The notes below the pieces were generated by a model. It was not told the origin of the DNA. It did no database searches and worked only from the letters and a program-made list of their open reading frames with translations. Below, one piece after another: positions 1 through 64,000 of a DNA stretch of 64,000 nt (positions are counted from its first letter, which is position 1; each line of letters starts with the position of its first letter). A program made the position numbers and the translations under genes. The stretch comes from Streptococcus sp. X13SY08 (GTDB lineage Bacteria; Bacillota; Bacilli; Lactobacillales; Streptococcaceae), in assembly GCF_001182825.2 (NCBI RefSeq), contig NZ_LFYO02000002.1, positions 496,001 to 560,000 on the forward strand. Reading direction: 5' to 3'.

Positions 1-289
1 ACTGAAGCTCCAGCTTCTTCCAATTTAGCTTTGATTTCTTCAGCTTCAGCTGCAGAAGCACCTTCTTTGATAATTGATGGTGCGTTGTCAACGATAGCTT
101 TAGCTTCTTTAAGGCCTTCACCAGTGATTTCACGTACAACTTTGATAACGCCAACTTTTTTGTCGCCAGCTGATGTCAATTCAACGTCGAATGAATCTTT
201 AGCTTCTTCAGCAGCACCACCAGCAGCAGCAACTGCAACTGGAGCAGCGGCAGTTACGCCACAATAATGTTTTCAATGTTCAATGCCAT
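1..289 (-). pseudogene. rplL: Ribosomal protein L7/L12, internal deletion, 3' end at window edge
   Basis: This is the stalk protein that recruits translation factors to the ribosome. The ATG at 289-287 follows a strong GGAGG site and starts MALNIENII, but after nine codons the sequence jumps to the Ala/Gly hinge ([15 protein letters not shown]) and hits a stop in the starting frame. The C-terminal domain ([31 protein letters not shown]) is intact up to the window edge. Compared with the usual protein of about 121 residues, roughly 21-23 residues of the N-terminal dimerisation helices are missing and the frame is lost near 261. Because L7/L12 is essential and the site is the normal one downstream of rplJ, a sequence or assembly error is more likely than a true pseudogene. 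Confidence 0.85.
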
Positions 290-356
290 TGTAATTTCCT
301 CCAATATAGGTTTTTAATAAGTTGTTTGTAGCACTAAGCAGCTACATGGCTCTGCA

Positions 357-854
357 TTACGCAGTGTCTTCTTCTTTTTCTGCAACAGCTTTGACAGCGT
401 ATGCAACGTTGCGAACAGGTGCTTGAAGTACTGAAAGCAACATAGAAAGCATACCTTCGCGGTTTGGCAATGTAGCAAGGGCTTGGACTTCTTCTTTTGA
501 AGAAACTTTACCTTCAACAGCGCCACCTTTGATTTCAAGAGCATCTGCAGTTTTCGCAAAATCGTAGATTGTTTTTGCTGGAGCGACTGCATCTTCTGAG
601 AATGCAACAGCTGATGGTCCTACGAACAATTCAGCAAGTCCTTCAAGTCCAACTTTTTCAGCAGCACGACGCAAGATTGAGTTTTTGATAACTTTGTACT
701 CAACGTTTTCGTTACGCAAGTTACGACGAAGAACTGTATCTTGTTCAACTGTCAAACCACGAGCATCAACGACAACGATTGATGTAGCAGCTTTCATTTG
801 TTCTGCAACTGCATCTACCAATTCGGCTTTTTTAGCAATAATAGCTTCTGACAT
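357..854 (-). CDS. rplJ: 50S ribosomal protein L10
   Basis: L10 anchors the L7/L12 dimers to 23S rRNA at the base of the stalk. The 165-residue product has the expected length and starts [20 protein letters not shown], with the characteristic [13 protein letters not shown] stretch near residue 30 and the L7/L12-binding C-terminal helix at the end. A GGAGGT site precedes the ATG at 854. It is first in the rplJ-rplL operon and has a long leader of about 160 bases, expected to be the target of L10 autoregulation. The gene appears intact, unlike its partner rplL. Confidence 0.97.
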
Positions 855-1015
855 TAAGTTTACCTCCGTTTTTATTTTTGTCTAGGCACAAAAAAATCGC
901 ACCTAAACCTAGACACGAAAGTACAAATACGCATAAATTTATAACGTTTTGTGCCTCGGTAGGATGTTTATGAGTCCAGCTCCCCTACTGTCTTAGGTCA
1001 GTTTTATTCAAAACC
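855..1015 (-). promoter_or_regulatory. rplJL leader (L10 leader-type RNA)
   Basis: The untranslated leader between the promoter and rplJ contains two mutually exclusive pairings. GTCTAGG at 886-880 can pair with CCTAGAC at 914-908. Alternatively the same region (884-893) pairs over ten bases with 947-956. Ribosomal-protein leaders that bind L10(L7/L12)4 are known upstream of rplJ in Firmicutes. The assignment rests on position and structure; I did not align it to the family model. Confidence 0.6.
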
Positions 1016-1021
1016 TTAATA

Positions 1022-1050
1022 AATATATCATAATTGTCTTCATAATGCAA
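1022..1050 (-). promoter_or_regulatory. Promoter of rplJ-rplL
   Basis: On the minus strand, TTGCAT (1050-1045) and TATATT (1027-1022) are separated by 17 bases, a good sigma-A promoter. It would start transcription near 1015, giving the long leader described above. Confidence 0.65.
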
Positions 1051-1094
1051 GACTTTTTTGTGCGATTTTTAATTTTTTTAAATGATATAGTTTT

Positions 1095-1898
1095 CTAGTC
1101 TAAGTAAGTGTCAGTTTTACTGTTTAGGAGCGCGTAAGAAAGTCCCATAATCACACCTCCACCAATCCAGTTACCAATAAATGCTGCAGTCCATTGACGC
1201 AAGATATTCACTAATGTGAAGTTGTCAACAGCACCAGCTACATGTGAAAATTTAACTAACGAGAAGGAAGCAAAGTTCGCCACGACGTGATCATTTCCAA
1301 GATAGACAAACATAAAGACTGCCGCAATGGCTACAAAGACTTTTGTTATATTATCTTTGATGAACAAATAGCCTAAGATAGCTGTATTGACAAAAACATT
1401 GGCTAAGATTGCTTCGATGATGATGTGAATAAATGTCTTGTGGAGCTTTGTAGAAACAACCCCAACCATAAAACTTTCCGCCGTTAAGCCTTCAAAGGCA
1501 TGTGTCTGATTGAACAGTAAGCCCAACACTACTGCTCCAACTATGTTGAAAAAGGTACAGTAAAACAGGATTGTAATGGCTTTTCCCCAAGAAATCTTTT
1601 TAAAGTAAGCTCCAGCAGTTAAATACATCATGTTGGAAGTCGCAAGCTCTGAATGAAGAAAGAGTATAAAAATCAATCCCCATGCAAAGATAAAGGCAAA
1701 GGTGAAGGCTCCAAGAGACGGATGAATGGCATTCATTTTGTCAGCTGCAATGGCCCCAGCTGCTGTTGACATTGTTAAAAATGCCCCCGCAAAAATAGAA
1801 CGAATAGCATATAAAGCCTTGGAATCATCAAAAAGCGCTTCTTTTTTATGAGTAGATTCACTAATTTTTTCTAAGAATACAGAAGTTGTTCCCGACAT
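1095..1898 (-). CDS. Formate/nitrite transporter family channel
   Basis: The product is a membrane channel of the FNT family (FocA/NirC), which moves formate, nitrite or related small anions as a pentamer. I choose the ATG at 1898 (MSGTTSVFLEK) because AAAGGAGA sits just upstream; a longer frame reaches 1925 but lacks a good ribosome site. The 267 residues contain six hydrophobic segments and FNT-like signatures, including an AGAFLTMS-type segment near the first helix and HSELATSNMMYL near residue 85. Substrate cannot be told from sequence; formate is plausible in a fermentative streptococcus. It is monocistronic, with no close co-directional partner. Confidence 0.85.
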   Translation of the reverse strand: MSGTTSVFLEKISESTHKKEALFDDSKALYAIRSIFAGAFLTMSTAAGAIAADKMNAIHPSLGAFTFAFIFAWGLIFILFLHSELATSNMMYLTAGAYFKKISWGKAITILFYCTFFNIVGAVVLGLLFNQTHAFEGLTAESFMVGVVSTKLHKTFIHIIIEAILANVFVNTAILGYLFIKDNITKVFVAIAAVFMFVYLGNDHVVANFASFSLVKFSHVAGAVDNFTLVNILRQWTAAFIGNWIGGGVIMGLSYALLNSKTDTYLD

Positions 1899-2139
1899 TT
1901 TATAATCTCCTTTGTAGTTGCTCAAAACGTGTCTATTTTATCACTTTTTAAAGAAGAATAAAAGTGTTTTTCCAAAAATTGTGAAAAAAGATACAAAACA
2001 TACCTATAGTTTTAAATTGACTAAAGAAACCACCGTTCGATTGAAAGCGACTGACTCAATAGCAGCAATCAGTTACATCGATTCACTGGCATGAACCAAG
2101 TTCTGCTACTCCTTAATGGCCAATAACCTCTTTACCATA

Positions 2140-2874
2140 TTAGCGTGCAAAACCTTGGATAAATTGAGCTGTGCGCTCATTTTGTGGGTTGTCAAACAAT
2201 TGCTCGGGCGTTCCTTCTTCTAAGATATCCCCTTTTTCGAGAAAAATCACATGGTCGGATACTTTACGAGCAAAGTTCATTTCGTGGGTAACCAGAATCA
2301 TAGTTACATCTTTATGGGCGATTGACTGGATTAATTCCAAGATACCATTGACCAACTCAGGATCTAAGGCTGAAGTTGGCTCGTCAAAGAGAATCACTTC
2401 TGGCTCAATTGCTAGGGCACGTGCGATACCCACACGCTGTTGCTGACCACCCGATAACTGATGCGGATAATAATCCTGACGTTCCAACATCCCCACCTTT
2501 TCAAGATTTTTAAGAGCGATGGTACGGGCAGTTCCTTTATCCATCTTCTTAACCATCAGAAGGTTTTCCATGACATTTTCCAATGCTGTTTTCTTAGAAA
2601 ATAGAGCATAATTTTGAAAAACCATAGCTGTCTGACGGCGGATATCTAGAATTTCTTTCTTGCTAATTTTTTCGACATTTTTGGTCGTATTTCCGATATG
2701 AACCGTTCCGCTATCTGGACTTTCTAAGAAATTGATAGTACGAAGTAGGGTTGATTTTCCTGAACCTGATGCACCAATAATGGTCAGCACATGTCCTTTT
2801 TCAACAGATAAGTTGATATTATTTAAGACTTTGTGGTTCCCAAAAGATTTGGACCAATGCTCAAGTTTTAACAT
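2140..2874 (-). CDS. Polar amino-acid ABC transporter ATP-binding protein
   Basis: This is the ATPase of an amino-acid importer of the GlnQ/TcyC type. The 244 residues have a Walker A (GASGSGKST, about residue 34), Q-loop (VFQNYALF), signature LSGGQQQR, Walker B (VILFDEP) and switch histidine (LVTHEM). It lies 24 bases after the read-through end of the permease gene and completes a substrate-binding protein-permease-ATPase operon. Specificity (glutamine, cystine, arginine) cannot be decided. The gene is intact, whereas the binding-protein gene is damaged. Confidence 0.92.
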   Translation of the reverse strand: MLKLEHWSKSFGNHKVLNNINLSVEKGHVLTIIGASGSGKSTLLRTINFLESPDSGTVHIGNTTKNVEKISKKEILDIRRQTAMVFQNYALFSKKTALENVMENLLMVKKMDKGTARTIALKNLEKVGMLERQDYYPHQLSGGQQQRVGIARALAIEPEVILFDEPTSALDPELVNGILELIQSIAHKDVTMILVTHEMNFARKVSDHVIFLEKGDILEEGTPEQLFDNPQNERTAQFIQGFAR

Positions 2875-2924
2875 AGTATTTTCCTTTCTTTTGGAGACTA
2901 TTTTTTATCGACACTGAGACGATT

Positions 2925-3651
2925 TTAAAAGAAACTAAAGCTAAATTCAATGACTAAGCAGCAAATCCAGTAGATAATAGCAACAGCGATATAGCCTTCA
3001 AAGAAACAGAGATTTGAACCAGCAAGAATACGCGTTTGCCCCATCACATCAACAATGGTTACTGTAAAAGCAAGGGAAGTTCCTTTGAGCAAGCTAAGAA
3101 GAGAGTTGCCTAAGTTTGGAAGAGCAACCACTAATGCAGATGGCAACACTATGCGCCACATAGTTTGGAAATTGGTTAAACCAATTGATTTAGCTGCCTC
3201 TACTTCCGAATTATCAACAGAAAGAATAGCAGAGCGGAAAATTTCTGAAGTGTATGCCGCTTCATTGAGACCAAAGGCGATGAAGACATAGACCAAGGCT
3301 GGAATCTGATTGGTATCGATGGACCAGCCGAACTGTTGATTGATCCACTTCACAAAGACTGGAAAACCACAGAAAGCTAGGAATAATTGCACTAGTTGTG
3401 GGGTTCCCCGCATGAAGGAAACAAAGAGTGTGAAAAATTGACTAAGACCAGAATCTTTCTTAATTTTAGCTAGAGCAATGCCAAAACCAAGCACCAATCC
3501 GATAGCTGCTGACACAAAGGTCATAAGAATAGTAATGGGCAGTTTAGCCAATATCTGTGGCATAAACTGAAGAATCAAACTTGGTACAAAAATTTTACCG
3601 TCATTGGAATTTTTGTCTTCAGATTTGGTGTTAGTCGCTCCTGCCGATTTA
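2925..3651 (-). CDS. Amino-acid ABC transporter permease (start lost, stop probably premature)
   Basis: The product is a HisM/GlnP-type inner-membrane permease with several transmembrane segments and the EAA-type loop (EAAKSIGLTNFQTMWRIVLPSALVVALPNLGNSLLSLLKGT). There is no convincing start: reading in frame upstream runs into the end of the binding-protein gene, and no ATG with a ribosome site is seen, so either a start codon has been lost or the two were one fused protein. At the 3' end a TAA follows FSFF. Reading through gives NRLSVDKK and a second stop at 2898-2900, so a GAA-to-TAA change probably removed nine residues. Confidence 0.8.
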
Positions 3652-4434
3652 CCCGTACGCTTGCTTCGCTTCGATTTTATCGTTGCGTTCTTTGACCGCA
3701 TCGGTCAATTGGGTATCATCTTGCTCGAAATATTTTTCTGAAAGAGCTGACAAGGTGCCGTCTTGACGCATGTCACCTAAAACAGCATCTACTTCATTTC
3801 TAAGTTTCTCAGCCTCTTCAGTCTTACGGTAAAGAAGATGAGAACCTGGTGGCTGGATTTTGTCTTCATCTGCAATCGGACTCCCCACTAAATCAATTCC
3901 TAATGTCTTCTCCACATCTTTAAGATACGTAGTTGCGTAAATCGTCGCGTCGTAACGCTTATTATTCACATCTTGGATAATAGTTGACACATCCCCATCA
4001 ACATAATCCAAAACGATTGCCTTATCAGGGTTCTCCTTATTGTAAGCCTCCATGAATCCTGATTGGACAGAACCGGCTACAACTCCCATATGTTTGCCAG
4101 CCAAATCTTCCAGTGTGACATTTTCACCCAACTCAGGTCGTGTAATCAAAACATTATGAGTAAAGGGAGAAGAGATACTTTTCACGACGTCCTGGCATTT
4201 CGCCAAGCCAATTCGCGATCATGTCAATTTTTCCAGCATCTACCCCTGCAAAAAGTGACGCAAATTCAGTCGTTTCATATTTAAAACCATAATCTTCCAA
4301 TCGTTTATCGATTTCTTGCAGCATTTCGATTTCAAAACCAGTTAATTCACCACTTGGAGTGAAATAATTGTATGGTTTTGTTTGCGCTGACGTACCGACC
4401 GTGACAGTCTCTTCAACCTGAGCGACTATTTTTT
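3649..4434 (-). pseudogene. Amino-acid ABC transporter substrate-binding protein, frameshifted and lacking signal peptide
   Basis: This is a type II periplasmic-binding-fold protein (SBP_bac_3). Conceptual translation gives VGTSAQTKPYNYF, then LTGFEIEMLQEIDKRL, then LFAGVDAGKIDMIANWLGEMPGRREKYLFS, all typical of the family. Near 4165 the frame shifts by a small deletion and continues as PFTHNVLITRPELGEN to the normal end. The first codons visible (KKIVAQVEE) have no start codon upstream, and the expected lipoprotein signal is absent. Only an AGAGG site and then the mature protein follow the terminator, so 60-90 bases are probably missing. It may originally have been fused to the permease: the linker KSAGATNTKSED is in the permease frame, one base out. 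Confidence 0.8.
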
Positions 4435-4451
4435 TCCTCTTTTATTCTAAA

Positions 4452-4486
4452 ACAAAAACCACACTAGAAGCGTTGTCTAATGTGGT
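4452..4486 (-). terminator. Intrinsic terminator at the end of the leader RNA
   Basis: An 11-base-pair stem (4486-4476 with 4468-4458, one G-U pair) is followed on the minus strand by GTTTTTGTTTT. It lies between promoter and transporter genes, so it would act as an attenuator. Confidence 0.85.
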
Positions 4487-4640
4487 TTCATATGAATGAG
4501 TCTTTCATAATGAGCTGCCGCACCAGACTTTCGTCTATGCAGCTACTTCTTACCAGCATCATAGATACAAACTTATCTACAAAAGCTAGAGTAAAAAGTT
4601 GCAGCCGACATTATGTTTAGAACTCTCTTTCCTTATTTTT
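4452..4640 (-). ncRNA. Structured leader RNA with intrinsic terminator upstream of the amino-acid ABC operon (riboswitch-like, class unknown)
   Basis: From the predicted start near 4640 the transcript folds into a closed domain. P1 pairs CATAATG (4615-4609) with CATTATG (4512-4506). Inside are a two-part stem, CTAGC/GCTGG (4589-4585 with 4557-4553) capped by TAGATA/TATCTA, and a hairpin AGCTGC/GCAGCT (4544-4539 with 4518-4513) ending in GAC-GAAA-GTC. The 5' segment GGCTGC (4606-4601) can instead pair with the same GCAGCT, so the two folds exclude each other. A strong terminator follows. I found no conserved core of T-box, SAM, lysine, glycine, FMN, purine or TPP elements. Confidence 0.55.
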
Positions 4641-4645
4641 GAATA

Positions 4646-4674
4646 AGTATACACTTTACTTCATTGAAAGTCAA
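4646..4674 (-). promoter_or_regulatory. Promoter of the leader RNA and ABC operon
   Basis: TTGACT (4674-4669) and TATACT (4651-4646) with a 17-base spacer make a near-consensus sigma-A promoter pointing into the leader. Confidence 0.8.
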
Positions 4675-4691
4675 GATGGTTTCAGAAAGTT

Positions 4692-5279
4692 TTAAATTTT
4701 GTCTAAAATAGCATTCCATGCGTCTTCAAATCCATGACGTGTTTCCGATGAAAAAACGATGAAGTTATCTGTTTTTTCAAAATCTAATTTTTTCTTGATG
4801 GCTGATTCATGTTTATTCCACTTACCGCGTGGAATTTTATCTGCTTTGGTTGCCACGACAATAACAGGAATTTCATAGTATTTTAGAAATTCATACATCT
4901 GGATATCATCTGCAGAAGGATCATGGCGCATGTCGACCAAACTAACAACAGCACGTAAATTGTCACGACTAGTTAGGTATTCTTCAATCATCTTGCCCCA
5001 TTTAGCCCGCTCCGTTTTGGAAACTTTTGCATAACCATAGCCAGGAACGTCGACAAAACGCAACTTGTCATCAATATTATAAAAATTTAGTTGCTGCGTT
5101 TTACCAGGTTTACTGGAAGTACGGGCCAAGTTTTTTCGACCAAGAAGAGTATTAATGAAGGATGATTTTCCGACATTGGAACGTCCAGCCAAAGCAATTT
5201 CTGGCATTTCGTCTTGCGGATATTGGGACTTGCTGACCGCACTCAGCACAATTTCCGCATTATTGGTATTGATTTCCAT
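4692..5279 (-). CDS. engB: Ribosome biogenesis GTPase YsxC/EngB
   Basis: This small GTPase is needed for 50S subunit assembly. The start at 5279 ([21 protein letters not shown]) follows AAGGAG and gives 195 residues, the family length; the frame runs further upstream to 5345 but that extension is not conserved. G1 is [10 protein letters not shown]3 is DVPGYG, G4 is ATKAD, and the end ([11 protein letters not shown]) fits the G5 region. In streptococci it normally sits directly after clpX. Here 347 bases separate them. Confidence 0.95.
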
Positions 5280-5626
5280 AGTTTCTCCTTTGTAAAAGAA
5301 CAGAGAGCAGGACAAAAGTAAAGCTCCACTAAATAGTTTCTTCATGCGCTTGAAAATATCAGACAGTTTCTTCGACTGCTCTCTACGTTCTAGTTTTTAG
5401 GTATTCAAGCTAAGACAGTGCAATGGACTCTTTCTCTTTCACGTCCGCACAAATCAAAATTTTTTCCACACCTTTTGATGTTGGAACTGAAGGGAGCGCT
5501 ATCCATTTCATTTGTACTAGAGCTATAAAAGCTGATGATGCAGCCCATTAAACTGCGGTCATCCCATGCTTTACAAGTATCATTGAAATAAATAGAAGTT
5601 TGGAGCACCATGTGCCCCAAACTTTT
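5280..5626 (-). other. Unusual spacer between clpX and ysxC: hairpins and a possibly decayed reading frame
   Basis: Just after the clpX stop lies a strong hairpin (5596-5603 with 5617-5624, inner stem GCAC/GTGC). Further down, AGAGAGCAG (5384-5376) can pair with CTGCTCTCT (5310-5302), ending 8 bases before the ysxC ribosome site. Between them minus-strand frames read NDTCKAWDDRSLMGCIISFYSSS and, in another frame, KGVEKILICADVKEKESIALS before a stop. This looks faintly protein-like but I cannot name it. No gene is called. Confidence 0.4.
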
Positions 5627-6631
5627 TTAGGCAGTTTCAAGGAGTGGTTTGTCCGTTCCATCTACTGCTTCTTTGGTGATTTTCACGCGTTTGATATCCG
5701 TCTGACTTGGAACTTCAAACATAACATCCAGCATGGTTTCTTCGATAATAGAACGAAGACCACGGGCTCCTGTTTTGCGTTCGATGGCTTTTTGGGCAAT
5801 TTCTTCCAAGGCATCTGGTTCAAAATCCAATTCCACATCATTGTAGGACAAGAGAGTTTGATATTGTTTTACCAAGGCATTGCGCGGTTCAGTTAAGATT
5901 CGCACTAAGTCTTCTGTCGTTAATTGGTCCAATGCAGCAAATACAGGTAAACGTCCAATCAATTCTGGAATAATCCCAAATTTTTGAATATCATCTGAAA
6001 TGATATGCTGCATATAAGAAGCTTTTTCATCAATGGCACAATTGTTCTGACCAAAACCAATGATCTTCTCACCCATGCGCTGTTTGACAATTTCTTCTAT
6101 TCCATCAAAAGCACCACCCACAATGAAGAGAAGATTTTTTGTATCAATCTGAATCATTTCTTGGTTCGGATGTTTGCGTCCACCTTGTGGATGAACACTA
6201 GCGACGGTTCCCTCGATAATTTTGAGAAGAGCTTGCTCCACTCTTTCACCTGATACATCATGTATGACAGAGACATTTTCGCCTTTCTTAGCAATTCTAT
6301 CAATTTCGTCTACATAAATAATTCCACGTTCGGCGCGTTCAATATTGTAATCCGCAGCTTGGATGAGCTTGAGGAGGATATTTTACACATCCTCACCTAC
6401 ATAGCCTGCCTCAGTCAAATTCAAAATATTGAGCAATTCCTGTGGTTTTGGTGTATCCGCAAGGTCTGTCAATACTTCTTCTGCTAATTCTTCGCGAATA
6501 ATTTCTTGTGCTAATTCGACACATTCATTACAGATAAAAACGTTATTTCCTGCGATGATTTTCTTTACTTCTTCTTGATTTTTACCGCAAAATGAGCAGT
6601 AAATCAATTCTGGTTGATTATGTACAGCCAT
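5627..6631 (-). pseudogene. clpX: ATP-dependent protease ATP-binding subunit ClpX, in-frame deletion plus nonsense codon
   Basis: ClpX is the AAA+ unfoldase that feeds ClpP. The N-terminal zinc domain is intact ([33 protein letters not shown], four cysteines). After [11 protein letters not shown] the frame jumps to [11 protein letters not shown], losing about 75 codons that include Walker A. The next codon is TAA where GAA is expected, then the same frame continues [28 protein letters not shown] (Walker B) to the end TDKPLLETA. The segment after Walker B has unusual residues at conserved places ([27 protein letters not shown]). Position between folA and ysxC shows this is the native locus, not a spare copy. 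Confidence 0.88.
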
Positions 6632-6650
6632 TTCTTCTCTCCCTTATCTC

Positions 6651-6821
6651 CTAGAATAAAAAACCGTAAAAGGCATGAATGCTATTGACGAGATTAGTTG
6701 CTGCATTCATTAAAAATAGGATGGCGAGTCCGTAACGTCTCTTTTGAAAGGCCTGAAGTGAGCAAATCACACAAATTGCACACAAAAAAGCCGTAAAAAT
6801 CCCAAATAAGCTCTTTTCCAT
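6651..6821 (-). CDS. Small membrane protein between folA and clpX
   Basis: A 56-residue protein, MEKSLFGIFTAFLCAICVICSLQ at the start and NSIHAFYGFLF at the end, with two hydrophobic segments separated by a KRR turn. The ATG directly abuts the folA stop (TAA-ATG), so the two are translationally coupled. A small gene at this place is common in streptococci. Function is unknown; an inner-membrane two-helix protein is all that can be said. It is intact although both neighbours belong to a damaged region. Confidence 0.8.
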   Translation of the reverse strand: MEKSLFGIFTAFLCAICVICSLQAFQKRRYGLAILFLMNAATNLVNSIHAFYGFLF

Positions 6822-7334
6822 TTAGTTCTCTCTTCGTTTCAATACTTTTACTGTAAAATCGCTAGTATTTTGCTCATCTTTAGCGCGGAATTGGCTGGAA
6901 ACTTCTTCGAAAGCAGTCCAGTCAAAATCCTCAGGAAAATACGTATCCCCTTCGAAGCTATCATGAATTTCTGTTAAAATAATTTCATCCAAATAAGATT
7001 CGAAAGCTGAAAATACCTGTCCACCACCGATAACATAGAGGTTTTTATCCTGTTTCTGGTACCAATCAAGAGCTTCCTGAACTGTATGAACCACGATAAC
7101 ACGCTCATGGTCGATTTTGTAATCTTGATCGCGTGTCAAAATCAAAGTCACTCGATTGGGCAAGATACGACGGTCCATACCATCAAAAGTGACACGCCCC
7201 ATCAGGGTAGCATGTCCTGTTGTTGTTTCTTTGAAATGTTTTAGTTCCGCTGGCAAAGACCATGGCAGAGTCTGATTTTTTCCAATCAACCCATTCTTGT
7301 CTTGTGCCCAAACAGCTGAAATTTTTTTGTTCAT
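6822..7334 (-). CDS. folA: Dihydrofolate reductase
   Basis: Reduces dihydrofolate to tetrahydrofolate with NADPH and is the target of trimethoprim. The 170 residues begin [35 protein letters not shown], with the folate-site Trp-Ser-Leu-Pro, the GRVTFDGM cofactor motif, and [13 protein letters not shown] near residue 100, as expected. It follows thyA (which makes dihydrofolate) on the same strand, about 235 bases apart. Length is normal. I did not assess resistance substitutions. Confidence 0.96.
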
Positions 7335-7459
7335 TTTCTCTCGCTTTCCGTTACATTATTATAAAATGGCAAAGTTTAAACTGGAATTATGAGATCACCA
7401 ATAAAAGCCCTCATTCATGATACAACCGATTTGAAAAATTTAGAAGTAGCCAGAACGCC

Positions 7460-7499
7460 TTAAATTGCCAAATCAAATTTCAATTGTGGTTTCGCTGGT
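7460..7499 (-). repeat. Second, diverged copy of the thyA 3' end
   Basis: Read on the minus strand this codes [13 protein letters not shown] and a stop, matching the true thyA end [13 protein letters not shown] (7573-7610) at 34 of 40 bases. All but one of the differences between the codings are synonymous. It is the remnant of another thyA allele just downstream of the present gene. Between the copies is a perfect stem AGAGAAC/GTTCTCT (about 7540-7557). Confidence 0.75.
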
Positions 7500-7570
7500 T
7501 TAAAAAGTCTAGGAATTGACTTTTTAAAGCCGGAGATAGAGAGAACGTTCGTTCTCTTCCACTCAACCAG

Positions 7571-8410
7571 TTAAATCGCCAAGTCAAATTTTAATTGCGG
7601 TTTGACTGGTTGATAATCCAATAATTCAAAATCTTCCGCTTGGATATCAAAGAAATTGGTCCCATCTGGAACGTTCAATACCAAGCGTGGCTCAATATCC
7701 GACGGAGTTCGTGACAATAACTCCTTGGCTTGCTCAAACTGATTATCGTAAATATGAAGGTTATTAACGAAATAGAAAAATTTCCCAACTATCCAGCCAA
7801 AATGCTTAGCAATCATCATCTGCAAGGCAACATACTGCATAGCATTGATGTGGTGTGCCACTAGCATGTCATTGGAACGTTGTGTCAGAGTCGCATCAAG
7901 GTAAATTTCTTCATCTACTCGACGCACGTCAAACATGGTCTGAAAGGCACATGGTAAAAGACCACCTGTGGCATCAAATGCCTCATAATCCCAAAGTGAA
8001 ATGATATTGCGACGATTCCATGGATTTTCCTCGAGTTGTTTGAGAATTTTGGTGATAATATCATGCTTTTTAACAACGGCACCATAACGCTCACCGATAG
8101 TTCGTGTACCGTCGACTTCCCACTCATTCCAATAATGTACATTATATTTGTCTTCCAACAAATCAAGGCTATTAGACTGATCTTGATAAATCCATAGCAT
8201 TTCCTTGATGGCGGATTTGATAGGGATAGGACGAAGAGTTGTAATCGGAAACTCACCTTTTGACAGGTCATATTCTGCAAAAACACCTGTCACATACTTA
8301 GAATTGGCAACATTTCCATCTTTGTAACGTGGACGAGCATTTTCCGAAAAAACACCCTCTTCTAAAATACGTGTAATATTCTTTTTAAAAATTGCATCTG
8401 CTTTTGTCAT
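7571..8410 (-). CDS. thyA: Thymidylate synthase
   Basis: Methylates dUMP to dTMP using methylenetetrahydrofolate. The 279-residue protein is full length, with the N-terminal folate/phosphate region, the active site [11 protein letters not shown] (catalytic Cys about residue 151), [22 protein letters not shown] with the phosphate-binding Arg, and the typical end [15 protein letters not shown]. It lies upstream of folA, forming a folate-nucleotide pair. The diverged 3' copy downstream suggests this gene replaced an older allele. Confidence 0.96.
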
Positions 8411-8540
8411 GATTTTAGTATAACATCCACAAGAAAATTTGTCTCAAAAAAAGTCTATTTACCTGAAACAGAAAATAGTCCAAGTTAGGGAGATAATCAG
8501 AAACAATCTGTATCCTTTCAACATATAAAAGTAAAAGAAA

Positions 8541-8585
8541 ACACCTCTATATATCCACATATAGGATTTTAATAGAGGTGTTTTA
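8541..8585 (-). terminator. Terminator after the PTS genes
   Basis: ACACCTCTAT and ATAGAGGTGT form a ten-base-pair stem (8541-8550 with 8572-8581). Thymine runs flank both sides, so it can act in both directions. Confidence 0.75.
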
Positions 8586-8617
8586 TCTTTTTTAAAGTAA
8601 TGAACTTAGTGATATCC

Positions 8618-8935
8618 CTACTTGTTTATCAGAGTGTTTTTGTAAAGTTCAACGATTTCAGCTGCTAAGTCAACAAATGTCATACTTGTCATTAAATGAT
8701 CTTGAGCATGCACCATTAACAGAGAGAGTGAAATTTCTTCTCCACTTGCTTCTTTCGTCAATAAGTCAGTTTGAGAATGATGAGCTTGAATCAGACTATC
8801 TCCGGCAGCTTTCAACTTATCATCTGCTTGTTCTAACTCTCCTTTTTTCGCCAACTGTATGGCCTCCATCGCTGAGCTTTTAGCATCTCCACCATACATA
8901 ATTAAAGGCATAATCACTTCTAAATTTTGATCCAT
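8618..8935 (-). CDS. PTS lactose/cellobiose-family EIIA component
   Basis: A soluble phosphocarrier that passes phosphate from HPr to the IIB partner. It is 105 residues from the ATG at 8935 (MDQNLEVIM); a TTG at 8944 is an alternative start. The helical-bundle family motif VHAQDHLMTS contains the predicted phospho-histidine at about residue 76. It follows the IIB gene by 13 bases. No IIC membrane subunit is found here, so either it is encoded elsewhere or the system is losing function along with the adjacent glucanase and regulator. Confidence 0.88.
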   Translation of the reverse strand: MDQNLEVIMPLIMYGGDAKSSAMEAIQLAKKGELEQADDKLKAAGDSLIQAHHSQTDLLTKEASGEEISLSLLMVHAQDHLMTSMTFVDLAAEIVELYKNTLINK

Positions 8936-8948
8936 AGCTTTCAATGCC

Positions 8949-9266
8949 TCATTTCATCAAGCTTTCAGCTAAGTCCAGTACTTTTTCTCCGTTCATCATG
9001 CCGTAATCGACCATTGGAATCACTTCTACTGGTATTCCTTTTGCAACTAATTTTTCTTGAAACTCACTCAACATGAAGCGCACTTGTGGTCCAAGCAACA
9101 ATACATCACTTTCCTTTTGAGCAAATACTTCATCCGCTTCCATCGCAGAAACTGCAAAAATATCCGCTTCAAGTCCTCGCGCTTTTGCTGCTTGCTCCAT
9201 CTTGGTAACAAGCAAACTAGTACTCATTCCTGCAGCGCAAATTAGCATAATGGTTTTCTTCGTCAT
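8949..9266 (-). CDS. PTS cellobiose-family EIIB component
   Basis: A 105-residue IIB domain with the phosphorylated cysteine at position 10 in LICAAGMSTSLLV. It transfers phosphate from IIA to sugar during uptake by IIC. It starts 11 bases after the glucanase frame ends, with AGGGGA upstream, and is followed by the IIA gene. Together with the GH16 enzyme this suggests import of oligosaccharides released from beta-glucan. Confidence 0.9.
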   Translation of the reverse strand: MTKKTIMLICAAGMSTSLLVTKMEQAAKARGLEADIFAVSAMEADEVFAQKESDVLLLGPQVRFMLSEFQEKLVAKGIPVEVIPMVDYGMMNGEKVLDLAESLMK

Positions 9267-9277
9267 TGTTGGTCCCC

Positions 9278-10181
9278 TTACTCCGTAATTGTCAACGTTA
9301 CTGTCTTTCGAGCGATTCTACTTCCATACTCAATCGTTGTTGGAAAGGCACTATAATGAATATTATATTTTCCAGATAAAAGGGAGGCAATTTTTTCTTT
9401 TTCTTGTTTTCCTGATACCAGTAAATTGACACTGGTATTTCCACCCGTATCGCTAAACTGAAACTCGTCATCTATGGAGTAATCTAGCACATATGACTCA
9501 ATATTTGTTGAGACATTAGCTAACAAATCTGGAATTTCACCTTTTTTATCGTTAGATCCGTTACACCATTTAAATGTGGAGCTTCAGCATAATATGCTTG
9601 TGCTTGATTTTCTTGTTCCTCATTTCTAGCATAGGAAATATAGTCAATCACAAACTCTGTACCAGACAGGTCAGTTCCAACTGGTCCAGGCCAAGCTCCT
9701 CCCATTGCAAGATTCAATTGAGCATATTGAGGCTTGTTCAAAATAGCTGAAGCAAGAGCATCACTTGAATAGTCAACTGTTCTGACCACTTTACCATCCA
9801 CCAGCCATACCATTCGATCTTTATACCAATCTAAAGCAAATGTATGATAGTCATCATTGAAGTTTCCAGAAGACGGTTGGCATAGGAACCTGAGTTTGCA
9901 TCTCCTATCAGTTCCATTATATCAATTTCATCTGTAGAAGGCCACCCGTGTCCTTGATTATCACTGATTTTACCATCCAATACGAAATCTGCACCAAGCG
10001 TCCAAAATGCGGGAAATACACCTTTTCCTTTTGGAAACTTTGCTCTAATTTCAAGCTTTCCATATAGGAATTCTTGCTTACCATGTGTTCTCACACTACC
10101 GGAATTATAAATAACTTTGGATAATGCATTTCTTGGATTATTGTACTGATCTTCTTTCACCCTGCTGGTTGCCTTCAGACC
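9278..10181 (-). pseudogene. GH16 beta-glucanase (lichenase/laminarinase-like), truncated and frameshifted
   Basis: Fragments in three frames together encode a family 16 glycoside hydrolase. The catalytic motif is WPSTDEIDIMELIG (E-x-D-x-x-E). It is preceded by RTHGKQEFLYGKLEIRAKFPKGKGVFPAFWTLGADF and followed after a shift near 9880 by FNDDYHTFALDWYKDRMVWLVDGK and AQLNLAMGGAWPGPVGTDLSGTEFVIDYISYAR. A second shift near 9556 leads to a C-terminal region of about 85 residues I do not recognise. The N-terminus is cut at 10181, where the sequence joins directly to a ROK regulator fragment on the other strand. The enzyme would cleave beta-1,3/1,4-glucans and is inactive as sequenced. Confidence 0.8.
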
Positions 10182-10592
10182 TATGCAAGTGAAAGTTGGT
10201 TATTAAAAAAGGCTACTCTACTTGCTCAAAGTCATGTGAGTACCTTTTTAAAAAATATTCTAGATAATCAAACCGAACTCAATTTAAACCATCTCTTTTT
10301 AGCCTATGACTATGGTGATATTGAAGTGATTAATTTACTCCATCAAGCAATAAAATACCTCGTTCAAGTCTTACTAAATCTTGGAAACTTAATTGATGCA
10401 AATAAAATATTTATTCATAGTCCATTGTTTAACCATAAAACATTGGAAGTGGAATTATATAGACTCTTAAATGAATATAGCAGCGATTTATTAGGGAATC
10501 CTCAAAAAATTTTGATTGACCCTTATGATGATTTTCGGGGTTCTCTGGGTGGTGCAGCTTTAGCAATTTATAAAACATCGCTTGAATTTTAG
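10182..10592 (+). pseudogene. ROK-family regulator, C-terminal fragment
   Basis: From 10182 a plus-strand frame encodes YASESWLLKKATLLAQSH...DNQTELNLNHLFLAYDYGDIEVINLLHQAIKYLVQVLLNLGNLIDANKIFIHSP and ends GGAALAIYKTSLEF. This resembles the C-terminal sugar-sensing half of ROK repressors (NagC/XylR type). The winged-helix DNA-binding half is missing, and no start codon with a ribosome site is seen. It faces away from the truncated GH16 gene, so one deletion likely removed both 5' ends and the divergent promoter. Confidence 0.65.
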
Positions 10593-10598
10593 GACAAT

Positions 10599-10632
10599 AA
10601 AAAATACTTCTGTTGGAAACAGAGGTATTTTT
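10599..10632. terminator. Bidirectional terminator between the ROK fragment and glucokinase
   Basis: A long stem with AAAAAATAC on the left arm and GTATTTTTT on the right, around a GGAA-containing loop. It serves converging transcripts. Confidence 0.75.
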
Positions 10633-10637
10633 TACTA

Positions 10638-11600
10638 TTATTTCAAGACAAGTGATGCTGCACCGATAACGCCGGCATCATTTCCAAGATTAGCAAGAGC
10701 TAATTTGGTAGAAGCTTTGATTGGTGCAAAAACATTTTCTTCAAAAACTTTTTGAACACCTTTCAGTAAGAAGTCGCCCGCGGCAGGCAGATACACCACC
10801 ACCAATTACAATCGTTGATGGATTACGGGTACAGGCAAAATTAGCACATGCCGTACCCAGATAATGACAGAAGTTTTTATAAACAATGAGGGCTAAATCG
10901 TCTCCTTCTTTTGCCAAGTCAAAGACATCTTTAGCAGACACATCTTGACCGTCGTCAATTATTTTCTTAAGTTGAGCATCACCAGCGTATTCTTCTGCGT
11001 AACGGCGTGTCAAGTTGACGATACCAGTCGCTGAAGCAACAGTTTCCAAACAGCCTTTTTTGCCACAGGTACAAGTGATTGGATTCTCAAAATCGACGGT
11101 AACATGACCTAATTCTCCACCAGCACCGCCAGCACCATGAATTAAGTTTCCTTCAGCAACAACACCGCCACCGACACCTGTTCCAAGTGTTACAAAGATT
11201 ACATCAGGATTATTTTCGACAGCACCGACCCACTGTTCGCCAAGGGCAGCCACATTCGCATCATTATCAATGAAAAATGGCAATCCAATTTCTTTTTCAA
11301 AGGCTTTTTTGACTTCTTGCAATTCTTTCCAATTGAGGTTGTAAGCCCCGATAACCGTCCCTGCTTTGCGGTCAATAGCGCCTGGGGCCCCCATTCCAAT
11401 TTCTAGAAAATCCTCCTTATCCAGTCCCTGTTTTTCAAACTTATGCTGGATACTGTCAATAATATCTGGCACAATATGGCTACCTTCATCCAGAATATTG
11501 GTTTTAATAGACCATTTTTCTTGGATTTTACCTTCTTGTGTCAAAATTGCCAATTTAACGGATGTACCACCTAGATCGATACCTATAATTTTTTTGACAT
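10638..11600 (-). pseudogene. glk: Glucokinase (ROK family), two frameshifts
   Basis: Phosphorylates glucose with ATP and takes part in carbon-catabolite control. The start at 11600 reads ATG TCA then seven A, giving an early stop; one more A would give MSKKIIGIDLGGTSVKLAILTQEG. The body is normal: DNDANVAALGE, VTLGTGVGGG, and the ROK zinc site CTCGKKGCLE. Near 10790, VIGGGVSA is followed by four extra bases that shift the frame; the original would read AGDFLLKGVQKVFEE and end in ASLVLK with TAA at 10640-10638. Both lesions look like small sequence errors, so the gene is probably functional in the organism. Confidence 0.85.
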
Positions 11601-11701
11601 AATGTCTCCTAAATTGATAAATATTTCTCTTCCATTATATCATAATGAAAAGGTTTGCATAGCCCTAATTTATCATTTATAAATTTTTTGGCGTGAGCTG
11701 T

Positions 11702-12040
11702 TTAACGGAAAAAATAAAGTAAAAATAGCAATTGTAGATGGATAACCAAGCGCAAAAAACTCAGTCCGAACATAGTAAAGAATGAATTATTTTCTCCCAC
11801 CAAGCTATTGTATAAAAAGAGACTTGAAATGGAAGTAAATGCAAGTGCAATTCCTACCATTTGCAGAGGATGATAAACCTGAGCGTAGAAAAATAGGGAA
11901 ATAGCAATCACTACGAGTGCGAAAATGACCAAACCAAGCCTCAGGCTATTCATTTTCTTTGTCTTGAAAAAGCTATAAAGGGTTGCTCCCAAAACGATTA
12001 AGAGATAAAGGACCATGTAAGCAATGATAAAAACTTTCAT
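11702..12040 (-). CDS. Small integral membrane protein of unknown function
   Basis: A 112-residue protein made almost entirely of four hydrophobic segments, with short polar joints (FFKTKKMNSLR after the first). It starts MKVFIIAYMVLYLLIVLGATLYS. It follows the ABC-F gene by about ten bases, so it is probably co-transcribed. No catalytic or binding motif is visible and I do not recognise a family. Confidence 0.7.
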   Translation of the reverse strand: MKVFIIAYMVLYLLIVLGATLYSFFKTKKMNSLRLGLVIFALVVIAISLFFYAQVYHPLQMVGIALAFTSISSLFLYNSLVGENNSFFTMFGLSFLRLVIHLQLLFLLYFFR

Positions 12041-12049
12041 ATATTTTTC

Positions 12050-13869
12050 CTAGACAGTCTTTTCGTTCAAATATTCATAGCGCTCATATTTTTCAAGTAG
12101 GGCATCATTTTTTTCATCCAACTCTTTTTGCAAAGCAGATAGACGCGAGAAATCACTGCCACATGTCAGCATCTCCTCCTGAATAACCTCAATTCGGTCC
12201 TCCAAAACAGCTATGTCTTCTTCAATAGTCGCCCACTCTCGCTTCTCAAAATAGGACATACGCTCTTTAGATTTTTCTTCTCGAACTCGTTTTGTCTTTT
12301 CTTTTTTCTTTTCTTGAGAAATGACTGCGCTCGAAGCCAGAAAGGTTTTTTCATCCAGATAATCTGTGTAGTTTCCAAAGAACTCTCGAATTTTCCCATC
12401 TTCAAAAGCCAGAATTTTCGTTGCAATTTTATCCAAGAAATAGCGGTCGTGGCTAACGGTAATAACGGGACCGGCAAATCCCTGCAAGAAATGTTCCAGT
12501 ACCGTCAAAGTTGCAATATCCAAATCATTGGTCGGCTCATCTAAGAGCAAGACATTCGGCCGCTCCAGCAATAATTTGAGAAGGTAAAGCCTTTTTTTCT
12601 CACCACCAGATAATTTTTCAATCAAGGTTCCGTGCGTATTTCTTGGGAAGAGAAATTGTTCCAAGAGTTCTGCAATTGAAACCATACCAGAAGTTGTATG
12701 GGCTTCTTCTGCCACTTCCTGAAGGAAATTGATAACCCGTTTCTTCTCGTCCAATCCACGAATATCCTGCGAGAAATAGGCAATTTTTACGGTTTCACCG
12801 ACAGCCACCACCCCTCTATCAGGCTGCAGTTCTCCTGCAATCAAATTGAGCAAGATAGATTTTCCCATACCGTTGTCGCCGACAATACCAATGCGATCCT
12901 TATTTTGCACTAAAAGATTGAAATCGTTCAGAATTGGCTTATCGGGATAGGAAAAAGATACATTTTCGAAAGAAATCACCTTTTTTCCGATACGACTCGT
13001 TTCAAAATTCATTTCTAAAGAATCATCTGAAACGGTCTGATGAACATCCGCTTTTAAATCATGGAAACGATTGATGCGGGCTTGCTGCTTAGTTGCCCGC
13101 GCTTGTGGCTGACGACGCATCCAAGATAATTCTTGTTTGTAGAGTTGCTCTTTTTTGTGGCGCAAAACTGCATCTCGTTCATCTTGTTCAGCTTTTAAGC
13201 GAACATAATCCTGATAATTCCCCTGATATTCAATCAAGCTAGCGCGATCCAATTCAAAAATTCGCGTTGCCACATTATCTAAGAAATAACGATCGTGAGT
13301 AATAAAAAGCACTGTCTTCTTAGAATTTTTCAGGAAATGTTGCAACCACTCAATGGTATCAATATCCAGATGGTTGGTTGGCTCATCCAAGAGTAAGAGA
13401 TCATCATCCCCTAAAAGTGTTTGTGCCAACTGTACCCGTCGGCGCAAACCACCCGATAAATCCCCAACTTTTCGAGTGACATCCGTCAAACCCAATTTAG
13501 ACAGGACTGTTTTAACCTGACTTTCAATTTCCCAAGCATTGAGAGCATCCATCTCAGCCATCACTCTTTCATGAGCTGAATTTCACGCAAATCAGATGAC
13601 AAAACAGCATCTAAGATAGTATGTGATTCATCAAAATCAGGTTCCTGCGTCAGATAGGCCATCTTGTAATCATTTTTAGCAGAAAAAGGGGGCACATCAC
13701 CATCAAATCCAAGACGACCTGATAGGACGTCCAAGAGAGTTGTTTTCCCCGTACCATTGACACCGATAATCCCAATCCGATCGCCTTCATGGATAATAAA
13801 GGAAAGATCAGAAAAGACCGTCTTATCTCCAACAGATTTACTCAACTTTTCAACAATAAAATCACTCAT
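12050..13869 (-). pseudogene. ABC-F family ATPase (ribosome-associated), internal deletion
   Basis: A soluble protein with two ATPase domains. Domain 1 has GVNGTGKTT, LSGGLRRRVQLAQ and LLLLDEPTNHLD; the linker is rich in Arg/Lys; domain 2 has GDNGMGKS, LSGGEKKRLYLLK and VLLLDEPTNDLD. A C-terminal coiled coil (VLEDRIEVIQEEM...ALQKELDEKND) follows. Such proteins act on stalled or assembling ribosomes; some give antibiotic protection, but nothing shows that here. After SSDLREIQLMKE at about 13561 the frame breaks and resumes at MAEMDALNAWEIES. Roughly 20 residues appear to be missing. Confidence 0.85.
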
Positions 13870-13887
13870 AACTTTTTCAGTAGGCTC

Positions 13888-15099
13888 TTAGCCCTTTATT
13901 TCCCTCTCTTTGATAAAGGCAAGAATTGCTTCTTTTTCATTAGGTAGATGGTCATGTACCAGTGCCATTTCTACTTCATCTAAGATCTGTCCCAAGTGAG
14001 GCCCCGGCTTCATGCTAAGCTCCGCGATTAGAGTGCCTCCATTGACCGCCATATCGTACTTACTGTGGATCACCAAGGCTGCATCCAGTTCCGCGATGCG
14101 TTCCATATCAACATCCAGCCTCAACATCTGACGAAGCTTCTCTACCAAGAGTAGATTTTCTTTTCCGTAGGCATAGCAAAGCTCCTTATTAGGAGGTCCC
14201 TGTAAGCGAGCATACCATATTTTGACGAGATTATTGACTGTCTTCTGAAAGTCATTGGATGTTTTCCACTTGCGACAAAACGTTTTAGTGTCTCCGATTT
14301 CTAAAGCAATCATCAGCATAGCCCAAGCTTGCTCCGAACTTGTAAACCGTGTATCATGTGGCAAAATCTCTAGCATGCCTAGCAAGCCTACTTGTCTGTT
14401 CTCCAACATAGGTAAATACTGGAAAGCCTGTGATTGCACCAGCGCAGCAATCCCTTTTGCCCAAAAATCAGCCATTAATAATTTATCAAACTCGATAAAA
14501 ATACGTTCGATAGAGATCTTCTCAAGTAAGGGAGCCATTTTTTTCATGGCCTCGAAAGTCATGTCCTCAATGGTAAAATCCAAAGTCGCAGCAAAGCGAA
14601 ATCCTCTCATAATCCGAAGAGCATCTTCACCAAAGCGCTCCGCAGGAAGTCCAACTGCTCGTAAAAGACGATTATTCAAGTCTGTCAAGCCATCAAACTT
14701 ATCAATCACTTGAGCGTTCTCATCTAAAGCAAAGGCATTAACCGTGAAATCGCGTCGCTTCAAATCTTCTTCTAAGGAACGTACAAAAGAAACCTGACTA
14801 GGACGACGATAGTCCACATAAACATCCTCTGTCCGAAAAGTCGTCACTTCGTACTCGCCTTCTCCCTCCAAGACAAGGACAGTCCCATGTTCAATACCAA
14901 AATCGATTGTACGACGAAAAATCTCCTTGGTTTCTTGAGGATAACTGGATGTCGCAATATCCACATCATGAATAGGACGCTCCAAAATAGCATCGCGCAC
15001 AGAACCACCCACAAAATAAGCCTCAAATCCCGCAGCTTTTATTTTCTCTAAAATCGGCAAAGCCTCCTGAAACTCAGAAGGCAAATAGTCTAATTTCAT
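13888..15099 (-). CDS. cca: CCA tRNA nucleotidyltransferase
   Basis: Adds or repairs the CCA 3' end of tRNAs. At 403 residues it is the normal Firmicute class II size. The nucleotidyltransferase core has GGSVRDAIL and the catalytic [10 protein letters not shown] near residue 45, then [13 protein letters not shown] and [17 protein letters not shown], the usual poly-A-polymerase-like motifs. It lies 18 bases upstream of the ABC-F gene. In many streptococci dapB sits just before cca; it is not seen here. Confidence 0.95.
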
Positions 15100-15581
15100 A
15101 ATAACCGTTCCAAACTATACGCGAATTATTCGCGTTTTATTACTTCTTTCACCACCATATTGACACCATACATACAAGGAAGAAAGACTATAGAATTAAG
15201 ACCTCACTCTTCCCTTAGTCTCCGAAAAGCATTTTCAGATGGGCAATCAGATTCTGTTAATGAACTGAACAAATAAGAAACCATCGCAAACGACTCACAA
15301 GCACTTGAAATCAATTCTTCTTTATCTTTTTAGCAACTTGGTGTCATTCAATCAATTCTAAAAAATTTGAGAATAATTAGCCATCTTAGTCAACAGTTGT
15401 ATGGAAAATATCCCTTCACTCACAAAGTTTAATGGCATCAAACCACCAATTTTTTTCAAGTGAAAAGCAATTCATTCTTTCGTTTTTTCAGCGTCAACCA
15501 GTTGTGCTAAAAACAAAAGCAGACTAAATTTCTCTTTAAACCCTACAAAAATAACTTTGAGTAGGTCTGTCTTACAACTTT
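15100..15581. other. 482-base intergenic region without a recognised gene; palindrome near its left end
   Basis: A near-perfect palindrome, ACGCGAAT-T-ATTCGCGT (15119-15135), lies 20 bases upstream of the cca start and could be an operator or stem. The rest is AT-rich with many stops in all frames. One minus-strand stretch reads FHLKKIGGLMPLNFVSEGIFSIQLLTKMANYSQIF before a stop and may be a gene remnant that I cannot identify. Confidence 0.45.
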
Positions 15582-16430
15582 TTATGCTATTGGTGAGATA
15601 CCAAAGGCAATTGCACCTTCACCCAAATGCGTTCCGATAACAGAGCCAAATGAAACAATCGGTAGTTCACCTTCCAAAGCATTTTCTAGCAATAAATCTT
15701 TGAAGTCAGCTGCTTTTTCAGGCACATTGGCATGGATAATGGCGGTTTGATAATCTCCATTGGCTGTTTTTTCTTTCAAAATCTCTACCAAACGCTTGAC
15801 CGCCTTTTTCTCTGTGCGAACTTTTTCATACACTTCAATGGTTCCTTGATCCGTAAAGTAGAGAATCGGCTTGATACTGAGTAAGTTCCCAAGCAGAGCT
15901 GCCCCATTTGATAAACGACCACCTTTAACCAAATGATCTAGATCGTCCACCATGATAAAAGCTGTTGTAGACTGAATTTGCTTCTCAAGATGTACTAAAA
16001 TCTCATCAAAGTTGGCACTTTCTTCCGACCATTTCAGAACATTTTCTACCATCATCCCAAGCGGAGCTGAAGTAATTTTTGTATCTGGAAAAGCAATGGT
16101 CAAATCTGAAAATTCTTCTTTTAAGAACTGAATATTTTGATAAAAACCAGAAATTCCAGAGGATAAAAAGAGTCCAATAGCATGTGTATAGCCTTGCTCT
16201 GATAGTTTTCCTAAAATAGTTTCAAGAGCGGCTAAGCTAGGTTGGCTTGTCTTAGGTAACTCAGCTGAGGCTCCCATTTTTTCATAAAATTCTTGAACAC
16301 TTAAATTTTGCCCTTCGACATAGTCCACGCCATCGATAGAAACAGGAATATCCAAAACGAAAACCTGCTCATTCTGGACTGTTTCGGGGCGTAAAACGGC
16401 TGATGAGTCCGTGATAATAGCAACTTTCAT
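15582..16430 (-). CDS. DegV family fatty-acid-binding protein (FakB-like)
   Basis: DegV proteins bind a fatty acid and present it to the FakA kinase for incorporation of host fatty acids into phospholipid. The 282 residues begin [16 protein letters not shown], with the family motifs KTSQPS near residue 60, [12 protein letters not shown], and [29 protein letters not shown]. The start overlaps nothing and is one base from the DUF1149 stop, suggesting an operon. Which chain type is bound cannot be read from sequence. Confidence 0.92.
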
Positions 16431-16431
16431 C

Positions 16432-16806
16432 TTAAAACTCCAATTTCATTCCCGGTGCATCAAAGGCAATCTCGGTCACTTCGTAGGTCAAACGTTTGAG
16501 CATGTCAAGCAAGGGCAAAGCTAATTCACGACGGTCTTCGTCCGTAAACTCACTTGGTTCCTCTACGATTCTATTTAAAACTTCTACTTTTTGTGTCATC
16601 GAACCTGAAATAACATGTGTATTGAGCACAACCATGTAATGCAAAATAGTGACCATTACTGTTTTATTTTCTTCTTGATTTTTTTCAATCAACTGAAAAT
16701 CAACTTGTAAACGCGTCTTTGGTTCCCCATTTTCTTTTTCCCATTGAAGATTGCGGCCATCAAAATGAAATTGATTGACAAATTCCTTAGAGCGAGTTAA
16801 TTCCAT
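16432..16806 (-). CDS. DUF1149 family protein (SecB-like fold)
   Basis: A 124-residue soluble protein, start chosen at 16806 ([19 protein letters not shown]) because AGGAG lies six bases upstream; a start at 16821 is possible. It resembles the streptococcal DUF1149 family, whose role is unknown; similarity to SecB-type chaperones has been proposed for this group. It sits directly before the DegV gene. Confidence 0.8.
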
Positions 16807-16846
16807 GTTCATCTCCTTCAAAGCAATATTAGCTTTATTGTACCAT

Positions 16847-16888
16847 AAATCCTTAAAACCTTGTTTTTCAACAAGGTTTTAAGGATTT
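16847..16888. terminator. Terminator between fruA and DUF1149
   Basis: A 19-base-pair perfect inverted repeat (16847-16865 with 16870-16888) with a four-base loop, flanked by T/A runs. It overlaps the fruA stop codon and ends the fru operon. Confidence 0.9.
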
Positions 16889-18830
16889 ATTTTGATTTAC
16901 GAAGGGCACCAAAGATAAGACCTGATACCAATGCTCCAATCAAGACATACAAGATATAAAGGAGTGGATTGCTCGTAAGGGCAATCACAAAGATACCTCC
17001 ATGTGGTGCCATCAATTTGATACCTGAAAGACCAATAAGAGCTCCTGCAAGTGCAGAACCTGCGATGAAACTTGGAATAGCACGAGCTGGGTCAGCCGCT
17101 GCAAATGGGATAGCACCTTCTGTGATGAAGGAAAGCCCCATGATAATATTGGTTAAACCACCATCGCGTTCTTCTTTGGTAAATTTATCTTTAAATAATA
17201 GTGTTGCAATAAAGACTGCAATCGGCGGTACCATACCACCTGCCATTACAGCAGCCATCACAACAGAACCTCCATTACCAACTGTTGCTGCAAGTGTACC
17301 AGTACCAAAGACATAAGCTGCTTTGTTGACTGGACCACCCATATCTACTGCCATCATTCCACCAACAAGAAGTCCGAGGAGAACAGCTGAACTACCAGAA
17401 AGTCCTGTCAAGAAATCATTGAGCGCTGTATTAATTGCTGCCATCGGAATGTTGACCGCCAGCATAATTGCACCTGTCAAGAGCACACCAAGGAGCGGCA
17501 AAATCAAGATAGATTTGGCACCTTCAAGGGAACGAGGAACTGGGATGAATTTCTTAATAGCAAGAACAACATAACCTGCAATAAAACCACCGACAAGAGC
17601 ACCAAGGAAACCAGATGATACTCCGGCAAGACCTAGAGTCGCTTCACCACCTGCTGCAAAAGCGATTTTTCCATAAGCCAAACCACTTGATGCGATAGCC
17701 CCCGCAACAAAACCTGAAACCAAACCTGGTTTTTCAGCAATAGAGTAAGCTACGTATCCTGCAAACACTGGTAACATAAAGCCAAAGGCTGCTTGCCCAA
17801 GCCTCATAAACATAGAAGCCAATTCATGGTAAGAACCAAGATTTCCAAGACTATCTTGTGGTACACCCATGGCATTATCAATCAAGAAAGCAAGGGCAAT
17901 CATAATACCACCACCGATAACGAATGGCAACATTTGTGAGACACCACTCATCAGGTGTTTGTAGAAAGCTTGCCCAGCTGTTAATTTTTCTTCTCTTTGC
18001 ACTTGTTTTCCTTCCTTAGCATGATAAATATCTGCTTTACCATCCAAAATCGTATGAATCAATTCTTTTGGCTTCTTGATACCATCTGCCACTGGACGAT
18101 TAATCAATGGCTTTCCATCGAAGCGAGCCATATCAACTGCCTTATCAGCTGCAATAATCACACCTTTTGCTTTTGCAATATCATCTGCTGTCAATTTATT
18201 GCCAACACCTGATGCACCATTTGTCTCTACTTTGATGGCAAGACCCATACCAGCTGCTGTTTTCTTGAGAGCCTCTTCTGCCATGTATGTATGAGCAATC
18301 CCTGTCGTACAAGCTGTAACTGCAACAAGGAATTCATCGGCATCTTGCGGTGCAATGACTGGAGATACTTCTGTTTTTTCTGAAGCCGCATCAAAAATTG
18401 CCAAGACTTGATCTGGTGTAGAGGCTGTGCGTAATTGATCCGCAAAACCATCTTTTAAGAGATACTTTGATAATTGAGCTAAAGCTGCCAAGTGTGTGTC
18501 GTTGGCTCTTTCTGGTGCTGCAATCATGAAGAACAAGTCCGTTGGTTGACCATCTAAAGAAACGTAGTCTAAACCTTTGACTGATTTAGCAAAAAGGACT
18601 GCTGCTTCTTTGACTGCTGCATTTTTGCTGTGTGGCATAGCGATTCCATCGCCTAGACCAGTTGACGTTTGGGCTTCACGATTCATAATTCCATCTTTAA
18701 AGGCTGCAAAGTCTGTTACCACACCGTGAACCACTAAATTGTCAATCATTTCATCGATTGCAGCTTCCTTAGTTGTCGCCTGCAAATCCATGATCATCAT
18801 ATCTTTTCTGAGTAAATCCTGAATATTCAT
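16887..18830 (-). CDS. fruA: PTS fructose transporter subunit IIABC
   Basis: Takes up fructose with phosphorylation to fructose-1-phosphate. The 647 residues are IIA (about 1-145; phospho-His in GDGIAMPHSK near residue 67), IIB (about 165-265; phospho-Cys in VTACTTGIAHTYMAEEAL) and IIC (from about 290; many membrane segments, with GGPVNKAAYVFG and MGLSFITEGAIPFAAADP). It overlaps fruK by four bases (ATGA), which indicates coupled translation. The gene is intact. Confidence 0.97.
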   Translation of the reverse strand: MNIQDLLRKDMMIMDLQATTKEAAIDEMIDNLVVHGVVTDFAAFKDGIMNREAQTSTGLGDGIAMPHSKNAAVKEAAVLFAKSVKGLDYVSLDGQPTDLFFMIAAPERANDTHLAALAQLSKYLLKDGFADQLRTASTPDQVLAIFDAASEKTEVSPVIAPQDADEFLVAVTACTTGIAHTYMAEEALKKTAAGMGLAIKVETNGASGVGNKLTADDIAKAKGVIIAADKAVDMARFDGKPLINRPVADGIKKPKELIHTILDGKADIYHAKEGKQVQREEKLTAGQAFYKHLMSGVSQMLPFVIGGGIMIALAFLIDNAMGVPQDSLGNLGSYHELASMFMRLGQAAFGFMLPVFAGYVAYSIAEKPGLVSGFVAGAIASSGLAYGKIAFAAGGEATLGLAGVSSGFLGALVGGFIAGYVVLAIKKFIPVPRSLEGAKSILILPLLGVLLTGAIMLAVNIPMAAINTALNDFLTGLSGSSAVLLGLLVGGMMAVDMGGPVNKAAYVFGTGTLAATVGNGGSVVMAAVMAGGMVPPIAVFIATLLFKDKFTKEERDGGLTNIIMGLSFITEGAIPFAAADPARAIPSFIAGSALAGALIGLSGIKLMAPHGGIFVIALTSNPLLYILYVLIGALVSGLIFGALRKSK

Positions 18831-19738
18831 CTTTTTTCTACCTCAACTTTTTTATAAGTTTCTTTAATAAAATCTCTACTTGCCAAATCATCTGAGAAGG
18901 TCGTCGCTGTTCCACACGCCACACCCCATTTGAGCGCCTCAAGCGGATCTTTTGTTTCCACATATTTTCCTGTAAATCCTGCTACCATGGAATCTCCTGC
19001 TCCAACAGAATTTTTGACTTGCCCTTTTATGGGTTTAGCAAAATAGCTAGCTTCTTTGGTCACTAATAGTGCGCCATCTCCCGCCATAGAAATCAGAGCA
19101 TATTGCGTTCCCATTTCCAATAATTTCCGAGCGTATCTTTCGATGTCATCCAAACCAGCTAACTTGACCTTGAAAATGGACTCCAATTCATGGTTATTTG
19201 GTTTGACCAAGAGAGGATTGAAAGCCAAGGAGTCCAGCAAAGTTTGTCCTTCAAAGTCACAAACGACTTGTGCTCCCGATTCTTTGGCTAGTGGAATCAA
19301 ACGTTTGTAAACTTGATTACCGAGATTAGCTGGCGCTGATCCCGCAAAGACAACCACATCGCCTTCCTCCAAATGAGATAAAATTGCTGCTAATTCTGCT
19401 AATTTTTCATCTGAAATATAGGGACCAGTTCCATTGATTTCGGTTTCTACATCAGCCTTGATTTTAACGTTGATGCGCGTGTCTTCTTCCACTTCGACAA
19501 AGTGGCTAGCAATCCCTTCACTCAATAAGCTATTGTGAATAAAATTGCCTGTAAAGCCGCCGATAAAGCCAGTTGCTGTTGTTGGAATCTCAAGACGTCT
19601 TAAAATCCGGCTAACGTTGATACCCTTGCCACCAGCGTATTTATCATCACTATCCATACGATTGACACTGCCCGCCTTAATATGGTCAAGTCGTACAATA
19701 AAGTCAACCGCTGGATTCAAGGTTACGGTATATATCAT
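18827..19738 (-). CDS. fruK: 1-phosphofructokinase
   Basis: Converts fructose-1-phosphate to fructose-1,6-bisphosphate. The 303-residue PfkB-family protein has GGKGINVSRIL near residue 38 and the catalytic/anion-hole motif VGAGDSMVAGF near residue 250. It lies between fruR and fruA with four-base overlaps on both sides, the standard fru operon. Length is normal. Confidence 0.97.
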   Translation of the reverse strand: MIYTVTLNPAVDFIVRLDHIKAGSVNRMDSDDKYAGGKGINVSRILRRLEIPTTATGFIGGFTGNFIHNSLLSEGIASHFVEVEEDTRINVKIKADVETEINGTGPYISDEKLAELAAILSHLEEGDVVVFAGSAPANLGNQVYKRLIPLAKESGAQVVCDFEGQTLLDSLAFNPLLVKPNNHELESIFKVKLAGLDDIERYARKLLEMGTQYALISMAGDGALLVTKEASYFAKPIKGQVKNSVGAGDSMVAGFTGKYVETKDPLEALKWGVACGTATTFSDDLASRDFIKETYKKVEVEKR

Positions 19739-20485
19739 CCTTCCATTACCCTCGTTTTCTTCTTTAATTTTTTAAGCAAATTAGATTCTGATGAGCTCGT
19801 GCTCGTAATCAAGTGAACTTTAGTAACAGGCGCTACTTTGACAAATGAATAGGCACCGATTTTTGATTGATCCACCAAGATGTAAGCATCTTTAGAATTA
19901 TCAATCACCGTCTGCTTGATGGCTGCTTCTTCGACATCAGGCGTTTTAAGGTAATGTTCATCCACCCCATTCATCCCCCAAAATGCCTTGTCAAAATTCA
20001 ATTGACGTAGTTGTTGAACAGCTACTGCCCCAACAGATGCATCCGTAGATTGCTTGACCGCTCCACCAATGATAATGGTTGGGATTCTTTGTTCCACCAA
20101 TTTGGTGGCATGGTGAATAGAATTCGTTACAACCGTTTATTCGTCTTCCGACCAAACCAGTAATCAGCATCTCTGTTGTCGTCCCAGCATCCAAAAAAAT
20201 CACATCGCCCTCTTCCACAAGTTGGCAGGCAAGTTCAGCTAATCGGCTTTTTTCTTGCACGTTTTTGACAGATTTTTGCTCAATAGATTCTTCTATTTGC
20301 AGATGAGATAAGCTTTCGACTCCGCCATGAACCCGTCTGAGACGACCACGGGCCTCTAGCTCATCTAAATCCCTTCGGATTGTGGATTCGGAAGTGTGCA
20401 ACAATGCTACCAAATCTTCTAGTTTGACAAAAGTATCAGATTTCACTTTTTCCAATATGATTTGCTTGCGTTCTGATTTTAAAAT
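19735..20485 (-). pseudogene. fruR: DeoR-family fructose operon repressor, frameshifted, start codon altered
   Basis: A DeoR-type repressor that senses fructose-1-phosphate. The winged helix is clear (LVALLHTSESTIRRDLDELEARGRLRRVHGG) and the sensor domain follows (EEGDVIFLDAGTTTEML). After a GGAGGTGG site the expected start codon reads ATT (20485-20483) before LKSERKQIILEKV; a TTG 30 bases on is the next possible start. Near 20130 one extra A shifts the frame; the rest reads TVVTNSIHHATKLVEQRIPTIIIGGAVK to the normal end. Both changes look minor, so the gene is probably functional in the organism. Confidence 0.85.
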
Positions 20486-20497
20486 AAAACCACCTCC

Positions 20498-20511
20498 TGC
20501 AATCGTTTACA
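20498..20511 (-). promoter_or_regulatory. CcpA cre site in front of fruR
   Basis: TGTAAACGATTGCA matches the cre consensus TGWAANCGNTNWCA at 13 of 14 positions. It lies between the -10 box and the ribosome site, where bound CcpA would block transcription. Confidence 0.75.
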
Positions 20512-20517
20512 AATGCT

Positions 20518-20545
20518 ATTGTACCACATTTTCTTTCATTTTCAA
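20518..20545 (-). promoter_or_regulatory. Promoter of the fru operon
   Basis: TTGAAA (20545-20540) and TACAAT (20523-20518) with a 16-base spacer on the minus strand. The first FruR-type repeat overlaps the promoter. Confidence 0.65.
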
Positions 20546-20572
20546 TCAATATCATTCATTTTCTTTCATTTT
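20527..20572 (-). promoter_or_regulatory. Paired direct repeats, likely FruR operators
   Basis: The 16-base sequence CATTTTCTTTCATTTT (plus strand) occurs at 20527-20542 and again at 20557-20572, exactly 30 bases apart (about three helical turns). DeoR-type repressors often bind such repeated boxes. The first copy overlaps the spacer and -35 region. Confidence 0.65.
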
Positions 20573-20682
20573 TCTTCAAAAAAGAAACTGATACAAGAGT
20601 CTCAGCTTCCTCCTTTCTATTTCATTTTAATAACAGATTGCGTGGCATGAAATATACCTATAAATCACCTTTTTCACGCTAC

Positions 20683-20782
20683 TCAACTGTACGGCAGTGG
20701 GAGTAAAACAGTCTAGTAGACTGTTTTCGGTCAGGACTGAAAAATCGAATTTCTATGAAATGACTAATTTTTGTCTCACTCT
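20683..20782 (-). repeat. Dispersed intergenic repeat, copy A (3' of hisC)
   Basis: About 100 bases with a central palindrome AAAACAGTCTACTAGACTG (minus) and a conserved tail ending GTGAGACAAAAAT next to the hisC stop. It matches a second copy at 25921-26039 almost throughout, apart from about 20 bases present only in the second. Position directly after a stop codon in both cases suggests a terminator-like role. Confidence 0.7.
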
Positions 20783-21852
20783 CCTAAATGATGTTGCTGA
20801 GCAACTTCTCGAATAATAGACTTCATCTGATCTATTTCATCTTCTCGTCCAATTCCCATGCGGATATAATTGGACATAGGGCCTTGTTTATAGTATTTAA
20901 ATGCAAAGTCTGCATCTTGCCCTGCTTGAAAAATTTCTTCTGCAAAAGATGCTGTAAAGCTGACAAAATTCGTTTGGCTTGGAAGCACCGTTACATCTGC
21001 TAGATTCGCCAAAAAGTCCATAAAATCATCACGAATAGTACAAATTTGCTTGACAGACTCTTCTACTTTGTCTCGGTGGGCCAGCGCGGCATTTCCAATA
21101 TAAGCCACCAGATTAGACATACTATACGGAGGCAAAATGCGATCTAATTCCCTCGCTAGACGATTATTAGAAATGGCAAACCCAAGACGCAATCCAGCTA
21201 GTGAAAAAGCTTTAGACAAAGTACGTAAGACGATGAGATTGTCTACTTTGTCTGTCAAATCAGCCATAGAAATCGAATTTGAGAACTCGATGTAGGCTTC
21301 ATCAATGACCACAAGTCCATCAAACCCAGATACAATTTCTTCCAATTTTTTTCGGTCATAGGAAACTGAAGCTGGATTATTTGGGTTAGATAAGAGAATC
21401 ATTTTTGCATTGACTTTCTTGGCATAGGCAAGTAGAGGTTTTGGATCAAAATCTGGACGACCATTTGTCCATTCTAGAGAAAAAGTCTCCATATGCGAAC
21501 CATGTAAATCATTGTGTATCCCATACATGAAAAAATCAGGACTCAAGGTCAGTAGAATGTCGTCGTGATTGAGAAAACCAGTAATAATCTGTCCAATCAA
21601 CATATCAGAGCCGACACCTTGAACCACTTGATTGGGCTCGACACCGACATACTGCGCATAGGTCGCAATCAATTCCGCATATTTATTGTCACCGTAGTAA
21701 GAAAGAACTGCCGGATCCACCTCTTTCAAGACTTCCTTGGTCAAGAATCCCCAATCCATGAGACGATTCTCATTATCTCCTAAATTGTGCTCAACCACCT
21801 TATGTACCTTATAGGTCTGAAAATGTCCTAAATTTTTTCGTACTTCAACCAT
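20776..21852 (-). CDS. hisC: Histidinol-phosphate aminotransferase-like PLP enzyme
   Basis: A class I/II aminotransferase of the HisC type: 358 residues, with SNPNNPASVSYD near residue 155, DEAYIEF near 190 and the PLP lysine in LRTLSKAFSLAGLRLGFAI near 212. HisC converts imidazole-acetol phosphate to histidinol phosphate. No other his gene is nearby, so it may serve another substrate such as aromatic 2-oxo acids. The start has a strong AAAGGAGG upstream. Confidence 0.85.
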   Translation of the reverse strand: MVEVRKNLGHFQTYKVHKVVEHNLGDNENRLMDWGFLTKEVLKEVDPAVLSYYGDNKYAELIATYAQYVGVEPNQVVQGVGSDMLIGQIITGFLNHDDILLTLSPDFFMYGIHNDLHGSHMETFSLEWTNGRPDFDPKPLLAYAKKVNAKMILLSNPNNPASVSYDRKKLEEIVSGFDGLVVIDEAYIEFSNSISMADLTDKVDNLIVLRTLSKAFSLAGLRLGFAISNNRLARELDRILPPYSMSNLVAYIGNAALAHRDKVEESVKQICTIRDDFMDFLANLADVTVLPSQTNFVSFTASFAEEIFQAGQDADFAFKYYKQGPMSNYIRMGIGREDEIDQMKSIIREVAQQHHLGE

Positions 21853-21893
21853 TCCAGCCTCCTTTTTATCTTTTGTTCAGAAAAAAGTCTGAA

Positions 21894-22619
21894 TTAGTTC
21901 AAACTTTCTTCTTTTATTTTTTCAAATAGCAGAGCTTCTTCCTCTGTAAAGTTGTAATGTTCTAGCAGGTCTGGACGACGCTTATAGGTCTTACGCAAAC
22001 TTTCTTCCAAACGCCATTTTCGAATATTTTCATGATGACCACTCATCAAAACATCCGGCACAAGCATACCGCGAAAATCATAGGGACGCGTGTATTGAGG
22101 ATATTCCAAAAGTCCTGATGAAAAACTATCATCCCGATGACTGACTTCCTTACCAATGACTTCTGGAATCAGACGAACGGTCGCATCCACCATGGTCATG
22201 GCAGCCAGTTCGCCCCCCGTCAAGACAAAGTCTCCTAAGGAAATCTCATCCGTTACCAGCGTTTTTATTCGTTCGTCGTAGCCCTCGTAGTGTCCACAGA
22301 TGAAAATGAGTTCTTCTTCCTGCGCCAATTCTTCCGCATAGCTTTGGTCAAAAGTACGACCAGCTGGATCCAGCAAGATAACGCGAGGATTCTTGGCATC
22401 TATTTGTTCAATAGTATCGAAAATGGGCTGCGCGCGCAACAACATACCTTGACCACCACCATATGGTTCATCATCTACATGGCGAGCCTTCTCTGCATGT
22501 TCACGAAAATTATGGTAATTGATGTCTAGCAACCCTTTTTCTTTTGCCTTTCCCACAATAGAATGCTCCAGAGGGGCAAACATCTCCGGAAAGAGCGTCA
22601 GAATATCAATTTTCATCAT
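21894..22619 (-). CDS. trmD: tRNA (guanine-N1)-methyltransferase
   Basis: Makes m1G37 in tRNAs that read CNN/CGG-type codons, preventing +1 slippage. The 241 residues start [13 protein letters not shown] and carry the SPOUT knot motif [13 protein letters not shown] and [13 protein letters not shown]. The gene overlaps rimM by 14 bases and follows it as in most Firmicutes. Confidence 0.96.
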
Positions 22620-23124
22620 CTAATCCTTCCAAAAGCTCTACATCCACACGATTACCAGTCACGTCAACATTAAGAACCACTGGCGGAATATAAGGCAAGA
22701 GCAGATCTTTCTTCCCTTTACGTTTGACTACCCAAACATCGTTGGCACCAGGTTGGAGAATTTCCTTAATCTGCCCGATAAGAACATCACCTTCATAGAC
22801 ATCAAGTCCAATAATCTCGTGGTAGTAAAATTCATCCTCATCCAAATCAGACAAATCTTCCTCCGCGACTTTGAGAGACATCCCCTTGTATTTCTCTACA
22901 TCATTGATATGGTAAAGCCCCTTAAACTTGACAATATCAAAATTCTTCTGTTTTCGATGGGTAGCGACTTCTACTTCCATAACAAACTGGTCTTTGGCAT
23001 CGAAAATAGACAGCTTACTCCCTTTTTTAAAACGCTCTTCTGTAAAATCCGTCACACTCATGACCCGCAATTCCCCATGCAGTCCTTGCGTATTGACGAT
23101 TTTTCCCACATTAAAATAATTCAT
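22606..23124 (-). CDS. rimM: Ribosome maturation factor RimM
   Basis: A 172-residue 16S maturation factor that binds S19. It has the N-terminal [15 protein letters not shown] barrel and the C-terminal PRC-like region ([44 protein letters not shown]). It is usually preceded by khpA; here a surface-protein gene and a terminator lie between. Confidence 0.95.
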
Positions 23125-23213
23125 TTCTGATTTTCTCTCAATTCCTAAAACAATTTGACTTTATTTTAACATTTTCACTGACTTTTCACAAGAAATGGAA
23201 AATAGCAATCCTA

Positions 23214-23243
23214 ACAAAAACCCCCGACTGGCTAGGTCGAGGG
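23214..23243 (-). terminator. Terminator of the LPXTG gene
   Basis: CCCTCGAC and GTCGGGGG form a GC-rich stem followed by TTTTTG on the minus strand. It isolates rimM-trmD from the gene upstream. Confidence 0.85.
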
Positions 23244-23264
23244 AAATCTATGATCACGAATGGT

Positions 23265-24160
23265 TTATTTTTTGAGCATACCTTTTGCTCGAAGGGAAAG
23301 CATAAAGCCTACCACGCTTGCTAAAGTAATTCCTAAAAGATTCCAGACAACAGATGTCGTTTCACCTGTTGATGGCAATGCTTTCTTTCCATCTTTTGGT
23401 GTGACTTTAGTAGCGGTTGCGGAAGCAGCATTTGCGCTAGCTTTTTCCTCTGAAGCTTCTACCTTATCGGCTGAGTCAATGTCAGATTTACTGTCTTTGT
23501 CCTCAGATTTAGCTAGGATTTGGTCCGCTTTCAAATAAGCGCTGATGTCATCACCAGGCATGATTTGCCCGAGTGCTTTGTTATTGACTTCGTAAGTATA
23601 GAATGTACCGTCCATCAATTCTTTTGTAAACTTGGCAACACCATCCACACCCGTTGTAATGGTTTCTATCACGCGACCATTTTGAGTTTTCAAGGTAACT
23701 GTTTGATCTTTGAGAGGTTCACCATCTTCATTTCGCACAGTAATAATAGCTGCTTGTTTGCTATAAGTAGGATTGCCTACACCTTGACCTTTTGCGGTGA
23801 AGCTAGCAAATAATTGACTACCAGCTTCGCTAGTTCTTAGGGTGTAACCCTGTACAATACCATTCACTGTAACACTAATACTGTGATTAGTTGGAAGTGC
23901 GGAAAAGACTGCTTGTCCCTTGTCATTAGTCGTCACAGTTTCAATCGGTTGATTTCCACTAGTAGTATCTGAAACAAGCACAGACTTACCTGCAAGAGCC
24001 AGACTATTTTCATCAACAACTGTTGCTACAAAACGGAATGTCCCAGTCGTTTCTGAAACTGCAGGTGTCTCCGCAGCGATAACGGTAGGCTGTCTACGAC
24101 TGTCAAAGATGCTGCCATCAATACAGAACTTGCTGCTAAAGCAATATGAGATTTTTTCAC
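23265..24160 (-). pseudogene. LPXTG cell-wall-anchored surface protein with Cna/SpaA-like repeats, frameshifted; zinc-box controlled
   Basis: A GTG start at 24160 gives a signal peptide (VKKSHIALAASSVLMAASLTVV). Near 24090 the frame shifts by one base; the other frame continues PTVIAAETPAVSETTGTFRFVATVVDENSLALAGKSVLVSDTTSG. Two Ig-like segments with the pattern of Cna B/SpaA domains follow (TTNDKGQAVFSALPTNHSISVTV; TTGVDGVAKFTKELMDGTFYTYEV). Then come an acidic, Ala/Ser-rich spacer and the sorting signal LPSTG, a hydrophobic stretch and a basic tail (RAKGMLKK). About 298 residues in all. It should be attached to peptidoglycan by sortase A. Two AdcR-type boxes sit in its 5' region. Function is unknown; adhesion or zinc-limited surface roles are guesses. 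Confidence 0.82.
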
Positions 24161-24177
24161 TTTTGTACCCCTTTTAT

Positions 24178-24218
24178 TTAACTAGTTAATTAAGTGCGCA
24201 AAATAATTAACCGGTTAA
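24178..24218 (-). promoter_or_regulatory. Two AdcR-type zinc boxes upstream of the LPXTG gene
   Basis: TTAACTAGTTAA (24178-24189) and TTAACCGGTTAA (24207-24218) are perfect palindromes matching the AdcR consensus TTAACYRGTTAA, with centres 29 bases apart. They lie just downstream of the predicted promoter, where zinc-loaded AdcR would repress. AdcR controls zinc uptake and some surface proteins in streptococci. Confidence 0.8.
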
Positions 24219-24230
24219 GGTTATAGAATG

Positions 24231-24259
24231 AGTTTAACAAGGACAAAAGGAAATGTCAA
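24231..24259 (-). promoter_or_regulatory. Promoter of the LPXTG gene
   Basis: TTGACA (24259-24254) and TAAACT (24236-24231) with a 17-base spacer. The first AdcR box begins 12 bases after the -10. Confidence 0.7.
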
Positions 24260-24303
24260 CCGTTTTTTAAAAAAAGATGTTGAGAATGAATTCTTTTTAA
24301 ACA

Positions 24304-24333
24304 ATCAAAAAAAGCCAAGACGAATCTCAGCTT
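24304..24333 (-). terminator. Terminator after khpA
   Basis: A nine-base-pair stem (24312-24320 with 24325-24333) closed by a UUCG tetraloop on the minus strand and followed by TTTTTTT. It ends the rpsP-khpA transcript before the LPXTG gene. Confidence 0.85.
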
Positions 24334-24338
24334 CTCCT

Positions 24339-24578
24339 TTATTTTTCATCAATCACAAGACGTACTTTTTTATCATTTGTAGGGACAGAATAAACAATCG
24401 TACGAATCGCAGAAATGGTACGACCTTTCCGACCGATTACACGACCGATATCAGACTGATCCAAGTCCAAATGGTACTCCAAGAATTCAGGTGTATCAAC
24501 GATTTTAATCGTCAAGCTATCTGGCTGTGAAATCAATGGTTTCACAATGGCGATAATAAGATTTTCAATCATGTCCAT
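24339..24578 (-). CDS. khpA: KH-domain RNA-binding protein KhpA
   Basis: A 79-residue single KH-domain protein (YlqC family) with the RNA-contact loop [12 protein letters not shown] near residue 47. In streptococci KhpA pairs with KhpB/EloR and affects cell division and elongation. It follows rpsP as expected. The ATG at 24578 (MDMIENLI) is used; a start two codons on is also possible. Confidence 0.93.
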
Positions 24579-24606
24579 AAGTATGTCTCGCTCTCGCTTT
24601 TAGTGA

Positions 24607-24879
24607 TTATTTAGAAAATTTAGCGTCGTGGAATTTTTTCAATACGCCTTCTTTTGAAAGGATGTTGCGAACTGTATCAGATGGTTGTGCACCTTTAGCC
24701 AACCAGTCAAGGATACGATCTTCTTTCAATGTTACTTGATTTTCAGCAACAAGTGGGTTGTAAGTTCCAATTGTTTCGATGAAACGACCATCACGTGGTG
24801 CACGTGAGTCTGCAATGTTGATACGGTAGAAAGGTTTTTTCTTAGAACCCATACGAGTCAAACGGATTTTTACTGCCAT
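24607..24879 (-). CDS. rpsP: 30S ribosomal protein S16
   Basis: A 90-residue protein starting [35 protein letters not shown], the S16 signature, and of normal length. It is first in the rpsP-khpA unit with a strong promoter upstream. Intact. Confidence 0.97.
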
Positions 24880-24944
24880 TTTGTAAAGTCTCTTTTCTTT
24901 AGTTTAATTTCATTTTGGTAATAGCTCAGCTATTTACCTTAACT

Positions 24945-24972
24945 ATTATAACACAAAAAAATAGACTGTCAA
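24945..24972 (-). promoter_or_regulatory. Promoter of rpsP-khpA
   Basis: TTGACA (24972-24967) and TATAAT (24950-24945), both perfect, with a 16-base spacer. The -35 box lies inside the 3' arm of the upstream terminator. Confidence 0.85.
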
Positions 24973-24992
24973 GTTTTTTTCTTGACAGTCTA
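24962..24992 (-). terminator. Terminator upstream of rpsP, overlapping its promoter
   Basis: TAGACTGTCAAG and CTTGACAGTCTA form a perfect 12-base-pair stem, followed by TTTTTTT on the minus strand. It ends transcription from the methyltransferase gene. Confidence 0.85.
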
Positions 24993-25061
24993 AAAATTTT
25001 TTACTTCACTGAATCCTGATAACTTATATCGTTTTGCTTGCTATCTATCTGCACTATCATC

Positions 25062-25845
25062 CTATTCACATTTAACCTCTGTCAATAAACTTCCATTTAA
25101 TCTCATCACACCATAGTGAAATTTCTGATTGGGACGCACCAAGCGCTCAAAGACAAATTCTTCAAATACTTTGTCACGAAAATGAGCTTTGACAATAATC
25201 TTTTCTCTTGCTACACGCTTGGCTTCTGCTATCATTTCTTGAGTTAGCTTCTGCTGATTTGCTAGCTCAATGAGACCGTCTAGATTAGTTGATTCAGTAA
25301 TCTTTTCTGAAAACATAGGATCAAAATAGAGGACATCATAGGCATTGTTCTTAGCAGATTTAAGAAAATCAAGGCTGTCAGCGTGAATCGTTTTTATACT
25401 CTGCATTGCTTTATTCAGCTCAGGATTTCCACTATCAAAAGTGGCGAGTCCTCGTGATATGATGAAATAAGTCAAAAATTGTGACTCTAAAGCGGTCACT
25501 TGATGACCAGCACTCGCCATAACCAGACTATCCGAGGCCATTCCCATTGTGCAATCCAATATTGTCTGGTGTTTTCGTCCAATGATTTCTAAGAGTGGAT
25601 CACGCGCAGACTTGATGCGCAACATGGCTGTATCTGGCTGGGTGAAAATAAAGACTGTGTCCACTCGCTTGTTCCAAGACCAAGCGATCCTTATAAACTA
25701 CTAAGATAGCATCCTTATTTTGTAAGAGTTTTTTGAGTGATTGCTTTTGGCGCTCTTGGTAAGGAATCCCGAGTTCCTGAGCATTTTTTTGCGCCACATC
25801 CACCAAGTCGGGAGCCATTCCCAGACTGGTGGTGATTGTAAGATG
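25062..25845 (-). pseudogene. Class I SAM-dependent methyltransferase (RsmJ/YpiP-like), frameshifted
   Basis: The upstream frame reads TTSLGMAPDLVDVAQKNAQELGIPYQERQKQSLKKLLQ...LVVYKDRLVLEQASGHSLYFHP and the downstream frame DTAMLRIKSARDPLLEIIG...ILDCTMGMASDSLVMASAGHQVTALE, containing the SAM-binding loop, then DVLYFDPMFSEK. They are joined across a four-base tandem duplication (CCAGCCAG near 25650) that breaks the frame. No clear start codon is seen above 25845. The family includes the 16S m2G1516 methyltransferase RsmJ, but the Firmicute branch is not well characterised. Confidence 0.72.
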
Positions 25846-25920
25846 ATCTAGAAAATGTTCAACACAGTGATGGATTGGAAATTCTCATCCCTTACGCTAC
25901 AAGAGATAGTGCCCTCTTAA

Positions 25921-26039
25921 TCAACTGTGCAGAGGTGGGAGTAAAACGGTCTAGTAGACTGTTTTAGGTCAATATCCGAAATTGAAAAAGTACTAAAAAT
26001 CGAATCTCTACGAAATGACCGATTTTTGTCTCACTCTCT
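25921..26039 (-). repeat. Dispersed intergenic repeat, copy B (3' of the metallo-hydrolase gene)
   Basis: Same element as at 20683-20782. It has the core palindrome around GTCTAGTAGAC flanked by AAAAC and GTTTT, and the conserved tail GAAATGACCGATTTTTGTCT. It sits directly after a minus-strand stop codon, as does copy A. Confidence 0.7.
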
Positions 26040-26043
26040 CTCA

Positions 26044-26682
26044 TTATTGATTCAATTCAAATTCAATAGATTGACCAGGTTGCAAACCATAGACAGTCGC
26101 GTCAATTTCCTTAGCTAATTGCTCAAAGGTTTTAAGAGAGAATTCCCGTCCCATGTCATTCAAAATCAAATCATGATTGGGTAATATAAAACGCGGCTTA
26201 TAGTTACGTAAATAAGTCTGAATATCCCTTGTTTTGACCCAAGGCGCAGCCATTGGCAATAGAACAGCAGGACTATCCTCAATTTTGGGAAGAGCATCCC
26301 CTGGATGAAGAAGAAAATCATTGATGAGATAGCCGACATTTTCAATAGGATCATCCGCTAGGTTGGCAATGTCCTGAAACTGTCCATGGACGGAAATTCG
26401 AGCATCACCGACAGAAAAATCGTCTCCCTCTTTGGCAATCGTTACTGGAAAATCTACGTCATCAGCAAAACTTGACGGTCCAAAAACTTTTATATGTGGC
26501 TTTTTCTCTACTAATTTTTTGATTCGTTCTTGATCTACATGGTCAAAATGATGATGAGTAATCAAAATAGCATCTGCTTGGTCAAGTGAATCAGGTATTC
26601 CGAATTCTCCTGGATCAATGATGATTCGTGTCTCATCCACAAGAACTTCCACACAAGCATGTATATGTCGAATGATTTTCAT
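26044..26682 (-). CDS. Metallo-beta-lactamase-fold metal-dependent hydrolase
   Basis: A 212-residue MBL-fold protein of the UPF0173/YtkL type. Metal ligands are in ILITHHHFDHVD (HxHxDH pattern), GYLINDFLLHPGDAL and ILPNHD. It is close to the esterase gene (16 bases), so may belong to the same transcript. Substrate is unknown. Confidence 0.85.
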   Translation of the reverse strand: MKIIRHIHACVEVLVDETRIIIDPGEFGIPDSLDQADAILITHHHFDHVDQERIKKLVEKKPHIKVFGPSSFADDVDFPVTIAKEGDDFSVGDARISVHGQFQDIANLADDPIENVGYLINDFLLHPGDALPKIEDSPAVLLPMAAPWVKTRDIQTYLRNYKPRFILPNHDLILNDMGREFSLKTFEQLAKEIDATVYGLQPGQSIEFELNQ

Positions 26683-26697
26683 ATTCTCACTCCTTGC

Positions 26698-27299
26698 CTA
26701 TTTTAAATGTTTCAACCAATCCTTAGCAACCTCTAAAGCTTGGAGGCTGACTTCATGGCTTCGTCCCCAGAAAATGTCAACTTCTGCATGGCGTTCTTCA
26801 AATATCTCTACCACACGCTTACTCTCTGATAATGGAACAATTGGATCCACTTCTCCGAGGGATAAAAATACCTTAGTATGCTGTTTTCCCTCTTGCAAAT
26901 GAGTAACATCTACAGGATACATGGGTGAAAAAAGCATAGCCTTTTGAAAGGGAGATTGGTCTTGTAGGAGCAGATTGACGGCCATATTGGCACCATTTGA
27001 AAAACCAACCAAGATCATCTCCGACAAGTCTACATCCTCTTGTTTAGCCAGCTTTGTCAGAAACTGCATCAACTTCAAGCCACGTGCATGCAAACCTTCC
27101 ACATCATACTGCCCTTCTGCCAGACGTTTGAAAAAGCGCAACATTCCCTGTTCATTCACGTCACCTCGCAAGCTGATGACACTTGCTTCCGTATTTAAAA
27201 ATGCGCGATAGGCAACAAATTCTCCTCGTCCCCACCCGTTCCATGCAAGAGGACAAAGGTAGGTACTCCATGCTTTCCTTTTTGAAAAATATATTCCAT
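26698..27299 (-). pseudogene. Alpha/beta-hydrolase esterase (MhqD/carboxylesterase-like), one-base frameshift
   Basis: The ATG at 27299 starts MEYIFQKGKHGVPTFVLLHGTGGDEENLLPIAHF, the oxyanion part of an alpha/beta hydrolase. A T-run one base short causes a stop; the other frame continues LNTEASVISLRGDVNEQGMLRFFKRLAEGQYD. It contains the nucleophile elbow VGFSNGAN and the end GRSHEVSLQALEVAKDWLKHLK with the catalytic His. About 200 residues. In Bacillus such esterases (MhqD) occur with MhqO-type dioxygenases in quinone-stress operons, and the neighbours here fit that. The lesion is likely a sequencing error. Confidence 0.8.
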
Positions 27300-27308
27300 T
27301 TTCTCTCC

Positions 27309-27917
27309 TTATTTCGGTCGCTCCATGGTTGTTTTCTCGCCCAGCTCCGCGTAATCATTTCCCGCCAGTCGACTCATAGGTTCTAATTGATCTGCTAAAA
27401 TATAGCTATTCTGATAAACTGTTTCACTTAAATGAAGATGCTGAATCTTAAGAAGCAACAAGTCTGCAACAATTTGCCCCTCTTCATCTTGAATTGGAAT
27501 ATGCTGGTGTAAAATGGTTTCAAACCGCGCCAAAGCCTGTAGGATACCAGGTGTCTTCATCGTCTCTGACATCATAAGATCAAAATCCGTATAGTTCAGC
27601 TCACTCTCATCAGGTGCTAACTCACGAGCTGTCTCATTAACACTTTTCAAAATAGATTTGGAAACACTGTGAACAACTGCTTCCTTCGTTCGCAGAATAT
27701 TGGCTGTCGTATCCTTGAGCTGCCCATTTTTTCGCTGAATACTGATGGAAGTCAGCGGCGGTTTATAACTGACAATATTAGAAAAACTGAAGGGCCCCGA
27801 TAACCGTCCCTGCTCACCGAGCGTCGCCACCAGGGCAATAGGGCGCGGAATGACGGTACCAATCATTATTTTGTACATTTCTTGCTTGGTCAAAGCCGAT
27901 TGGTCCATTGAAATCAT
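27309..27917 (-). CDS. Flavin reductase-like (FMN-binding split barrel) protein
   Basis: A 202-residue protein of the flavin-reductase-like/DIM6-NTAB family, with MIGTVIPRPIALVATLGEQGRLSGPFSFSNIVSYKPP near the start, a typical FMN-binding opening. It lies between the esterase and two ring-cleaving-dioxygenase-type genes, on the same strand and closely spaced. It could supply reduced flavin or reduce quinoid compounds. Confidence 0.85.
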   Translation of the reverse strand: MISMDQSALTKQEMYKIMIGTVIPRPIALVATLGEQGRLSGPFSFSNIVSYKPPLTSISIQRKNGQLKDTTANILRTKEAVVHSVSKSILKSVNETARELAPDESELNYTDFDLMMSETMKTPGILQALARFETILHQHIPIQDEEGQIVADLLLLKIQHLHLSETVYQNSYILADQLEPMSRLAGNDYAELGEKTTMERPK

Positions 27918-27948
27918 GACATCTCCTCAATTTTTTATCTTTGGTTTT

Positions 27949-28842
27949 TTATCTTTTTAAGGACAACAGCTGTGCTTCTATCTGCTGTCTACGATTCTCA
28001 TACTTTTGTGGAAGTTGCAAGGATCGTCCTAACTCTTCTAGCCTTTCATCTACAGTGAGATCAGGCTCCTCCGTCGCTAATTCGACAATTACCTTACCAG
28101 GTTCTCGTAGATAAACAGACTCAAAATACTTACGATCTCGCACAACAGTTGGCGTGAAGCAGACATTTTCAAATGCTTGACGATAGGTTAGCAAATCCTT
28201 CTGATTTGACACTGCAAAGGCTATATGATGAACGGTTCCAGGCCCGAATTTTCCTCTAGCCATTCTAGTTTTTGGTAACAAAAGCTCTTGTTGCGACGAA
28301 TCAGCTAATACGAGACGAATAAAATTCTCATTTTCTTCAATTGCCGATAGATCAAAATAATCTTGCAAAAATTCTTGACTAGCAACTATCTGATCACTTT
28401 CCATCATCATGCCATAAAAACCAAGAATAGCCCAATTGTCCTCTATTTTTTGTCCTTCAACCAAGGCTAAATCAAGTCCCTGTTTATCGTGAAAATACAA
28501 GGCTGGTTGATCAAACCAACTATCAATATGACTATCTACATCATTTTCTGCTAGATAGCTCTGCCATTGTCCCAAAGATCCTTTGGGAATCTCAAAGGCA
28601 ATCCGACCACCTTGATCGCTCCCTTTCATACCAGCTTCAGCATTCTCCCAAGGGAAAATAGTGAATAGAAATTTTTCGTTGACCTCTTGACTCGAAAAAT
28701 AGAGATGGTAACTCTTACCGCCGTCAAAGTTCACCGTCTGCTTGACCAATTCGAGTCCAAGAATGTCCTGATAAAATTCTAATGCTTGATAAGCATTGCC
28801 CACAATGGCACTGATATGATGAATTCGATTCAGTTTTTTCAT
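27949..28842 (-). CDS. Ring-cleaving dioxygenase (MhqA/MhqO-type, glyoxalase fold)
   Basis: A 297-residue vicinal-oxygen-chelate protein. The two repeats start IHHISAIVGNAYQALEFYQDILGLELVKQTVNFD and VHHIAFAVSNQKDLLTYRQAF. Metal ligands are expected as His near 8, His near 217 and Glu in VIVELATEEP. Bacillus members act on hydroquinone-type compounds. It is followed by the flavin reductase gene and preceded by a paralogue with a related sequence. Confidence 0.85.
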   Translation of the reverse strand: MKKLNRIHHISAIVGNAYQALEFYQDILGLELVKQTVNFDGGKSYHLYFSSQEVNEKFLFTIFPWENAEAGMKGSDQGGRIAFEIPKGSLGQWQSYLAENDVDSHIDSWFDQPALYFHDKQGLDLALVEGQKIEDNWAILGFYGMMMESDQIVASQEFLQDYFDLSAIEENENFIRLVLADSSQQELLLPKTRMARGKFGPGTVHHIAFAVSNQKDLLTYRQAFENVCFTPTVVRDRKYFESVYLREPGKVIVELATEEPDLTVDERLEELGRSLQLPQKYENRRQQIEAQLLSLKR

Positions 28843-28854
28843 ACAGTAGATATC

Positions 28855-29825
28855 TTATTTATGAGTACGGCTCGTATTAAATGGACGAACCGTCGCTTCA
28901 ATCATCTCACGTTTGGGCTCCAAAAACGGTGGTAAGGACAAACGTTCACCCAAGGTTTCGTAAGGTTCATCTGTTGCAAAGCCAGGTCCGTCAGTCGAAA
29001 TCTCAATCAAGATATGACCGACGCGTGCATAGAGAGCTTCAAAATAAAAACGATCTACTAATCCAGAATTTGGAATATTGAGAGTCTGGTATTTTTCAGC
29101 CCACACTTTGATAGCAGCATTGTCTGGCACGCGGAATGAGACATGGTGTACCAAGCCATAGCCTTGTCTTTCTTGAGGGCTGGTTTCGTCTTTACGCAAA
29201 ATGACCTGACCTCCGTGACCGCCTTGTCCGACCTCTAAAAGGCTAAAATCTTCGCCGTCTTCTACCACGCGCATGCCATAAACTTGCATCAAGAAAACTT
29301 TAAAATCTTTAAAATAAGACGCTATGCTGTGATTTCAATTGGTCCTAAGCCGTAAATCGCCTTATCTGTAGGCACCGGTCCCTCTTTCCATGGCTGACCA
29401 GCTGCTACACCTTGATTGTGCTCATCAGACACCAATTGGTAGCGTTGTCCATCTTCTTCTTCGAATGGCAGAGCTTTGTGCCCGAAAAGATTGATAATGC
29501 CATCGTGTTTGATACCAAATTCATTAAAACGATCTAGATAATAATCCAATGCTGCATCATTGGGCACACGGAATCCAATACGAGTAATACCATTTGTCCC
29601 CCGGGTTCCCTGCGGATTATTTGGAAAATCAAAGAAGGTCATATCCGTCCCAGCCGAACCTTTATCATCTGCAAAAAAGGTGTGATAGGTATGAATATCG
29701 TCTTGATTCACAGTCTTTTTAACCAAACGCATGCCCAACACTTCTGTGAAAAAGTGATAATTTTTTTCAACGTCCTTGGTCATAGCTGTCACGTGGTGAA
29801 TCCCTAAAAGTACGTGATGTGTCAT
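28855..29825 (-). pseudogene. Second ring-cleaving dioxygenase paralogue, frameshifted
   Basis: The first frame (29825-29322) gives LLGIHHVTAMTKDVEKNYHFFTEVLGMRLVKKTVNQDD, then GPIEITA and a stop. A few bases on, another frame continues SYFKDFKVFLMQVYGMRVVEDGEDFSLLEVGQGGHGG, then GLVHHVSFRVPDNAAI, to ILIEISTDGPGFATDEPYETLGERLSLPP. Joined, this is one protein of about 315 residues, the normal size. It is first in the cluster, behind a possible operator. A short indel near 29322 is the only lesion. Confidence 0.82.
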
Positions 29826-29885
29826 ATGCTGTTTCCTCCATTATGTCTGATTCATTTTTCTAACAGACTCTTTCTGTTGAAACCA

Positions 29886-29910
29886 ATATATCACTAGTTA
29901 GTTGTAATAT
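29886..29910 (-). promoter_or_regulatory. Imperfect inverted repeat upstream of the dioxygenase cluster
   Basis: ATATCACTA-GT-TAGTTGTAATAT has partial dyad symmetry about 65 bases before the first dioxygenase start. It could be a MarR-type operator, since related clusters are controlled by MhqR, but it does not match the Bacillus site. Confidence 0.3.
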
Positions 29911-29924
29911 CAAAAAAATATGCT

Positions 29925-29955
29925 CAAAAAAGCAGATTTGACCCCTCAAATCTGC
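29925..29955 (-). terminator. Terminator of the small GNAT gene
   Basis: GCAGATTTGA and TCAAATCTGC form a perfect ten-base-pair stem followed by TTTTTTGAG on the minus strand. Confidence 0.85.
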
Positions 29956-29964
29956 CTTATCTAT

Positions 29965-30240
29965 TTATTTTACTGCAACATCGTCGTATTTATCTGTTTT
30001 TTGGAAAAGAGCAACAACATAAGGACAGGTTGCAGCCACTTTTTGATTGCGCTCACGTGCCACATCAATAATCTTTTCTACCAATTGACGAGCAATCCCA
30101 CGTCCTTCATAAGTTGGCTCCACAAATGTATGATTGATGGTACATTTATCACCAGATGAGATAAATGTACACTCTCCAATTTCTTTTCCACCGTCCAATG
30201 CTACGGAACGTTCGTTTGCTTCTTCAAATAAAATTTCCAT
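29965..30240 (-). CDS. Small GNAT-family N-acetyltransferase (YjdJ-type)
   Basis: A 91-residue single-domain protein with the acetyl-CoA loop EPTYEGRGIARQLVEKIIDVARER (residues about 42-65) and a conserved Cys near 74 (AATCPYV), as in the short GNAT-like family. Strong GAGGAGG upstream. Substrate unknown. Confidence 0.85.
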   Translation of the reverse strand: MEILFEEANERSVALDGGKEIGECTFISSGDKCTINHTFVEPTYEGRGIARQLVEKIIDVARERNQKVAATCPYVVALFQKTDKYDDVAVK

Positions 30241-30436
30241 GTGAATTCCTCCTCGAAACTTTCTACCATCAGTCTATCAAAACTCTCTTGAAAATGCAAT
30301 TGGAACCCCTTACATGATTGTCAGAATAAGATAAGAAAAGAAAAATGATTTTTAATCTCGCTAGCAAACCTATGTGATTTTCTGTCATCAAGACTTGAAT
30401 GTTTCTACACTTTCTATTGATAAGTTCCTAGTATTT

Positions 30437-33400
30437 CTAAATAGCCTGTGTAGTGAATCCGCGGCTCTCAATCACCTTGAGCATGGCTTCTGCCGTATCC
30501 AGTGCTGTAAAGAGTGGTACACCCTGTTCAATAGCAGAGCTGCGAATGATTCGGCCATCCCGATCCGTTGTTCGCTTGGTACCGACTGTATTTACAACGG
30601 CTTGTATTTGACCGCTACGCACCAAATGGGGAATATCATTGGTAGTCTCCCCGATTTTTCCAACCAGGCGAGTATCCAAACCATTCTTCGAAAAAAATTT
30701 AGCTGTCCCTTCTGTCGCAAGAACGCTATAGCCGATAGCATCGAAACGTTTGGCTAAAGCGAGTGCTTCTACTTTACTGTCATCAGCGATGGTAAAGACT
30801 ATATTTCCGTAGTCAGATAAGTGAAAATAGCTAGCTTCAAAAGCCTTGTAAAGAGCTTTTTCTAGCGTAAGATCTGAACCCATGACTTCACCAGTCGATT
30901 TCATTTCAGGACCAAGGAGACTATCTACCTTTGCTAACTTGGAGAAGGAGAAGACAGGGGCTTTCACGTGTACTTGACTAGATTCAGGATAAAGTCCGTC
31001 TTCATAACCTTGCTCAGCTAAGGATTTGCCCAAGATGAGATTTGTGGCTACTTGTGCCATTGGAATGTTGGTTACTTTAGATAAGAAAGGTACGGTCCGA
31101 CTAGCACGAGAATTAACCTCAATGACATAGACTGTCTCTTCCTTAATGACAAATTGAATATTCATCATACCGATGCAATTTAGACCGATCGCCAAGCGCT
31201 TGGTGTAATCCGCAATAGTGGCTTGCACCTTAGCTGACAAACTTTGTGGCGGATAAACAGCCATAGAGTCACCCGAGTGCACACCTGCACGCTCAATATG
31301 TTCCATAATTCCTGGAATGAGAACGTCCTTCCCGTCTGAAATAACATCCACTTCACACTCACCTCCTACGATGTAGGAATCAATAAGAACGGGATGCTCT
31401 GGGCTAGCTTTCACCGCAGTGTGCATATAAGAACGGAGATCCTCTTCATTTTCAAGGATTTCCATAGCGCGACCACCCAAGACATACGAGGGACGTACCA
31501 AGACTGGGAACCCAATCTTAGAACTTTAAGGGCTTTTTCAAAGAGATTGCGGTCTTCAGCACGGTCTAGGTCCGACACCTGCGTACCTAGAATTGTGACA
31601 CCTGCATTTGCCAAGCTTTCTGCCAAGTTAATAGCTGTTTGACCACCAAATTGAACCACTACTCCTTTTGGCTGCTCCAATTCGATCACATTCATAACAT
31701 CTTCAAAAGTTAGTGGCTCAAAGTAGAGTTTGTCGGATACAGAAAAATCTGTTGAAACTGTCTCAGGGTTTGAGTTCATGATAATAGCTTCATAGCCTGC
31801 TGCCTGTATCGCTTTAACCGAGTGAACTGTGGCGTAGTCAAATTCAACACCTTGACCAATACGAATCGGTCCAGAACCAAGAACTAGTATAGATTCTTTT
31901 TCTGAACGAATAGATTCATTTTCCCACTCGTAGGTTGAGTAAAAATAGGGGGTCGTGGATTCAAACTCAGCAGCACAAGTATCCACCATCTTGTAGACCG
32001 GAAGAATCTTATTTTCCCTACGAAGTTTACGAATAGCTTCCGTTGTCCTATTCCAAAGCTCAGCAATTTGACGATCTGAAAAGCCATTCCGCTTAGCTTC
32101 TTTGAGAAGCTCTAAATCTCCAACGGAATTTTTCAAGTCTTCTTCTATTTCAAAAATATGAAGCAATTTATCAAGGAAAAAGATATCAATCTTAGTCAGC
32201 TCTGCTATTTCTTCAATGGTAAATCCACGGCGGATAGCCTCTGACACATAGAAGAGTCGGTCGTCTTGAGCCTTAACGATTTTCTCAAACAGCTGGTCGT
32301 CGGTTGCCCCCTTCAGTTCTAGCATTTCGTTGTGGTAAATGCCAATTTCAAGAGAACGACAGGCCTTGAGGAGAACCTCCTCGATGTTACGACCGATAGC
32401 CATAACCTCGCCCGTTGCCTTCATTTGCGTCCCAAGACGACGTTCGCCATGCTCGAATTTGTCAAACGGGAAGCGTGGAATCTTTGCCACTACATAGTCC
32501 AAGGCAGGCTCAAACATGGCGTAAGTGGTTCCTGTGACAGGGTTAATCATCTCATCAAGCGTGAGCCCGACAGCTATTTTGGCAGCTATTTTAGCGATTG
32601 GGTATCCTGTCGCTTTTGAGGCAAGAGCAGAGCTTCGAGACACACGAGGATTAACCTCGATGACATAGTATTTAAAACTATTGGGATCAAGCGCCAGCTG
32701 AACATTACAGCCCCCCTCGATTTTAAGAGCTCGAATGATTTTCAAACTGGCGTCTCGGAGTATTTGATGTTCGACATCAGATAGCGTCTGTGTCGGTGCA
32801 AATACAATAGAATCGCCCGTGTGAATTCCCACCGGATCAAAGTTTTCCATGGTGCAGACTACCAGCGCATTGTCAGCCGCATCTCGCATGACTTCGTATT
32901 CAATTTCCTTGAAACCAGCGATGGACCGCTCAATCAAACATTGAATCACAGGCGACAATTTCAATCCATTTTCAGCAATTTCACGTAACTCATTTTCGTT
33001 GGCACATATTCCTCCACCGGTTCCACCAAGAGTAAAAGCAGGACGAACAATGACAGGATAGCCGATTCCCACTGCAAAGGCAAGAGCTTCTTCAACCGTA
33101 TTTACGATTTTAGATTCAGGAATAGGCTGCTCCAAATCTTCCATCAGTTGTTTGAAGAGGTCACGATCTTCTGCCTGATTAATAGCAGACAATTTGGTTC
33201 CTAAGAGCTCAATACCAAGCTCATCCAGAATCCCTATCTTTGATAATTCCATCGCCATGTTGAGACCCGTTTGTCCACCAAGTGTAGGTAATAGAGCGTC
33301 TGGGCGCTCCTTGCGCAAGATGCGAATCACAAACTCCAGCGTGATAGGCTCAATATAAACCTTATCCGCAATTTCTTTATCCGTCATAATGGTAGCTGGA

Positions 33401-33549
33401 TTGGAGTTGAGAAGAACAACGCTGTATCCCTCCTCTTTCAAGGCAAGACAAGCCTGAGTTCCCGCGTAATCAAATTCCGCTGCCTGTCCAATAACAATCG
33501 GACCAGACCCAATCACCATAATTTTTTTAATATCAGAACGTTTTGGCAT
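30437..33549 (-). pseudogene. carB: Carbamoyl-phosphate synthase large subunit, internal deletion
   Basis: CarB makes carbamoyl phosphate for pyrimidines and arginine. The true start is 33549 ([30 protein letters not shown]). The first synthetase half and the start of the second ([30 protein letters not shown]) are intact. Near 31530, after NLFEKALK, the sequence jumps to a segment encoding [20 protein letters not shown] in another frame, losing about 20-25 residues. The C-terminal allosteric domain ([17 protein letters not shown]) is present. The expected length is about 1060 residues. Probably an error or a small real deletion; the gene cannot function as written. Confidence 0.9.
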
Positions 33550-33563
33550 GTATAAGATATTAA

Positions 33564-33654
33564 GGGCGCTAAGCGGACACAGCCAAAATAGGAGTTTTGA
33601 CAAAGAACCCCAAGGTTCTAGGAAAAACTATCTTTTTGGCTGTGTCCGTAGCCC
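33564..33654 (-). repeat. Long inverted repeat between carA and carB
   Basis: An arm with CGGACACAGCCAAAA is repeated in inverse order at 33634-33648, with extensions (GGGC/GCCC) on both ends. It encloses a small hairpin AGAACC-TTGG-GGTTCT. Together it is a 90-base stem structure in the carB leader. It might be part of an attenuator or a small mobile repeat; nothing decides. Confidence 0.6.
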
Positions 33655-33703
33655 GTATTCAGTTGGACCAAATACAGTTTACTCCCCTCTCTCCTTTCTA
33701 TTC

Positions 33704-33721
33704 GTCACCTCACTGGGTGAC
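33704..33721 (-). promoter_or_regulatory. PyrR-type RNA hairpin in the carB leader
   Basis: GTCACCCAGTGAGGTGAC forms a stem of six base pairs with a loop CAGTGA, giving the CCAGNGAGG pattern of PyrR-binding loops. It lies 155 bases upstream of carB. PyrR bound to UMP would favour termination or block. Confidence 0.55.
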
Positions 33722-33825
33722 ATTAAATAATACTTTGACGAATCAACATCTATTCAATGATAATAGGTGTTGGTGCTAGTGTGTGAGCTAGCTACACCTC
33801 CATAGAGATTCGCCTAGTCTGACAA

Positions 33826-34911
33826 TTAGCGATTCAACCTTTCTGCTTGAAATGCATCAATCATCTCTAAAAATTCATCAAAGAGATAGCTGGCATCATG
33901 TGGACCTGGCGCTGAATCCGGATGAAATTGTACAGAGAAGGCTGGGAAATGTCGGTGACGAATACCTTCGATAGTTTTATCGTTGATTTCCTCGTGCGTC
34001 ACCATCAGACAATCTGGTAAGGTCTCCCGTTCAACGACGTAACCATGGTTTTGACTAGTAAAATCAACTCGACCTGTCGCAATTTCACGTACTGCATGAT
34101 TGAAACCGCGATGTCCAAACTTCATTTTATAGGTCGTCGCACCATTTGCCAAACTAAAGAGTTGGTGTCCCATACAAATTCCAAAAATAGGTATTTTTCC
34201 TTGTACACCACGAATCATTTCCAGTGCCCCTGGCACATCCTCAGGATTCCCAGGCCCATTTGACAACATGACTCCATCAGGATTTAAATGAAGAATCTCT
34301 TCCACAGTTGTATCAAAGGGTACAACGGTCACATTACACTGATGCTTGGCAAATTCGCGCAGAATCGAATGCTTAAGCCCAAAATCAACCAGCACAATAT
34401 TTTTCCCAATCCCAGGAGCTGGATAGGGGGTCTTAGTGGAAACTTGCTCAATATTATTGCTTGGTAAAACAGTCGCTCGCAGCTGATCCGTCAAATGGTC
34501 CAAGCTATCTCCTACATCTGCCATAGTCGCTTTCATAATCCCATGCTCACGAATGATCTTAGTCAATGCCCTCGTATCAATTCCAGAAATCCCTGGAATA
34601 CGTTTAACTTTTAAAAATTCATCTAGGGACATTTGGTTACGCCAGTTACTAGCACGCCGTGCAACTTCCGCAACCACTACTCCCTTACAAGTGGGCGTAA
34701 TGGATTCATAATCATCACGATTAATCCCATAATTTCCAATCAAAGGATAGGTGAAGATCAAAATCTGTCCATTGTAAGATTGGTCAGTAATAGACTCCTG
34801 ATAGCCGGTCATCCCTGTACTGAAAACCAACTCTCCAGTTACGTCTATATCTGCTCCGAAGGTTTTCCCTTCGAAAACAGTTCCATCCTCTAAAATCAAT
34901 AATCGCTTCAT
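33826..34911 (-). CDS. carA: Carbamoyl-phosphate synthase small subunit
   Basis: The glutaminase subunit that supplies ammonia to CarB. The 361 residues start [21 protein letters not shown] and include the class I amidotransferase core with the nucleophile in [17 protein letters not shown] (about residue 245) and the His/Glu in [15 protein letters not shown]. It follows pyrB by 53 bases and is intact. Confidence 0.97.
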
Positions 34912-34964
34912 CTTCTTCCTTTCGTCTAGTTTCCCAGAAGTTATTTAACGTTCGGTGTGTGACA

Positions 34965-35891
34965 TTAAGCCTTTCCATTCAAAACTGCTTCTAAAATCGC
35001 CATCCGCACGAAGACACCATTTTGCATTTGGCGAACGATGCGTGACTTAGGCGCCTCTACTAAGTGGTCGTCAATTTCTACATCACGATTAACGGGTGCA
35101 GGATGCATAACAATGGCATTCTCTTTCAATCGTTTGTATCTTTCATCCGTCAATCCATACAAGTGGTTGTACTCTTCTTTTGAGAAGCTCCCTTGACCAT
35201 CGTGGCGCTCATGTTGCACGCGCAAGAGCATGAGGACATCTATCTCTTCGACAATGTCATCCATAGCTACGTGCTGACCATAGACATCAAATTCTTCTGC
35301 GTACCATTCTATAGGACCTGCAAAAAAAACCTCTGCCCCCAAGCGTTTTAAAATCTGCATATTAGACTTAGCAACTCGTGAGTGGGTAATATCTCCTGCA
35401 ATCACTATCTTTAAACCTTCAAAGGAAGAAAATTCTTCATAAATCGTCATCAAATCTAGCAAGGACTGGCTTGGATGTTGACCGGAACCATCGCCACCAT
35501 TGATGATGGAAGTTTGAATAGTCGGACTATCAATCAATTGCTTATAGTAATCCACATCTGGGTGACGAACAACACAGATATCTACTCCAAGGGCACTCAT
35601 GGTTAAGATCGTATCGTAGAGCGTTTCTCCCTTATTGACTGAGCTAGTCCGTGCGTCAAAATCAATCATGCCCATGTCGAGACGAAGCTCTGCCATTTCA
35701 AAAGATTTATGAGTCCGAGTGGAGTCCTCAAAAAAGAGGTTAGAAGCAAAATACTTTCGATCATGCACAAAATCAACTTCTCCAGCTTTAAAAGCTAAAC
35801 CGAGCTGAATGAGACCGAGAACTTCTTCGTTGGAGAGAGTTTCCATTGTAACCAAGTGCTTGAGGGATACTTTACCGTTTGTGATTGTCAT
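34965..35891 (-). CDS. pyrB: Aspartate carbamoyltransferase catalytic subunit
   Basis: Condenses carbamoyl phosphate and aspartate. Start 35891 ([20 protein letters not shown]) gives 308 residues, the normal length; the frame extends to 35927 but lacks a better site. Motifs: [24 protein letters not shown] carbamoyl-phosphate loop, and [12 protein letters not shown]. It is downstream of pyrR, so is under the same attenuator. Confidence 0.96.
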
Positions 35892-35964
35892 CTTGATACC
35901 TATTCCTTTTTGAGAGAGCTGAATCATCCGAGAGATGCCAGGAAAAAAGTTGAGAAATCGACAA

Positions 35965-36486
35965 CTAAGTCGCTTCTACTAAGAGAACTTCATCCTTGCC
36001 ATCAATTTCAGACATGTGAACAATAATTTCTTCCATTCGACTTGTCGGAATGTTTTTGCCTACATAGTCTGCCCGAATAGGTAACTCACGATGACCACGG
36101 TCTACCAAAACTGCCAAGCTCACACGAGATGGACGACCAAGAGAGACCACATTATCAATAGCTGCGCGGATAGTCCGACCTGTATAGAGCACATCATCGA
36201 CCAAAATCACATCACGATCATTCACATCTGCTGTCATTACTGTCGTATCTCGCTCCATTTTAACATCATCACGGAAAGGCTTGGTATCCAATTCCCCAAC
36301 AGGTACCTCAACTCCTTCTAGCTGCTTCAAACGCTCTTGAATCCGTTTCGCGATGAAGACTCCCCGTGTCTTAATCCCTGCAAGTACAATTTTATCTAAC
36401 TGCTTATTGCGCTCGATAATCTCATAAGTGATACGAGTGATGGCACGTTTCATGGTCATCTCATCAACAATTTCTTTTGTTTTCAT
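35965..36486 (-). CDS. pyrR: Bifunctional pyr operon RNA-binding regulator/uracil phosphoribosyltransferase
   Basis: PyrR binds pyr mRNA when UMP is high and also has uracil phosphoribosyltransferase activity. The 173 residues contain the PRPP loop [19 protein letters not shown] near residue 97 and the conserved [22 protein letters not shown]. It is first in pyrR-pyrB-carA. Its own leader has the target hairpin and terminator. Confidence 0.97.
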
Positions 36487-36502
36487 AAATCCTCCTTGTA
36501 TA

Positions 36503-36600
36503 TGAAAAAAACATCTCCCTTTTCAAGGAGACGTCGAAAAATATGGGCACATACTCTGTCCCTCATTCTAGTCATGCTCCTTGACTGTCTCTCTGGACAG
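36503..36600 (-). promoter_or_regulatory. PyrR attenuator in front of pyrR
   Basis: The hairpin CTGTCCAGAGAGACAG (36600-36585) has the CCAGAGAG loop of PyrR-binding sites. A terminator follows: a stem formed by 36511-36521 with 36525-36534, then seven T on the minus strand (36510-36504). This is the classic arrangement for pyrimidine control by attenuation. Confidence 0.8.
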
Positions 36601-36718
36601 CATTAAAGGATTTTCATTGGAACCAGTATAGCAAACTTTATATCTTTTAGCAAATCATATTCTAGAATTTCCACAGAAACTTCTTAAAAAACGAACAAAA
36701 TCTACCGCAGCTCTATTT

Positions 36719-37375
36719 TTATTCTAAAATGAACAAACTCCTGCGCTTCTCATTGAAACGTTTCAAAGAGATGGATTTTAATCCATAAAAAATATAACCA
36801 GACACAAGATAAGCTACAAAGATAATCCCCGCATAGGTCAGAACATACTGCCAGCCGTACTTGGTCACATTGAGGAAAAAATAAGCAAATGGACTATCTT
36901 TAGCATCTGGAATTGGAATTTTGAGAAACAGACCGTTGAGTAGAGCAAAAGCCATATAGGCTAGTGGAAGAGCAGTCCAGCAAATCGGATCAAACCACTT
37001 ATACTGACGACCTCTATCCACGAATAGAGTATCCAAAAAGAAATAAAGAGGCACGATATAATGACACAGAATATTTTCAATGCGCCAGAAGTTGTCCGCA
37101 ATCGGAGCTAGCAAAAGATGGTAGATTACAAAGGTAATCATAATAGACATAGTCACTGCAGCTTTTATTCTGAGAAAGGACTGGCTCTGTAAATCCTTCT
37201 TCTGCCACATGGCATAAACCATATAAACAGAGAAAATGGACACCAAAAGGTTGGACAAGACAGTGTAGTACATAAACATACCTGGGCCAAACTTAACGAT
37301 TTCAATCGTTGTCCCTGTTACTGCCAAAACAGCCAATAAAATGCGGGAAATAAATAGGATAATTTGATGTTTCAT
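36719..37375 (-). CDS. Pr6Pr-family integral membrane protein
   Basis: A 218-residue protein with six hydrophobic segments. It starts MKHQIILFISRILLAVLAVTGTTIEI and contains YYTVLSNLLV and ENILCHYIVPLYFFLDTLFVDRGRQYKW, resembling the Pr6Pr group of streptococcal membrane proteins. Function unknown. It appears to be monocistronic. Confidence 0.75.
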   Translation of the reverse strand: MKHQIILFISRILLAVLAVTGTTIEIVKFGPGMFMYYTVLSNLLVSIFSVYMVYAMWQKKDLQSQSFLRIKAAVTMSIMITFVIYHLLLAPIADNFWRIENILCHYIVPLYFFLDTLFVDRGRQYKWFDPICWTALPLAYMAFALLNGLFLKIPIPDAKDSPFAYFFLNVTKYGWQYVLTYAGIIFVAYLVSGYIFYGLKSISLKRFNEKRRSLFILE

Positions 37376-37431
37376 AGTTTTCTTTCTGTTGCAAAAAGGA
37401 GGCCGGATAACCGAGCCTACATGTCTTATAT

Positions 37432-37766
37432 TTAAATTTTCTTAACAAATTCTGATTTGAGTTTCATGGCACCAAAGCCGTCAATTTTACAATCGATATT
37501 GTGATCGCCTTCGACGATACGAATATTCTTCACGCGCGTACCTTGTTTCAAATCTTTAGGAGCACCTTTGACTTTTAAATCTTTGATGAGCGTAACGGTG
37601 TCACCATCCGCCAAACGATTTCCGTTAGCATCCATTCTACTACACCGTCTTCTTCAACAACTTCATCAGGATTCCATTCGTAGGCACACTCAGGACAAAC
37701 TAAGAGCGATCCGTCTTCATAGACATATTCAGAATTACATTTTGGGCAATTTGGTAAAGTTTCCAT
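37432..37766 (-). pseudogene. Zinc-ribbon protein YjdM/PhnA family, frameshifted
   Basis: The start at 37766 ([41 protein letters not shown]) has a four-cysteine zinc ribbon. The frame then shifts near 37640, and the usual remainder follows in another frame: [67 protein letters not shown]. Total about 110 residues as in homologues. The old name PhnA is misleading; a phosphonate role is not established. The lesion is one base or so. Confidence 0.85.
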
Positions 37767-37881
37767 TTCATCTCCTTTTGGCAATTTCTTGCACTTATTC
37801 ATTTAGATTCTAGTATACCATGTTCACACAGTATGGGCAAGATTGATAAGGCTTACAAAAAAAGAAAACCACGCGTTTTTC

Positions 37882-38781
37882 TTATAACTGACTTTTTTTT
37901 CTGAGTTTTTCAAGAGTTTCTTGGAAAATAGCTGGCGCTTCAGCCGTAAATGTGACCAAGTCTCCCGTCCTTGGATGGGTAAATCCTAGTGTCTGCGCGT
38001 GCAAGAATTGTCCATGCGCCTTGAGTGTCTTTCTAGGTCCGTAGACTTCATCTCCCGCCACCGGATGACCAATATAAGCCATGTGCACACGAATTTGATG
38101 GGTCCGACCTGTTTCCAAGGTCAATTCCAGCAAGGTATAGTCACCAAATCGTTCCAAAACTTGGAAACGCGTAATGGCATCTTTTCCTTTTGCTGTCACT
38201 GCTTGTTTCTTACGGTCCTTTTCAGAACGACCAATTGGTGCTTCAATAACGCCGCGATCATTTGGTAAGTTCCCATGCACAATAGCTATATATTTACGCA
38301 GAGATTTTTTAGCTTTCAACTCCTCTGCCAGAGCCGTATGGGCTTGGTCATTCTTAGCAATCATGAGTAAGCCAGATGTATCCTTATCAATCCGATGCAC
38401 AATTCCTGGTCGCAAGACCCCATTGATACCAGACAAATCTTTAATGCGATACAAGAGTGCATTGACTAAAGTGCCAGAAGTATGACCAGCTGATGGGTGG
38501 ACCACCATGCCTTGCGGTTTATTGACCACAGCGACATCTGCATCTTCATAAACAATCTCTAGAGGAATATTTTCAGCTACATATTCTACTTCTTCCACCT
38601 CTGGCACTTGATAACTAATCTCATCGCCAGCTTGTACACTATATTTAGCTTTCTTATCTTGGCCATTCACCAAAACTAGTCCTGCCTTGATTTGCTCATT
38701 GGCAACCGCGCGGGATAATTCTGTCAAATCGGCCAAGGCCTTATCCAGACGAACACCGCCTATTTCAACTCTAACTTTCAT
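37882..38781 (-). CDS. rluD: RluD-family 23S rRNA/tRNA pseudouridine synthase
   Basis: The start at 38781 ([19 protein letters not shown]) gives 299 residues: an S4 domain, then the catalytic motif [20 protein letters not shown] with the essential Asp, and the C-terminal [25 protein letters not shown]. It overlaps the end of lspA by 11 bases. Precise target sites cannot be read from sequence; the Firmicute counterpart is often YlyB. Confidence 0.93.
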
Positions 38782-39174
38782 ACTTCTCATTCTTTTCCTC
38801 TAATAGAATATGGACAAACAAAAGAATAACACCCACCGTCAAGCAGCTATCAGCCACGTTGAACACTGGAAAATTAACAAAATCCAAATGAAACATGTCT
38901 ACCACATACCCCAAACGCAAACGATCAATAAAATTGCCCAAGCCACCTGCAATCATCAAACTCAGACCGCTCAACAACCACAAACTACCTTTGATATTTT
39001 TCACAAAATAATAAACTGCTACTACCATGACAACCACTGTCACCACAGTGAAAAACCACTGCTGATTTTGCAGCATAGAATAAGCAGCACCATAGTTTCG
39101 CAAATAAGCTAGACTCATCAAGCCAGGAAGAAAGTCTTTCTTGCTATCTAACGTGATATTTGCAACTGTCTCAT
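38771..39174 (-). pseudogene. lspA: Lipoprotein signal peptidase, N-terminus deleted
   Basis: LspA cleaves the signal of prelipoproteins. The catalytic region is intact: [23 protein letters not shown] and [14 protein letters not shown], with both active-site Asp. At the 5' end ATG (39174) and one codon follow the cpsY stop, then the sequence jumps to [31 protein letters not shown] in another frame. About 20 residues of the first membrane segment are lost. In the order cpsY-lspA-rluD this is the native gene. Confidence 0.85.
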
Positions 39175-39176
39175 TC

Positions 39177-40021
39177 TTATCCTTTTTTCTTATCAAAATA
39201 TGCTTGCATAACATCTATAAAATCTTGTGCACACGGACTCAAGTCTGTATCTTCACGTTTTACGTATACCATTCGATTTTCCATGTCATCTTTAAGCGGA
39301 ACAACGGTAATCCCATGCACACTCTCACTATCAAGAAAGCCAGAACCTGTCGCATAGGCATCTGTGCGCTCTAAGATACCATTCAAAGTAGCACGGTCCG
39401 TCACATCGTAGGTCACCGAAGAGTCCGATGTATCAAAGAAATTCTCCGAATAATAAAGATACTCTTCTTTCTCTTGCGTAAATCGAACCGTTGGCAAACC
39501 TACTAAGTCTTGATATTCAATCCTTTCACTTGCAGATGCAACTTGTCTAACTTTTGCATAATCCCTTTGACATTGCGCGCATTGAGATAAATAATACCAA
39601 TCTCACTATGTCCCTGCGATACTTCATCTAAAATCTGCACCGTTGTTGATTCAAAAATACGAAAATTTTTGTATTCAGGAAATTTTTGCGAAAACTCTGT
39701 AATCAAAGGTGGCAAAAAATCATAGTGTTGACTGGAAATAGAAAATTCTGCCCACTCTTCTTCTGGCTGGAGATAAAGATGTTCAAAGCTATCAAACCCT
39801 TTCACCAAACGCTGCGCTTTTTCATAAAATTCCATTCCACGACGCGTCAAAAAAGTTCCTGAGCTGGTCCGATTAAAAACTTTAAACCCCAATTCCTTTT
39901 CTAAATCACGCACAGAAATAGATAAACTCGGCTGAGAAACAAACATCTTTTCTGCCGCCTCACGAAAAGTCCCACTATTGGCAATGGCTACAACATACCG
40001 TAATTGCTGAATATTCATCAC
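39177..40021 (-). pseudogene. cpsY: LysR-family regulator (CpsY/MtaR-like), internal deletion
   Basis: The winged-helix N-terminus is intact (MMNIQQLRYVVAIANSGTFREAAEKMFVSQPSLSISVRDLEKELGFKVFNRTSSG). The effector domain starts normally and then breaks near 39505. After DKLHLQVKGL the sequence resumes in another frame as YQDLVGLPTVRFTQEKEEYLYYSENFF, losing about 30 residues, and ends normally. CpsY-type regulators in streptococci control methionine supply and capsule or wall traits. Directly upstream of lspA, as in other streptococci. Confidence 0.8.
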
Positions 40022-40263
40022 TTGACATCCTTTGTAAATTTTTTCTTATTATACCATAAAAAGATAAAAGAGAAGTGCCTCTAAAGTGCTCTCCTCTTTG
40101 TTTTCGTCACTATTTGATTCAGATTGTCCCTTGAGCTAGCTATAGACAAGACCAATGTCCACTCTACCAGACATATCACGCCCTGCTCCTAGCAAAAAAA
40201 TAGCCAAAACAGATCAGACTCGCCAGCCTTTCAACAGGACCGTCGTTGGCAAAGAAGGCCTTT

Positions 40264-41193
40264 TTAATGTTTTACAAATGATTTTGCTTTTACATGCAAG
40301 ACTTCCGTCTGTTGTTCAAAACCGAGGCGTTCATATAGTTTGCGTGCCTCTGGATTGTCGGATTCCACCGTAATTTGGAAGGGACGAGTATCATCTGCAA
40401 TTCGCTCATTAATCAAAGACTGAACTAAATAGGTCCCAATTCCCTGTCCACGAAAACCGTCTGCCACGGCCAATCCAAATAGGTAATTGCTATCACTCGA
40501 AATGTCTACTGTACAAGAAGCCATGACTCGATTATCATTTAAGACCAAATAGAGTAAGCATTCCTCATCTTCCACTGCTTTTTGTGCATAGCGAAGACTC
40601 TGGTCCATCGGATTACCAAATGCTTGTGCTTGAAATTGAGCAATGGATCCTACATATTTTGCTTCTGCTGCTGTTACCATCAAATCAGGGCACTTTTGCA
40701 TGACAAATGGTATCCGTCCCCGTCCTAGCCAGTACTCACTATCCCTTTCAAGGGTAACATTCCAATGCTCTAAAAGATTAGGATTATTCTCTAAAAATCG
40801 TCTCTCTATAATGAGACTAACACTATCGATAGAGTATGCTGCAATTTCACGTTTAAAGGTTTCAAAAAGTGCTTTTGCGATACCTTGACCTCGCCAATCA
40901 AGTGCCACCAAAAGGCATAGCTCTGCTTCTTCATCGTCCGCATAGACTGTCAAGAGTCCCACAAGTTGGCTTTCTACATAAGCAATAAAAAAAGCAGGCA
41001 TGAGCACATCAAAATTGAATTGATTTGACAAGTAGGGTTCTCTGAAAAGTCCATCATGGGACATAACTTCCTTTATCAAGCTTTTTGCAGCTGCTTTTTG
41101 TAATGAAGTTAATTCATTGGTCCATTCAATTCTCTCCTGTAAACAATAAAAATAAGCAAAAGAACCTCCTGAAACAGGAAGTTCTCTCGTCAT
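40264..41193 (-). CDS. Tandem GNAT acetyltransferase, 5' end uncertain
   Basis: Two GNAT domains: the first with LCLLVALDWRGQGIAKALFETFKRE, the second with LFGLAVADGFRGQGIGTYLVQSLINERI and EARKLYERLGFE. About 290-300 residues; substrate unknown. The open frame reaches 41193, but that start lies before the rpmA terminator. After a CAGGAG site at about 41115 the next ATG is out of frame by one base, so the real start is probably ATGG(A)CCAATGAA with a one-base error. It is read separately from rpmA. Confidence 0.75.
   Translation of the reverse strand: MTRELPVSGGSFAYFYCLQERIEWTNELTSLQKAAAKSLIKEVMSHDGLFREPYLSNQFNFDVLMPAFFIAYVESQLVGLLTVYADDEEAELCLLVALDWRGQGIAKALFETFKREIAAYSIDSVSLIIERRFLENNPNLLEHWNVTLERDSEYWLGRGRIPFVMQKCPDLMVTAAEAKYVGSIAQFQAQAFGNPMDQSLRYAQKAVEDEECLLYLVLNDNRVMASCTVDISSDSNYLFGLAVADGFRGQGIGTYLVQSLINERIADDTRPFQITVESDNPEARKLYERLGFEQQTEVLHVKAKSFVKH
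41161..41184 (-). terminator. Terminator of the rplU-rpmA operon
   Basis: AGAACTTCCTG and CAGGAGGTTCT form a stem with a T-rich 3' side on the minus strand, directly after the rpmA stop. Confidence 0.75.
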
Positions 41194-41486
41194 TATTTAG
41201 CGATTGGGTAAACTGAGACTTGTTTTTTATCGCGACCTTTACGTTCGAAGCGTACAACGCCTTCAACTTTAGCGTAAAGAGTATCATCTCCACCGCGACC
41301 TACGTTCGCACCTGGATAGATTTTAGTACCACGTTGGCGGTAAAGGATTGAACCACCTGATACAGTTTGGCTGTCAGCAGCTTTCGCACCAAGGCGTTTC
41401 GCTTGTGAATCACGACCGTTTGACGTTGAACCTCCACCTTTTTTGTGGGCGAAGAGGTTTAATTGAGTAAGATTCAAGTTTAACAT
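41193..41486 (-). CDS. rpmA: 50S ribosomal protein L27, with Firmicute cleavable N-terminus
   Basis: L27 reaches into the peptidyl-transferase centre. The 97 residues begin [12 protein letters not shown], followed by [21 protein letters not shown]. In Firmicutes the first residues are cut by the protease Prp between Phe and Ala to expose the functional end. The prp gene normally lies between rplU and rpmA but is almost entirely missing here. Confidence 0.97.
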
Positions 41487-41530
41487 AACTTATATTCCTC
41501 CGAAAATTCTGTGATGACAGTTGTTAAGCT
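41487..41530 (-). pseudogene. prp: Remnant of the Prp protease gene between rplU and rpmA
   Basis: Only 51 bases separate the rplU stop from the rpmA start; the expected gene is about 330 bases. The minus-strand residue [16 protein letters not shown] ends in a stop that overlaps the rpmA ATG. Its TTVITEF resembles the C-terminal end of streptococcal Prp as I recall it. No catalytic His/Cys remains. The call is inference from position and this short match. Confidence 0.5.
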
Positions 41531-41537
41531 AAGCGCC

Positions 41538-41852
41538 TTACGCGTTGATGGCTGAGATAACAACTTTTGTATATGGTTGACGGTGACCTTGTTTACGGTG
41601 GCTACCTTTTTTAGGTTTGTATTTATATGATACAACTTTCTTTTGTTTGCCTTGTTTTTCAACAGTACCAACAACAGTAGCTCCTTCAACAAGTGGAGTT
41701 CCGACAACAGTTTTGTCGCCACCAACAAGAACAACTTCGTTAAAAGTCACTTCTTGACCTGCTTCTGCGTTCAACTTTTCAACGTAGATAGCTTGACCAG
41801 CTTCAACTTTAACTTGTTTACCGCCAGTTTTAATGATTGCATATGTGCTCAT
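41538..41852 (-). CDS. rplU: 50S ribosomal protein L21
   Basis: The 104-residue protein has the normal length: [28 protein letters not shown] at the start and [21 protein letters not shown] near the end. It is preceded by GGAGGTG and by a long leader. First gene of the operon. Confidence 0.97.
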
Positions 41853-41970
41853 TATGCACCTCCTATGGATTTTACGGGTTTCCCCTTAATTGTGAAGACT
41901 CGCCTAGCACCGTGAGTCCGAAACTGCTTAAAACGGTGGTCGTGCGGTTGCACAGGTGTGCATAGTCAAC
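41853..41970 (-). promoter_or_regulatory. L21 leader-type RNA upstream of rplU
   Basis: About 115 bases lie between promoter and rplU, with several paired segments such as TGCACACCTGTGCA. Ribosomal leaders are known before rplU in Firmicutes. Assignment is by position. Confidence 0.5.
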
Positions 41971-41976
41971 TCTATA

Positions 41977-42005
41977 AGTATAGCATTCTTCTACTTATTT
42001 GACAA
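41977..42005 (-). promoter_or_regulatory. Promoter of the rplU operon
   Basis: TTGTCA (42005-42000) and TATACT (41982-41977) with a 17-base spacer. Confidence 0.8.
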
Positions 42006-42031
42006 GAAAAAGTTAGTATATAATCGAAAAT

Positions 42032-43323
42032 TTAAGCAAATTTTCCTTCTTTCAACCACTCTTCCATTTTGAGACGTTGAACTTTCATGGTTGCTGTCCT
42101 TGGCAATTCATCGTAAGGCAAAATAATCGGACTGTTAAAATATGGCATATTGGAAATGGCAGCAAACCAAGCATCCATATCCATCTCACGATTTTCTTTA
42201 ACCGCCAAAAATGGCTGTGGTTTCTTGAGCGGGTCGCGCACAAAGACAACTTCTGACAAGAAATCTAATTGGTCCAAGAGGCAGTCTTCCAATGCCAGCG
42301 TGCTATCAATGGTATCAATCATATCTACTTGACGATCTTTTAGATAGAGGTGCCCATTTTCATCCATAGAGCCATAGTCTCCACTGTCCCACCATTCGTC
42401 ATAAACATTGTCTTGGAAACGTTGGTCTTCCTTAATAGTAGGTAATCGCTCGGCCTCGAGAAAAGAGCTGGATATGCCCATTTTGACCAACTTGCAAAGG
42501 ATTCCCCTCAGCGTCAGCAATCCGTGCCTTGGTTAAATCACCCAGACCAACTCCCATGTCACGCGCATCAGAATACTGCAAACTTTCCTTGGTATGTGGT
42601 TTCAAAATCATGGGGCCACATTCGCTCTGACCATAGATTTGTAGGAAAATAGCCTCATCTGAATCAGCAGCTTCTAAAAAAGCCAGCATGGTAGCATTAT
42701 TGATAGCATCAAAGGTAGAGTGGTAATAATGCGTCTTTGCAAATACACTTGGATTTTCACGTGCAATATCTGCCCATTGGACAAAATGATTGGGATGGGT
42801 TTCTACCGCTTGCGGCTGATATTTACCAAAGAGTCGCTCGACTGTTTCGCGTTTGTGCGTTGAAAGAGCCAACAAAGGAAAGCCCATGAGCATAAGAGAA
42901 GACATTCCGATATTGTACCGTGAATGAACAGGTGAAATACGGAAACCTACGATACGACGATCAGGCAAATTGTTCAAAATAGTCTTTTGATATTTTGTGC
43001 GCCAGCCCATAGTATTAGCCGAATGGCAAATCAATTTTGGGATACCCGTTGTCCCTGATGTATGTGTGATATAAGCGATTTGATCTTCAGGAAGCGGAGT
43101 GTGCTCTACAGACGCTTTTTCCACTGCCAATAAATCCGGAATGTAGACCTTATGATTGTCAGAAATATTTGCATGGGTCTCAGCGTAAGTCGTCTCCGTT
43201 CCTAGCTCTGGAAATGCCACAAGGGGGCAAATCAAAGACCATAGCGCAATCAGTATATAATTGACTAGCTTCCAGATAATTCTGGTACAGATTCATGGGA
43301 CGATAGGGAAATAATTCTTCCAT
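42032..43323 (-). pseudogene. AMP-binding acyl-adenylating enzyme, deleted and frameshifted
   Basis: The ATG at 43323 starts MEELFPYRPMNLYQNYLEASQLYTD. A C-run one base too long shifts the frame near 43230. After FPELGTETTYAETHA roughly 80-120 residues of the N-terminal domain are missing. Then follow the ATP motif YITHTSGTTGIPKLI, LQIYGQSECGP, and after one extra T near 42437 the C-terminal lid DEWWDSGDYGSMDENGHLYLKDRQVDMI with NSPIILPYDELPRTATMKVQR. Probably an acyl-CoA synthetase or adenylating enzyme; the substrate is unknown. Inactive as sequenced. Confidence 0.8.
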
Positions 43324-43344
43324 AAAAAATCTCCTTTTAGGGTA

Positions 43345-44562
43345 TTATAGTAAATCCTCAATTAAATGTTGGACATCATACACTGCCTCTTCTTTAGATG
43401 TAATTTCTGTGATGGTAATGCCTGCAACAGCTCGTTCAACCAATCCTTCAACATCCAAGCGTGCCTCATATTGTTCTGCATTTTTGATTTTTGGATTGGT
43501 CTTAGGACGATCTGGCGCGAAAATGGTACAACAATCTTCAAATGGCTGAATAGAAATTTTAAACGTATCAATCTTCTCAGCAATATCAATAATTTCCAGT
43601 TTATCCATCGTGACGACAGGACGAATAATCGGCGTGTTGGTTACCGCATTGATGGCTTGCATAGATTCCAAAGTCTGACTAGCCACCTGACCAAGGCTTT
43701 CACCATTGATAATGACCAAGGCATTGCGCTGCTCACGAATGGCATCCGTGATCCGCATCATAAAGCGACGGGTCAGGGTCATCAGATAGGCTTCAGGTGC
43801 CTTGGCTTTAATTTCTTCTTGAATTTCTGTAAATGGTACTTCGATGAATTGAATATTGCCACCGAAAACTGTCAATTTCCGAGTCAAATCGTGGGCTTTT
43901 TTAAGAGCTCCAGGACTAGTATAAGGCGGGCTGGCAAAATGCACCGCTTCAATATCCACTCCACGTTTCAGTGCCAAATATCCCGCAACAGGCGAGTCAA
44001 TACCACCTGACAGCATAAGCATACCCTTACCAGAGGTTCCAACTGGCAAACCGCCAGGCCCTTTGATTTCTTCATGGGAAATATAAGCCGCGTCTTCACG
44101 AATTTCCACACGCAAAGTAATATCTGGCGACTTCATTTGTGCTTTGGCAAATGGAATAACATCAAATATTGCATCACCAAGCGCATGGTTGAGATCACGA
44201 CTATCCAATTCAAAGGAATGATCACTTCGACGGCTGCTAACCTTGAAAGTCATACCTTCTTGGTAAATATCTTTCATGATATCTTGCACTGCTTCTTTTA
44301 GAGCTGATACTGACTTTTCAATCTTATAGGACGGTGCAAAATTTTGAATCCCAAAAATCTTTTTGAGCGAATCTGCTACTGGCGCATAATCCGTTCCATT
44401 CAGGTAAACATGCCCACGATCTCGATCAAAGTAAACCGTCACATCAGGATAAATAACCAAGGCTTCTTGAATATTGTTTTTTAATTTATTGATAAAACGC
44501 ATACGGTTCTTACCCTTTGTAGACAATTCACCGTAACGAACCATAATTTCTGAATAGTTCAT
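43345..44562 (-). CDS. thiI: tRNA 4-thiouridine synthase ThiI
   Basis: Transfers sulfur to U8 of tRNA. The 405-residue protein has a ferredoxin-like domain, THUMP (residues about 60-165), and the PP-loop [17 protein letters not shown] near residue 183, as expected. It immediately follows the cysteine desulfurase gene, its likely sulfur donor. No rhodanese domain is present, as is usual in streptococci. Confidence 0.97.
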
Positions 44563-45705
44563 CTATCTCACTTTCTTAGTCTGTGTGTAAATTTGTTTAA
44601 AAATAGTCAAAAATTGCTCCACTTGACTCATGTCATTGTCATCATCCAAACTAATCCGCACCGCTGTTTGAGCGATTTTTGGATGAACTCCCATGGCAAT
44701 CAAGGTTCCAGCAGGTTTGCCAGCCTTAGAGGAGCAAGCAGAAGTCGTTGAAATATAAATCTGATGTTCTTCAAAGGCATGGACAATCACTTCGCCACGA
44801 ATATTTTTTATACCAAAGGTCAAGATATTTGGCGCAAATCCTTCCATTTCAGAAAAAATCGTCACGTCGTCATAGTGGTTCAACTCTTCCAAAATGATTT
44901 GCTTCATAGCAGAGATTTTCCGATTGGCTTCTGGAGCTTTTTCCATGGTTACGCGCAGTGCTTTAGCTGTTGCTGCAATTGCTGCAACATTTTCAGTTGT
45001 CGATCTACGATCGTTTTCTTGCCCTCCTCCGGTCAATAGCGGAGCTAAACGCTTGCCTTCCTTGATATAGGCAAAACCGACACCCCGGACAGAGTGAAAT
45101 TTATGCCCTGAAAATGTGGCGAAATCAACGCGCTCTGGCAAAAATGTTGTCAAATCTACTTTTCCGATTGCTTGAACAGCATCCACATGAAAAGAAATGG
45201 TTGGCTTATTCTCTAAAAGCTCTGCTATTTCTTGGATAGGCTGAATCGCACCTATTTCATTGTTGACACCCATGACAGATATTAAGACGGTATCGGAGCG
45301 AATGAGCTGCTCCAGTGCTGCCAAATCCACCTTGCCATTCTTGTCAACTGGTGCCAAATCTACAGAAAATCCCTGACTGGTCAACCAAAGAGCCGATTCT
45401 TTGACAGCTGGATGTTCTACTGCGGACACAATGATGTGCTTCCCAAAAGCTGCCTTTTCAAAGGCAACTCCCTTAACGATCCAATTATCCCCTTCTGTAC
45501 CACCAGAAGTAAAATAAATTTCCTGACTTTTCTTACCCAATAGCTCTGCTATTTGTCCACGAGAAGCCTCTAAAATCCGTGTCGCTTGGTCCCCGAGACT
45601 ATGGAGACTAGATGGATTTCCAAAAATTTTCGTCGCAACTTCTGTATAGGTCCGGAGTACCTCTGGATAGACCTGAGCCGTTGCTGCATTATCAAAATAA
45701 ATCAT
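44563..45705 (-). CDS. Cysteine desulfurase (NifS/IscS-like)
   Basis: Removes sulfur from cysteine and supplies ThiI. The 380 residues begin MIYFDNAATAQVYPEVL, contain the PLP lysine in VDFATFSGHKFHSVRGVGF (about residue 202), and the persulfide Cys in STTSACSSKAGKPAG (about 327). The stop abuts the thiI start. Symbol nifZ/iscS is often used; I leave it open. Confidence 0.95.
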   Translation of the reverse strand: MIYFDNAATAQVYPEVLRTYTEVATKIFGNPSSLHSLGDQATRILEASRGQIAELLGKKSQEIYFTSGGTEGDNWIVKGVAFEKAAFGKHIIVSAVEHPAVKESALWLTSQGFSVDLAPVDKNGKVDLAALEQLIRSDTVLISVMGVNNEIGAIQPIQEIAELLENKPTISFHVDAVQAIGKVDLTTFLPERVDFATFSGHKFHSVRGVGFAYIKEGKRLAPLLTGGGQENDRRSTTENVAAIAATAKALRVTMEKAPEANRKISAMKQIILEELNHYDDVTIFSEMEGFAPNILTFGIKNIRGEVIVHAFEEHQIYISTTSACSSKAGKPAGTLIAMGVHPKIAQTAVRISLDDDNDMSQVEQFLTIFKQIYTQTKKVR

Positions 45706-45782
45706 ATTTCTTCCTTTTCTACAACTTATTATTGTACCACTTTTAGCGTCTTCTTACCATTCTTTGGAGAATAGATTTTAAG

Positions 45783-45798
45783 TTTTCTTTAAAGAAAA
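45783..45798. promoter_or_regulatory. 16-base perfect palindrome between divergent genes
   Basis: TTTTCTTTAAAGAAAA lies between the cysteine desulfurase and the plus-strand Ser/Thr-rich gene. It could be an operator for either or both, but may also be chance in AT-rich DNA. Confidence 0.35.
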
Positions 45799-45830
45799 TG
45801 CATGACAATAGTCCCTGAAAAGGAGAAATC

Positions 45831-46259
45831 ATGAGACGACCATCACGAAAAGAAAAGTACAAGGCTTCTACTCCGACTTCTAAAAGAGAAAGGCCGCATC
45901 TTTCCTATTTACAAAAAATAATCACAACTATGGCATCGCTCTTGGGAATGATTACCGCAACCATTACCATTTATACGTTTACCACACAAGCAAAAGCAGC
46001 TCCATCTGACCAGACGACCGCTAAGACCGTCATTATCTACTCTGATCCTAAAGAACACTCCTCATCCTTTCGTTCATCCAGTGTCCCCACGCAAGAAACT
46101 ATGCCATCAACTACCACGACAGTAAAAAATTCTTCCACGACAGAAAATTCACTACATCCGTCAAGTTCCACTACGTCTTCTTCAAGCGAGATTGCAATAG
46201 AAAAAACAGAACCTAGCACTGACGCAAATGTAGAAACTGACCAAATTTCACCATCATAA
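45831..46259 (+). CDS. Ser/Thr-rich membrane-anchored protein (DUF6556-like)
   Basis: A 142-residue protein with a basic cytoplasmic start (MRRPSRKEKYKASTPTSKRERPHLS), one membrane segment (about residues 28-52) and an external tail rich in Ser, Thr and acidic residues. AAAAGGAGAA precedes the ATG, and a terminator follows. It is one of two intact plus-strand genes in the window. The sequence resembles short streptococcal proteins of unknown function; no catalytic motif. Confidence 0.8.
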   Translation: MRRPSRKEKYKASTPTSKRERPHLSYLQKIITTMASLLGMITATITIYTFTTQAKAAPSDQTTAKTVIIYSDPKEHSSSFRSSSVPTQETMPSTTTTVKNSSTTENSLHPSSSTTSSSSEIAIEKTEPSTDANVETDQISPS

Positions 46260-46261
46260 AT

Positions 46262-46296
46262 AAAGGTATTGGAGACACAACCCAATACCTTTTTAT
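46262..46296. terminator. Bidirectional terminator between the Ser/Thr-rich gene and threonine aldolase
   Basis: AAAGGTATTGG and CCAATACCTTT form an 11-base-pair stem flanked by T-rich sequence for both directions. Confidence 0.85.
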
Positions 46297-46300
46297 CTTT

Positions 46301-47264
46301 TTATAATCTTTGTTCGAGTGCTTCGAGGTCTTTTCTTGTCGTTGACCAGCTAGTGGCAAATCGGATAACAGTGTGGTCAGTATCGTATTTTTCCCAAAAA
46401 CCGTAGACAATTCCCGCATGGTCTAATCGCTCTAACTGGCTATTTTCCACAATGACAAATTGCTGATTAGTCGGAGATTTGAGATAAAATTCATACCCTT
46501 TCTTCTCTAAAATGACTTTCAAAGCTTCCGCCATATCAATGGCATGCTGCCCCAATTTTTCATACATGCGGTTTGACAATAGTCGTAAAATGTTTAGGCT
46601 GATTTTGCTTGGTAAAGACAACTGCTTCTCCAATCAAGGCTCCCATTTTAGTGCCACCGATATAAAAAACATCTGTCAGCTCTGCTATGGCTACCAAATC
46701 AAGATCCGTATCTTTGGCCGCTAAACCGTATCCCAGACGCGCACCATCCATGAAAAGTGGAATCTGATACTCTCGGCAGACCGCTGCCAAATCTATCAAC
46801 TCTTCTCTGCTATAAAGCGTACCATACTCGGTCGGATGGGAAATGTAGACCATCCCAGGAAATACCATGTGCTCGTGATTACCATCTGTATAAAAATCCG
46901 CTAAATATTGTGCAACATCTTGGGCAAAAATTTTCCCTTCTTGATGAGGTAAGGTCAAAACCTTATGTCCCGAAAACTCAATGGCTCCCGCTTCATGGAC
47001 AGCAATATGTCCTGCATCAGCTGCAATCACCCCCTCATAGCTTGCCAACATACTATTAATCACAATCTGATTGGTTTGCGTTCCTCCTGCTAAAAAGGTA
47101 ACTTGTGCCTCTGGACACTTGGTCGCCAAACGAATTTTCTCAACAGCGGACTGTGTGTAAGTATCCATTCCATAGCCAGACATCCCTTCATCGTTTGTCA
47201 ATAGCAAAGCTTCTAAGAGTGCGGGGTGAGCCCCTTTATTGTAGTCATTTTCAAAGTGTAGCAT
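46301..47264 (-). pseudogene. Low-specificity L-threonine aldolase (PLP), internal deletion
   Basis: Splits threonine to glycine and acetaldehyde. The start MLHFENDYNKGAHPALLEALL is normal, and the PLP lysine is in DVFYIGGTKMGALIGEA near residue 205. After HFTTIVK the sequence jumps, in another frame, to NRMYEKLGQHAIDMAEALKVILEKKGYEFYL and goes on to the normal end. About 20 residues are lost near 46575. The total would be about 340 residues in an intact gene. Confidence 0.85.
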
Positions 47265-47329
47265 TCATTTCTCCTCATTCATCTCATTTGATGGTCCTAT
47301 TTTACCATTTTCCAATAAAAACAACATGT

Positions 47330-47357
47330 AAAAAGAGGCTCTCAGCCTCTTTTTACA
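47330..47357. terminator. Terminator downstream of the ABC exporter
   Basis: AAAAAGAGGCT and AGCCTCTTTTT form an 11-base-pair stem with a three-base loop, working in both directions. Confidence 0.85.
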
Positions 47358-47360
47358 GTT

Positions 47361-48690
47361 TTAATCAATCTCAAGTCCGCCTGTATAGAGGCGATAATAG
47401 GTACCACGCTGCTTCATTAATTCCTCGTGGTTCCCACGTTCAATAATGCGTCCTTTGTCGCATTTTTGTTTCCCCAACGCATATTTTCTTTGATGGTTCC
47501 TGTGAAGAGAACATTGGTCTGAAGAACCATAGCTACCTCTTTACGCAAAATATCTAAATCGTACTCTTTAACATCACGGTCACCAACTCGGACATGACCT
47601 GTTTTAGCATCGTACATCCTTGGCAGGAGTTGAATAAGGCTAGTCTTACCAGAACCAGTTCCACCTAGAATACCAATCACTTCCCCTGATTTGATAGATA
47701 AATTGATATCGGTTAGAACACGTTTTTCATCCGCATCAGCATAACCAAAGGTCACATGATCGAATTCAATAGAACCATCTGCTACTTCTGTCACGGCATT
47801 CACAGGTGATATGATGGAAGATTCTGTTTCCAAAACTTCTACAATCCGCTCAAAAGATGCCATCGAGAGAGCCAACATGACAAAAATCATGGTGAACATC
47901 ATCAAAGACATAAGAATAGTCGTGGCATAGGCAAACATAGATGTCAATTCACCCGTTGTGAACTGCCCTGCCACAATCAATTTAGCCCCCATCCATGAAA
48001 TGCCGATAATGGAGGCATAAGTTGCCAACATCATCGCTGAATTATTGACCATCACAATCCGAATCGCCTGAATAAACATCTTATAAATCCGAGCAGAAGC
48101 ATGTTTAAACTTCTCAGTCTCATGGTCTTCTTTTTACATAAGATTTAACCACACGGACATTGGTAATATTTTCCTGAATACTACTATTTAGAGCATCGTA
48201 GGATTTGAAGACCTTACGAAAAAGCGGAAAACCAAGTTTGAGGGCAATTGCTAGAACTGTCGCTAAAAAAATGGCAACATAGATGAAAATCATAGCCATT
48301 TCAGCATTGATATAAAAAGCGATGCAGATAGCGAAAATCAAATTGAGCGGTGCACGCACACAGACCCGAATGACCATCTGATAAGCATTTTGAACATTGG
48401 TCACATCGGTCATCTTCAAAAAGGGCCTTGCGCAAATTCTTGGCAAAACCTGCAGAGGCTAACCCAGCGTATTTACTAGAAGCGCGCCCCAAAAAGAGAG
48501 AACAGACTGCCGCAATCGCCATCAAAGCACCATAAATTAGAATCTTCTCCATATTACCGGTTGTTACACCCTCATCAATAATCAGTGCCATTAAAAAGGG
48601 GATCGATAACTCAAACATAACTTCAATCATCATGCAAAGAGAAGCAAGTATCGACGATCGCTTATATTCTTTTACATGAGATAATAACAC
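47361..48690 (-). pseudogene. ABC exporter (half-transporter), several deletions
   Basis: Pieces of one multidrug/lipid-type half transporter. The membrane part starts MLLSHVKEYKRSSILASLCMMIEVMFELSIPFLMALIIDEG, with breaks near 48420 and 48125. The ATPase has GILGGTGSGKTSLIQLLPRMYD (Walker A) and VLQTNVLFTGTIKENMRWGN, then jumps straight to DKGRIIERGNHEELMKQRGTYYRLYTGGLEID. The signature motif, Walker B and H-loop, about 120 residues, are gone. Such genes usually occur in pairs; no partner is present here. Confidence 0.85.
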
Positions 48691-48857
48691 CTTATATACG
48701 AAAGAACCTCCTACTAAAAAATAAAAAAACTAGTGGCTTTATTCAATTATCACTAATTTATTATAAAACTTTTTTTCACAGAATAACAAATTTAACAAAT
48801 GAATCGTGGTAAAAAAGGGTAACTTATCCAGATCTGGGACAAATTCTGGACAAACAA

Positions 48858-48890
48858 CAAAAAAAGCCTATTAAATCAGGCTTTTTTAAG
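48858..48890 (-). terminator. Terminator after tRNA-Arg
   Basis: AAAAAAGCCT and AGGCTTTTTT form a ten-base-pair stem with T-run on the minus strand. Confidence 0.85.
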
Positions 48891-48899
48891 TGATTCTAA

Positions 48900-48971
48900 T
48901 CCACCCTGAGGGAATCGAACCCCCATCTCAAGAACCGGAATCTTACGTGATATCCATTACACTAAGGGTGG
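48900..48971 (-). tRNA. tRNA-Arg (anticodon CCG)
   Basis: The acceptor stem CCACCCT pairs with AGGGTGG. The anticodon loop TTCCGGT gives CCG, and the T-arm has GGTTCGATTCC. The CCA end is not encoded, as expected in many Firmicute tRNAs, so cca is needed. 72 bases. Confidence 0.95.
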
Positions 48972-49031
48972 AAAGAGAGAGGCTGGAACAAATGTCCCCA
49001 GCCCCTTCTATCTTTACTTGTATAAATCAAA

Positions 49032-50178
49032 TTACAATTCGATATCGCCGAACAAGTCAGCCATTGAGAAACCAGTTTGAGTTTCTGGCAATTCGTAGTC
49101 ACGTTTTGGACGACGAGCTGGACGTGATTGACGTTTTTCACCTTCTTCAGATGAAGCATTTTCTTCGCGTACTGGACGCTCTTTTAACCGTTACATCTCG
49201 ACCTACAGTCAATGCATCTTTTGGATTTTCAACACGTTTGTGTGAAATTTGTGAAATGTGTACCAAACCATCGATACCTGGCAACACTTCAACGAAAGCA
49301 CCGAAATCAGTCAAGCGTTTCACTTTACCTTCGATCACATCGCCTTGAGCCAATTTTTGCTCAACACCATCCCATGGTCCAGGTTGTGTAGCTTTAAGTG
49401 AAAGTGATACACGACCTTCTTCTTCGTCGATAGCCAATACTTTAACTTCAACTTCTTCACCAACAGATACAACAGACTTAGGTGAAACGTTGCGTTCGTG
49501 TGACAATTCAGTCAAGTGAACCAATCCATCAACACCACCAAGGTCAATGAAAGCACCAAAGCTTGTGATACGTGCAACTGTACCAGTTACAACTTCTCCA
49601 ACAGCCAATTTACCAAATACTTCAGCACGTGCTGCTGCAGCTTCTTCTTCAACTACGTCACGACGTGACAAGATAAAACGGTTCTCAGCTGGATCAACTT
49701 CCTTGATTTTTGCATCAAATTCTTGACCTACAAAACGCTCAGTGTTACGAGTGAAACGAGTGTCAATCATTGAAGCTGGAATAAATCCACGAAGTCCTTC
49801 AAATTCAACTGAAAGTCCGCCTTTAACAGCGCGAGTCACTTTAACGTTAACTACTTCACCTTCACGACCAACAAGCTTGTCCCATGCTTTACGTGCTTCT
49901 AAACGTTTCTTAGATACAAGATAAGTAACAGTGTCAGTATCTTTACCAACAACTTGACGAAGAACAAGCAATTCAAGTGTTTCACCAACTTTAACCAAGT
50001 CGTTGATGTCAGCATCACGATCGTTTGTCAACTCACGAAGAGTCAAGACACCTTCAACACCAGTACCTGAGATAGCTACGTTAGCTTGACCAGCATCCAC
50101 TGTCAATACTTCTGCAGTTACCACATCACCTGTTGCAACTTCATTTACACTGTTCAACAAATCTTCAAATTCGTTCAT
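49032..50178 (-). pseudogene. rpsA: 30S ribosomal protein S1, frameshifting deletion near the 3' end
   Basis: The Gram-positive form with four S1 domains. The start at 50178 (MNEFEDLLNSVNEVATGDVV) follows GGAGGT. Domain repeats are seen at VTAEVLTVD, GEVVNVKVTRAVKGG, GTVARITSFGAFIDLGGVDGLVH and GKVKRLTDFGAFVEVLPGIDGLVH. After GRDVTVK (about 49187) some 20 residues (the end of domain 4) are missing, and the rest continues out of frame as ERPVREENASSEEGEKRQSRPARRPKRDYELPE, then FSMADLFGDIEL. Without the lesion it would be about 400 residues. Confidence 0.88.
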
Positions 50179-50299
50179 TAGAAAAATAACCTCCGACAAT
50201 CGAGTCTTCCAGACTCAACATAAAATATATTTTATTTAAGGCATACGCAAGGACAACAAAAGCTTCTTTGACGAATTAGAGTCTCCTCTAATACCTTGA

Positions 50300-50371
50300 C
50301 TGGGGTAGCTGGATTCGAACCAACGCATGAGGGAGTCAAAGTCCCTTGCCTTACCGCTTGGCTATACCCCA
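50300..50371 (-). tRNA. tRNA-Gln (anticodon TTG)
   Basis: The acceptor stem TGGGGTA pairs with TACCCCA. The anticodon loop CTTTGAC gives TTG, and the T-arm GGTTCGAATCC is standard. 72 bases; CCA not encoded. Confidence 0.95.
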
Positions 50372-50625
50372 AAACTTAGATACATTATCAGTTTATCTAC
50401 AACTGAACTCCGCCTAAAATCTCGGAAAAAAGATAAATCTCCTTGTAAACCAAGGTTCACTTCGGTGATTTTCTATTTTTCTGTAGATTTCTTAACGGCT
50501 ACGTATCTTGTTAGTTGAACATGGACTAAAATCCTAGTGAAAAATATAGACTTCCTAGTGTCTTTAGACACTACGTTAGTCCCCTATTTTCATACGGATT
50601 TTTAAGGTCCTTTGTATCCTAACTA

Positions 50626-50706
50626 TGGAAAGAGAGGGATTCGAACCCCCGAACCCGAAGGAGCGGATTTACAGTCCGCCGCGTTTAGCCTCTTCGCTAT
50701 CTTTCC
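50626..50706 (-). tRNA. tRNA-Tyr (anticodon GTA)
   Basis: Acceptor GGAAAGA pairs with TCTTTCC. The anticodon loop CTGTAAA gives GTA, and a long variable arm marks a class II tRNA. 81 bases. It heads a group with tRNA-Gln, rpsA and tRNA-Arg on the same strand. Confidence 0.96.
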
Positions 50707-50757
50707 ATAACACTAACAGCCACTATTTTATCATAAAACAATGGCTATTACAAGTCT

Positions 50758-50991
50758 TTAATTACTTAAATTGTAATTTTCAATAATATTTCCGACAGCC
50801 TTTTCGAGTTTTTTATAAAAACTTTCGGTGTTGCCATTTTTAAGCACTGCAAAGTTTGCTTCGCCAAGTTCTGCAATCTCTCCAATCACCTTTTTTCCAA
50901 TGGTCAATTGGTAGCCTTCATAGCTCTCATTTCCGACTTTTACTGTGGATTCGCTGATTTGGATTTCAATTTTTTTATCTTTTTTACTCAT
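50758..50991 (-). CDS. DUF2969 family protein
   Basis: A 77-residue hydrophilic protein, MSKKDKKIEIQISESTVKVGNESYEGYQLTIGKKVIGEIAE, matching the DUF2969 family of lactic acid bacteria. No catalytic motif; function unknown. The start has AGGTTATGTCAGTCAC upstream, with only a weak ribosome site. Confidence 0.8.
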   Translation of the reverse strand: MSKKDKKIEIQISESTVKVGNESYEGYQLTIGKKVIGEIAELGEANFAVLKNGNTESFYKKLEKAVGNIIENYNLSN

Positions 50992-51044
50992 GTGACTGAC
51001 ATAACCTCTCTATTTTCTAACTTGTCTTATTGTACAAAAATTAG

Positions 51045-51068
51045 AAAAAGCTTGCAAGTGCAAGCCTC
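51045..51068 (-). terminator. Terminator after the 42-residue gene
   Basis: GCTTGC-ACTT-GCAAGC with TTTTTCTAATTTTT following on the minus strand. Confidence 0.75.
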
Positions 51069-51112
51069 TTCTTAGTGATAAGTATTAAACCATACTGGAA
51101 AATGATGTTTCC

Positions 51113-51241
51113 TTACTTTTTGTCTCTGTTTTTATTCGAGAGTAATCTGGTTATTTTTACAAGACAAACTACTGCTGTAATAGCAAGGCTAAGGTAAATT
51201 ATATTTAATAACAATCCTAAGAACAACGTGAGCTCTGCCAT
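51113..51241 (-). CDS. Small single-span membrane protein (42 residues)
   Basis: The frame MAELTLFLGLLLNIIYLSLA, then ITAVVCLVKITRLLSNKNRDKK and stop, has one long hydrophobic segment and a basic tail. TTTGGAGATAG lies before the ATG at 51241, and a terminator follows about 45 bases after the stop. No homologue recalled. Supported by its ribosome site and composition. Confidence 0.6.
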   Translation of the reverse strand: MAELTLFLGLLLNIIYLSLAITAVVCLVKITRLLSNKNRDKK

Positions 51242-51394
51242 TTTAACTATCTCCAAAATAGTAAATTACGATTAATCCATTCTACCATTTTCTCTCTAAA
51301 AGAAAGCGTTTTCTAATGCGTGGTAATTTTATTTCATCTAGTTATGAGCAAGGAATTAATTGAAGGTATTTATTTGTAGAACAAAAGCTCATAT

Positions 51395-52420
51395 TTAAAC
51401 TTCAACGGGAATAATCCAACCTTCTGGAGCTTGAATATCTCCAAATTGGATGCCAGTCAATTCATGATAGAGTTTCTTGGTAATTGGACCAACTTTTGTT
51501 TCACTGTAAAAGATATGGAAGTCATCACCATGCTGTACTCCACCAATAGGCGAAATAACAGCTGCCGTACCACATGCACCTGCCTCGACGAATTTATCTA
51601 ACTCATCCACTCTCACATCGCCCTCAATGGCAGTCATGCCTAAACGATGCTCTGCTAAATAAAGCAAAGAATATTTTGTAATAGATGGCAAGATGGATGG
51701 ACCAATAGGTGTAATAAATTCGTTATTGGCTGTGATGCCAAAGAAATTGGCAGAACCCACTTCTTCAATCTTAGTGTGAGTTGCAGGGTCCAAATAAATC
51801 ACATCAGAAAATCCAGCTTTTTTAGCCACTTGTCCAGGTAAGAGACTGGCAGCATAGTTGCCTCCGACCTTAGCAGCGCCTGTTCCATGTGGAGCAGCAC
51901 GATCATAATCTTCTTGAATAAGGAAATTAGTCGGAGCCAAGCCTCCTTTGAAATAATTTCCAACAGGCATAGCAAATACAGTAAAAATGTATTCTTCCGC
52001 AGGTTTGACGCCAATAATATCCCCAACTCCAATTAAAAGGGGACGAAGGTAAAGTGTCCCACCTGAACCATAGGGCGGGACATATTCATGATTGGCTTTG
52101 ACCACTTCTTTACAGGCTTTAATAAATAAATCCGTTGGCACTTGCGGCATGAGTAAGCGATCTGCCGTTCGTTGCAAACGCTCCGCATTTTGATTTGGAC
52201 GGAATAATTGAATGCTTCCGCTTTTTGTCCGATAAGCTTTGAGTCCTTCAAACGCCTGCTGCCCATAATGCAAGCTAGGCGAACTTTCAGAGATATGCAA
52301 AGTCGCATCCTCGGTCAAACCACCTTCTGCCCACTCTCCATCCTTGTAAGTCGTTAAAAAACGATAAGGCAATTTCATATAGGAAAATCCAAGGTTCTCC
52401 CAATCAATATCTACTGTCAT
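51395..52420 (-). CDS. ilvE: Branched-chain amino-acid aminotransferase
   Basis: Makes or degrades valine, leucine and isoleucine. The 341-residue fold IV PLP enzyme has the lysine in AAKVGGNYAASLLPGQVAKKAG near residue 193, and EEVGSANFFG and GTAAVISPIGG further on. Single gene with its own promoter. Intact. Confidence 0.96.
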   Translation of the reverse strand: MTVDIDWENLGFSYMKLPYRFLTTYKDGEWAEGGLTEDATLHISESSPSLHYGQQAFEGLKAYRTKSGSIQLFRPNQNAERLQRTADRLLMPQVPTDLFIKACKEVVKANHEYVPPYGSGGTLYLRPLLIGVGDIIGVKPAEEYIFTVFAMPVGNYFKGGLAPTNFLIQEDYDRAAPHGTGAAKVGGNYAASLLPGQVAKKAGFSDVIYLDPATHTKIEEVGSANFFGITANNEFITPIGPSILPSITKYSLLYLAEHRLGMTAIEGDVRVDELDKFVEAGACGTAAVISPIGGVQHGDDFHIFYSETKVGPITKKLYHELTGIQFGDIQAPEGWIIPVEV

Positions 52421-52509
52421 AAGTTCTCCCCTTTATCTTTTCAGGTCAATTATAAAATGTATTGTATCGCTTCTATCTAAAAAAATCAAATGATTTTCAG
52501 AAAATTCTA

Positions 52510-52543
52510 TAAACGAAAAGAAGAGGAATCACCCACTTCTTTT
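52510..52543 (-). terminator. Terminator of pepN
   Basis: AAAAGAAG/CTTCTTTT with inner GG/CC pairs form a stem. T-run on the minus side, overlapping the stop codon. Confidence 0.7.
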
Positions 52544-55085
52544 ATTTAACACTATTTTTAAGCGCTGACAACACTGCTTCTTTGTCTTTTGCAACCAAGT
52601 CAATACGTGCTTGAATATCTTTGATACCCATTTCAATGTTACGACTGAGAGCCATATCCGTCAATTGTGGCTCAAAGAAGGCTTTATATTCTGCCAAGCG
52701 TTCTTCTGTCTTAAAGATAGCTGCTGGGATTACAACAAAGCTGTCAAAGCTCATATCGCCACCTAGAGCAGCTTTAATCCAATCCCAATCATCACGCGCC
52801 CAAGTCCACACCATTTCTTGAGAGAAAGGCTTGCGAAGGAAATTAGAGTACCAAAGCGATAAGTCTTGTGGTTTGATAATGTCTTTATTTTCAAAAGCAG
52901 CAACTAAGGTTGTTAGGACTGATTCTTCCTTAGTTTCCGCAAGAGCTGCTACCAATTGGCGTTGGAAAATACCATCGTTGGTATCAATATAGGCTTGTAA
53001 GAGCAAGTCTGTCAACTCCTTGCTTTCAGCATGTTTGACTTGGTTAATCAATACATCTGCACGAATAGCCGCTGGAATCGCTGCAATATTGTCTTTATAT
53101 TGTTGGAAGATTTCTTTCGCACGTTCAACGGCTGACTCATGATCTGCATAGAGCATATAGCCCACTGCGAATCCTCGTACTAATTCATCTTCATCTGATT
53201 CGCCATCTTTCTTCTCAAAACCAAGACGGTCATAATTTTTAGCAAAAATATGAGCGACTAGTTCTTTAAATTCTTTTTCTTCAGGCGTACCTTCATCAGT
53301 AAATCGTTGTAAGCCACCTAAAACTAGCGAAATAGCACCTAAAACTGCTGAATCTTGCTCATCTGTCAAATTAGCGACCAAAGGAAGTAATTCACTGTAA
53401 GAAATGACACCACTTTCAGCTAAGAATCGGCGTTCTTGCAAGACTTGTAATTTAGAAATCTTATCTAGATTTTCCCAAGAAGTCAATAACTCATCCATGA
53501 GATGTCCTTCATAGGCAGTCAAATAGTGTGCTGTGTTATCTGTGTTCAATTGCAGAGCTTCGCTATTTTGGCTTGCCAACTGACTGAAGTTTGGAATCAC
53601 TAATTTTTCTTCTGTCAGAGTATCCGGCAAGCCAGTCCAATTGCTGTTTAGAGGAACTTGCCAGAGGCGTCCTTTAGGGTCATTTTGACCGATGAAAAAC
53701 TGCTCCTGAGTCAAGATCAATTGATCGTTTTCAACTGTCGCTGTCACCAATGGGTACCCAGGTTGCTCTAACCATGAATCCATAAATCCTGCTACATCAC
53801 GACCTGAAGCTTGAGAAAGTGCATTCCACAAATCACGACCAACGGTGTTTCCATACTGATGACGTTCGAAGTAAATCTTCAATCCTTTGCGGAAATCCTC
53901 ATCACCCAACCAACGACGCAACATATGCATGAGACGACTAACTTTTGCATAGACGATGGCCGCATCAAAGAGGGTATTAATCTCGTCAGGATGGTGGACT
54001 TCGACATGCACTGATTGCACACCGTCTGTGGCATCACGCTTCAAAGCTGCTTGGATACCACTCGTTTGGAAATGTTCCAATATATTCCAACTTGGCTCAA
54101 TGGCATCAATAGCAACATACTCCATCATATTGGCAAAGGACTCGTTAAGCCAAAGGTCATCCCACCACTTCATGGTGACAAGGTTACCGAACCATTGGTG
54201 GGCAACTTCATGAGCAATCACGAGAGCAACTTGCTGACGGCTAGATACAGTAGAATTTTCATCAACCAGCAAATACACTTCACGATAGGTCACAAGACCC
54301 CAGTTTTCCATAGCACCTGCAGAGAAATCTGGTAAACCAACATGCAAACATTGTGGAATCGGGTAACGAACACCAAAATAATCTTCATAAAATTCGATGA
54401 CACGCACTGCGATATCCAAAGAGAAATCCAACTCGCTCAACTGATGAGCCTTTGTTGCATAAGAGCCAACCAAAGTGCCATTCTTGGTATGAGCGGTTTT
54501 CCCATGCAAATCTCCTAGCGCAAATGCTAGTAAGTAAGAAGACATACGGGGTGTCGTATCAAAGGTCCAAACTCCAGTTTTCTTACGCTCGTCGCTCTTG
54601 ATTTCAGGCATATTTGAAAGGGCGATTTCGTCTTCTTCTTGATCAAATTTTACCGAAAAATCAAAGGTTGCTTTGGCTTCTGGCTCATCTACAGACGGGA
54701 AGGCTTCACGCGCAAAGTGACTCTCAAACTGGGTCGAAATGACTTCTTTCTTCAGCCCATCAACTGTGTAGTAGGACGGATAAATTCCTGTCATATTATC
54801 AGTGATACGACCCGAAAATTCTAAGGTTAACTCGACTGCACCAGTCTTTCCAAGATCAATATGCAGAGCCTCATTGGCATCATCCATGGTAAATTTCAAT
54901 TCAGTTTCAGCCAATCGGACGGCTGCAATGGTCAAATCCTTTTGATGAAGAGAAATTCTTTCTGCTTTTGCTTCACCAGTAAAGATGACTCGACCTGAAA
55001 AACTTTTGCTTTCACGGCTGATATCTAAAAATAAATCATAGTGCTCGGGCACAAATCTTTCGATCAAACGTTTTACACTTGTCAT
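52542..55085 (-). CDS. pepN: Lysyl (broad-specificity) aminopeptidase N
   Basis: A zinc M1 metallopeptidase that trims peptides in the cytoplasm. The start at 55085 (MTSVKRLIERFVPEHYDLFLDI) has AAAAGGAG upstream, giving 847 residues, the typical size. It has GAMENWG (about residue 255) and the zinc site VIAHEVAHQWFGN with the third ligand in NESFANMMEY. It has no signal peptide. Intact. Confidence 0.97.
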   Translation of the reverse strand: MTSVKRLIERFVPEHYDLFLDISRESKSFSGRVIFTGEAKAERISLHQKDLTIAAVRLAETELKFTMDDANEALHIDLGKTGAVELTLEFSGRITDNMTGIYPSYYTVDGLKKEVISTQFESHFAREAFPSVDEPEAKATFDFSVKFDQEEDEIALSNMPEIKSDERKKTGVWTFDTTPRMSSYLLAFALGDLHGKTAHTKNGTLVGSYATKAHQLSELDFSLDIAVRVIEFYEDYFGVRYPIPQCLHVGLPDFSAGAMENWGLVTYREVYLLVDENSTVSSRQQVALVIAHEVAHQWFGNLVTMKWWDDLWLNESFANMMEYVAIDAIEPSWNILEHFQTSGIQAALKRDATDGVQSVHVEVHHPDEINTLFDAAIVYAKVSRLMHMLRRWLGDEDFRKGLKIYFERHQYGNTVGRDLWNALSQASGRDVAGFMDSWLEQPGYPLVTATVENDQLILTQEQFFIGQNDPKGRLWQVPLNSNWTGLPDTLTEEKLVIPNFSQLASQNSEALQLNTDNTAHYLTAYEGHLMDELLTSWENLDKISKLQVLQERRFLAESGVISYSELLPLVANLTDEQDSAVLGAISLVLGGLQRFTDEGTPEEKEFKELVAHIFAKNYDRLGFEKKDGESDEDELVRGFAVGYMLYADHESAVERAKEIFQQYKDNIAAIPAAIRADVLINQVKHAESKELTDLLLQAYIDTNDGIFQRQLVAALAETKEESVLTTLVAAFENKDIIKPQDLSLWYSNFLRKPFSQEMVWTWARDDWDWIKAALGGDMSFDSFVVIPAAIFKTEERLAEYKAFFEPQLTDMALSRNIEMGIKDIQARIDLVAKDKEAVLSALKNSVK

Positions 55086-55167
55086 TGTATTCTCCTTTTC
55101 GTTTTCTTTCACTAGCATTGTAACACAAAAAGACAAGATGGAGAAAATCCAACCTGTCTTTCGTTTT

Positions 55168-57451
55168 TTATTTTATCTTAGCCGCAAACACTTCCTGATC
55201 TGAAATGGTGTCTGAGATGAAGCTGCCATTGCTTGTCCGCTCAGAAATTCCCAAATCAGACAAATTGATTTCTTTGGTGTCGCCTGTTTTAGAGGTGACA
55301 AGGAGAATTTGCTCTTCACTCTTGACTGGCTCAGTCGCAAACAAATCCAATTCCGCTCCGCTATTTTCCGCAAAAACGGGTCCTGCCATAAAGATGCGAT
55401 GAGGCTTACTCTTGAGCTCACGCAAGACTTGAAGACCACGACCAGCCCGCTTAGCAAGCGGAATATCATCTATCGCTGTCCGTTTGACGCTACCACGCTG
55501 TGTGAGGATATAGAAGGACTTGGTATTGGCAATAAAGGCCGCCTGCACCACATCCCCATCCTTGAGGTTAATGGCCTTGACACCTGCCGCTTTGGCACCG
55601 ACAACTGGTACTTCTTCGATATTAAATCGCAGAGCATAACCATTGTGCGTTACCAGCAGCACATCATCCATGAGAATAGGCGATACTGCAATGATGCTGT
55701 CGCTATCATCCTTGATTTTAGCATATTTGACTGATTTGGACTTATAAGTTCGCCACGGAGTGAATTCCTTACGCTCCACGCGCTTGATTTGCCCCAACTT
55801 GGTCACTGCGAAATAAGTACCCGTTTCAAAAGTATCAACGATTTCTGCATAGAGCACTTCTTCATCCGTCGCAAAGTTAGTAATGGTCTGCGACAAATGC
55901 TCACCGATGTCTTTCCAACGAATATCGGTCAATTCGTGAACAGGACGATAAATAACATTGCCTAAGGTTGTGAACATCAGCAGATGCTGAGTTGTCTTAG
56001 TCTGTGCATAGAAAATCAATTCATCGTCATCCCGTTTTCCGATTTCATCAATAGTTGATGCATTGAAAGAACGCAGACTAGTCCGCTTGATGTAACCGCC
56101 ACGAGTGACACTGACAAATGTCTCTTCTTCCACGATCAGACTGGCGGTGTCAATTTCAATGGTAACCGCCTGAGCTTGCAATTCAGAACGACGAGCATTG
56201 CCAAAGGTTTTCTTGATGTCACGAAGTTCACGCTTCATGACATTGTACATAGTACGCTCATCACCAATAATGGCTGCCAGCTCTGCAATTTTCTGACGCA
56301 AATCTGCTTCTTCTTCTTGCAAGGTTACGATGTCTGTATTGGTCAAACGGTAGAGTTGCAAGGTCACGATAGCCTCGGCTTGCTCTTCCGACGGATGAGA
56401 GCAATAACCTCGTCCAAAATAGAAATCACACGAATGACACCTTCTACGATATGAAGACGTTTCTCCGCTTTTTCCTTGTCAAACTTAGACCTTGCCACAA
56501 TAATATCCTTACGGTGAGCAATATAGCTGGACAAAATTTTGACCAAACCAACTTGACGTGGCGTAAAGTTGTCAATGGCCACTCATCACGCACTTCAGCA
56601 ATGCCAGGTACCTTGTTATTAACACGGACATCGTCAATTTTCTTAACCAAGACTGATTTATTAATCTCGTATGGAATCTCCGTCACGATGATTTGTTGTT
56701 TGCCGCCTTTGAGATCTTCGATTTCGGTGCGAGATTGGACAACCACGCGCCCTTTCCCCGTTTCGTAGGCTTTGCGGATTTCATCCTTACCTTGGATAAT
56801 GCCACCCGTTGGAAAATCTGGTCCAAGCAAGAATTCCATTAGCTTGTCCAATTTAGCAGTCGGATGGTCAATCATATAGACCACAGCATCAATCACTTCC
56901 GCCAGATTATGCGGTGGAATATCCGTTGCGTAGCCAGCAGAAATCCCTGTCGCTCCGTTGACCAAAAGATTTGGAAAGGCAGCAGGTAAGACAGTTGGTT
57001 CTTTTTCCGTATCGTCAAAGTTCCAAGCCCAAGGCACAGTCTTCTTGTCGATATCCTGCAAAAGATAGCCTGAGATTTCCGACAAGCGAGCCTCAGTATA
57101 ACGCATAGCCGCAGGTGGATCTCCATCCATAGAACCGTTGTTTCCGTGCATTTCAACTAAGATTTCACGGTTTTTCCAATCCTGAGACATACGGACCATG
57201 GCATCATAAATAGAGCTATCGCCATGGGGGTGAAAATTCCCCATGATATTACCAACTGATTTAGCTGATTTGCGGTAGCCTTTTTCAAAAGTATTGCCAT
57301 CCTTATGCATAGAATAAAGGATGCGTCGCTGAACAGGTTTAAGCCCATCACGAATATCAGGAAGCGCACGCTCCTGAATAATGTATTTGGAATAGCGCCC
57401 AAAGCGCTCTCCCATGATGTCCTCAAGGGACATGTTTTGAATGTTAGACAT
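55168..57451 (-). pseudogene. parC: DNA topoisomerase IV subunit A, two internal deletions
   Basis: ParC separates daughter chromosomes. The N-terminus is intact ([45 protein letters not shown]), including the fluoroquinolone-determining [16 protein letters not shown]. After PGIAEVRDE at 56584 about 40 residues are missing; then [29 protein letters not shown] follows in another frame. A second break after EVIALIR at about 56392 loses about 19 residues, and the C-terminal domain is normal to the end. Essential genes like this are not expected to be broken, so an assembly fault is likely. Confidence 0.9.
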
Positions 57452-57888
57452 AGGATATAAAACCCGTTAAGAAAGTAAATGAAAAATAGGAGACCTCCGC
57501 AGTGTGGCTAGCACACAAGGGATATCTATCTTTTTTCCAAAGCTTTCAGGGCGTATTCAATTCCTTTCATAAGATACAAAGAGCAAAGGGACGTTAAAAC
57601 AGTTCAGTGGATTGTTTTAATCCGTAAATGAGGAAAACAGCGCTTTCCTCATTTAGTTTTTAGTCCCGTATTCGATTCTTTTTTAGTAAGATAAAGACAG
57701 CGCGGTAGAAAAATAGAGAATTAACGCCATGTGTTGCACACAAGGAGCATCTATGATTTTCTCAAATCTTTAGAACGTGCTCGGTTTGAAAAATTAACTG
57801 AACACGCTTGTCTTAATTGAAATAGTGTTAATCTTCTCAAGTAAAGGAGCAACTTGGTTACTCCTTTTATCCTCTATTTTACAAAAGC
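57452..57888. other. 437-base intergenic region between parC and the DUF1232 gene, with hairpin and imperfect repeats
   Basis: No gene is seen. A perfect stem AAATGAGGAAA/TTTCCTCATTT lies at about 57627-57656. A segment at 57592-57614 resembles the core of the dispersed repeats at 20.7 and 25.9 kb (TAAAACAGT ... GTTTT). Two similar stretches containing CACACAAGG occur near 57510 and 57730. Confidence 0.4.
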
Positions 57889-58311
57889 TTACCCCTCAAG
57901 AATATGGTTTTGGCGTTGCGCGCGCCATGCTTTATAGTCATCAACATCAGATTGAACTAATTTAAGGCAGGCACCAATAACGGCTGCATCATCCAAGAAA
58001 CCAAGGAATGGAATACCGTCTAAGATTACGTCGATTGGTGATACAAAGTAAACAAGTGCACTGACAATCGCCGCAATAGCACCAACTGGTGCCTTGTCAT
58101 ATTCTTTTGTGAGATACGCGCGTACCATTGAAGTCAGGACTGGTAAGATAGACAAATACTTTCCAACAAGGGGAACAGATTTCATTTTTTCTTCTAATTC
58201 TTCTAAAAATGCTTCTAATTTATTTTGGTTTTTCAAAAGAACTTTTGATTTTTCGAGACCTTTTTCAAGTTCTTGCACAGCTTTTTTCTGATTAAAACGA
58301 AAGAATTTCAT
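57889..58311 (-). CDS. DUF1232 (YkvA-type) membrane-associated protein
   Basis: A 140-residue protein with a basic coiled-coil N-terminus (ELEKGLEKSKVLLKNQNKLEAFLEELEEKM), a hydrophobic hairpin (GAIAAIVSALVYFVSPIDVILDGIPFLGFLDDAAVIGACLKLVQSDVDDYKAW), and the DUF1232 signature YFVSPIDVI-D-IPFLGFLDD. Function unknown. It lies between parE and parC. Confidence 0.85.
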   Translation of the reverse strand: MKFFRFNQKKAVQELEKGLEKSKVLLKNQNKLEAFLEELEEKMKSVPLVGKYLSILPVLTSMVRAYLTKEYDKAPVGAIAAIVSALVYFVSPIDVILDGIPFLGFLDDAAVIGACLKLVQSDVDDYKAWRAQRQNHILEG

Positions 58312-58375
58312 AGGTTACTTCCTTTTTTTGAGAGGTGGAAAATCGTGAAATTTTCAGAGTGAGAGGTCGATTTTT

Positions 58376-60325
58376 TTAAAAGACAGTGTTCTCCTCCAAT
58401 GTAAATCGGACATTATCTTCAATCCATTGGCGGCGTGGGGCTGGCTTATCCCCCATAAGGACAGATACGCGACGTTCGGCACGCGCCAAATCATCAATGG
58501 TCACACGAATGAGAGTCCGTGTCTCAGGATTCATAGTCGTTTCCCAAAGTTGATCGGCATTCATTTCACCAAGACCTTTGTAACGCTGAAGCATCGCCCC
58601 TTTGCCAAATTTTTGACGAAGTTCTTCTAACTCGCCATCGCTCCAAGCATACTCGACCACTTCTTTTTTGCCTTTCCCTTTGGACATCTTGTACAAAGGA
58701 GGTAGAGCAATGTAAACATGGCCAGCTTCAACAAGGGGACGCATGTAGCGATAAAAGAATGTCAAAAGCAGGGTCTGAATGTGGGCACCATCTGTATCCG
58801 CATCTGTCATTATAATAATTTTATCATAATTGATGTCATCTAGGCTAAAATCAGCACCAACTCCTGCCCCAATGGTATAAATCATAGTATTGATTTCTTC
58901 ATTTTTGAGGATGTCCGACATCTTGGCTTTTTCGGTATTCAAAACCTTACCACGGAGTGGCAAAATGGCTTGGAATTTGCGGTCGCGCCCTTGCTTAGCA
59001 GAACCACCGGCTGAATCCCCCTCGACTAGGTATAACTCATTCTTCTTGGCATTTTTGGATTGGGCTGGCGTTAATTTACCAGACAAGAGACCCTTATCCT
59101 TCTTATTTTTTTTGCCATTTCGGCTTTCATCACGAGCTTTACGCGCCGCTTCTCTGGCATCCCGCGCCTTAATAGCCTTACGAATGAGATTAGAAGCCAA
59201 TTCTCCATTTTCCAAAAGGAAGAAGGTTAATTTTTCGGAAACAACCCCATCCACAATTGGACGAGCCAGTGGCGAGCCGAGTTTATCTTTGGTTTGTCCT
59301 TCAAATTGCAAATGTTCCTCAGGAACCAGAATAGATAGCACCGCTGACAAGCCTTCACGGTAGTCTGAACCTTCTAAGTTTTTGTCTTTTTCCTTGAGCA
59401 GACCAGTTTTCCGAGCATAGTCGTTCATCGCTTTCGTAATGGCAGATTTGAGACCTGTTTCATGGGTACCGCCATCCTTAGTACGGACATTGTTAACAAA
59501 GGATAGGATATTATCAGAAAATCCATCGTTGTACTGCATGGCAATCTCAACTTGGAAACCTTGATCTTGTCCTTCAAAATAAATGACAGGCGTCAACAAT
59601 TCCTTGTCTTCATTGAGATAAGACACAAAATCCTGAACCCCATTTTCATACTGGAAGGATTCCTGAACAGGATCATCTCCACGAAGATCTGTCAGCACCA
59701 TTGTCACATTTTTCAAGAGAAAAGCTGATTCCTTGAGACGTTCACAAATAGTATTGAATTTGAAATCAGTCGTTGAAAAAATCGTATCATCGGGCATAAA
59801 AGTGACTTTTGTTCCCGTTTTAGACTTAGGTGCAGTGCCTATCTTTTTCAATGTTGTAACTGGTTTCCCACCATTTTCAAAGCCTTGTTTATAAACCGCA
59901 CCATCACGCGTAATTTCTACTTCTAGCCATGCTGATAAGGCATTGACGACTGAGGATCCCACACCGTGAAGACCACCAGAAGTCTTATAGCCGCCTTGAC
60001 CGAATTTACCACCGGCATGGAGAACGGTAAAGATAACCTCAACCGTTGGAAGACCCATAGCATGCTTTCCTGTAGGCATCCCACGACCGCTATCTGTTAC
60101 ACTGACAGAACCGTCCTTATTGAGAGTGACTTCAATTTTATCACCGAAACCAGACAATGCTTCATCGACTGCATTATCAACGATTTCCCAGACAAGGTGA
60201 TGAAGTCCAGTACCATCGGTCGACCCGATATACATACCAGGACGCTTACGGACCGCATCCAATCCTTCTAGTACCTGAATGGCATCATCATTATAGTTTT
60301 GTAAATTTATTTCTTTTTTAGCCAA
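58376..60325 (-). CDS. parE: DNA topoisomerase IV subunit B
   Basis: The ATPase subunit. I choose the TTG at 60325 (MAKKEINLQNYNDDAIQVLEGLDAVRKRPGMYIGST), because GGAGG stands five bases before it, giving 649 residues. GHKL motifs EIVDNAVDEALSG and DSGRGMPTG, and the Toprim EGDSAGGSAKQGRDR and DADTDGAHIQTLLL, are intact. It is transcribed towards parC and is divergent from plsY. Confidence 0.97.
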   Translation of the reverse strand: MAKKEINLQNYNDDAIQVLEGLDAVRKRPGMYIGSTDGTGLHHLVWEIVDNAVDEALSGFGDKIEVTLNKDGSVSVTDSGRGMPTGKHAMGLPTVEVIFTVLHAGGKFGQGGYKTSGGLHGVGSSVVNALSAWLEVEITRDGAVYKQGFENGGKPVTTLKKIGTAPKSKTGTKVTFMPDDTIFSTTDFKFNTICERLKESAFLLKNVTMVLTDLRGDDPVQESFQYENGVQDFVSYLNEDKELLTPVIYFEGQDQGFQVEIAMQYNDGFSDNILSFVNNVRTKDGGTHETGLKSAITKAMNDYARKTGLLKEKDKNLEGSDYREGLSAVLSILVPEEHLQFEGQTKDKLGSPLARPIVDGVVSEKLTFFLLENGELASNLIRKAIKARDAREAARKARDESRNGKKNKKDKGLLSGKLTPAQSKNAKKNELYLVEGDSAGGSAKQGRDRKFQAILPLRGKVLNTEKAKMSDILKNEEINTMIYTIGAGVGADFSLDDINYDKIIIMTDADTDGAHIQTLLLTFFYRYMRPLVEAGHVYIALPPLYKMSKGKGKKEVVEYAWSDGELEELRQKFGKGAMLQRYKGLGEMNADQLWETTMNPETRTLIRVTIDDLARAERRVSVLMGDKPAPRRQWIEDNVRFTLEENTVF

Positions 60326-60437
60326 AAGAGCCTCCAAATGTATTCATCTTTTCTATATTACAAGTTTTTTCCAAAATTTGCAAAACAATTCTTCTGTTTC
60401 CTATAAATAAGAGATTAAGCGTCTTACAAAATGGGCT

Positions 60438-60456
60438 TTATGGTATAATAGTTCCA
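60438..60456 (+). promoter_or_regulatory. Extended -10 promoter of plsY, placing the start codon at +1
   Basis: TGGTATAAT (60441-60449) is an extended -10 element. The ATG of plsY begins at 60456, seven bases after it, so transcription should begin at or next to the A of the start codon. The bases between have no ribosome site. Confidence 0.65.
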
Positions 60457-61097
60457 TGGAAACATTACTTTTTATTTTGATTGCTTATTTGTTAGGGTCC
60501 ATCCCAACTGGCCTTTGGATTGGAAAACGATTTTACAATACCAACTTAAGAGAACACGGCTCTGGCAATATGGGAACAACCAACACATTCCGAATTCTGG
60601 GGAAAAAAGCAGGAACAATCACCCTCACCGTAGATATGTTAAAAGGGACACTAGCTGTACTATTACCAATTTGGTTTGGTGGAGTAGCGGTTTCTCCACT
60701 TGTTGTTGGTTTTTTTGCCGTTTTAGGACATACTTTCCCAGTTTTTGCCCAATTTAAAGGCGGAAAAGCTGTGGCAACTAGTGCGGGAGTTTTATTGGGC
60801 TTTGCACCAAACTTTCTCTTCTTCCTCGCCGTCGTTTTTGCCGTTACACTTTTCCTATTTGGTATGATTTCCTTGTCCAGCGTGACAGTTTCAGTGGTTG
60901 GCATCCTTGGAGTGCTCCTTTTCCCCGCTATAGGATTCATTCTTCCAGAATATGACCTCATTTTCACCATTCTCATTATTCTGATTGCATCGGTTATTAT
61001 CATCCGACATAAAGAAAATATCGAACGTATTTTGCAAGGCAAAGAAAATCTAGTTCCTTTTGGACTCAATCTTTCCAAACAGAATCCAAAAAAATAA
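60456..61097 (+). CDS. plsY: Acyl-phosphate:glycerol-3-phosphate acyltransferase
   Basis: First acylation step of phospholipid synthesis. The 213-residue membrane protein has the three PlsY motifs: [33 protein letters not shown] and [22 protein letters not shown]. It is one of the two intact plus-strand genes and diverges from parE. There is no Shine-Dalgarno sequence before its ATG, in line with a leaderless message. Confidence 0.97.
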
Positions 61098-61125
61098 GAC
61101 GAGCAGGGGCTCGTCATTTTTTTAT
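61098..61125 (+). terminator. Terminator of plsY
   Basis: GACGAGC-AGG-GGCTCGTC with seven T following on the plus strand; it runs up to the pyrC stop on the other strand. Confidence 0.85.
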
Positions 61126-62390
61126 GCTTGAAAAACGATTTTCCCATCGCAGATGGTATATTTGATCACACCCGTCAACGTATCACCGATAAAGGGAGAA
61201 TTGTCTGCCTTGGAATGGAAGTTCTCACTGACCACTCTTGTCTCCTTATCAGAGAAAATGACCAAATCAGCTTTGCTATTTTCAGCAAAAAAGCCAGCTT
61301 CTAAGCCATACAGTTTAGCAGGGTTGATGGTCATTTTTTGCAACAATTCCATGAGTGCCAGATGTCCCTCTTCGACCAAATGAGTCAAACCAAGCGATAA
61401 GGAAGTTTCCAAGCCAGTCATACCAGATGGAGCCTTGGTCACATCTGCAACATTTTTTTCATCAGCATGATGAGGTGCATGGTCTGTCGCGATGACAGAA
61501 ATAATCCCCGATTTAAGGCCTTCAATAAGAGCCAAGCGATCCGTTTCGGTGCGTAAGGGTGGATTCATCTTGGCACTAGCACCCTTAGTCACTAGCAAAT
61601 CTTCCGTCCGTGAAAAATGCTGGGGCGCTACTTCTGCACTGACGTTTGCACCCAATCTCTGGGCAAATTCGACTACTTTGACCGACTCTGCCTTAGATAA
61701 GTGCTGAATATGGACCTTTGCCTGCGTTTCATAGGCAATCATCACATCCCGCGCAATCATACTGTATTCGGCCACACCAGTTGCGCCGCAAATATGAAAA
61801 TGTTTAGCTGCAATGGATTCGTTGAGACCCAGAATACCATTTAACAGCGGGTCTTCCTCGTGAAGGGACAGCAAAATATCCAAATCTGCAGCTCTTTGCA
61901 TGGCCTTACGCACCACTCCTGCATCTGTCAGAGGTATACCATCATCAGACAAAGCGGCAGCACCATTTTCAATGAGACCTGCAAAATCCGTCAAATGCTG
62001 ACCGTCAAATTCATGGGTAATGGTGGCAACCGTATGGACGTGAATAGCTTCTTTGGCAGCGGAGCTTAGAACCTCTTTCAAAATCTCTATCGATGAAATA
62101 GTCGGCATGGTATTGGCCATCATGACAACAGAGGTAAAGCCGCCCGCGGCTGCAGCCAAAGCCCCTGCATGAATGTCTTCCTTGTGTGTTTGACCAGGCT
62201 CCCGAAAATGCACATGAACATCAACTAAACCTGGAGCCACAATCAAGCCTGTCGCATCGATGATTTGGGCACCCTCATCATGGAGGACTTCCCCCATTTT
62301 CTGAATAATTCCCTTATCAACCAAGACATCCATAACCTTATCTAGACCAGATTTGGGATCCATGACACGACCATTTTTGATCAATAACAT
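61122..62390 (-). CDS. pyrC: Dihydroorotase
   Basis: Closes the ring of carbamoyl aspartate to dihydroorotate. The 422 residues have the metal site [16 protein letters not shown] near residue 58 and the catalytic [11 protein letters not shown] near 303. It is about 25 kb from the other pyr genes here, and I see no PyrR hairpin before it. Confidence 0.97.
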
Positions 62391-62400
62391 TGGCTTTCTC

Positions 62401-62727
62401 CTATTTTTTAGCTAAAAACTTTGTAAGGTTCATCGTGTGTCCATATTTGACAGAGGCTCTTTCATCCTTTTCAAAAATCAATTGATTTAGATTCAAATTG
62501 TTGACTGCTGCAATGGCTACCGCATAATGAATCACATCAACTAGTTCAAGCCCAAGTTCCTTTTGTAAGTCTTCCACTTCTGTTGCCTTCCGTCCAGCTT
62601 TTTGGTTGAGGACTTCGGCAACTTCACCCATTTCTTCAACCAGCTTCATGAAAAGCGACTGCTCCTGACCACCTGCGTAGCGATTGGCCAAATAAGCCTG
62701 CCAATCTGTGATGTTCAATTCTGTCAT
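62401..62727 (-). CDS. MazG-like nucleotide pyrophosphohydrolase
   Basis: A 108-residue all-alpha NTP pyrophosphatase. Metal ligands lie in [19 protein letters not shown] (EExxE type, about residues 28-33) and [17 protein letters not shown] (ExxD). Members remove damaged or unwanted nucleotides. It is ten bases from pyrC and next to NUDIX and ung genes, a small nucleotide-sanitation group. Confidence 0.85.
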
Positions 62728-63204
62728 TTAAGCTTTCCTTTCATAAAAAACGACACTTTGATCTCTTAAACTATTGTCCACATAAGAGAACTTGGCTGAA
62801 AAAAATGGTTTTTCTTCTAAAATCCAAGATAAAAAGGTTAAATCCCCTTCCCAAGTTGGTTTCTTCAAAATTTCATCATAGGGCACCCATTCCAAGGTTC
62901 CCTCGTCACATTCTTTGACTTGGCCTTCAAAATCCTTCACTCGAAACACATAGGTATACCAGTCATTTTCTGGTGTAAATTCGGGAAAAATAATGATGCC
63001 TTGTAAGGATAATTCCTTTGCTAGGAGGCCTGTCTCCTCTAAAATCTCGCGTTTTGCGCATTCTTCTGGCGTTTCTCCCGCTTCAAATTTGCCCCCGACT
63101 CCAATCCATTTGCCCTCATGGACATCGTTAGGCTTTTTATTGCGATGCAGGAGCAAAAACTCCTTACCATTATCGATATAACAAATCGTTGCTAATTCTA
63201 CCAT
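62728..63204 (-). CDS. NUDIX hydrolase (MutT/MutX-like)
   Basis: The 158 residues contain a complete Nudix box, GGKFEAGETPEECAKREILEETGL, near residue 37. The streptococcal counterpart, often called mutX, removes 8-oxo-dGTP. Its stop and the ung start are contiguous, and it abuts the MazG-like gene. Confidence 0.93.
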   Translation of the reverse strand: MVELATICYIDNGKEFLLLHRNKKPNDVHEGKWIGVGGKFEAGETPEECAKREILEETGLLAKELSLQGIIIFPEFTPENDWYTYVFRVKDFEGQVKECDEGTLEWVPYDEILKKPTWEGDLTFLSWILEEKPFFSAKFSYVDNSLRDQSVVFYERKA

Positions 63205-63858
63205 TTACTTGGTCCAATCTATGGGCAGCTGCCCTGTTTTTTCTAAAAAATCGTTGGTTTTTGAAAATGGACGACTCCCAAAAAATCCTCTATAAGAGGA
63301 CAAGGGACTTGGATGTGCACTTTCCAAAATCAAATGCTGAGGATTCGTAATCAGAGCTTTTTTCTTACGTGCATATCCACCCCATAGGATGAAAACTACA
63401 GGCTCTTTCTTCTGATTGACCACTTTGATGACGGTATCCGTGAATGGCTCCCAAACCAAACCCGCATGACCGTTTGCATTTCCTGCAGGGACTGTTAAGC
63501 AAGCATTGAGCAATAACACACCTTGCAATGCCCAAGGCGTCAAATCATGATCTTTCTTGACACCAACATCTGCTGCTAATTCTTCCAGAATATTTCGGAG
63601 AGATGGCGGAGGTGGTAAATCATTCGGTACGGAAAAGGATAAGCCTTGCGCTTGGTGCGGTCCATGATATGGATCCTGCCCTAAAATCACGACCTTAACG
63701 TCTTCTAAAGCTGTGGTTTGAATCGCAGCAAATACCTTGTCACGCGATGGATAAATGGTTCCACTTTGGTAGACCTTATCCAAAAAGTCATTGATTTTTC
63801 CAAAATAATGTTCAGGCAATTCCGCCTTGATTAAATCATGCCAACTTGAATGTTCCAT
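63205..63858 (-). CDS. ung: Uracil-DNA glycosylase
   Basis: Removes uracil from DNA. The 217 residues include the water-activating motif [23 protein letters not shown] near residue 58 and the intercalating loop [24 protein letters not shown]. Length and both catalytic residues are as expected. Confidence 0.97.
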
Positions 63859-63875
63859 TGTTTTTCCTCACTCTA

Positions 63876-64000
63876 CTACTCGCTTTTTTCCTTCACTAAG
63901 TACAAAGGACGTTTCTTTGTTTCCAAGAAAATTTTTGATATATATTTACCTAAAACGCCAATGGTCATGAGCTGAATCCCCCCTACAAACAAAATGATAC
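63876..64000 (-). CDS. Glycosyltransferase family 2 (GtrB/DPM1-like), 3' end only
   Basis: The last 41 residues are seen, IILFVGGIQLMTIGVLGKYISKIFLETKKRPLYLVKEKSE: a membrane helix and basic tail typical of polyprenyl-phosphate glycosyltransferases with C-terminal spans. The 5' part lies beyond the window. Confidence 0.75.
   Translation of the reverse strand, partial: IILFVGGIQLMTIGVLGKYISKIFLETKKRPLYLVKEKSE

What the first reader, a model, noticed from the sequence alone, without database searches (positions are those of the whole stretch)
24160..24259. LPXTG surface protein with two AdcR zinc boxes
Two perfect TTAACYRGTTAA palindromes 29 bases apart lie directly behind a TTGACA-17-TAAACT promoter for a wall-anchored protein with Cna/SpaA-like domains. 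AdcR represses zinc-uptake and some surface genes in streptococci when zinc is present. This predicts display of the protein only under zinc starvation, as in host tissue. A function in zinc acquisition or adhesion under nutritional immunity is possible.
Basis: partly seen in the sequence, partly recalled or inferred. Interest (0 to 1): 0.7.

Follow-up and report, generated by a model that had tools for sequence, protein, structure and literature searches.

The report
Zinc-repressor boxes before adhesin-like gene
A streptococcal gene for a wall-anchored protein, whose nearest studied relative is likely the group B streptococcus adhesin FbsC, has two perfect zinc-repressor (AdcR) box sequences behind its predicted promoter, and most of its relatives have at least one, so it would be switched on only when zinc is scarce, although in this assembly its reading frame is broken.

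Summary
In detail: two perfect AdcR boxes (24178-24189, 24207-24218), 29 bp centre to centre, lie between a promoter-like TTGACA-17-TAAACT and the start codon of an LPXTG protein with prealbumin/Cna-like domains. The 1.545 Mb genome has five perfect TTAACNNGTTAA sites: two here, one before adcR, one before a cysteine-free S14 gene, one at fhs. Of 284 genus genomes, 22 carry the family; 23 of 26 genes have a perfect box upstream. AdcR is encoded. The group B streptococcus relative, likely FbsC/BsaB, has one too, and PMC11580457 names an LPXTG protein among that species' AdcR targets. Best reading: zinc-AdcR represses an adhesin-like surface protein. Caveats: the frame is broken at the end of the signal peptide, but rpoB and rpoD are split in the same assembly, so this may be an assembly error; this copy has one module, not two, and no histidine triad; genome-wide the motif is no commoner than its backward control, so the case rests on position and conservation. 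Side finding: five relatives carry a Pht-like histidine-triad segment. Binding, induction and ligand are untested.

The parts
24231..24259 (-). predicted sigma-70 promoter TTGACA-17-TAAACT
   Evidence: 10 of 12 consensus positions, TG before second hexamer; 2 promoter-like sites found in the 301-base stretch, 0.7 expected from shuffles
24207..24218 (.). AdcR box 1, TTAACCGGTTAA, just downstream of the predicted transcription start
   Evidence: exact match; -58 relative to the start codon
24178..24189 (.). AdcR box 2, TTAACTAGTTAA, just upstream of the ribosome-binding site
   Evidence: exact match; -29 relative to the start codon
24168..24175 (-). likely ribosome-binding site AAAAGGGG
   Evidence: read from the sequence
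24090..24160 (-). start codon GTG and signal-peptide frame (VKKSHIALAASSVLMAASLTVV...); lower end approximate
   Evidence: this frame does not run on into the mature protein
23265..24070 (-). mature-protein frame: one two-domain prealbumin/Cna-like module, linker, LPSTG anchor, membrane helix (upper end approximate)
23360..23380 (-). LPSTG sorting motif (approximate position)
   Evidence: TIGR01167 21.0 bits, cut-off 15.9
24307..24338 (-). terminator-like hairpin after khpA, separating the upstream genes from this one
   Evidence: 1 found, 0.2 expected from shuffles
24371..24578 (-). khpA (KH-domain RNA-binding protein), upstream neighbour
   Evidence: PF13083 62.6 bits, cut-off 32.1
24607..24879 (-). 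rpsP (ribosomal protein S16)
   Evidence: PF00886
22606..23124 (-). rimM, downstream neighbour
   Evidence: PF01782
21894..22619 (-). trmD
   Evidence: PF01746

Best explanation
The two boxes are most likely an operator at which zinc-loaded AdcR would block the predicted promoter of a sortase-anchored, adhesin-like surface protein of the FbsC-related family, so that the protein would be made only under zinc starvation. Shown: boxes, promoter-like site, LPXTG anchor, Cna/prealbumin-like module, an AdcR gene in the genome, and a perfect box before 23 of 26 family genes. Inferred: AdcR binds here; box 1, about 12 bases past the -10, and box 2, at the ribosome-binding site, stop initiation or early elongation; loss of zinc (as under host calprotectin) releases AdcR. 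Inferred: the protein binds a host matrix or plasma protein, as FbsC/BsaB does. Unsettled: whether this strain makes the protein at all, because the frame is broken in the assembly.
For: Exact boxes and promoter-like site. Five perfect TTAACNNGTTAA sites in the genome: two here, one at adcR, one 23 bases before a cysteine-free S14 gene (PF00253, 89.1 bits), one at the end of fhs. AdcR equivalog NF038251, 215.2 bits, cut-off 175. Family in 22 of 284 genus genomes at E <= 1e-20, 26 genes (at most 5 candidates a genome were scored); perfect box upstream in 23 of 26; in 20 of the 21 genes with one open frame. Background: one non-family perfect box in 257,089 bases around the gene in four relatives. 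In six promoters the distal box reads TTGACYRGTTAA, so that the -35 hexamer is itself half of the box, with a -10-like hexamer (4-5 of 6 matches) 17 nt on in six of six. 21 of the 22 family genomes have AdcR. In S. agalactiae ATCC 13813 this gene alone, of 19 LPXTG hits over the cut-off, has a perfect box at its start, and PMC11580457 names an LPXTG protein (sak_RS04480) among AdcR targets (passages). In G168 the family gene lies beside a ZnuA-type zinc-uptake lipoprotein gene (254.7 bits).
Against: No binding or expression data for this gene. Frame broken. Genome-wide the box is no commoner than its backward-read control. One intact relative (G176, L055) has no box with up to one mismatch although its genome encodes AdcR. 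Two broken relatives keep only one-mismatch boxes (L063, L065). G072 lacks AdcR yet keeps a perfect box before its broken gene. That sak_RS04480 is this gene is an inference: the paper allowed one mismatch, and my list of one-mismatch sites in that genome was capped. That the group B protein is FbsC is an inference too. Control by CovR, reported for gbs0791, could dominate.
Confidence: 0.82

Rival explanations
1. Relic: the promoter and boxes survive before a dead gene, and the organism no longer makes the protein.
For: Signal-peptide and mature frames out of register; one module instead of the usual two. Broken relatives exist in G072, G151, G155 (second copy) and G166 (first copy), three of the five broken genes, this one included, keep perfect boxes, and a lineage-dependent frameshift in fbsC is reported for group B CC17 strains (PMC5861770, passages).
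Against: The same assembly also splits rpoB and rpoD and 4 of 20 other window genes that had relatives in the fetched stretches, so an assembly error is at least as likely. Both boxes are perfect and the mature frame is open with conserved domains.
Confidence: 0.35
2. Zinc capture: the protein is a surface zinc scavenger rather than an adhesin.
For: Family-wide AdcR boxes; a Pht-like histidine-triad segment in 5 of 26 relatives and a His-rich linker between the modules of S. phocae.
Against: The window copy has no triad. In a 10-row alignment of relatives (window not included, most of the S. agalactiae rows near-identical) no His or Cys is among the invariant or nearly invariant residues.
Confidence: 0.12
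3. The boxes bind another MarR-type regulator or are chance palindromes.
For: Another, weakly similar MarR-like frame occurs in the genome (E 1.3e-5); no binding test was made; the motif is not enriched genome-wide against its backward control.
Against: Sequence and position match the published AdcR box TTAACNNGTTAA (PMC11580457, passages); other perfect sites sit at adcR and an S14 gene; a perfect box before 23 of 26 family genes.
Confidence: 0.05

Closest known systems
FbsC / BsaB of Streptococcus agalactiae (most likely the 512-aa protein P0007; that it is gbs0791 is recalled)
   Same: LPXTG anchor, Ig-like/prealbumin modules; 51% identity over 62% of the query; perfect AdcR box before the gene
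   Different: one module instead of two, different genomic slot (rpsP-khpA-rimM here; release factor RF3 gene downstream in S. agalactiae), frame broken in this assembly
AdcR regulon of streptococci (Adc/Lmb permease, rpsNb, adhP; LPXTG sak_RS04480 in group B streptococcus; PMC11580457, passages)
   Same: box sequence and its place beside the core promoter; AdcR encoded in the genome
   Different: product is an adhesin-like wall protein, not a transporter, zinc-binding lipoprotein or ribosomal protein
Pneumococcal histidine-triad proteins PhtA/PhtD
   Same: five relatives carry a YPH.DH.H-type segment; for the L060 segment the best PDB sequence match is PhtD
   Different: segment is fused to FbsC-like modules with an LPXTG anchor and stays below the Pfam cut-off for the family (13.5 bits against 27); absent from the window gene
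Cna-B / SpaA prealbumin-like domains of pilins and MSCRAMMs
   Same: Pfam SpaA above cut-off; Foldseek's first matches are such proteins, with low TM-scores for the two-domain model
   Different: no pilin gene cluster or sortase noticed among the neighbours that were identified (khpA, rpsP, rimM, trmD); isopeptide bonds not examined

Membership tests
AdcR regulon member | perfect or near-perfect TTAACNNGTTAA box at the promoter | tested here: met
   two perfect boxes
AdcR regulon member | AdcR encoded in the same genome | tested here: met
   NF038251 215.2 bits, cut-off 175
AdcR regulon member | box conserved before related genes | tested here: met
   perfect in 23 of 26 genes in 22 of 284 genomes
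AdcR regulon member | zinc- and AdcR-dependent repression, AdcR binding | not testable with these tools
   bench work
FbsC/BsaB | sequence homology to the S. agalactiae protein P0007 | tested here: met
   E 8e-77, 51% identity over 62% of the query
FbsC/BsaB | P0007 is FbsC | tested here: inconclusive
   fits the published description; no passage seen gives the sequence or locus tag of FbsC
FbsC/BsaB | two tandem Ig-like modules | tested here: not met
   one module in the window; hence 'related to', not 'is' FbsC
FbsC/BsaB | LPXTG wall anchor | tested here: met
   TIGR01167 21.0 bits, cut-off 15.9; PF00746 20.6, cut-off 20
FbsC/BsaB | fibrinogen or fibronectin binding | not testable with these tools
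   bench work
Pht histidine-triad protein | HxxHxH motif | tested here: not met
   0 hits to .PH.[DN]H.H at the window locus (L017); present in 5 of 26 family loci
SpaA/Cna-B prealbumin-like domain protein | Pfam SpaA above its cut-off | tested here: met
   32.2 bits, cut-off 23.1

The most novel reading that the evidence does not exclude
FbsC-related proteins form a genus-wide class of zinc-starvation adhesins: AdcR ties host attachment to nutritional immunity, in some promoters by making the -35 hexamer half of the operator, and several lineages have built a zinc-binding histidine-triad or His-rich linker into the adhesin in front of its last module, so that one protein both holds the host and gathers the scarce metal.
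Probability: 0.35. Interest if true: 0.72.

Novelty: new member of a known kind. Interest (0 to 1): 0.5.

Why it matters
It would link a group of host-adhesion proteins to the zinc-starvation switch across a genus rather than in one species. It predicts when such proteins would be on the surface (calprotectin-rich tissue), which bears on how adhesins and vaccine candidates such as FbsC are assayed: ordinary zinc-rich media would keep them repressed. The histidine-triad hybrids give a direct test of whether metal capture and adhesion are joined in one molecule.

Tried and rejected
Pseudogene as a firm claim was rejected: rpoB and rpoD, which a living cell needs whole, are split over frames in the same assembly.

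Near-matches in the window (11 with up to two mismatches, 11.07 expected) were rejected as noise, the pair at 7563/7602 near thyA and the dihydrofolate reductase gene included.

Zinc binding by the window protein: no motif found. In one search the L017 row covers only a 116-residue piece after its first Met, and nine of the 26 loci gave no row, so that table is not used as a count.

Histidine-triad segment, results against: NCBIfam gave no histidine-triad hit at E <= 0.01 for L018, L058, L059, L060; Pfam none at E <= 0.01 for the five; at E <= 1, L060 reaches Strep_his_triad with 13.5 bits (cut-off 27) and L058 does not. A protein search with that region of L018 found 3 proteins, all of the hybrid kind by their length and domains. 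Comparison with the 512-aa frame of the Pht-like gene gave only E 0.18 and 0.065; that frame, read from its first ATG, starts behind the triad. In one search PhtA (E 0.43) ties with an unrelated protein (E 0.44).

SfbA and gbs0850/FbsB as the named relative were followed in papers and dropped: neither could be tied to P0007. FbsC/BsaB fits better, although PMC11576427 (passages) finds fbsC in all GBS genomes it examined, against the reports that CC17 lacks the protein. The identity FbsC = gbs0791 = this gene is recalled, not read.

The promoter alignment is anchored on the box, so its high box conservation (0.94 against 0.47 and 0.51 beside it) is built in by the choice of anchor and is not used. 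The 18 other anchor loci without a box are a weak control, since many need not reach their promoter. One search used a wrong reading frame and is discarded. The second fold search was filled by the prealbumin-like modules and says nothing about the histidine-triad segment. That FbsC and zinc control are not joined in print rests on (0 papers; 6 listed, of which I saw passages of PMC9784991 and PMC5919688 only).

Full report
What is there. On the minus strand, between khpA (24371-24578) and rimM (22606-23124), lies a gene that begins with GTG at 24160. Upstream are TTGACA (24259-24254), 17 bases and TAAACT (24236-24231), 10 of 12 consensus positions. Two exact AdcR boxes follow, TTAACCGGTTAA at 24207-24218 and TTAACTAGTTAA at 24178-24189, 29 bp centre to centre, then a likely ribosome-binding site AAAAGGGG. 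A terminator-like hairpin at 24307-24338 separates the gene from khpA and rpsP before it, so it probably has its own transcript. The mature frame encodes a module with SpaA (32.2 bits, cut-off 23.1) and CarboxypepD_reg (33.4, cut-off 32.3) matches and an LPXTG anchor. A model of it (ten-residue pLDDT means mostly 67-91 over the module, one block 54) has pilin and MSCRAMM-like proteins among the first in Foldseek's list, at low TM-scores for the two domains together.

Chance. In the 1,545,093-base genome there are five perfect TTAACNNGTTAA sites: these two; one directly before adcR, with a one-mismatch box adjoining it; one 23 bases before an S14 gene (PF00253, 89.1 bits) whose translation has no cysteine, as expected of the zinc-free form; and one at the end of fhs (named by eye), before a short membrane-peptide frame. 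So the other sites include two known AdcR targets. The AdcR frame is intact and passes the NCBIfam equivalog NF038251 (215.2 bits, cut-off 175). Against this: at two mismatches, matches in the window are no more frequent than in shuffles, and genome-wide the box is rarer than the same pattern read backwards (4 against 6; 45 against 232 with up to one mismatch). The argument therefore rests on place and conservation.

Conservation. Searched with a seven-row alignment, 22 of 284 held genus genomes carry the family at E <= 1e-20 (at most five candidates a genome were scored), with 26 genes. A perfect box lies upstream of 23 of 26: in 21 of the 22 box-bearing genes measured within 73 bases of the start codon, in L050 at -304 right behind a promoter-like site of its own. 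Of the three without one, two are broken genes with one-mismatch boxes (G166 first copy, L065; G155 second copy, L063) and one is intact with no box (G176, L055). Five of 26 are broken (G000, G072, G151, G155 second copy, G166 first copy); three of these keep perfect boxes. In 257,089 bases around the gene in four relatives there are five perfect boxes, four of them at the family gene. In six promoters the distal box reads TTGACYRGTTAA: its TTGACY is a -35 hexamer, with a -10-like hexamer (4-5 of 6 matches) 17 nt on in six of six, so operator and promoter share bases. 21 of 22 family genomes have AdcR; the exception, G072, has a broken family gene. 13 of 26 loci show rpsP or rimM beside the gene, as in the window and in S. 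phocae. In G168 the gene lies beside a ZnuA-type lipoprotein gene (254.7 bits).

Closest studied relative. The S. agalactiae protein P0007 (512 aa) is 51% identical over 62% of the query and has a perfect box 39-50 nt before its start. Of 19 LPXTG anchor hits over the cut-off in S. agalactiae ATCC 13813, it is the only one with a perfect box at its start (gene starts estimated from open frames; the list of one-mismatch sites was capped). PMC11580457 (passages) names an LPXTG protein, sak_RS04480, among new AdcR targets of that species; that it is this gene is my inference. The descriptions of FbsC/BsaB in PMC5900788, PMC5861770 and PMC9784991 (passages), an LPXTG protein with two Ig-like tandem repeats that binds fibrinogen, or fibronectin and laminin, and has a frameshift in CC17, fit P0007 and its truncated cluster P0011 (354 aa, 707 contigs). 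The identity FbsC = gbs0791 is recalled. gbs0791 is CovR-repressed (PMC3578759, passages) and wall-anchored, accumulating at the poles (PMC3676364, passages).

Is the window gene alive? The signal-peptide frame and the mature frame are out of register, and there is one module, closer to module 1 of relatives by alignment score in five of five comparisons, with an end like that of module 2. But the same assembly has rpoB and rpoD split over frames, and 4 of 20 other window genes that had relatives in the fetched stretches are split too, carB among them. I therefore leave open whether the lesion is real.

Zinc in the protein. The window copy has no histidine-triad motif. Five of 26 relatives (L018, L057, L058, L059, L060) carry YPH.DH.H...ID.[TS]KPF.DG (L057 with N for the D before the second H) just before the last module. 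A like segment occurs in a Pht-like gene of the window's own genome (TIGR01363 34.4 bits, cut-off 33, in the neighbouring fragment), with alignment scores of 80-94 against shuffle maxima of 55-73, 0 of 5000 each. Among PDB sequences the L060 segment's best match is PhtD (E 3.5e-4 for the whole sequence, summed over weak repeats); PhtA follows at E 0.43, level with an unrelated protein. Family profiles do not reach their cut-offs: Strep_his_triad 13.5 bits against 27 for L060, none for L058, none in NCBIfam. S. phocae has a His-rich linker between its modules. Zinc binding by these segments is inferred from the Pht family (recalled).

Mechanism, with status. Zn-AdcR binds box 1, about 12 bases past the -10, and box 2, at the ribosome-binding site (inferred), and blocks initiation or early elongation (inferred). 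Under zinc starvation it leaves (stated for AdcR in PMC11580457, passages; not tested here) and the protein would be exported and anchored by sortase (predicted), to bind a host protein (inferred from FbsC). Zinc capture is a separate possibility for the histidine-triad relatives.

Verdict. The regulatory claim is well supported by comparison and partly anticipated in print for group B streptococcus. What is added here is its conservation across the genus, the operator built into the -35 hexamer, and the histidine-triad hybrids.

Noticed in passing
L018, L057, L058, L059, L060: FbsC-like LPXTG proteins with a built-in Pht-like histidine-triad segment before the last module.
   Followed up: partly
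L092 8753-11728; L093 2230-3287: rpoB and rpoD are split over frames in the window's genome assembly, so its frameshifts are unreliable.
   Followed up: yes
window 12062-13869, 19789-20455, 30440-33549 (carB), 39195-40018: Four more genes of the window are split over two frames compared with relatives.
   Followed up: partly
L092 902-1328 and 2159-3072: adcC and the ZnuA-type gene behind adcR are also split in this assembly, while adcR and the ABC-3 permease frame (adcB) are open.
   Followed up: partly
L001 1501-1512: A perfect AdcR box spans the stop codon of fhs (named by eye) and lies right before a short membrane-peptide frame.
   Followed up: no
L093 3761-6437: Pht-like histidine-triad gene in fragments, with a one-mismatch AdcR-like box upstream.
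   Followed up: partly
L010 / genome G072: A single-contig genome without detectable AdcR keeps a perfect box before a broken family gene.
   Followed up: partly
L009, L011, L012, L018, L048, L057: AdcR-like box TTGACYRGTTAA whose first half is the -35 hexamer, with a 17-nt spacer to a -10-like hexamer.
   Followed up: yes
L050 243-1206: In G168 the family gene lies beside a ZnuA-type lipoprotein gene (254.7 bits) with two one-mismatch boxes before it.
   Followed up: partly
G000 and G012, whole genome: The pattern read backwards (AATTGNNCAATT) is commoner than the AdcR box with up to one mismatch (232 against 45, 249 against 149); unexplained.
   Followed up: no
window 7563-7613: Two imperfect AdcR-like boxes between thyA and the dihydrofolate reductase gene; within chance expectation.
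   Followed up: partly
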